IMG/VR virus record: IMGVR_UViG_3300025137_000269
Coordinates: 1-25,092 of that record
From: a virus
DNA length: 25,092 nt
Strand: one strand, 5' to 3'
Part shown: positions 1 through 25,092 of the stretch, piece after piece
Layout of the letters: each line of letters begins with the position of its first letter
Numbering within the stretch: position 1 is the stretch's first letter
Program-made: the position numbers and the translations under genes
The notes under the pieces: generated by a model
Told to the model about the DNA's origin: nothing
The model's database searches: none
The model's input: only the letters and a program-made list of their open reading frames with translations

Positions 1-1526
1 GGTGGTCTTTGATCTCTAATAGAAGACATAAGGCTTTCTGGAATATTAATATTCATTGGCGCTTGTGGCAATGGCATCATAGATGGCACTGCTGTTGGCT
101 GTAACACTCTCATTGGAACGCCTCTGACTTCACCGCCATAAGCAGCATTCATTATTGGTTTTCCACCAGAGAGCTCTGGTATCGTGCCTTGTGGCAATAA
201 ACCAAACTCAACTGGGTTTGGTGCTTCTAGTCCTCGTCTTCTAGCTATCTCAGCTTCTATATTAAATCTTCCTGTTGGACCCATCGCTGTCATTGGTGTG
301 ATCGGCACTCCTTTCATGTTCTTAGTGTCTTCGTAAGCCAACTTGCCTAAACTAGCAGCTAAAGCTCCAATTCCAGCATTTTTCAAGAAATCTCCACCGC
401 TACCGCCAAATAAGCCACCGCCACCTTGACCGCCAATGAGTCCACCTAATCCTTGTGCCATTCTGGAGCCAGCTTGTTGTGGTTGTCCATAAATTGGAGC
501 ACCTGTTGCTGGATCTGTGCCGATGATTTGTGGTTGACTATAAACATCTCTGCCAGCCCCATAAGACGCAAGCTGTGCATCTATCGCTGCAACTTGTTCC
601 ATGTCTCCAGAAGCCATAGCAGCTTCTCTACCAGCCTCCAAGCTCCTCACAGCAGTTGAGCTAGGATCTGCACCCATAATTCTTTCTAGTGGACCACCAC
701 CAAATAAACCAGATCTGGTCGTTAAAGCGCCTTGTATACCACCAAAACCACCAGCAGTTCCGCCAGCAATTGATGAGACACCGGGTATGCCGAGGCTACT
801 AATTCCACCCATTACAGTGGATCCAAGTGAGCCTAACCCAGAAGCCAAACGAGGCGCAACTTTGGCAATTGCGCCAGTAATGCCACCGCCAATACCACCC
901 AGAACACCGCCCAATGCGGTTCCAATACCGGGTATAAAAGCTGCAACAGGGGCTACTTTCTTAACAACCTTGCCAATGCCTCTAATTAATTTTTTGAAAA
1001 AACCATACTCTGGTAAACCAGTTTGTGGATTTAATGATGCAATACCAGAACCAACGACACGCTCTTCTGGATTAATGTTGTAATCCATAAATTTACGCTC
1101 AAGCATTGACTCCAGCTCTGGATCATCCATGAGCATCTGTGGAGGAATAATGGTATCGCCCATTTCTGTGTGAACTAAAAACTGATCTTCGCCAGTTCCC
1201 ATTTCTTGAATTTGTTGAGCCTCAAGACCCATTGGAGCATTTTCTCTGATTTGAGCGCTTTCAATCTCCATCAACAAGCGATTTCTTTCATCTGGAGTTA
1301 GTTCATCCAATGGACTTATATTAGGTTCAAAATTTGGATCGAGTGGCATAGGCATTGTCTCGACAGGAATATTTGGATCGCGTGGCATATTCTGCATACG
1401 AGGTTGTATTGATTGTCTAAACATTTCCATTTCTCTGTTTGAAATGGCTCCGCTTCCTATGCTTGGTCCAGCAGTTGTCTTACCAAAGTTGTCTATTCTT
1501 CGTTGTAATTGTTCGCTTATTGCCAT
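1..1526 (-). CDS. Gly-rich virion-module protein, 3' end cut by window edge
   Basis: Translating the minus strand from the ATG at 1526 gives 508 codons with no stop down to base 1, so the gene continues outside the window. The N-terminal third is polar, with the stretch EMGDTIIPPQMLMDDPELE, and then INPQTGLPEYGFFKKL. A hydrophobic Gly/Ala segment follows (GIGTALGGVLGGIGGGITGAI), then more Gly-rich, Met/Pro-rich sequence. The GDTIIPP and NPQTGLPE patterns recur, as far as I recall, in uncharacterised proteins at the tail end of marine phage structural modules. The central Gly/Ala helix could be membrane-active, as in ejection or penetration proteins, but this is inference. It starts 2 bases after the preceding gene's stop with only a weak ribosome site (AGGTTAATT), suggesting translational coupling. 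Confidence 0.8.
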   Translation of the reverse strand, partial: MAISEQLQRRIDNFGKTTAGPSIGSGAISNREMEMFRQSIQPRMQNMPRDPNIPVETMPMPLDPNFEPNISPLDELTPDERNRLLMEIESAQIRENAPMGLEAQQIQEMGTGEDQFLVHTEMGDTIIPPQMLMDDPELESMLERKFMDYNINPEERVVGSGIASLNPQTGLPEYGFFKKLIRGIGKVVKKVAPVAAFIPGIGTALGGVLGGIGGGITGAIAKVAPRLASGLGSLGSTVMGGISSLGIPGVSSIAGGTAGGFGGIQGALTTRSGLFGGGPLERIMGADPSSTAVRSLEAGREAAMASGDMEQVAAIDAQLASYGAGRDVYSQPQIIGTDPATGAPIYGQPQQAGSRMAQGLGGLIGGQGGGGLFGGSGGDFLKNAGIGALAASLGKLAYEDTKNMKGVPITPMTAMGPTGRFNIEAEIARRRGLEAPNPVEFGLLPQGTIPELSGGKPIMNAAYGGEVRGVPMRVLQPTAVPSMMPLPQAPMNINIPESLMSSIRDQRP

Positions 1527-1528
1527 AA

Positions 1529-1840
1529 TTAACCTATTGTAACTGTAACGCTTCCTATACTAAATGTAGCACCCAATCCAACTGGATATGTTTGATGGCT
1601 GTATAAATCTCTTAGGGCATTACCATCAAACGCTTGGTGAATCTCTCTAGTAGTATTAAATATTATAGCACCAGTTGCAAATTGTAAGGTATCTATTTCA
1701 TCATCGTTGTAACTGGGCACTCGATCTGGGTCTACAGCGCTTAAATTGATCTCTAGGACACGAACCAGCCTATTGTAAAGCTCTGCGGTGACTGTTCCTG
1801 TCTCAGCAAGTGGTAAACGAGTAGGTAATAACTTGCTCAT
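1529..1840 (-). CDS. small virion-module protein, unknown function
   Basis: A 103-residue soluble protein that I do not recognise as a named family. It begins with SKLLPTRLPLAETGTVTAE and ends with a beta-prone tail (FSIGSVTVTIG). It has no cysteines, signal peptide or membrane segment. Its ATG overlaps the stop of the large gp10-like gene in an ATGA junction, and the Gly-rich gene follows 2 bases after its stop, so all three are probably translated as a unit. Location suggests a tail or connector accessory protein; this is inference from position only. Confidence 0.75.
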   Translation of the reverse strand: MSKLLPTRLPLAETGTVTAELYNRLVRVLEINLSAVDPDRVPSYNDDEIDTLQFATGAIIFNTTREIHQAFDGNALRDLYSHQTYPVGLGATFSIGSVTVTIG

Positions 1841-3735
1841 CTTCTGCCAGAAGGCTGAATATCGAGGCGTGTACTACCCAATCTCCACTTATAATCTTTG
1901 CGATCAGAGTCTGTATTATCATCGTCTGACTCGAACCGAAGCACAAACTGCCGACCCCTAGAACGAACATAGCTTTGATTGGTGGTCGATGTTATTTGAT
2001 TTGTAGACGATGTAGACAGGCTTTCTCCATTGAAATTCCTGTTTTTCAACACAATATTCACAGCACCATTGGGGTTTGTTCCAGTTTCTTTCACAAACTT
2101 AATGTCTGGAATGATTCTTTTAATAAATGCAAACTGCTCGCCATCCCCAAAATCAAGATCCGCAGACTCAATATAAACATTATCCATGGGCTCAGTGTCG
2201 TTGTTGTAACCATTCTCATGTTCGTATAAATAATAAGCACTAGACGACACGCCAGTTGCTTGTGGTTTGTTTTGTATGCCACCATCCACCCAAGCATGAC
2301 GAACCAGAGATCCTATTGACCAAAGGTTTTCCTCGTAATTGTACATCGCGTATCGTGATATTTCTTTGGTTCCATCTTCTACCGAAGGGTAAAAAAACCA
2401 TACTTCAGAAAATTCAGAGTTAAGAGCGACATGACATTTAAAAGACTGAGATTGATCTAAGTCTTCAAATACATACTCTTGCACAGAACAAGGTATCTTC
2501 TGCACCGCACCATTGTAGAAATAAAAACCTTGCTTGCTCATGTAAAAAACACCACTGGGTGCATTAATACAGGCTTTTGGACCAATCAATCCAGCACCTT
2601 CGTTGATTAAATTGACCGCAAAAGTCAATGGCGGTCCAATAAAGTTCATAGAATATAAAGATGTATCGGTCCAGATCAAGACTTCTTGCCTTGCTTTTAT
2701 ACCGCCAACGATGTGTGAACCGCTTGATAATCGAAGAGATCCAGCAGAATTAGTTGTCTTGGGTTCAAACTCAATTGAGTTTTCTTGATCTGAAAACGCT
2801 ATAAACATTGGATCAATTGTACCAGTTCTATCGTTGCTGGAATCCAATGGATCAGCTCCCAATACAATTAAATGTCGATCTGTTTCAGATGTAATAACTT
2901 GCAAGCCAAGGGTTGGTACTTTGTTTGCACCAGATATGCCACTCAAAACCACTGCTCTTGTTGACAAACCATCGTTTTCCACCCATTTATAAATACCGCC
3001 AGCTCTGGGATTAATAATTAAGTCTTCACCAAAGTTATCGTGTGTCCAAAGTCTTAACTGATTTGTAGCATCAAGGCTTCCACTGGAGCCAAAAGCCGAT
3101 GAGCCAAACCCATCAATGCCCCAACCAGTGCCTTGCACATAATCATCTAGCCCGACATTAATTTGATACAGTCCATCAACGCCAGATCCACCATTTCCAC
3201 TGTCACTGCTGTTTGCTAATACAGGGTTTCCATCAGTGTCTTTTGCTTCTATGGTGTAACTATTTGCATTTACAATCGTTGCTATTTGATACTCTTGATT
3301 TAACACCGATGCAGTAATCAAACCGCCAAGCGAAACAGCACCAGATATAGTAACAAAATCATTTTTTACAGCGCCATGGGAAGAGTCAGTTACTGTAATT
3401 GTTGCATCGTCATTTGCAACTTTTGCAAAAGTAATGCTATTGGTGCTGGTTTTTCTAATCGGTGTTATGTCGTTGTAAGACCCACCAGACTCAATGTAAT
3501 ATTTTAAAGTTGTGCCTATACCAGTGTATCGTGTACCAGCCAGAGAAACCCATTGATGTAAGGCTCTTGCAATGCCTAAGAAGGCAGTTGTCGAGTATTT
3601 TAACCAACCACCAATCTTTTCAGCTCTGTTTTTTCTAAAGCGTATAAAATTAGCATCGACCCAGCCACCTTCGTTGCTGTAATCGGTTTCTTCTTTATTA
3701 ATACCAGCTTTGAAATTAAATTTTGTTAGAGGCAT
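1837..3735 (-). CDS. phage stabilisation / tail hub-like protein (P22 gp10-like)
   Basis: A 632-residue mostly beta protein. The N-terminus (FNFKAGINKEETDYSNEGGW, then IRFRKNRAEKIGGW) is a pattern I associate with phage stabilisation proteins of the P22 gp10 type, which close the portal channel and join the tail needle or fibre to the head in short-tailed phages. Residues about 97-165 form an apparent inserted beta domain (ATITVTDSSHGAVKNDFV, then LNQEYQIATI, NANSYTIEA). The rest alternates beta strands and loops, as in a propeller-like hub. It is preceded by a good ribosome site (AGGAG) in a 41-base gap and followed by an ATGA overlap. The family call rests on sequence pattern and gene order (after gp4-like adaptor genes). 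A tail tubular protein B-like role is an alternative. Confidence 0.7.
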   Translation of the reverse strand: MPLTKFNFKAGINKEETDYSNEGGWVDANFIRFRKNRAEKIGGWLKYSTTAFLGIARALHQWVSLAGTRYTGIGTTLKYYIESGGSYNDITPIRKTSTNSITFAKVANDDATITVTDSSHGAVKNDFVTISGAVSLGGLITASVLNQEYQIATIVNANSYTIEAKDTDGNPVLANSSDSGNGGSGVDGLYQINVGLDDYVQGTGWGIDGFGSSAFGSSGSLDATNQLRLWTHDNFGEDLIINPRAGGIYKWVENDGLSTRAVVLSGISGANKVPTLGLQVITSETDRHLIVLGADPLDSSNDRTGTIDPMFIAFSDQENSIEFEPKTTNSAGSLRLSSGSHIVGGIKARQEVLIWTDTSLYSMNFIGPPLTFAVNLINEGAGLIGPKACINAPSGVFYMSKQGFYFYNGAVQKIPCSVQEYVFEDLDQSQSFKCHVALNSEFSEVWFFYPSVEDGTKEISRYAMYNYEENLWSIGSLVRHAWVDGGIQNKPQATGVSSSAYYLYEHENGYNNDTEPMDNVYIESADLDFGDGEQFAFIKRIIPDIKFVKETGTNPNGAVNIVLKNRNFNGESLSTSSTNQITSTTNQSYVRSRGRQFVLRFESDDDNTDSDRKDYKWRLGSTRLDIQPSGRR

Positions 3736-3776
3736 AAGTAAACTCCTTGATAAAAGTTTACCACAAAATTATTCCA

Positions 3777-4202
3777 CTAAGCTAAACGAATGATTGCGCC
3801 TGTGGCTGTTGGACTTGGAAATACGACTGTAAAATCGCCAGCAGTAGATGTTTTGTCTCCACCAAAGTCAATGGCACACAAGGCTTTATTACTATTGGTT
3901 GAGTTATAAAGCAAACAACCTCTTGCAGTTACAGTAGCTGTTCCAAAAGTTAAGTCAGCAAAATCACAAACAGCAGTTGTTCCACTGGTAGATGGTGTCA
4001 CATTTGTCAATGTAGAACCGCCAGCGCCATAATTAGTACCACTTACTTCTTGTGCAGTTGAATACGCAGTAGTCCCAGCACCCATTGTTGCTGAACTTGT
4101 GTATAACGCTAATTTAATAGAGTCAGCTCCATTCGTTAGATTGTGACCTTCAACAAGAATTTCTTGTTTAAAACTTGTTGCTATTGCAGATGTAATTGCC
4201 AT
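3777..4202 (-). CDS. conserved beta-rich virion protein
   Basis: A 141-residue Thr/Ser/Ala/Gly-rich protein starting MAITSAIATSFKQEILVEGH, with IKLALYTSSATMGAGTTAYS and a later GGDKTSTAGDFTVVFPSP. I recall this arrangement (SFKQEIL...ALYTSSAT...DKTS..GDFTV) from many phage genomes as a small structural protein, function unassigned. It has no signal peptide or membrane segment. The starting ATG lies one base before the stop of the next upstream gene, and a strong AAGGAGC ribosome site sits inside that gene's end. A decoration, tail or fibre-accessory role is plausible. The composition suits a virion surface beta-sandwich; this is inference. Confidence 0.75.
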   Translation of the reverse strand: MAITSAIATSFKQEILVEGHNLTNGADSIKLALYTSSATMGAGTTAYSTAQEVSGTNYGAGGSTLTNVTPSTSGTTAVCDFADLTFGTATVTARGCLLYNSTNSNKALCAIDFGGDKTSTAGDFTVVFPSPTATGAIIRLA

Positions 4203-4487
4203 CTAAAGCTCCTTAATAATTTTAGCCATGTCGCTGTGACCTTGGCTATTTAATAATCCTACAATAGTTACTCTATCAGAATTTATGGCACTTTTCATAC
4301 CATTTAACACGATAACATAAATATGCTTTTTAAACTGTAAAGCCTGCTCTCTGATATGAGGTGGTGCTTCGGCTGAAATATCACAAATTTTATTGGTTAT
4401 CATCTCAGCCCAAAACTCTGGGTCGTGCCCTTTGTTTTGCGTTGTATGAACGCTGACTTGACCTAGTTTTATAAAGCTGTCTGTCAT
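4203..4487 (-). CDS. small helical conserved phage protein
   Basis: A 94-residue alpha-helical protein. Its hallmarks are VHTTQNKGHDPEFWAEMITN, APPHIREQALQFKK and a C-terminal GHSDMAKIIKEL. I have seen this combination (HTT..GH.PEFWA, APP.IR.QA..FK, GH...A..I..L) in marine phage contigs at the same position, always without assigned function. It may bind a neighbouring virion protein. Its ATG overlaps the stop of the Rossmann-like gene by one base (TAATG), so the two are probably translationally coupled. No catalytic motif is visible. Confidence 0.75.
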   Translation of the reverse strand: MTDSFIKLGQVSVHTTQNKGHDPEFWAEMITNKICDISAEAPPHIREQALQFKKHIYVIVLNGMKSAINSDRVTIVGLLNSQGHSDMAKIIKEL

Positions 4488-5206
4488 TATCCCTTATATG
4501 GTTCTGGCGGAACAATCTCTTCTTGAAGCGTTAAGTTATACTTTGAAAGCTCTGATTCTATTTCCTCGTAAGGAGCAATAATCCACTTCTCTTCATGTGG
4601 CACTGCCACCAAAGGCTTATCTAACCTGTGATAACCATACAATCGTTCTGTTGCTGGCACACAGGAATCCAATACTGTTGAGCGTGGTGAAACACCTACA
4701 GTAATGCCATTCTCCATTAGCTTACACAACCAGAACTCAACACAAGCTCTACCAGCTTCAGCAAAATGTAAATCACTTGAATAAGAAAAGTCTATGCCAA
4801 ACAAGTCAATCGCTGACACTTTATTGTATAAAGCAAACGCAATCGCATAAGCAACTGTGTTGTTGAAGTAAGCACATTTTGCATGATTCGCAACTTCAAC
4901 CAATGGGTACATCACCGCATTAGGAACTCTTTTATCGAGCTCGCAAGTGTATATGGGTATTTTTAACTTAGGCAACAGCTTTTTCATTGCATTTGTTTGC
5001 TTGCCAGCGTCATTGGTGTCGAAAAAACGACTTGCTGGATCCATCATAAACAAACGATCTAGGTTAAATACAGAAGCTGCGGAGTTGATTCCCCAGACTT
5101 CATCCCATTCTTTGCTGTTTTCTTTGGAAATTACATAGTCTATTTGAGACAGACCTAATCCGATTAAGGCAATTCGCTTGCCTTCGAGCGATTTAATAGG
5201 TTTCAT
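4487..5206 (-). CDS. Rossmann-like protein of unknown activity
   Basis: A 239-residue protein. The N-terminus reads KRIALIGLGLSQIDYV (Gly-rich loop at residues 16-20 after a beta strand), then EVWGINSAA (37-45), LDRLFMMDPA (49-58), FNNTVAYAIAFALY (114-127) and IDLFGIDFSYSS (133-144), followed by FAEAGRACVEFW. This looks like a nucleotide-binding Rossmann-type fold. It resembles in layout DUF115/MptE-like or sialyltransferase-like (CstII-type) proteins, where GxGxS starts the first loop and a GxD motif ends a later strand. I cannot assign a substrate. It sits in the virion block between an adaptor-like gene and small structural genes, with one-base overlaps on both sides, so its product is made at high level late in infection. 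It could be a glycosyl- or nucleotidyl-transferase; this is inference. Confidence 0.75.
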   Translation of the reverse strand: MKPIKSLEGKRIALIGLGLSQIDYVISKENSKEWDEVWGINSAASVFNLDRLFMMDPASRFFDTNDAGKQTNAMKKLLPKLKIPIYTCELDKRVPNAVMYPLVEVANHAKCAYFNNTVAYAIAFALYNKVSAIDLFGIDFSYSSDLHFAEAGRACVEFWLCKLMENGITVGVSPRSTVLDSCVPATERLYGYHRLDKPLVAVPHEEKWIIAPYEEIESELSKYNLTLQEEIVPPEPYKG

Positions 5207-5853
5207 TACGATACGCCAATTCTTAAACTGTCGTATCTGTATTCATCCCTCGTTTCTCTTCCTTCACTTAAATTCTTCATTCGAGCCACACTCTCCTTGA
5301 ATCTTGCTTCAAAGTTAGCAATAACATCTGGCGTTTCTTTTAAGAAAATTGCACCTTCGACTAAACTTCCATATAGCAAAGCATCGCTATAATCTGTTGA
5401 AAGCACTGTTGTTCCACTGTCACTACCGCTTGTAATTGAAGCTGGTTTATATAAATAATGTAATTCTACATCAAAAGCTGCATTGGGTACAGGGGCTAAT
5501 GCGAAAGAGCTTTGACTGTAAATTGAATAATATTTGGGTTGCCCTGTCACTGTCGTTGTTGGGCTGTATTCTTTTAAAAAAGAAGCATGTTTAAGATCAA
5601 GATAAGTATATGTATTACTGCTAATAATAGCCAAACTCATTGGCGCTAGAAAATCCGTAGGACACGCTAAAAAACGATTGTTATTTGCAGTTTGACCTTG
5701 AACATTCTTTCTCTGCTCTGGCAACTGCACCATTTGTAATATTCGATCTTCTGCCTCTGTAATAAAAGTAGGCAATTGCGTTGTAAAAGTGCTTTCGCTA
5801 GACTCTAAGTAGTCTCCGATTGCTGTTTTCAATGTAGAATAAGTAAAGCTCAT
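5206..5853 (-). CDS. connector/adaptor-like structural protein
   Basis: A 215-residue protein starting MSFTYSTLKTAIGDYLES, followed by FITEAEDRILQMVQLPEQR, CPTDFLAPMSLAI, GQPKYYSIYSQSSFALAPVP and a helical C-terminus (EARFKESVARMKNLSEGRET). An N-terminal helix bundle with AEDRI, a central beta part with a DFL turn and a GxPxYY strand, and a C-terminal helix is the pattern seen in phage head-tail adaptor proteins encoded after the capsid gene. The P22 gp4-like gene at 6167-6862 has a similar plan (helices, DVLDAF, GKPNQFMI, C-terminal helix), so the two may be distant relatives or successive rings of the connector. It overlaps its neighbours by 1 and 4 bases. Adaptor assignment is inference. 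Confidence 0.75.
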   Translation of the reverse strand: MSFTYSTLKTAIGDYLESSESTFTTQLPTFITEAEDRILQMVQLPEQRKNVQGQTANNNRFLACPTDFLAPMSLAIISSNTYTYLDLKHASFLKEYSPTTTVTGQPKYYSIYSQSSFALAPVPNAAFDVELHYLYKPASITSGSDSGTTVLSTDYSDALLYGSLVEGAIFLKETPDVIANFEARFKESVARMKNLSEGRETRDEYRYDSLRIGVS

Positions 5854-6167
5854 GTCGTAGTTATAGTAACAGAGCCAACTTCACAATCAACTTCAAAGGT
5901 CGTAAGCTGGCTTCCTAGTTTGCCTAAACCAGTATTGGTATAGACTGTAAAAAAATTATTGTCATCGGCATTGTCTGGTCTTGGGTTTTTTAACGCTTCA
6001 CCATCAACTGTTGCTGGTCTTGGGCTTAACTGTGGATGTTTAGGGCTCCATTGATCTGGACCCACTAAGAATCCATCCCAAGTCATTTTCATATCTCTCA
6101 GCCGATAACGAAAACCTGTAATGTCACAGATCCCATACGCATATTTTCCATTTGCGTAAGTAGACAT
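5850..6167 (-). CDS. small conserved virion-module protein
   Basis: A 105-residue protein. The N-terminal part reads GKYAYGICDITGFRYRLRDM with MTWDGFLVGPDQWSPKHPQL, and the C-terminal part is beta-rich (FEVDCEVGSVTITTT). In marine phage contigs I recall proteins with GKYA...D..G......M...W.G..V....W.PK.PQL..... beside the adaptor genes, uncharacterised. Two cysteines are in the N- and C-terminal parts. It overlaps the next gene by four bases and the previous by one, consistent with stoichiometric translation with the adaptor proteins. The function is unknown; a connector or tail-completion role would fit the location. Confidence 0.75.
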   Translation of the reverse strand: MSTYANGKYAYGICDITGFRYRLRDMKMTWDGFLVGPDQWSPKHPQLSPRPATVDGEALKNPRPDNADDNNFFTVYTNTGLGKLGSQLTTFEVDCEVGSVTITTT

Positions 6168-6862
6168 TATGGCGTGTTATAGCCCCTTATATCTGGGCTA
6201 ATCCTAAAACTTGCTCTTTCTTCGTCTTGCGTCATCGCTCGTAGGAACTCTTCCTCATACAACTGTTTAAGCATTCCAGTTCTTTCTGGAGCTCTTTTTA
6301 AAGATATGTAGTAAGCCAACCCAGCAGCTAAACAAGGATAAAATCGATAAGGCATCTGCATCGTGTCTGCACCAGTATCTGCATCATCCATTCTGGTTAA
6401 AACATTCATATATATAGTATATGTGCTGGACTTGTCTGGTGCTGGAAACACAGTAATTGTAGGAGACAATTGCTTATCAATCATAAATTGATTGGGTTTT
6501 CCTGTTGTGCTCTTGCTTGGATAAGAAGAATATTCAGATCGACTAATCCTAGTCATTGGTATATCAGAGATTACAGAGTTTGTTGTTTCTCTTATAAACG
6601 CATCCAATACATCAATCGGTGCTGAAGCATTGGTTGTGTCAATGTTATAAACAGTGGTGTCTGCAACCATAGCAACAGTCTTTTGATTGACAGTCCATTG
6701 ATTGAGCCCACGATTGGACCATTCAGCCAACAAAAGATTTAAACTTCTTTTTGCTGTCTTGAGATCGTAGCCAGTTCTTAGCTCTATTCCACAACGCTCA
6801 AAGGCTTCTTCAATAAACTCGCCAACATCTGGTTCAAAATTTTTACTGCCAGAGGTTGCCAT
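6167..6862 (-). CDS. head-to-tail adaptor-like protein (P22 gp4-like)
   Basis: A 231-residue protein with FEPDVGEFIEEAFERCGIE at residues about 8-26, RSLNLLLAEWSNRGLNQWTV, a beta section (VYNIDTTNASAPIDVLDAFI, TGKPNQFMIDKQLSPTITVF), the phrase MPYRFYPCLAAGLAYYISLK, and a helical C-terminus. The helical N-terminus with an EW..RGLNQW motif, the central beta domain and a basic AYY.S.K helix match the pattern of P22 gp4 / tail-accessory adaptor proteins, which form the first ring below the portal. It starts immediately after a tiny basic gene that carries its ribosome site (AAGGAG). The family call is from recall of pattern and gene order; a T7-type tubular protein A is an alternative. Confidence 0.7.
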   Translation of the reverse strand: MATSGSKNFEPDVGEFIEEAFERCGIELRTGYDLKTAKRSLNLLLAEWSNRGLNQWTVNQKTVAMVADTTVYNIDTTNASAPIDVLDAFIRETTNSVISDIPMTRISRSEYSSYPSKSTTGKPNQFMIDKQLSPTITVFPAPDKSSTYTIYMNVLTRMDDADTGADTMQMPYRFYPCLAAGLAYYISLKRAPERTGMLKQLYEEEFLRAMTQDEERASFRISPDIRGYNTP

Positions 6863-6967
6863 TTATTTTCTCCTTGTTACTTTTTTACCTACCTTTTTAG
6901 CGTATGTTTTCGCTTTTTTCTTACCAGCTTTGGTATATGCAAATTTCTTTTTACCTACTTTTGGCAT
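6863..6967 (-). CDS. 34-residue Lys-rich mini-protein
   Basis: The minus strand encodes a 34-residue protein reading MPKVGKKKFAYTKAGKKKAK and then TYAKKVGKKVTRRK. About half the residues are Lys or Arg. The open frame exactly fills the gap between two structural genes, and its last codons supply the AAGGAG ribosome site of the adaptor gene, whose ATG directly follows. Similar short MPKVGKKKF-type proteins occur in other marine phages as I recall. The charge suggests binding to DNA or RNA, or neutralising packaged DNA; there is no direct evidence. Confidence 0.7.
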   Translation of the reverse strand: MPKVGKKKFAYTKAGKKKAKTYAKKVGKKVTRRK

Positions 6968-6979
6968 TTAAAAACCACC

Positions 6980-7384
6980 TTAACCATAGTTTTTTATTAG
7001 CTCAAGAATAACAACATAAGTATCACCGCTTGAATGACCCAGTGTTGTAAAGTCAAGATCGCCAGTTTTACCGCTACCAGCATTGTTTGGTATTCCAGAG
7101 AAATCGTCATAATACTCGTCACCTGTAGAGTCGGCTGGCAAACTGACAGCCAAAACATTGGTGCTTGCATCAAAATCAATCTTAATGCTCATTCCAGTGG
7201 TTGCCCACCAGACTTTTGCGATTGCTACAGATGAGCAAGCTACTCCAGCAGCGTTTGCATTCAAAGCAGAAACATCTACTTTCTTGACTGCTGATTCACC
7301 AGTGCCATCGCTGACATTGGTGAATTTCATAACAGCTTTTCGTTGTCCATCTTGAATCGTTTGCGATGTTACTACATCAGCCAT
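6980..7384 (-). CDS. conserved beta-rich virion protein, probable decoration
   Basis: A 134-residue protein with IQDGQRKAVMKFTNVSDGTG, SAVKKVDVSALNAN, VAKVWW-like strand IAKVWWATTGMSIKIDFDA, and a C-terminal GKTGDLDFTTLGHSSGDTYV followed by a beta strand. The combination QDG.R...MKFTNVSDGTGE...KVDVS and GD..FTT.GH.SGDTY is familiar from marine phage virion genes close to the capsid gene. It has no signal peptide. It is 14 bases after the larger surface-like gene at 7399-8280, with ribosome site AGGAGTCAATT. I infer a head or tail surface protein; the family has no firm function that I know of. Confidence 0.75.
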   Translation of the reverse strand: MADVVTSQTIQDGQRKAVMKFTNVSDGTGESAVKKVDVSALNANAAGVACSSVAIAKVWWATTGMSIKIDFDASTNVLAVSLPADSTGDEYYDDFSGIPNNAGSGKTGDLDFTTLGHSSGDTYVVILELIKNYG

Positions 7385-7398
7385 AATTGACTCCTAGT

Positions 7399-8280
7399 TT
7401 ACTCGAATATAATTCGATTCATTGATTGATAATGAACATCTAATGCTTCAGCAGCGCCAGCACCAGCTTCTATTCCAATGTAAGGAATAAAATCAATATC
7501 ATCAGTCATTGCTGTTGATTTTGTAGTGCCTTTAGCTACTGCTGTACCGCCAGTAGAACCAGCAGTTGTAGTAATGTCATATTGAATACCATCAACAAAG
7601 ATAGATATTTTTCTCGCAGAATCAAAAACAATTCTTAACTTATAAGTTGTGTTCGCAGCAACTGTAATTGGCAATTGACTGATGTAATCAGTACCGCCAA
7701 TACTATGTATAAAATGCAACTTAGTAAAATCAGTAAATGCCTCAGAGTTAGTCGCATCAGTCTGGAACTTGAAATACGCTTGATTGGCATCTGTAGCGAC
7801 CAATTGATCGTTAGTCAGCTTTAAGCCAGCCCAGAGCTTTTGATTGTCAATTGCATTTGTTGAAATTGCACATTCCCATTGTGTTTGGTTCTCAGAACCC
7901 CACAAAACGCCTGTCCAAGCTGTAAAAGCGGTGTCCAAATGTGGAGCAATAATCGCTTGATCTTGGTCTGCGCCAGCAGTTGTAATCGTAATACCAGCTC
8001 TAGTTGTATCAAAAGTACACAAAGCAGTCGTCATATTGGTTCCTAGAACCTCAAAGTTTTTACTGGCAGCTCTTGCTACTTCAACAGTATAAACTTGGTC
8101 AATGTCTGCATTGATCGCTGGTCTTTTCTTAAAATATGATGATAAGTAATATCGACCAGTATCTTTGGTAGCATCGTTTAATTGTGAAATATCAGATATT
8201 TCTCCAGTGTCCGAATCTTTATTAATGATGTCGAAACCATTTTCAGACCTAACTGGTCCACTAAATGTTGTGTTTGCCAT
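7399..8280 (-). CDS. virion protein with lectin-like jelly-roll pattern
   Basis: A 293-residue protein beginning MANTTFSGPVRSENGFDII, a start I recall from marine phage capsid-neighbour proteins. From about residue 90 on it shows alternating strands typical of a concanavalin-like beta sandwich: TQWECAIST, KLWAGLKLTND, AYFKFQTDAT, then YKLRIVFDSARKISIFVDGI, which matches the usual 'R..yds....v.vdG' edge of LamG-type folds. It may bind glycans or coat the head. It is the first gene after the zinc-knuckle gene, has a strong ribosome site (AAAGGAG, 9 bases before ATG), and is preceded by a 120-base gap with a promoter-like element and a palindrome. The function is inference from fold-like pattern. 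Confidence 0.75.
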   Translation of the reverse strand: MANTTFSGPVRSENGFDIINKDSDTGEISDISQLNDATKDTGRYYLSSYFKKRPAINADIDQVYTVEVARAASKNFEVLGTNMTTALCTFDTTRAGITITTAGADQDQAIIAPHLDTAFTAWTGVLWGSENQTQWECAISTNAIDNQKLWAGLKLTNDQLVATDANQAYFKFQTDATNSEAFTDFTKLHFIHSIGGTDYISQLPITVAANTTYKLRIVFDSARKISIFVDGIQYDITTTAGSTGGTAVAKGTTKSTAMTDDIDFIPYIGIEAGAGAAEALDVHYQSMNRIIFE

Positions 8281-8351
8281 AATTTTTTCTCCTTTGAAAA
8301 AATAAGTCTTATCGTCTTGGCTTGTCTGCTAGGTCAGTCGATAAAACAAAA

Positions 8352-8372
8352 TATATTATCCTAGATAATATA
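8352..8372. promoter_or_regulatory. 21-bp near-perfect palindrome, candidate operator
   Basis: TATATTATC and GATAATATA form a perfect 9-base inverted repeat around a 3-base CTA centre. It lies in the 120-base gap between the zinc-knuckle gene and the 7399-8280 gene, just downstream of a -10-like element. No T-run follows, so it does not look like a terminator. It could be a dimeric regulator site or an RNA hairpin in the leader. Confidence 0.5.
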
Positions 8373-8373
8373 A

Positions 8374-8382
8374 ACTATAGCA
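8374..8382 (-). promoter_or_regulatory. extended -10 promoter-like element
   Basis: On the minus strand this reads TGCTATAGT, an extended -10 form (TGn plus TATAGT). No convincing -35 is seen; TTAACG occurs 19 bases upstream, at the end of the zinc-knuckle gene. It would drive the 7399-8280 gene and everything downstream, with the start point close to or inside the palindrome. Confidence 0.4.
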
Positions 8383-8400
8383 TAAAAAGAAAGCGTGTCG

Positions 8401-9546
8401 TTAAGAAATTAACTTAGGGCGAATTAACTTGGTTGTTTTGTAAATAACTTTTCCATCGCCTTCTTCAATAATAATTTTTTTTCCGTTGTAGGGACTATAT
8501 TCACATTCCTCACTCGGATCAAAAGAGTTGTGTGCTTTGATTGTCGCTTCAAGCTCAACAAATTTATCTAATGATAATTCGTAAAGATTATCGCCACAGA
8601 GTACCCTGTGGTGTGGATCGTCTGTGGTGTTTAAGTATTCATCATCAATCTTCTTATTGAAAGCGGTGTTCCACTTTCCATTGGTTATGAATCGCTCACC
8701 ATCCTCAGTAACCCACTTTAATTTTAAGTTCTCGCCCCAATCAGTCTCTACTTTTTCAAGGTCTAACAACATAGCTCTGACCTTTATTTTTTCTCCAACC
8801 AATCCCAAATGTTTATTAGCGTTTGCTGGTATGTGTATTGCAAGTGACTTGCAAATATCAGAAAACCTTTTATGAACATTGCTTTTAAATTTTGTGCGTC
8901 TTGCAGAGGAATTAATTTCTAAAAGTGACATATCACAAATGCGGTAGTTAAAATCTTTAAAAGGATTAAAGCCCTCATCCATTTTTTTATGTGCTTCGCG
9001 ATTCCACTTTCTAAATGCAGCACTTTTTCTAATTACTTCTCCAACAACGACTTTCATTTTTTCTCGTTCCTTATCCATTTCTATTTCTTCTTTTGTTCTA
9101 CGAATAATTGTCGAGAGCTTGGCATCTAAAACACCATCAGTAAATAACTTAGGCAACTTTTCTTCGTTTGGATATATCTCTTCGAGATAGGCTTTTGCTT
9201 TTTTTATAGCCTTATTGGGATCAGTACACAATACAATTTCATGCTTTTCTCGAAGCCGAATATCTCCAATATCCTCAACATTAGCATCGAAACTTTTTAA
9301 ACAGAAAATTTTGTTTTTTTCACCAGTTGAAATGTAAAAATAAGTATTATTTGGATCTCTTGCATAAAAACGCTTAATGCCAGATCCACCACACCTAGAA
9401 CAATTCTTGGCTCCAGCGCAACCAAAACAAATATCTCGATCTCTTAAATTGTAGCTATGTTTGCCAGATCCGCCACATCTGCTACACATCTTACTGCCTT
9501 TACAGCTTGGGCAAACTTTATCGAACTTATTTAATTTAATATTCAT
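8401..9546 (-). CDS. tandem zinc-knuckle protein with C-terminal OB-like domain
   Basis: A 381-residue protein from the ATG at 9546 (a GTG at 9549 is an alternative). The N-terminus holds two copies, 28 residues apart, of CxxC-x5-CxxCGGSG: Cys 12, 15, 21, 24 and Cys 40, 43, 49, 52. This is a DnaJ-type zinc-knuckle pattern without a J domain. The middle is charged and helical. The last 135 residues (GLVGEKIKVRAMLLDLEKVE, then WVTEDGERFITNG, LDKFVELEATIKAH, KTTKLIRP) resemble the OB-like domain that I recall pairing with Cys-knuckles in phage and bacterial proteins. Nucleic-acid or protein binding is inferred. It is isolated: a terminator and promoter precede it and a promoter follows it. This marks it as a cargo gene set between capsid and decoration genes. 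No ribosome site is clear. Confidence 0.8.
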   Translation of the reverse strand: MNIKLNKFDKVCPSCKGSKMCSRCGGSGKHSYNLRDRDICFGCAGAKNCSRCGGSGIKRFYARDPNNTYFYISTGEKNKIFCLKSFDANVEDIGDIRLREKHEIVLCTDPNKAIKKAKAYLEEIYPNEEKLPKLFTDGVLDAKLSTIIRRTKEEIEMDKEREKMKVVVGEVIRKSAAFRKWNREAHKKMDEGFNPFKDFNYRICDMSLLEINSSARRTKFKSNVHKRFSDICKSLAIHIPANANKHLGLVGEKIKVRAMLLDLEKVETDWGENLKLKWVTEDGERFITNGKWNTAFNKKIDDEYLNTTDDPHHRVLCGDNLYELSLDKFVELEATIKAHNSFDPSEECEYSPYNGKKIIIEEGDGKVIYKTTKLIRPKLIS

Positions 9547-9555
9547 CACATATAT

Positions 9556-9583
9556 ATAATAACAAATGTATAACTATTTGCAA
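9556..9583 (-). promoter_or_regulatory. promoter-like element upstream of zinc-knuckle gene
   Basis: On the minus strand TTGCAA (9583-9578), a 16-base spacer and TATTAT (9561-9556) resemble a sigma-70 promoter. It lies after the capsid terminator and just before the zinc-knuckle start codon. A start point about 6-7 bases below the -10 would fall almost on the start codon, so the transcript may be leaderless. The region is very AT-rich, so chance matches are likely. Confidence 0.4.
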
Positions 9584-9620
9584 GTTTTTATACATACTAA
9601 ATTACATTTATTATAGGCAT

Positions 9621-9646
9621 AAAAAAAGGGCTCCGAAGAGCCCTTT
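9621..9646 (-). terminator. intrinsic terminator after the major capsid gene
   Basis: The minus strand reads AAAGGGCTC, loop TTCG, GAGCCC and then seven T. This is a GC-rich stem with a stable UUCG tetraloop and a U-tract, a textbook rho-independent terminator. It is 40 bases after the capsid stop codon and separates the capsid transcript from the zinc-knuckle gene. Confidence 0.9.
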
Positions 9647-9666
9647 CAGTCAGTAGTTGAGTTATA

Positions 9667-9682
9667 AACCCTACTGTGGGTT
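9667..9682 (-). other. small hairpin just after the capsid stop codon
   Basis: AACCC and GGGTT pair around a 6-base loop, three bases beyond the capsid stop codon and about 20 bases before the terminator stem. It may protect the 3' end of the capsid mRNA. The stem is short, so chance is possible. Confidence 0.35.
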
Positions 9683-9685
9683 CAA

Positions 9686-10603
9686 TTAAGCTCCCTGTGA
9701 ACCATAGATTCCACGCCAGTTAGACCAGCCAAAGCTATATCTTTCTCTAGCTTTGTATCTGATATTACCAGTTGAAAAATCTGGTTCCATGTTGGTTTCC
9801 ATACCTGTTCTTTGGAACATTTTAAGCCCTTCGCCTTGATCTGTAACAGATGTAAGCAAGAAGAACGCATCTGGATCATTCAGATAATGATTGACAGTAT
9901 AGCCACCAGCCAACACGCCTGTGTTTTTGATAGCATTTATGTCGTTATCTGCTGTTCCAGATCTTTGAGGACTGTTCAATATTCTGTCAGCAATAAAGGT
10001 CAATTGTGGTGGAACCACAAGTTTTGAACTTTGTACTGATATTGTTAGTCCACGATCATCTGTGAAGGTAGATATATCAATCAACGCATCTTCTAATGAA
10101 GTTTCATTAAGATCTGCCATTGTTGTTGCTCTGTTCGCAGCAGTTCCGCCACCAGCTAGTGGATGGGCAGTGTTGATTAACGACACGCCATCGCCACCAG
10201 TGAAACTTGAACTGAATGCGTTATTTAGAACATTAGCGCCTTTCACTTCTTTGGTGTTAGCCATAGAGCGAGCCAGTGCTTTTGTATATCTTTTGCCTAA
10301 AGAATCATATAAATTATCCTCTTGAGCTTCTTCAGTTAAAGCAAAAGCCAACGCAATCGTATCATGCGTGTATCTTGCTGTATAACTTTCAGTAGCGTTA
10401 TCGAAAACAACTCCTTGTCCTTCAGATTTAGTAGGTGCAGAACCAAAACCAACGATTAAAACTTCTTCTTCAAAGGCTTTTTGTGAGTCTTCGATAGAAA
10501 AAATTTCGGAATATTCTTGATCGTATTGATCGTATTCCATTCCGAAAAGGCTGTTTAATCCGGGTTCTAGTTCAGCAGCTAATTGTGCTCTTGAAATTGC
10601 CAT
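9686..10603 (-). CDS. major capsid protein
   Basis: A 305-residue protein. Features typical of the HK97-fold / Mu gpT-like capsid group of marine phages are DSLGKRYTKALARSMANTKE, INTAHPLAGGGTAANRATTM, the LVVPPQLTFIADRILNSPQR section, and a C-terminal RYKARERYSFGWSNWRGIYG. The order terminase, portal, scaffold, decoration, capsid supports the call. The acidic N-terminal 60 residues (QYDQEYSEIFSIEDSQKAFE) may form the N-arm. No protease gene is seen in the window and no clear cleavage site is visible. The ribosome site is AGGAGCTAAATA before ATG, and a strong terminator follows, as expected for the most expressed gene. The length is normal for the family. Confidence 0.9.
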   Translation of the reverse strand: MAISRAQLAAELEPGLNSLFGMEYDQYDQEYSEIFSIEDSQKAFEEEVLIVGFGSAPTKSEGQGVVFDNATESYTARYTHDTIALAFALTEEAQEDNLYDSLGKRYTKALARSMANTKEVKGANVLNNAFSSSFTGGDGVSLINTAHPLAGGGTAANRATTMADLNETSLEDALIDISTFTDDRGLTISVQSSKLVVPPQLTFIADRILNSPQRSGTADNDINAIKNTGVLAGGYTVNHYLNDPDAFFLLTSVTDQGEGLKMFQRTGMETNMEPDFSTGNIRYKARERYSFGWSNWRGIYGSQGA

Positions 10604-10614
10604 TATTTAGCTCC

Positions 10615-11202
10615 TTATGCTAGTCCAGCACCTTTCTGTCCCATTATGTGGTTTTGAATCACACAAAGAACATTAGTGTTGGCGGATGCAACATCCGAGT
10701 TATCGGGGTCCTGTGATATATCTAGCGCTTTCAAAGGTAGAGTAGCAGTGGTATTACCAGTGCTCACACCAATTTCAGTGTTAGATTGTCCAGAGTAAGT
10801 GTCGCCAACAGGTGAACCATCAACAATGTCAAAGTTTCCAAACAAGTCAGCTACTGGAAAAGCAGCATTGCCTTGAATTTCAAACACGACATCGGGATCG
10901 TCAATTATGTTAGCAATAATATCCGAAGCAGAAACGCTGCCGGGATAATAGTTTTTGAAGACTTGCTCGCCAGATGTGGGATCGGTATAAGAAACACCAT
11001 TAAACACACCTACGATTGGAACAGTTCCAGAGGCTGCATGTCTACCGAGTACGCCAGCAGTAAGCTGAGTAACCAAGTCGCCTTGGAATATCGGTGTCGT
11101 TGCGCCACTTGCTATTCTATATCGGCTTTGACCGCCAGAATAGGGTGCTCCGCCCATCATACGAACAGGTCTACATCCGAAAGGGGCATCTTTATTTGCC
11201 AT
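10615..11202 (-). CDS. probable head decoration / capsid-associated protein
   Basis: A 195-residue beta-rich protein starting MANKDAPFGCRPVRMMGGAP, with SRYRIASGATTPIFQGDLVT, VPIVGVFNGVSYTDPTSGEQ and VVFEIQGNAAFPVADLFGNF. The RIASG..T.IFQGDLV plus VGVF.GV.Y.D strand set resembles small beta-barrel head-decoration proteins, encoded directly before the capsid gene as here. It is 11 bases from the capsid start and has a strong ribosome site (AGGAGATAAATCCC). I recall this protein as conserved next to the capsid in marine phage contigs. Its exact place in the virion is inferred. Confidence 0.8.
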   Translation of the reverse strand: MANKDAPFGCRPVRMMGGAPYSGGQSRYRIASGATTPIFQGDLVTQLTAGVLGRHAASGTVPIVGVFNGVSYTDPTSGEQVFKNYYPGSVSASDIIANIIDDPDVVFEIQGNAAFPVADLFGNFDIVDGSPVGDTYSGQSNTEIGVSTGNTTATLPLKALDISQDPDNSDVASANTNVLCVIQNHIMGQKGAGLA

Positions 11203-11225
11203 GGGATTTATCTCCTGTTAAAAAG

Positions 11226-11702
11226 TTACTTTTTCCCAAAAGTAACTTGAGTTTCCCTCTTAGCATCATATTTCACATATCGACCATCTTTTGCAGAATC
11301 ATTAAACATGTTGTTGTCTAATGCTTCATTTGCTTTTTGAGTAGCCTCTTCGTAATGAGACCTTCTCTCTTTGATAGTTTCAAGTGGAATCTTCGCTAAT
11401 ACGAGACCCTCGTTATGTACAACGCCAGCCAGTCTACCTTTTTCTTTAGTCGCAAATGCAAAGCCTTTGGGTAATTCAGAGCCTTGAACAAACTCCCAAC
11501 CCTCACGCAATCTATAACTAATGTTATTTGCATCTTCTTGACCAAGATACGACTCCCTTATCCATCGGTATTCATAACCTTCTGGAGCTGGGGGTGTCTC
11601 TAGTTTTCTTACTGGTCGCCAAGGTTTTCTACGAGCTTCTTTATCGTGTGTCTCGGATTCACGCGTGTTTCTGGCAGTGTCCATTCTTTCCATTTCTTCC
11701 AT
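11226..11702 (-). CDS. conserved protein between scaffold and decoration genes
   Basis: A 158-residue charged protein: a disordered N-terminus (RNTRESETHDKEARRKPWRP), then ETPPAPEGYEYRWIRESYLG, ISYRLREGWEFVQGSELPKG, a beta section (AGVVHNEGLVLAKIPLETIK) and a helical end with ETQVTFGKK. The pattern PPAPEGY..RWIR, REGWE.V and QVTFG is familiar from many phages of marine bacteria, uncharacterised, always in this slot. Its ATG overlaps the scaffold stop by one base (TAATG), suggesting coupling and a capsid-assembly role. That role is inference. Confidence 0.8.
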   Translation of the reverse strand: MEEMERMDTARNTRESETHDKEARRKPWRPVRKLETPPAPEGYEYRWIRESYLGQEDANNISYRLREGWEFVQGSELPKGFAFATKEKGRLAGVVHNEGLVLAKIPLETIKERRSHYEEATQKANEALDNNMFNDSAKDGRYVKYDAKRETQVTFGKK

Positions 11703-12625
11703 TATACTGTCTCCCTTTGAGAAATTTTTTGTTTTTCTTTAGCGACTCGTTTTAACCATTCGTCTTCCGACATATTATATGGTTTGAGTCCACGAAGACG
11801 ATCTACTTCTGACTTGGAAAAAATCACGCCATTCTTTTTACCTTGTGTTTTTTGCCGACTTCCAACGGAAGCAGAAGTGACTCTTTGCACAGAGGGTCTA
11901 TCTTCTCTTGTTTCGGCTTTCTTATTGTTTGCCATATCTGGGTAAACATTAGAAATTCTTGTATCTAACTCGTCATAATAATCATTAGAGTCTGGCTCAT
12001 AGCCTTCATTAATAAGATTAAAATGAGTAAAATAAGCATATTGGCTGGCTTCTGCATTTTTTGGATCATCTTGATCGCCATACCAAGGGTTATTTGAAGA
12101 CCAATCCAACGCTTCTCTTGTTGGCTTTGGTGCTTCTTGTTGAACTGTTTGTTGTTGTACTGGCTGTTGAACAACTTGTTGTTCATTAACAGACTGTCTG
12201 TTTTTAGCAACTCTTAGCTTTTCTTTCTGTATAGATAGATCGCTTTTAAGTGTATCTGCCTTAGACATCAGTTCAGCATCTCCAGATGCAACAGCTTTTT
12301 TGTAAAGCTCATCAGCCTGTTGTTCTTTGGCTTGTACCGATTGTTCTTCAGCAACAAATAAATTTTGATTCAGCGTATTACTGTGGTTCCTAAGAGCCAT
12401 AATTTCAGCATCTCTTTCGGCAATCATTCTTACCGCTTCATCTGCTCTTTGTTTTTCAGCTCTTATTTGCTGATTTTTTTTGTTAATTCGTTTAGAGACT
12501 TTTTTCGTGTATTGATCTAGTTCTTCTTCACTAGCAACAGGCTCCCCAACAGGAGCTGGCTGTTCTTCAACCACGCTAACTTGTATCTCTTCTTCTTGTG
12601 TTTGTGCTTGTTGTTCTTGCGTCAT
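11702..12625 (-). CDS. scaffolding-like capsid assembly protein
   Basis: A 307-residue protein. The N-terminal 35 residues are acidic and Gln-rich (QAQTQEEEIQVSVVEEQPAP), residues about 35-150 are a long charged coiled coil (KRINKKNQQIRAEKQRADEA), then a Gln-rich linker (VQQPVQQQTVQQEAPKP), a conserved NNPWYGDQDDP and YFTHFNLINEGYEPDSNDYY segment, and a basic, Lys-rich C-terminus (VDRLRGLKPYNMSEDEWLKR). Coiled coil plus basic C-terminal helix is the usual scaffold plan, the end binding the capsid subunit. Position between portal and capsid agrees. It overlaps the GroES-like gene and its downstream neighbour by one base each. Confidence 0.8.
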   Translation of the reverse strand: MTQEQQAQTQEEEIQVSVVEEQPAPVGEPVASEEELDQYTKKVSKRINKKNQQIRAEKQRADEAVRMIAERDAEIMALRNHSNTLNQNLFVAEEQSVQAKEQQADELYKKAVASGDAELMSKADTLKSDLSIQKEKLRVAKNRQSVNEQQVVQQPVQQQTVQQEAPKPTREALDWSSNNPWYGDQDDPKNAEASQYAYFTHFNLINEGYEPDSNDYYDELDTRISNVYPDMANNKKAETREDRPSVQRVTSASVGSRQKTQGKKNGVIFSKSEVDRLRGLKPYNMSEDEWLKRVAKEKQKISQRETV

Positions 12626-13041
12626 TATAAACTCACTATATCATTTGGATTGAGGATTGTCCCAATAACTTCATCATCGTTGATGATCCTAACCTCTGCT
12701 CCATCTTCCAATTTAAACCTTGCCCCAGCGTATCTTCCGATCAATACCCATTGACCTTCCTCGCACCAAGGCTCTCCATATTTAGCATCACTGTAACAAA
12801 GTGGACCACACTTAACGACATAAGCAACCACAGTTGCCAATTGTTCTTTGTCCATTGTTTCCTTTGTTAGTAAGATACCACCTTTGGTTTCTCCCTTGCC
12901 ACGATAGGGTAAAACCAAAATCTTCCAGCCAGTTGGCTGTGGCATTCGTTCTAGTGCTGACCCATCCAGTTTTTCTGGATTAAGAACTGCGTTCTTAGGA
13001 TCTACATAAGCCGATGCAATCTCTACTTTTGCGTTTTCCAT
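12625..13041 (-). CDS. GroES-like co-chaperonin
   Basis: A 138-residue protein. After a 35-residue leader, residues 37-138 follow the GroES plan: GWKILVLPYRGKGETKGGIL with the mobile-loop motif GGILL at 54-58, a TVVAYVVKCGPLCYSDAKYG strand-loop, EGQWVLIGRYAGARFKLEDG and the closing IINDDEVIGTIL. GroES itself is about 97 residues, so this is longer by an N-terminal extension and a Cys-containing roof insert (Cys 78, 82, 93). A phage co-chaperonin, like T4 gp31, replaces host GroES on GroEL so that the capsid protein can fold. Lying right before the scaffold gene supports that. The N-terminal 30 residues have no match that I know. Confidence 0.85.
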   Translation of the reverse strand: MENAKVEIASAYVDPKNAVLNPEKLDGSALERMPQPTGWKILVLPYRGKGETKGGILLTKETMDKEQLATVVAYVVKCGPLCYSDAKYGEPWCEEGQWVLIGRYAGARFKLEDGAEVRIINDDEVIGTILNPNDIVSL

Positions 13042-13226
13042 TAATTTTCTCTATTAAAGTAATTTTTTATAAAATCTTGTATATTGTATACCGCTTCGAG
13101 CTTTCCTTGCAAATATTTATGATGCTCCATGTCAGAAAGACTGCCACTCATATAGGTTTCTTGTATTTGTTCGAGCTCTTTGTTTAGCTCTTTGCTGAGT
13201 CTTTCAGCAAAATCAATTGAGTCCAT
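13041..13226 (-). CDS. 61-residue helical protein
   Basis: A 61-residue helical, acidic protein: SIDFAERLSKELNKELEQIQ, then GSLSDMEHHKYLQGKLEAVY and a basic end NYFNREN. The SDMEHHKYLQGKLEA part, with the preceding long helix, is a pattern I recall from small proteins between portal and co-chaperonin in marine phages. It looks like two amphipathic helices forming a hairpin, possibly a dimer. Its ATG is three bases from the preceding gene's stop, and its stop overlaps the GroES-like start by one base. The function is unknown. Confidence 0.75.
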   Translation of the reverse strand: MDSIDFAERLSKELNKELEQIQETYMSGSLSDMEHHKYLQGKLEAVYNIQDFIKNYFNREN

Positions 13227-13229
13227 TTG

Positions 13230-13421
13230 TTATCTGACCTTAAAATTTAGTCCTTGTTTAGCAGCTCCACCGCCACGACACTTTACTACTGAGCCACCTT
13301 TTTTCATTTTTGATTTGTTTAAAGCAATTGCTATAGATTGTTTCTTGGGATAGCCCTCTTTTTTTAATAAAGAAATATTGCTAGATATTGCTTTTTTACT
13401 ATTTCCCTTTTTTAGAGGCAC
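13230..13421 (-). CDS. 63-residue Lys-rich protein with KKGGS motif
   Basis: A 63-residue basic protein read from a GTG start: MPLKKGNSKKAISSNISLLK, then KKQSIAIALNKSKMKKGGSV and KCRGGGAAKQGLNFKVR. The GTG is preferred because the family I recall starts MPLKKGxSKK and ends with the KKGGSVVKCRGGG tail. It overlaps the 3' end of the upstream Lys-rich gene by 23 bases in another frame. The N-terminal half may be a helical hairpin (SSNI..L...G.PKKQ.IAIAL), and the tail is Gly/Lys-rich and flexible. Related KKGGS motifs occur in two other proteins of this window. Nucleic-acid binding is likely from charge only. Confidence 0.8.
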   Translation of the reverse strand: MPLKKGNSKKAISSNISLLKKEGYPKKQSIAIALNKSKMKKGGSVVKCRGGGAAKQGLNFKVR

Positions 13422-13695
13422 TTTTTTTCTTTTTTGTTACTTTCTTAACTACTTTTTTAACTGTAGATTCTGTTTTCTTAACAACTTTCTTAGGCTTGGG
13501 AGCTTCTTTAACAACTTCTCCAAGCGCTTCTTTTTCAATTCTTGCCATTTTCTTGGCAATCCTTTCCATGTTTTTGTTGTGAGCTTCTGCTTTTTCAGAT
13601 ACTGCTTTCGCCATATCAGCAATTTCTTGTTCTCTGTCGGCTTTCTTTTGTTCACGCAGTTTTTCTGCTGCTTCTTTTATATAAGATGTTGTCAC
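13399..13695 (-). CDS. 98-residue histone-H1-like Lys-rich protein
   Basis: The first 60 residues are a charged helix (AAEKLREQKKADREQEIADM, then AKAVSEKAEAHNKNMERIAK). The rest is a Lys/Pro/Ala/Val tail (APKPKKVVKKTESTVKKVVK) closing with KKKKSASKKGK. The tail resembles histone H1 C-termini and bacterial AlgP/HU-like extensions, which bind DNA without sequence preference. It is directly after the portal gene, sharing only the stop/start border, and its end overlaps the next gene. It could help compact packaged DNA or travel in the virion. Role inferred from composition. Confidence 0.75.
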   Translation of the reverse strand: MTTSYIKEAAEKLREQKKADREQEIADMAKAVSEKAEAHNKNMERIAKKMARIEKEALGEVVKEAPKPKKVVKKTESTVKKVVKKVTKKKKSASKKGK

Positions 13696-16179
13696 TTAAT
13701 TTCTCCTAAATCTTTGTTCTAGTTCAAGCAGTTTAAGCTCTGCCTGTTGTTCTAATCTATCGAGACCTAATTGTAGCTTATCATCAGCTATTGCTTTTTG
13801 CACATCTATTCTCTGTTGCGTAATCTCTGCATCCAACATCTGTTCTTGTTGTTTCTGCTGTTGTTTGCCTTCAAACTGTTCTTGATCCATGTCTAACTCT
13901 TTGTCTTTCAAAGCGAGCTCTTGTTGCCTAATTGCAACCAATGGATCGCCTTGATTCGCTTGACCTATTGAAGATAAGAACTGATTGGTAAGCTCTGCCA
14001 ATATTGGTGAGCTCATCTGATCGAGCATCATCTGTAATTCTTGTTGCATTTGCATGGCTTCTTCTGGTGTTACTTGTTGCATCTGCTGTTGTAACATCAT
14101 CATTCTTTCTTGCATTTCTGGTGGCATTTGTTGTTCTGCTATTTGACTGGCTAAAAACTGTAAATGTTGCATCACATGACTAATGATAATTGATTGAAAC
14201 TGTGGATTCTCTTGAACCACTTGGGTCAAAAACAAACTCTGGTGAGCACTGACATGTGACTCATGGTTCTGTGGAGCAAATGCTTGAGCTGGTTGTCCCA
14301 ACAATAAACCACTGTTTTCAATACCAGCATCTATTGGTTTCGGTGTCATGTCTGGTGGTGGTTGTATTAATGACTCAACATTGTCTATACCTAAAGCGCC
14401 ATACATTCTCTTATAGGCTTCGTAAATGCCCATTGGTCCATGAACCTCTGGTGCGGATTGAACCATTTGCAATAGCTCTTGAGCCATTGTTATTCTTTGG
14501 CTTTGTGAAAATATATTGGGATCAGACACTGGAACTATATCGACACGATCATCAAAATCGCTGATTTTAATATCTTTAGAGCCAGAGCCAGTCTCAAAGT
14601 TGTACTCTGGTGGTAAATAATCGGCAAACACATCTGCCAATAAATTAAACTCAACCTTTTGTGAGTAATGCAATCGCTTCTGAATTGCAGACATTACCTT
14701 CGTACCACGCTCTAATAACGCAACAGTTGTGCCTACAGGCATTGCTTGGTTCATGTCACCCACATTCATATCAGCAGTTGCTGCAAATCTTTTTCCAGAG
14801 TCAACCAATAAACCAAGTAATTGCATTAAAACATTGCTGGGCTCTTTAATTGGCAATGGAATCAAGTTCTCTCTAAGAGATCCGCCTGTCGTGTCGATGT
14901 CTCTAAACTCACCGGGTTGTAATGGATCTGCTTCATCTCTGATACGCATACCTCTGGCTTTAAAACCAGCAGGTAAATTAGCAAGCGTTCCAGCATCTAT
15001 CAATTGTCTTAGTATAGATGTGGCTGCTTTCGATATACCGCCAATCATGTGTGAAAGACCTAGACCATAGAATCCTAAACCGGGTAGGAATTTGTATTGC
15101 ACGAAATAATTAATTTTGGTTTTGTCTGGGTCTTCTGGGTTGTAATTTCTTCTGATGGATAGAACTGTATTTGCTTGCTCGTCAATCGTCACAATATAGG
15201 GTAATTTTAGTCCAGTCGGTTCACCCTCTGCACCTATGTCTTCATAACCTTCTAGGTCTAAGATTGTATGCACTTCATAGATAGTTCTGTTTCTATCTTC
15301 TGTGTAATCTGGAGCCACTCCTTCGATTTCGTCTATTTCAGTAGTGATCTCGCTTCTTTCTTCGTAAGATTCATCTGGTATATCAACATCGGCATAAAAA
15401 CCAGATAGCTGTTGTTTTCTAATCTCGTTCTTCGACATGCTGATTACATGTGTGACTCTTTCTGCTGAGAACATGTCTGGTGCTTCATAAGGAACAATTA
15501 AATCTTCTGGTGGAATAAATTTAGCAACAGCTCTTTTTAACACGAAGTCAAAGTACACTTTCTTAAATGCTGAACCAGCTAAAGGCAAGTAAAACAACAA
15601 CTGATCGAGCTCTGGGTCGTATTCTTGCATTACATTCATAATGTAATAGTTCATAAACTCTTGCACTCTATCTGCTTGGCTTTCTGTTTCAGCAGTTCTC
15701 ATGCCAATAATTTGTGTCTTAACTGGTCCTTTTGCTGGTAATAACTCCTTGTAAGCATTCGCTTGAAACTGAGTAACAGCTTCTGCAAGGATTGGATGAA
15801 TCACGCCAGAAGAACCTTCAAAGGGTTGTGATCGGCTATCGTCAAATTTCATGCCTAAGTATTTCAAACCATCTATATAGGTTTTTTCCCACTCTGATCT
15901 TGATTCTAAGTCGTTCTTTATCGAACTACATAGGTCTGATGAGAGCTTGGAAAGCGTTTCTTCGTCTAATGATTCAGCAAGATTTGCAAAAAAATCTTCT
16001 TCGACAGGCTGTTCTTCAGCCATTTCTCCATCTAAGATGACATCATCGCCAGAAACAACAATAGTCATAGCCTCTTCCAAGGCTTCTTGTCTGGTTTGCT
16101 CTGGAACAATCTCGATCATAGAGCCAGATTCTATAATATCTGGATCGTTTTCTGTTCCTAGTTTTCTCTCTACAACCAT
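13696..16179 (-). CDS. portal protein
   Basis: An 827-residue protein, among the long portals of short-tailed phages. The N-terminal part contains SRSEWEKTYIDGLKYLGMKF, then RSQPFEGSSGVIHPILAEAV and a helix-rich core. The central region has NYFVQYKFLPGLGFYGLGLS, ATSILRQLIDAGTLANLPAG and AMPVGTTVALLERGTKVMSA, which I recognise from marine phage portals. The last 150 or so residues are Gln/Met/Glu-rich coiled coil, possibly a barrel reaching into the capsid as in P22. It forms the 12-fold ring through which the terminase pumps DNA. It follows the terminase and a 44-residue gene. The start ATG (MVVERKL) has no strong ribosome site, and a downstream Met is possible. Confidence 0.9.
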   Translation of the reverse strand: MVVERKLGTENDPDIIESGSMIEIVPEQTRQEALEEAMTIVVSGDDVILDGEMAEEQPVEEDFFANLAESLDEETLSKLSSDLCSSIKNDLESRSEWEKTYIDGLKYLGMKFDDSRSQPFEGSSGVIHPILAEAVTQFQANAYKELLPAKGPVKTQIIGMRTAETESQADRVQEFMNYYIMNVMQEYDPELDQLLFYLPLAGSAFKKVYFDFVLKRAVAKFIPPEDLIVPYEAPDMFSAERVTHVISMSKNEIRKQQLSGFYADVDIPDESYEERSEITTEIDEIEGVAPDYTEDRNRTIYEVHTILDLEGYEDIGAEGEPTGLKLPYIVTIDEQANTVLSIRRNYNPEDPDKTKINYFVQYKFLPGLGFYGLGLSHMIGGISKAATSILRQLIDAGTLANLPAGFKARGMRIRDEADPLQPGEFRDIDTTGGSLRENLIPLPIKEPSNVLMQLLGLLVDSGKRFAATADMNVGDMNQAMPVGTTVALLERGTKVMSAIQKRLHYSQKVEFNLLADVFADYLPPEYNFETGSGSKDIKISDFDDRVDIVPVSDPNIFSQSQRITMAQELLQMVQSAPEVHGPMGIYEAYKRMYGALGIDNVESLIQPPPDMTPKPIDAGIENSGLLLGQPAQAFAPQNHESHVSAHQSLFLTQVVQENPQFQSIIISHVMQHLQFLASQIAEQQMPPEMQERMMMLQQQMQQVTPEEAMQMQQELQMMLDQMSSPILAELTNQFLSSIGQANQGDPLVAIRQQELALKDKELDMDQEQFEGKQQQKQQEQMLDAEITQQRIDVQKAIADDKLQLGLDRLEQQAELKLLELEQRFRRN

Positions 16180-16191
16180 ATTAATAACAGT

Positions 16192-16326
16192 CTACCATTT
16201 AAATGGTTGATTTCGCACTTTTTTGATTGTGCGAAAATCCAAATAAGGAGGTAAAGTAATTGTTTTTGCTGATTTATTAACTGGCGAGCTAAAATAAGAT
16301 TTTAGTTTTTTAAAAAAAAGTTTCAT
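16192..16326 (-). CDS. 44-residue small protein between terminase and portal
   Basis: The minus strand from ATG at 16326 encodes 44 residues: MKLFFKKLKSYFSSPVNKSA, KTITLPPYLDFRTIKKVRNQ and PFKW. The ATG overlaps the terminase stop in an ATGA junction, typical of this genome. It has an amphipathic basic N-terminus and no known family. The hairpin at 16211-16236 lies within its 3' half. It fills the otherwise empty 146 bases between terminase and portal. It could be only a spacer, but the stop/start coupling and clean codon frame favour a real gene. Confidence 0.6.
   Translation of the reverse strand: MKLFFKKLKSYFSSPVNKSAKTITLPPYLDFRTIKKVRNQPFKW
16211..16236. repeat. 8-bp inverted repeat upstream of the portal gene
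   Basis: TTTCGCAC and GTGCGAAA pair perfectly around a 10-base T-rich loop; with one bulge the stem extends by two bases. It lies 32-57 bases before the portal start codon, inside the 44-residue gene. It may shape mRNA between terminase and portal. The T/A run is in the loop, so it is not a terminator. Confidence 0.45.
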
Positions 16327-17810
16327 CAATAATACACTACTCTATTTTTGCTTAACAATTTTACTTCGTCTTGATAATCTTCGTGCAAAGATAGAAAACC
16401 ACCTTGCCTAAATCTCATCAATGCCATTGTAGCGCTATCGCAAAAGTCATCGTGATCTCCATATGGAAAAGCTGCCATCTCTTCCCTCACTTCGTCTGCA
16501 AACACTTCGTCTGGAGCCCAAACCATACCAGATTCAAAAATTGGTGCAACACTATTCATTCTTGCAACCTTATCTTGACCTCTACTTGGGGTATACGAAG
16601 TGACTGGTATTCCCATTCTTCTTAACTCTTGTGTTAAAGGCGTTCCAGACGCTTTTGCTTCAATCAAAATACAATCTGGTTCCCAGTATTTGTATTCATC
16701 CCAAGCCAATCTTTTTAGCTCTGGAAAATCTACTCTTACTCTTTTTGCATCCAATAAAATAATGTTTGGCGTTTCATCGTCTGCGTGTTCAAAGATAGCC
16801 CAAGTCGTAATTGCAGAGTAGTCAGCAGTCTCTTTTTTAGAAAAAGCTGTGTCATAACTTTGTATGACATAACTGTATGGTGGTACTTTTTCTTCATGCC
16901 ATTTTTTCCACCACTCTCTTTTAACGATAGATCCTTCTTCAGATGTTGGGTTTTGCATCCATTGTGCGTTCCATTTGGCTACTGGTAACGATGCTTTTAC
17001 GCCCAAAAGCTCTTCTTTCTTCCAAAATTCACCCCACAAAGGATTTTCAGTTTCTGGCATAAGTGCTGGAAACTCAACAATTTCCCATTGATCTGCATGG
17101 TCATCGCCTTGTTTTTTTAATAATTGCCCTACCAAATCTTTTGTGCTCCAGCGAGTCATTACAATTACAATGGTTCCACCGGGTTGTAAACGCTGTCTAG
17201 GACCAGATGTATACCATTCATAAGCTGACTCCAATGCTTTTGGTGATAATGCGTCTTGCTCTGAGTGTGGATCATCAATAATTAATAGATCTGCACCACG
17301 ACCTGTAATTGCACCACCAACACCAGCGTAAAACGATTCACCTTCTTGGTTTGTTGTCCAACGACCAGCAGACTTGTTATCTGCTTGCAATTTAAGTTCT
17401 GGAAAAATAAATTTAAAATCTTCACTGTCAATCAAGTTTCTTACCTTCCGACCAAAACGAACTGCAAGTTCTGCTGTATGCGTACATTGGATAATCTTTA
17501 ATTGACCATTTAAGCCCATCATCCATGCTGGTAAATATGTTGATGCAAACTCTGATTTAGAGTGTCTTGGTGGTAAACACACAATTAATCTTTTTAGTTT
17601 ACCTTCTGAAATTCTATTAAACTTGTCAGCAATAATCTTATGATGGTGTCCTTCTATAAAACCACCCCACATGTATTTAACAAATTGCATAAAGTCTTTA
17701 CGACACGCATCTTGCGTATCAATTTGCTCATAACGATTAATTAAAGCAAGTGCTTCATCCTTTTCTTGTTGTGAGAGTATGTCAAAGTCTTTTAAGAATT
17801 GTTCTTTCAT
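16326..17810 (-). CDS. terL: terminase large subunit
   Basis: A 494-residue packaging motor. The ATPase domain has a Walker A variant PPRHSKS at residues 80-86, preceded by strand LKRLIVCLP, a Walker B LLIIDDPHSE at 175-184, and the coupling motif VMTRW at 217-221. The nuclease domain (RNase H-like fold) has SYDTAFSKKETADYSA with Asp 320, a second acidic strand CILIEAKASG with Glu 384, and HDDFCDSATMA with Asp 454/455/458. All catalytic positions are present. The protein cuts concatemers and drives DNA into the head through the portal. No small-subunit gene is recognisable upstream; that place is taken by the o-spanin gene. The start MKEQFL has a weak ribosome site. Confidence 0.95.
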   Translation of the reverse strand: MKEQFLKDFDILSQQEKDEALALINRYEQIDTQDACRKDFMQFVKYMWGGFIEGHHHKIIADKFNRISEGKLKRLIVCLPPRHSKSEFASTYLPAWMMGLNGQLKIIQCTHTAELAVRFGRKVRNLIDSEDFKFIFPELKLQADNKSAGRWTTNQEGESFYAGVGGAITGRGADLLIIDDPHSEQDALSPKALESAYEWYTSGPRQRLQPGGTIVIVMTRWSTKDLVGQLLKKQGDDHADQWEIVEFPALMPETENPLWGEFWKKEELLGVKASLPVAKWNAQWMQNPTSEEGSIVKREWWKKWHEEKVPPYSYVIQSYDTAFSKKETADYSAITTWAIFEHADDETPNIILLDAKRVRVDFPELKRLAWDEYKYWEPDCILIEAKASGTPLTQELRRMGIPVTSYTPSRGQDKVARMNSVAPIFESGMVWAPDEVFADEVREEMAAFPYGDHDDFCDSATMALMRFRQGGFLSLHEDYQDEVKLLSKNRVVYY

Positions 17811-17855
17811 GGCGAGCTAGATAGATAGTAGTGACAAGTGTGGTTCTACCTAGCT

Positions 17856-17881
17856 CTAAGCACTAATGGAGAAGTGCCTAG
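17856..17881 (-). repeat. hairpin in the terminase leader
   Basis: On the minus strand CTAGGCACT pairs with AGTGCTTAG over nine positions (one G-T wobble) around an 8-base loop TCTCCATT. It lies in the 93-base gap between the o-spanin gene and the terminase start. No T-run follows, so it is more likely an mRNA leader structure or a DNA recognition site than a terminator. Confidence 0.45.
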
Positions 17882-17903
17882 TGCAAGTATAGAATATTCA
17901 GTT

Positions 17904-18296
17904 TTATTCTTCTTTATTTTCTTCATCGTCTTCATCTATATCTCTGTAATAATCAACAATATGCAATATTTGTTCTAAATACCTAGTAATCTCACCCATG
18001 GTCATTGATAAATTCTCATAGCCTTGCGATGTCAAACCATAGTAAGCAACTCTGGGCTCTTCTCCAGCCTCAACCTTTTCAATATACTCTCCCATAGTGT
18101 CTGGGTTTAGAATAACCCATTCAACAGGTGGCGTGTCGATTGGTTCTGGCAAAGGCGGATGATAGATTGGAGTTCTTTTTGCAACGCTAACCACTTCTAC
18201 AGGCTTAACCTGTGGCTGCCTATTTGTCATTTCACTCATCAAAGAGTATGTAGAGCAACCATTAATTAGTGGTATCAGTATCAGTAGTTTTTTCAT
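17904..18296 (-). CDS. outer-membrane spanin subunit (Rz1-like lipoprotein)
   Basis: A 130-residue protein with a short lipoprotein signal peptide: MKKLLILIPLINGC, where Cys 14 would be lipidated. After it comes a Pro-rich section (TPIYHPPLPEPIDTPPVEW), then helical LTSQGYENLSMTMGEITRYL and HIVDYYRDIDEDDEE, ending acidic. The pattern IYHPPLP...VEW...M and YENLS.....I.RYL....YYR is what I recall for the o-spanin of T4-like and cyanophage genomes. Spanins fuse the inner and outer membranes at lysis, with the partner at 18262-18669. Its 5' end overlaps that gene by 35 bases in another frame, typical of Rz/Rz1-type pairs. The missing start spacing is normal for such overlap. Confidence 0.75.
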   Translation of the reverse strand: MKKLLILIPLINGCSTYSLMSEMTNRQPQVKPVEVVSVAKRTPIYHPPLPEPIDTPPVEWVILNPDTMGEYIEKVEAGEEPRVAYYGLTSQGYENLSMTMGEITRYLEQILHIVDYYRDIDEDDEENKEE

Positions 18297-18669
18297 CGCT
18301 TGTTAATATTTTAAAATTTTCTATAACTCTTGCTGTCGCTCGATTGACTTTTCCTTGAAGAATTAAAGGCTCAGTCATCGCCATGCCTTCTAAATTAAAG
18401 TTGGCAAACTTACTTCTAAGTTTAGTCACCTGTGCTTGAGAAGCGCTGTATTGCGTGTTTAGGGATTGTATTTGAGCTTGTGTTTTCTTAGCAGACTCTA
18501 AGGCTTTTACGATTTGATCGTTTTGCTCTTGTATCGTTCTTTCAAGCACTGCTTGATTGTTTATAGCTGTCTGTAGCTCTATTTTTGACTTATCTAGCTT
18601 TGCCATCAATACAATATTGATACAAATAGAGATCAATAAAATTACTCCAGCTATTGCCAGACCTTTCAC
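18262..18669 (-). CDS. inner-membrane spanin subunit (Rz-like)
   Basis: A 135-residue protein: transmembrane segment at residues 4-23 (LAIAGVILLISICINIVLMA), then a periplasmic coiled coil (KSKIELQTAINNQAVLERTI and on to residue 90) and a C-terminal part with PLILQGKVNRATARVIENFK. The membrane-anchored coiled coil followed by an overlapping Pro-rich lipoprotein is the i-spanin/o-spanin arrangement. The start is GTG, overlapping the upstream gene's stop as GTGA, so translation is coupled. The pair would act with a holin and endolysin, but no endolysin is visible nearby. Coiled-coil length is near that of other Rz proteins. Confidence 0.75.
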   Translation of the reverse strand: MKGLAIAGVILLISICINIVLMAKLDKSKIELQTAINNQAVLERTIQEQNDQIVKALESAKKTQAQIQSLNTQYSASQAQVTKLRSKFANFNLEGMAMTEPLILQGKVNRATARVIENFKILTSDEKTTDTDTTN

Positions 18670-18833
18670 TTTTTGCTTTTTGTTTTTACAGCAACTGTCT
18701 TATAGGCTTCATTGACATCTGGCGTTGATTTGTCATCACCAACATATTTGCCATCTTCATCTCTTGCACGAACTTTCTTTTCTTCGTAACCAAGAAATGT
18801 TGTCTTAAACCAATTAGTTAATCCATAAGCCAT
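18666..18833 (-). CDS. 55-residue conserved phage protein
   Basis: From ATG at 18833 the minus strand gives 55 residues: MAYGLTNWFKTTFLGYEEKK, VRARDEDGKYVGDDKSTPDV, and NEAYKTVAVKTKSKK. The phrase FLGYEEKKVRARDE.G.Y.GDDKSTP..NEAY is one I associate with small marine phage proteins. The start overlaps the upstream stop by one base (TAATG) with AGGAG in front, and the end overlaps the i-spanin start by four bases. Between membrane and spanin genes it may belong to the lysis set, but no motif shows how. Confidence 0.8.
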   Translation of the reverse strand: MAYGLTNWFKTTFLGYEEKKVRARDEDGKYVGDDKSTPDVNEAYKTVAVKTKSKK

Positions 18834-19228
18834 TATTTTTCTCCTTTAAAACTTTTAGATGATCCGCTTGTTCCAGCATATAGTCCAAACCAAGCAGCTC
18901 CTGCTCCAACTACTATAGATATTAAGCCCGATTGTTCAAAGCTAGGTTCTGGTAGATCCATAAACCAAAAAGTAGTGTAGTAAAGCAAATACATATAGAC
19001 AGACAAAAATGCTCTTGGAAAGATTCTCCACGAATCAATAGCTTGAGCTATAAATATAACCTTCTGATAAGGGTTATCATTCTTCTCATCTTCTAAAGTT
19101 CTTATTTTATCTTTAAGAGCAGAGTTTTCTTGGAGCATTTCCATGAACTTGGATAAGTCCATCTCAACTTCGTTTCGAGACATGTCTCCGCCAAATCTTC
19201 CAGAAGGATGGTATTGTTCGTCACTCAT
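18833..19228 (-). CDS. holin-like membrane protein
   Basis: A 131-residue protein: polar N-terminus (GRFGGDMSRNEVEMDLSKFM), coiled-coil-like stretch (ALKDKIRTLEDEKNDNPYQK), then two hydrophobic segments at about residues 70-90 (VYMYLLYYTTFWFM) and 101-118 (GLISIVVGAGAAWFGLYAG), ending basic. The phrase SPYQKVIFIAQAIDSWR-like 'IFIAQAIDSWRIFPRAFL' with YMYLLYYTTFWFM is familiar from numerous marine phages. Two membrane helices next to spanin genes make a holin plausible, though no holin family is proven here. A membrane protein of another kind remains possible. Confidence 0.7.
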   Translation of the reverse strand: MSDEQYHPSGRFGGDMSRNEVEMDLSKFMEMLQENSALKDKIRTLEDEKNDNPYQKVIFIAQAIDSWRIFPRAFLSVYMYLLYYTTFWFMDLPEPSFEQSGLISIVVGAGAAWFGLYAGTSGSSKSFKGEK

Positions 19229-19229
19229 A

Positions 19230-19595
19230 TTAGTTTGCTAGTGGGTTATCGTTTTTGTTCTTTAGGCTTTGTACATCATCATACATAGAGTCAATGCTTG
19301 AATTTATGCCTGCAACACTTGTTTGTAACATGATAATATCATTTTTAATTGGACTCAAATCTTGTGTCTCTATGTTTAACGATTTAATCTGCTCGTCAAC
19401 TGCGACTACTTTTTTATCCAAGTCTGTAACTTGATCTGATAAAGCATCTATTTCATTAATATAACGAGACATTTTAGACTCTAAGTTTTCTATCCTATTT
19501 ACATAAGTAGCCCCTGTATAGCCAAATCCAGCAAGTGTTCCTATTATGGAAACTAAACCTATGATCTGCGCTGCTTTTGATTGAAACCAATCCAT
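19230..19595 (-). CDS. membrane-anchored coiled-coil protein
   Basis: A 121-residue protein: an N-terminal membrane segment at residues 10-33 (IIGLVSIIGTLAGFGYTGAT) followed by a coiled coil with IENLESKMSRYINEIDALSD and later VTDLDKKVVAVDEQI. The plan (one helix and a coiled coil, about 120 residues) is similar to small membrane proteins that sit beside holins; GFGYTGATYVNR is a phrase I recall in marine phages. It is 2 bases from the holin-like gene. A role in lysis timing or as another membrane-spanning partner is possible. No motif proves it. Confidence 0.75.
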   Translation of the reverse strand: MDWFQSKAAQIIGLVSIIGTLAGFGYTGATYVNRIENLESKMSRYINEIDALSDQVTDLDKKVVAVDEQIKSLNIETQDLSPIKNDIIMLQTSVAGINSSIDSMYDDVQSLKNKNDNPLAN

Positions 19596-19604
19596 TTTTT
19601 ATTC

Positions 19605-19922
19605 CTATGCTAGTTTTGTTTTTTTAAATCTGTTTTTCATAATCGCTCCGCAACCTCTTGATTGAACACTACCGCCTTTTGCTTTTCTATGCGGTCTAAC
19701 TTTCTTTGAAATCTTCTTAGGTTGTTTTGAAAACTGTTTGCCTTTTTTAGTATCTTGTCTTTTTTTGCGAGTCGTAGCTGCATACTCAGCAGAGCTCAAA
19801 GATTTTATAGCGCTTTCTGGCAAATACCTTTCTCCAGTTTCACTGGATTTTTTACCAGATTTAGTGCGCCATTTTTGATTGGTCCAATTTTTTAAAGATT
19901 GTTGCGATGATTTTAACGCCAT
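19605..19922 (-). CDS. 105-residue Lys-rich protein with KGGSV motif
   Basis: A basic protein: MALKSSQQSLKNWTNQKWRT, SGKKSSETGERYLPESAIKS, SAEYAATTRKKRQDTKKGKQ, and a C-terminal KAKGGSVQSRGCGAIMKNRF. The N-terminal part (SLKNWT.QKWRTKSGKKSS.TGERYLP..AI..L...EYA.T...KR) resembles a conserved small protein of cyanophages and marine podophages. The tail with KGGSVQSRGCGA echoes the KKGGSVVKCRGGGA tail of the 13230-13421 protein. It shares its start base with the stop of the neighbour at 19922. DNA or RNA binding is likely from charge. Function unknown. Confidence 0.8.
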   Translation of the reverse strand: MALKSSQQSLKNWTNQKWRTKSGKKSSETGERYLPESAIKSLSSAEYAATTRKKRQDTKKGKQFSKQPKKISKKVRPHRKAKGGSVQSRGCGAIMKNRFKKTKLA

Positions 19923-20260
19923 TAACGATAACCTCCGCCAGCTTTTTTATAGGCTTTTGCAAGCATTTGAGCTTTTCTAGCCGACCATTGACCAGCTTTA
20001 CCGCCTTTTGTTCCAGATTTAATTCTGTTAAAAATTCTTTTACGCATGGTTGGCTTGGTATAGTTACCAGCTTTGTTTACAGTAGATTTTGATTTAGATG
20101 CGCTTCCACCTTTTTTAAGTTTAATTGACTGTAAAGTTTTGGCTTGTTTTGCATGTGACTTACTAGCCTTCTTCAAGCCTTTCACTACTTTTTTTATCTT
20201 AGCTTTATTCTTGCTACCTTTTGTTACTTGCTTATTCATCTGTGCTCTCGATATTACCAT
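19922..20260 (-). CDS. 112-residue Lys-rich protein, KKGGS and GGGYR motifs
   Basis: A highly basic protein: VISRAQMNKQVTKGSKNKAK, then LKKGGSASKSKSTVNKAGNY, TKPTMRKRIFNRIKSGTKGG and KAGQWSARKAQMLAKAYKKA, ending GGGYR. The NYTKPTMRKR.FNRIK...KGG..GQWSARKAQ.LA..YK..GGGYR stretch is one I recall from marine phages as a separate small domain. Here it is joined to a Lys-rich N-terminus with the KKGGS motif. It overlaps the 20254-20553 gene by 7 bases. Likely nucleic-acid binding; may be packaged. Confidence 0.8.
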   Translation of the reverse strand: MVISRAQMNKQVTKGSKNKAKIKKVVKGLKKASKSHAKQAKTLQSIKLKKGGSASKSKSTVNKAGNYTKPTMRKRIFNRIKSGTKGGKAGQWSARKAQMLAKAYKKAGGGYR

Positions 20261-20553
20261 TTTTCACGATTTGCCCAATATGCTGCTGACATTTTGCCTC
20301 TAGCTATATTTTTACCATGTCTTGCTTTAAAACTTTTTCGTCTTGCTTTCTGTTTAGCTGATTCACCTTTTTTTGGTTTGCCAGCAGTTTTTACGCCTTG
20401 CTGTCCAAATCGTATTGTTTTAATTTTGCTTCCTTCTTTTGCTACAACTACATGCGATTTTTTGGGATGACTTGGTGTTCTTTTGGGTTTGTTATAACCA
20501 CTGACTCCTGCTCTCGCAAGCCTTGGATCTTTTTTACTTTTTGCTCTTGCCAT
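20254..20553 (-). CDS. 99-residue basic protein (DUF6321-like)
   Basis: A protein that reads DPRLARAGVSGYNKPKRTPS, HPKKSHVVVAKEGSKIKTIR, FGQQGVKTAGKPKKGESAKQ and a closing KNIARGKMSAAYWANREKW. I recall this as the DUF6321 family of phage proteins, with RLA.AGV.GYNKPKRTP.H..KSH.VVAKEG.KIK.IRFGQQG and SAAYWAN..KW. It is short, basic, with a beta centre and a helical end. The function is not known. It is one of four basic proteins in a row between the NIDO gene and the lysis genes. Confidence 0.85.
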   Translation of the reverse strand: MARAKSKKDPRLARAGVSGYNKPKRTPSHPKKSHVVVAKEGSKIKTIRFGQQGVKTAGKPKKGESAKQKARRKSFKARHGKNIARGKMSAAYWANREKW

Positions 20554-20555
20554 TA

Positions 20556-20717
20556 TTATTTACCAACTTTTTTTATGGCTGTTTTATGAGCTTGTGTAAA
20601 TGTTAGTGGATTCCTGCTTCTGGTCATTAAATTGGTCATCTCTCTCATGTGTTTTGAGCTATGATGCTTCTTATGCCTTTGCATTGCTTTCTTTTGATTC
20701 GTTGTCAACTTTTTCAT
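20556..20717 (-). CDS. 53-residue Lys/His-rich protein
   Basis: A 53-residue protein: MKKLTTNQKKAMQRHKKHHS, SKHMREMTNLMTRSRNPLTF, and TQAHKTAIKKVGK. It has five His and many Lys residues. The plan KKLT..QK..M.RH.KHH...HM..M......G.TFTQAHK.A...VGK matches small marine phage proteins I recall. The ATG overlaps the stop of the NIDO gene (ATGA), so translation is coupled, and two bases separate it from the DUF6321-like gene. His-Lys-rich helices suggest nucleic-acid binding. Function unknown. Confidence 0.85.
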   Translation of the reverse strand: MKKLTTNQKKAMQRHKKHHSSKHMREMTNLMTRSRNPLTFTQAHKTAIKKVGK

Positions 20718-23107
20718 AAATTAGGCTGTCCATTAATTAAATCTCTCATGCCAGTCAAGCTGTTGCCATACAATCCCATGAAAGCAGCGTTATTGTCCGA
20801 CATAGAAACATTACCATAAATATCTTCTGGTTCATACCATGAAGAAGTATCTGGTATATTCATTTTGGCATAACTATCAAAGCCTTGCACATAGCCCATA
20901 TATGCAATTAATTGTGCTTCATCACCATACTCACCTGTTTCTTGTTGCTGTTGTTCTAGTTCTTCTTGTTGGTTTTCTATGTTTTGAGCAACTATTTGAT
21001 CGGCAATTAAATCGGCTTCAGAAGCGGGCATTTCAGACATTGCTGTATTGATTTCTAGCTCCATTGTGCCAACTGCTACATTTTGTGAACCACTAGTATT
21101 TGCATCGCTTTGACCAACTGCTACGTTTTGTGAACCAGTAGTATTGCTTGAAACCCCTGTATTTGTTGATGTGTTAGAAGCAACACTGGTTGATCCACCT
21201 ACTGCTGTATTATTCGCACCTATGGTATTTGAGCCACTTTCGCCAACAGCAGCATTATTACCACCTACTGCAACATTGCTAGAACTCATTGATAAAACTT
21301 GTTGTGTTTGCATTGCCGAACTTGCGACTTGAGCAGAGATACTGGGGGAGTTGCTGGTGCTAATTCCACCTCCAGATGATGAGCTGGCTACTGCGGTGCT
21401 TGTTGTATTAGAAACACCACCAGAAGCCACAGAAGAAGCATAAGATCCTCCCGATGATATAGACGTACCTGTGGCTTGAGCAGATGTTCCAGCAGTTGTA
21501 CCGCTTACGCTACTTGTGGCTGCTCTAATAGAGTTGGCAACCACATTTAATTGTTCTGCTTTTTTGTTGTCTTTTTTATCTTCGTTCTGCGTGACAACAA
21601 GCTCGATATTTTCTTCTCGGTCTTGGCTCTCTTCTTCAATTGTCTCTGCATCATCCAAGTCTCCAGTTTCATCTTCAGATAAATCTGCAAGCTCTTCCAA
21701 TATTTCTTCATCTTCTTCTTGTTCAATCCAATCCTCCAATTCTTCTATGGTTTCAAACTCTAAAAACTCTATGGGTTCGTCATCAATGTATTCTTCAATT
21801 AATTCTTGGTGTTCAAAATGATCCAATAAAATGTCTTCCAATATAGGTAAATCATAATCTGTTTCGTGATATTCTTCTGCCAATAATATTTCTTGATATA
21901 TCTGTTCGATATAAGGCTCTTCTTCGATATAACTTAACGGAATAAAGATTTCTTCGGGCAATGCATCAAATTCTTCTACAAAAGGCTCAAGGTATTCTTC
22001 TTCAAAATATAATGTTTCTTCGTAATATAATTCTTCTTCATAATATTGTTCTTCAAAATAAAGATCTTCTTCATAATAATCTATCCCCTGTAGCTCAGTA
22101 GTGTATACAAGGTCTTCTTCAAAGAAATAATCTTCTTCGTAATAGGGATCAACATACCCATACTGATCGTCTTGAAAATCATCATAGCCAAACATATCGC
22201 CTTGATAATAGGCATCTTCAACAAAAGTTTCGACCATATATCCAGCACAAGCTGGCGAATACTGCGAGTCCAAAGCACACTCATAATCAAACAAGTCATC
22301 CCAATAGTTAGCACATTGAGTAGAATACAATCCATCTAAATCACACTGTTGAGTTAAAAAAGCTGCTTGATAGCCAGTACATGCGGTATTGTTTAAAGGA
22401 TTGCTACAATCCAGTCCGTTCCCAGCACCTACGCCATATAAACTCCCACCATTTTCTAGCAAAGTATTAAAAGAAGTGTCGTTCCAATTGGTGTTGACAC
22501 AAGTGCCTGCAACATTTGTTGTGCCTGTACTGCATTCATCGTGATACAAATAAGTATATGATTCGCTTGAGCTCCCTTGTTCGCCAATCAATACATCGTG
22601 ATTGATAATATTTAAACCGCCATAACGAAACTCAAAGCTATCATTTGACTTCCATAATATGACTTCAAAAGAGTTATCTGAGCCACTTCTGTTGTATTCT
22701 CGTAGGTTATACCACCCAAAAACAGCTTTATCTGTAAAGTTTCTAGCTAGAACACTGGAGCCATTGTCTCGTATTAAATCAGTCCAGAAAGGATAAAGCG
22801 TATAAGTGTGTTGACCAGCTAAAGGATCTGGTGTGTAGTCGTTACAATAAGAACCGCTTGTTTTAAAGTGTAGGCATCCATTTGTTGCCATTCGAGCTGA
22901 TGTAAAGTCCTCACCATAAAAAGTAAATGTAAAGTCTAAGTTAAAAGCGCTTGATACTCGATCATCTCCAACACCTAAGTTGTAAGAAGTAGCTATATAG
23001 TTTGTTTTTAAATCAATGAGAGATTGATTTGCTTCGTAAATATATCCTGCATTTAATGTAGGTATAAATAAAACAAAAGCTAAACTAACTGCCCTTATCA
23101 AATTCAC
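20714..23107 (-). CDS. secreted NIDO-domain protein with Cys repeats and acidic Tyr/Glu region
   Basis: A 797-residue protein read from GTG at 23107. Residues 1-20 are a signal peptide (FVLFIPTLNA then GY). Residues about 45-190 match the nidogen-like (NIDO) plan: FTFYGEDFTSARMATNGCLH, YTLYPFWTDLIRDNGSS, FEVILWKSNDSFEFRYGG, and DVLIGEQGSS. Residues 234-298 are three Cys repeats, 299-505 a very acidic Glu/Tyr/Asp region, 530-690 a Ser/Gly/Thr/Asn region with NVAVG repeats, and 690-797 a C-terminal domain (WYEPEDIYGN). NIDO is common in extracellular adhesion proteins; I recall this protein type in marine phages, uncharacterised. It overlaps the upstream Asn-Thr gene by 23 bases, so the two are probably made together and exported. 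No role is proven. Confidence 0.85.
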   Translation of the reverse strand: MNLIRAVSLAFVLFIPTLNAGYIYEANQSLIDLKTNYIATSYNLGVGDDRVSSAFNLDFTFTFYGEDFTSARMATNGCLHFKTSGSYCNDYTPDPLAGQHTYTLYPFWTDLIRDNGSSVLARNFTDKAVFGWYNLREYNRSGSDNSFEVILWKSNDSFEFRYGGLNIINHDVLIGEQGSSSESYTYLYHDECSTGTTNVAGTCVNTNWNDTSFNTLLENGGSLYGVGAGNGLDCSNPLNNTACTGYQAAFLTQQCDLDGLYSTQCANYWDDLFDYECALDSQYSPACAGYMVETFVEDAYYQGDMFGYDDFQDDQYGYVDPYYEEDYFFEEDLVYTTELQGIDYYEEDLYFEEQYYEEELYYEETLYFEEEYLEPFVEEFDALPEEIFIPLSYIEEEPYIEQIYQEILLAEEYHETDYDLPILEDILLDHFEHQELIEEYIDDEPIEFLEFETIEELEDWIEQEEDEEILEELADLSEDETGDLDDAETIEEESQDREENIELVVTQNEDKKDNKKAEQLNVVANSIRAATSSVSGTTAGTSAQATGTSISSGGSYASSVASGGVSNTTSTAVASSSSGGGISTSNSPSISAQVASSAMQTQQVLSMSSSNVAVGGNNAAVGESGSNTIGANNTAVGGSTSVASNTSTNTGVSSNTTGSQNVAVGQSDANTSGSQNVAVGTMELEINTAMSEMPASEADLIADQIVAQNIENQQEELEQQQQETGEYGDEAQLIAYMGYVQGFDSYAKMNIPDTSSWYEPEDIYGNVSMSDNNAAFMGLYGNSLTGMRDLINGQPNL
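21069..21145 (-). repeat. 45-bp-period direct repeat (NVAVG motif)
   Basis: Two copies of a 32-base unit (21069-21100 and 21114-21145) differ at two bases and start 45 bases apart. They encode GSQNVAVG twice in the NIDO protein. The related phrases NVAVGGNNAAVG and NNTAVG further upstream extend a weaker array. Confidence 0.8.
22214..22408 (-). repeat. triple 21-22-residue Cys repeat in NIDO protein
   Basis: The protein carries C-x8-C-TGYQAAFLTQQ, C-x9-C-ANYWDDLFDYE and C-x9-C-AGYMVETFVED in tandem (residues 234-298). Each has two Cys with a Tyr two or three residues after the second. The DNA copies are diverged, so the repeat is old or selected at the protein level. Each unit could hold one disulfide. 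Confidence 0.75.
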
Positions 23108-24287
23108 GCTTACAGGTCAGTCTTGATTTATTTTGCCCAGAAGAGTTTTCGGTTCTAGCACACTTGGCAACATAGCTGGCTTTTGCTTCTTTGTAATCGG
23201 GTCGATCTTTAGGATTAGCAGCCCATGCCACTCTTGCTTCCTCGCCTATCTTGCCTTCATATGGACAAGGTGTGCCAGCCATATACATTGCACTAAACAC
23301 TCTAACGTCTTGGCACATGATGGCAACGGCTGCGACTTTCATGCCCATATCGTATAAATACTTTCCTAATTTTAATCGTTCACAGTTTTCATCTCTAACT
23401 GTTCTTCCAGCAGATAAACCAAATACTTGTCCTTGAAATGCACCAGAACGACCTACAGTACAGAGATCTTGGCTATAACTCATAATACTAGGAGCAATCG
23501 CAGAAGCAGGCGGTGCTTTAGTCGTAATATTTTGGTTGATAGTTTGTTCAGATTTTGACTCATTGATGTTCCGATTCGTGTTATCAGTGGTGCTGTTGTT
23601 TTCATTAACATTTTTGTTATTGGTCTGAACATTTGAATTTGAGTTCGATTCGTTCTTGTTTACGTTTGTGTTGTTAGAAGTCGATGTCGAATTATTATTG
23701 TTGTTATTGGTATTGGTATTCGTATTTGTACTTGTCGAAGTATTGTTGTTGTTATTGGTATTGTTACTGGTACTTGTATTGTTGTTGTTATTAGTGCTTG
23801 TAGAAGTATTTGTATTTGTATTGTTATTACTATTGCTTGATGTACTTGTGCTTGTATTGTTGTTTGTATTTGTTGCAGTCGATGTTGATGTATTGCTATT
23901 TGTGTTGTTATTGGTCGCAGTCGATGTCGAAGTATTGTTGTTGGTGTTGTTGTTGCTGTTGGTCGCGGTTGACGTGCTGGTGTTGTTATTAGTGTTGCTG
24001 TTGGTGTTGTTGTTGGTGTTGTTGTTTGTTGCAGTCGATGTCGTTGTAGAAGTGTTGGTGTTGCTATTAGTGTTGTTATTAGTGTTGCTGTTAGTGTTGT
24101 TGTTGGTGTTGTTGTTATTATTAGTGTTGGTTGTGGTCGTACTCGATGTGGTGGTCATCGAGTTCTGCTCACAATACTGAGAACCAGCAGTACAATCGCC
24201 AGTTTGATCGGCTTCTACGCTATTTGCACCAAGGAATATAGCGCCTACAAGCAGATAAAAATATAGCCATTTTTTATTTAACTTCAT
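23085..24287 (-). CDS. secreted Asn/Thr/Ser-repeat protein with Cys-rich C-terminal domain
   Basis: A 400-residue protein. Residues 1-26 are a signal peptide (LYFYLLVGAIFLGANSVEA, cut before DQ). Then come TGDCTAGSQYC, and residues about 44-245 of almost only Asn, Thr, Ser and Ala. From about 258 a folded domain follows: PSIMSYSQDLCTVGRSGAF, DENCERLKLGKYLYDMGMKV, AAVAIMCQDVRVFSAMYMAG and TPCPYEG. There are eight Cys in the mature protein, permitting four disulfides in the periplasm or outside the cell. I recall the DLCTVG.SG...NCE..KL...LY..GMKVAA...C Cys domain beside NIDO genes in marine phages. It overlaps the SNase gene by 14 bases and the NIDO gene by 23. The linker may lift the C-terminal domain from a surface. 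Function unknown. Confidence 0.85.
   Translation of the reverse strand: MKLNKKWLYFYLLVGAIFLGANSVEADQTGDCTAGSQYCEQNSMTTTSSTTTTNTNNNNNTNNNTNSNTNNNTNSNTNTSTTTSTATNNNTNNNTNSNTNNNTSTSTATNSNNNTNNNTSTSTATNNNTNSNTSTSTATNTNNNTSTSTSSNSNNNTNTNTSTSTNNNNNTSTSNNTNNNNNTSTSTNTNTNTNNNNNNSTSTSNNTNVNKNESNSNSNVQTNNKNVNENNSTTDNTNRNINESKSEQTINQNITTKAPPASAIAPSIMSYSQDLCTVGRSGAFQGQVFGLSAGRTVRDENCERLKLGKYLYDMGMKVAAVAIMCQDVRVFSAMYMAGTPCPYEGKIGEEARVAWAANPKDRPDYKEAKASYVAKCARTENSSGQNKSRLTCKREFDKGS
23553..24158 (-). repeat. Asn/Thr/Ser low-complexity coding repeat
   Basis: About 600 bases of degenerate triplet-based repeat encode runs such as NNNTNNNTSTSTAT and NNTNSNTNNNT. The minus strand is nearly all A, C and T-poor codons (AAC/AAT, ACT/ACC, AGC/TCG), giving strong strand skew: the plus strand is G/T-rich here. 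Units vary in codon use, so exact tandem copies are short. Confidence 0.85.
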
Positions 24288-24696
24288 GTGGATTAAATAA
24301 TTTCTTTTCTATTAAGGTTTGACGATTAACTAAATGCTCGTCTTCGATGTCTTTTTTGCTCTGTCCTTCGTATTTTACAGCATGAAAATCATCAACCATC
24401 ATTAAGTTTATGTTACGACCAGCTACATACATCTCGCCCAAAACTCGACCAAACTTGCCTTTTTTGTCTTTATGAGTTTTTATGACGACATCTCCCTTGT
24501 CGAGCCATTCTTTTAAGTACGCTTTGCTCATCAAACCTCTGACTTTTTCATCTTTGTCTCTGGTCCTAGATTCTGGCGTGTCGATGCCATATAAGCGTAC
24601 TCGGCTTTTGTAGAATATATCAAAGCCTAGATCAATAACGACATCCACAGTATCGCCATCGACTATTCTTTTGATTTCACATTTATATTCGTACAT
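24274..24696 (-). CDS. staphylococcal-nuclease-like (SNase) protein
   Basis: A 140-residue protein with the whole SNase active-site set: DGDT at residues 13-16, RLYGIDTPES at 34-43 (Arg 34, Asp 39, Glu 42) and FGRVLGEMYVAG with Arg 84. These match Asp21, Arg35, Asp40, Glu43 and Arg87 of the reference enzyme, a calcium-dependent nuclease that cuts DNA and RNA to 3'-phosphates. The length is that of a single domain. It has no signal peptide, so as read it stays in the cytoplasm, unlike the exported proteins encoded after it. The start overlaps the upstream gene's stop by one base (TAATG). Possible jobs are host-DNA breakdown or defence against competing DNA; both are inference. Confidence 0.9.
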   Translation of the reverse strand: MYEYKCEIKRIVDGDTVDVVIDLGFDIFYKSRVRLYGIDTPESRTRDKDEKVRGLMSKAYLKEWLDKGDVVIKTHKDKKGKFGRVLGEMYVAGRNINLMMVDDFHAVKYEGQSKKDIEDEHLVNRQTLIEKKLFNPHEVK

Positions 24697-24827
24697 TAAA
24701 GCCAGCCAAAAGTTCTAAATAAATCCCAAAGAACATAGGCAAAGCAAATCCAAAATGCTTTTCTATAAAAAGCATATTTGTTGTAAACAACTTCCGGCAC
24801 TTTGCCTAATCTGTAAAGCTCTTCCAT
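24696..24827 (-). CDS. 43-residue single-helix membrane protein
   Basis: From ATG at 24827 the minus strand gives 43 residues: MEELYRLGKVPEVVYNKYAF, YRKAFWICFAYVLWDLFRTF, GWL. One aromatic-rich hydrophobic helix at about residues 24-43 follows a short charged N-terminus. A GAAG ribosome-site-like sequence precedes the ATG, and an in-frame stop just upstream fixes the start. Its stop overlaps the SNase start (TAATG). It fills the only gap between the lipoprotein and SNase genes. Function unknown; it may be an inner membrane peptide. Confidence 0.7.
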   Translation of the reverse strand: MEELYRLGKVPEVVYNKYAFYRKAFWICFAYVLWDLFRTFGWL

Positions 24828-24842
24828 AAATCTTCAAATGTT

Positions 24843-25061
24843 TTACTCAGATTCTTTATTGACTTCTTTTGTCTCTTCTTCAATCTTATCAACAACAGTG
24901 CTTACCGCACCGACTGGTATCGAAATAGCAGTTTTGCTTATGTCTACGACATCATCGACAACCGCGCCAGCAATATCTTTGCCAGCATTTATTGTTGATT
25001 CGATTGTAGAACAACCTGTTAATACAAGACCTAATAAAGATATAGAAATTAAATTCTTCAT
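24843..25061 (-). CDS. small lipoprotein
   Basis: A 72-residue protein with a lipoprotein signal: MKNLISISLLGLVLTGCSTI, lipobox LTGC with Cys 17. The mature part is Val/Asp/Ala-rich (NAGKDIAGAVVDDVVDISKT, then AVSTVVDKIEEETKE) and helical. I recall near-identical small lipoproteins (GCSTIESTINAGKDIAG) in marine phages and SAR11 relatives. A strong ribosome site (AAGGAGGA at 25073-25066) is 4 bases from ATG. The last 20 bases of the window before it may be the end of an upstream gene (a TAA at 25074-25072), but too little is left to tell. A role in entry exclusion or envelope change is possible; not shown. Confidence 0.85.
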   Translation of the reverse strand: MKNLISISLLGLVLTGCSTIESTINAGKDIAGAVVDDVVDISKTAISIPVGAVSTVVDKIEEETKEVNKESE

Positions 25062-25092
25062 TTAGTCCTCCTTATTTATCTTTTGCTTTCCA

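Follow-up and report, generated by a model that had tools for sequence, protein, structure and literature searches.

A predicted three-gene export cassette that is interchangeable in position with the curli genes of phages

Phage curli, a T8SS comprising CsgF, CsgG, CsgA/B, FecR and an adenylate cyclase, is carried by pelagiphages and by Melnitz, and the pelagiphage module has been described by Wittmers et al. (PMC9599517). Its proposed roles include sibling capture (PMC7029224) and defence against superinfection (PMC9599517), and lysis timing is preferred in one paper (PMC9004378). In close relatives, the cassette analysed here shares a late-region slot with these curli genes, and the two modules are alike in being accessory, in their predicted export through Sec, in recurring as a unit across phage families and in having a repetitive, Asn-rich exported component. 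However, the cassette has no CsgG, CsgF, FecR, cyclase, curlin repeats or outer-membrane pore, and in their place it has a Cys domain, a protein built of head, linker and tail, and a coiled coil with an NPL motif. Other described systems resemble single parts of it. Rz/Rz1 spanins and the DUF2730 releasin (Mu gp25) are, like the product of the third cassette gene, small proteins with a transmembrane (TM) segment and a coiled coil that are encoded beside lysis genes, but the cassette differs from them in that Rz/Rz1-like genes are present as well, in that it has no lipoprotein partner of its own and in its C-terminal NPL motif. The NIDO domain (PF06119) and the N terminus of Flavobacterium RemA are similar by profile only to the head of the second gene product, which is one of several interchangeable heads, and have no counterpart to the Cys repeats, acidic linker and tail of that protein. 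Superinfection-exclusion lipoproteins of phages, such as Cor and T5 Llp, are small, are exported and mask receptors; they offer a possible functional parallel, but the cassette proteins are instead large, non-lipidated, modular and encoded by several genes. The first gene product belongs to phrog_20531 (E=1e-12), a library family of unknown function for which no operon context is described. No description of the cassette itself was found in a search of the literature outside subscription journals.

The window, that is, the whole stretch of DNA analysed, is a linear virus record of 25,092 bases (IMG/VR IMGVR_UViG_3300025137_000269, positions 1-25,092) that carries its late genes on the minus strand, where all features given below are located. 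A sequence-only reading had described five tightly packed genes at 20714-25061 as one unit. All five were found, with neighbours that overlap by 1, 14 and 23 bases or, at one junction, are 15 bases apart: a lipoprotein of 72 amino acids with the lipobox LTGC and few relatives (24843-25061), a membrane peptide of 43 amino acids (24696-24827), an SNase-like nuclease (24274-24696; PF00565, E=4e-12), an exported Asn/Thr-rich Cys protein of 400 amino acids (gene 1; 23085-24287) and an exported head-linker-tail protein of 797 amino acids with a GTG start (gene 2; 20714-23107). Export signals had been claimed for three of the products, and inspection agrees, with the lipobox on the lipoprotein and type I signal peptides on both large proteins; the count of eight to ten cysteines in each large mature protein is also borne out, at 8 for gene 1 and 10 for gene 2. 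What did not hold is the membership of the nuclease and the lipoprotein. The SNase gene was matched in a minority of the loci described below and also accompanies curli alleles, and few of the loci have a match to the lipoprotein, so that the five-gene unit was rejected and both genes, like the membrane peptide, are regarded as neighbours of the cassette.

Judged by linkage, the real unit is a three-gene cassette consisting of genes 1 and 2 and a third gene outside 20714-25061. Gene 3 (19230-19595) encodes 121 amino acids with one TM helix and a coiled coil and ends in NPLAN. It was overlooked by the sequence-only reading because four small basic open reading frames (19605-19922, 19922-20260, 20254-20553 and 20556-20717) part it from gene 2; these stand between genes 2 and 3 in few relatives only and are passengers outside the cassette. 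Two independent IMG/VR scans, one with the NIDO protein and one with the Cys domain, yielded 154 loci, mostly in records that are fragments. Wherever the neighbour was uncut, genes 1 and 2 were adjacent and their order was constant (74/74 and 71/71 loci, 145 in total), beyond what chance would give, and they usually overlapped, with a median gap of -26 bases and a 23-base overlap in the window. The expectation that the large proteins always co-occur was thus upheld, and no unlinked homologue of either was found among the window-type relatives. A gene 3 homologue was located no more than 4.5 kb downstream of the Cys gene in 103/104 loci of the window type, 32/33 of the pelagiphage type and 32/32 of the freshwater type, and gene 3 is likewise present in all 11 of the INPHARED phages in which gene 1 occurs. 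By profile comparison, gene 3 of the window type is homologous to that of pelagiphages (hhalign 98%, E=1e-13), against 51% for an i-spanin control, a value that measures generic coiled-coil similarity. When five gene 3 proteins were used in tblastn searches, no convincing relative was found elsewhere, the lone other match being a 27%-identity fragment (E=0.002).

The cassette is carried by the cultured phages HTVC023P, HTVC033P, HTVC115P, HTVC202P, Mosig, Baldr, CRP-207 and CRP-810, and matches in a scan of bacterial genomes were mostly phage contigs binned into MAGs. By terminase, the nearest cultured and single-cell relatives are HTVC027P and 023Pt_psg01; all three genes are absent from the 38-45 kb examined in these two, and gene 1 is absent from the whole record, while HTVC023P, a phage of that type, has the complete set. 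On this distribution, the cassette is accessory and all-or-none.

The gene 1 product begins with a type I signal peptide without a lipobox (MKLNKKWLYFYLLVGAIFLGANSVEA^DQ, by inspection; 24210-24287), continues in a low-complexity linker in which 185 of 205 residues are Asn (89), Thr (61) or Ser (35) (23538-24152) and ends in a conserved Cys domain (23085-23503) whose residues C22, C48, C71 and C87 are invariant in alignment A2. AlphaFold models this domain as a helical bundle, with a pLDDT of ~85 across the last 100 residues, and neither a sequence nor a fold match to it was found in the PDB. Relatives of gene 1 occur in 11 INPHARED phages and several hundred viral contigs. In a viral structure library, fold searches with the Cys domain or the NIDO model turned up a pair of phage proteins, both uncharacterised (E=5e-10 and 4e-5).

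In the gene 2 product, a NIDO-like beta-sandwich head (22508-23047) is followed by a Cys-rich helical repeat region (22238-22507), in or beside which most of the 10 mature cysteines are located, an acidic, mostly disordered linker with 87 Glu or Asp among its 220 residues (21548-22207) and a C-terminal tail (20717-20896) with the motif WYEPEDIY...DN, which is common to the CBM-headed partners introduced below. The NIDO label given by the sequence-only reading appears to be right at the family level: a profile of 56 gene 2 relatives matches residues 7-171 of RemA (PDB 8gl6) with E=4e-8, and PF06119 is matched by 2/56 of these relatives (best E=4e-7), though not by the window protein itself. Taken alone, the window gene 2 protein had no match in Pfam or PHROGs and none by tblastn in 50,697 phage records, and gene 1 was likewise without a match in Pfam. 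The gene 2 model is mostly of low confidence except for two domains, with pLDDT ~85-90 in the core of the head, and the full-length model gave no significant match in a fold search of the PDB. Weak similarity to CPW_WPC was seen in the Cys-rich region of 30/56 relatives (best E=0.004). Where terminase identity is 84-86%, the head retains 67-83% identity, and this conservation suggests that it probably binds a conserved ligand.

In other phages, the partner gene that follows the Cys gene keeps the exported design, and its head differs, as seen by inspection. Most pelagiphages and S28C10 have CBM-like heads (CBM_4_9 in S28C10 at E=0.009, below the cut-off), which may be more variable than the NIDO head; by inspection, the heads are Cys-rich repeats in freshwater phages and helical in roseophages. 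Among 25,864 open reading frames, the tail motif [FWY]Y.x..IY was matched 81 times, each time in a NIDO or CBM-like partner protein, and the NIDO and CBM-like tail profiles align with a score of 24.7, compared with 19.4 or less for nine control families. These values point to a relationship between the two tails, the link being modest and not proof. When the tails of freshwater partners were compared by profile with the remaining ones, no match resulted, and the claim of a common tail is therefore limited to the NIDO and CBM-like types, leaving out roseophage as well as freshwater tails.

The single TM helix predicted for the gene 3 product is N-terminal, and the NPL motif follows the coiled coil at the C terminus. 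The charges that flank the helix favour an N-in orientation with a periplasmic coil in the pelagiphage forms, which also have His-rich segments; in the window form they are almost neutral.

The position of the cassette was compared across 80 terminase relatives (terminase 80-94% identical) that were taken regardless of whether they carry it, and counts refer to those with enough upstream sequence. Of the 47 resolved slots beside the spanins, a set that includes near-identical sequences, 20 hold the cassette, 24 hold curli/T8SS, 3 hold neither and 0 hold both. Pfam identifies the curli genes unambiguously (CsgG, E=9e-49; CsgF, 6e-14; FecR, 1e-9; curlin repeat and CHASE2-cyclase), and the curlin repeats (PF07012) that are present in curli loci were not found by Pfam in window genes 1 and 2. 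A cassette locus (L063) and two curli loci (L453 and L505) have flanks that are orthologous gene for gene, with two small open reading frames, the holin-like gene and SNase on one side, SNase being locally reordered in L505, and i-spanin, o-spanin, endolysin and terminase on the other. In HTVC023P-type relatives, the cassette and curli thus occupy the same position between the SNase/holin-like and spanin genes, and mapping curli onto the terminase tree requires at least three gains or losses. On this evidence, the cassette is a predicted exported accessory module that is interchangeable in position with phage curli; what the shared slot shows is interchangeability of position, not of function. 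In a separate search that detected E. coli and other controls, CsgG (PF03783) was absent from 45 larger cassette-carrying records; curli is rare outside the HTVC023P type, so this absence adds little.

The slot adjoins the lysis genes, whose spanins lie 2-3 kb beyond the five genes of the sequence-only reading. In the window, the resident lysis genes are an o-spanin lipoprotein (17904-18296; phrog_812, E=3e-11), an i-spanin-like gene (18262-18669; the lysis block matches phrog_812/phrog_89) and an inferred holin-like gene (18833-19228), and orthologues of this block also flank curli alleles. One explanation, which we consider unlikely, is that the cassette is a lysis accessory in which the coiled coil of gene 3 works like an i-spanin or a releasin, and the two exported proteins help to disrupt the envelope or to time its disruption. 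Unrelated phages do have the cassette next to holin, spanin or endolysin genes, gene 3 resembles an i-spanin in combining a TM helix with a coiled coil and has a weak match to DUF2730 (PF10805; 15.8 bits, E=0.016), and phage curli has itself been proposed to time lysis (PMC9004378). However, the spanins, and the holin-like and endolysin genes where visible, are kept whether the slot contains the cassette, contains curli or is empty (L501), from which it follows that the cassette is neither a spanin nor an obligatory part of lysis, and HTVC027P and 023Pt_psg01 do without it. Two specific versions were rejected: the cassette as a spanin, since separate spanins are present and neither exported protein has a lipobox, and gene 3 as a DUF2730 releasin, since its score is below the cut-off of 24.9 and the releasin topology, N-out and C-in (PMC9239132), is the reverse of the one predicted for gene 3 of pelagiphages. 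A check of both large proteins for a match to a known lysis protein or tail fibre, either of which would have spoken against the unit, found none that was convincing.

Alternatively, the slot could be a generic cargo site beside the spanins into which any late accessory genes fit, in which case the alternation with curli would be uninformative on function. Positional overlap by itself proves no analogy, and in pelagimyophages, curli (HTVC008M and Melnitz) and the cassette (Mosig) are found at different positions, so that the exchange is not allelic there. Against this, the 47 resolvable slots show just two cargo types and the empty state, and both cargos are multi-gene modules for Sec export of similar length, which makes a generic slot improbable.

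A virion-associated adhesin matured in the periplasm, with the products of genes 1 and 2 joining virions during or after lysis as a lectin-like host-binding layer, had also been suggested, and we now regard it as quite improbable. The heads are lectin-like, some phages have tail-fibre genes nearby, and gene 2 of S28C10 is annotated as "putative carbohydrate binding domain containing protein," the commonest identifiable gene of metaviromic islands, with an inferred role in host recognition (PMC3909814), the link to 14 metaviromic-island genes being by annotation only. The suggestion is weakened by the variety of tail types among the phages that carry the cassette, which include podoviruses and a T4-like myovirus, by the co-travelling gene 3, a predicted membrane protein, by the assembly of virions in the cytoplasm and by the replacement of the cassette by curli. 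A tail fibre was rejected on the Sec signal, the several tail types and the lack of similarity, the best tail-family match (phrog_529, E=0.097) falling over the Asn/Thr linker of gene 1.

We give about an even chance to the reading that the products of the mobile three-gene cassette assemble in the infected cell into an exported envelope complex anchored in the inner membrane, and that the cassette is a positional alternative to phage curli. Under this model, the gene 1 and gene 2 products would be exported through Sec and would form disulphides in the periplasm, where the Cys domain of the former and the tail of the latter would dock onto the gene 3 coiled coil, and gene 3 would hold the complex at the inner membrane. 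The head, whether NIDO, CBM-like or other, would then be presented in the periplasm or beyond and bind a ligand located in the envelope or on the surface of the cell, so that the envelope of the infected cell would be altered before lysis. The positional analogy with phage curli means that the same proposed roles apply to the cassette. As to the exact function, superinfection block, adhesion and lysis timing are all candidates that we infer from this analogy; since the lysis genes persist whatever the slot contains, we rank superinfection block, receptor masking or adhesion highest, and the likeliest outcome would be that competing or sibling phages are kept from adsorbing or that the cell is made adhesive. 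Of the surface-modifying or superinfection-blocking system put forward by the sequence-only reading, it is the surface-modifying part that fits the export signals and the presence of curli in the same slot. Two considerations count against the model. The NIDO head, at the identities given above, is unlike a hypervariable specificity domain, and the function of phage curli is itself an unproven proposal. In addition, the cassette encodes no outer-membrane route such as a CsgG-like pore, and its proteins may stay periplasmic until lysis.

Taken together, the data may describe a widespread and previously undescribed phage system, in which an exported complex, rich in disulphides, anchored in the inner membrane and fitted with swappable lectin-like heads, does in many marine and freshwater phages the job that curli does in their sister phages, either remodelling the envelope or surface against competitors or holding sibling cells; we hold this wider view tentatively, at a little under an even chance. 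The role of phage curli is debated in the pelagiphage literature, with sibling capture, superinfection block, uptake and lysis timing under discussion, and a structurally unrelated module that repeatedly replaces curli in one slot provides an independent handle on it, as a common role would be expected to appear as a shared phenotype. The cassette can be tested in the cultured phages that carry it, and its recognition would assign hundreds of genes that so far lack annotation, from phages abundant in the ocean and in fresh water, to a single defined system of three genes.

Near its end, the NIDO protein contains repeats of the type SQNVAVG...NVAVG, encoded on the minus strand at window positions 21040 to 21260, and these resemble the head repeats of trimeric adhesins (YadA). 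Inside the cassette, the same strand also encodes three strongly basic small proteins (window 19605-20553), which are present in the window and in few relatives; two of them match phrog_14910 and phrog_17747, PHROGs of unknown function.

In roseophages, a small lipoprotein is encoded directly before the Cys gene (L165:1725-1940 and L250:4790-5107). In this lipoprotein the Cys-domain motif occurs a second time, in weak form (E about 1e-5), and the protein may serve the cassette as a partner in the outer membrane. Gene 3 has His-rich loops (SHTHEVGEHTHDTEHGHT) in its pelagiphage forms (L157:7990-8349 and L172:7048-7380), and these could bind metal in the periplasm.

In two curli-bearing relatives, two small proteins of 84 to 98 amino acids, each with a TM segment and a coiled coil, are encoded directly before CsgF (L453:5205-5755 and L505:3097-3665), and their matches were confined to curli loci (7/7). 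The gene described at this position in the literature encodes a histidine kinase, for which these proteins are far too short.

The cassette was also found in many GTDB genome bins (L406 to L430), on phage-looking contigs that appear to be viral sequence in MAGs. Two Cys-domain genes, spaced about 38 kb apart, are present on the 52-kb freshwater viral contig 3300028027_000073 (L333 and L368). Lastly, on a 226-kb alphaproteobacterial contig, probably part of a chromosome, an exported protein rich in Asn and Gln is encoded on its own (L431:5509-6441); its C-terminal end is a gene 1-type Cys domain (E=1e-24). It is possible that this protein represents a cellular origin.
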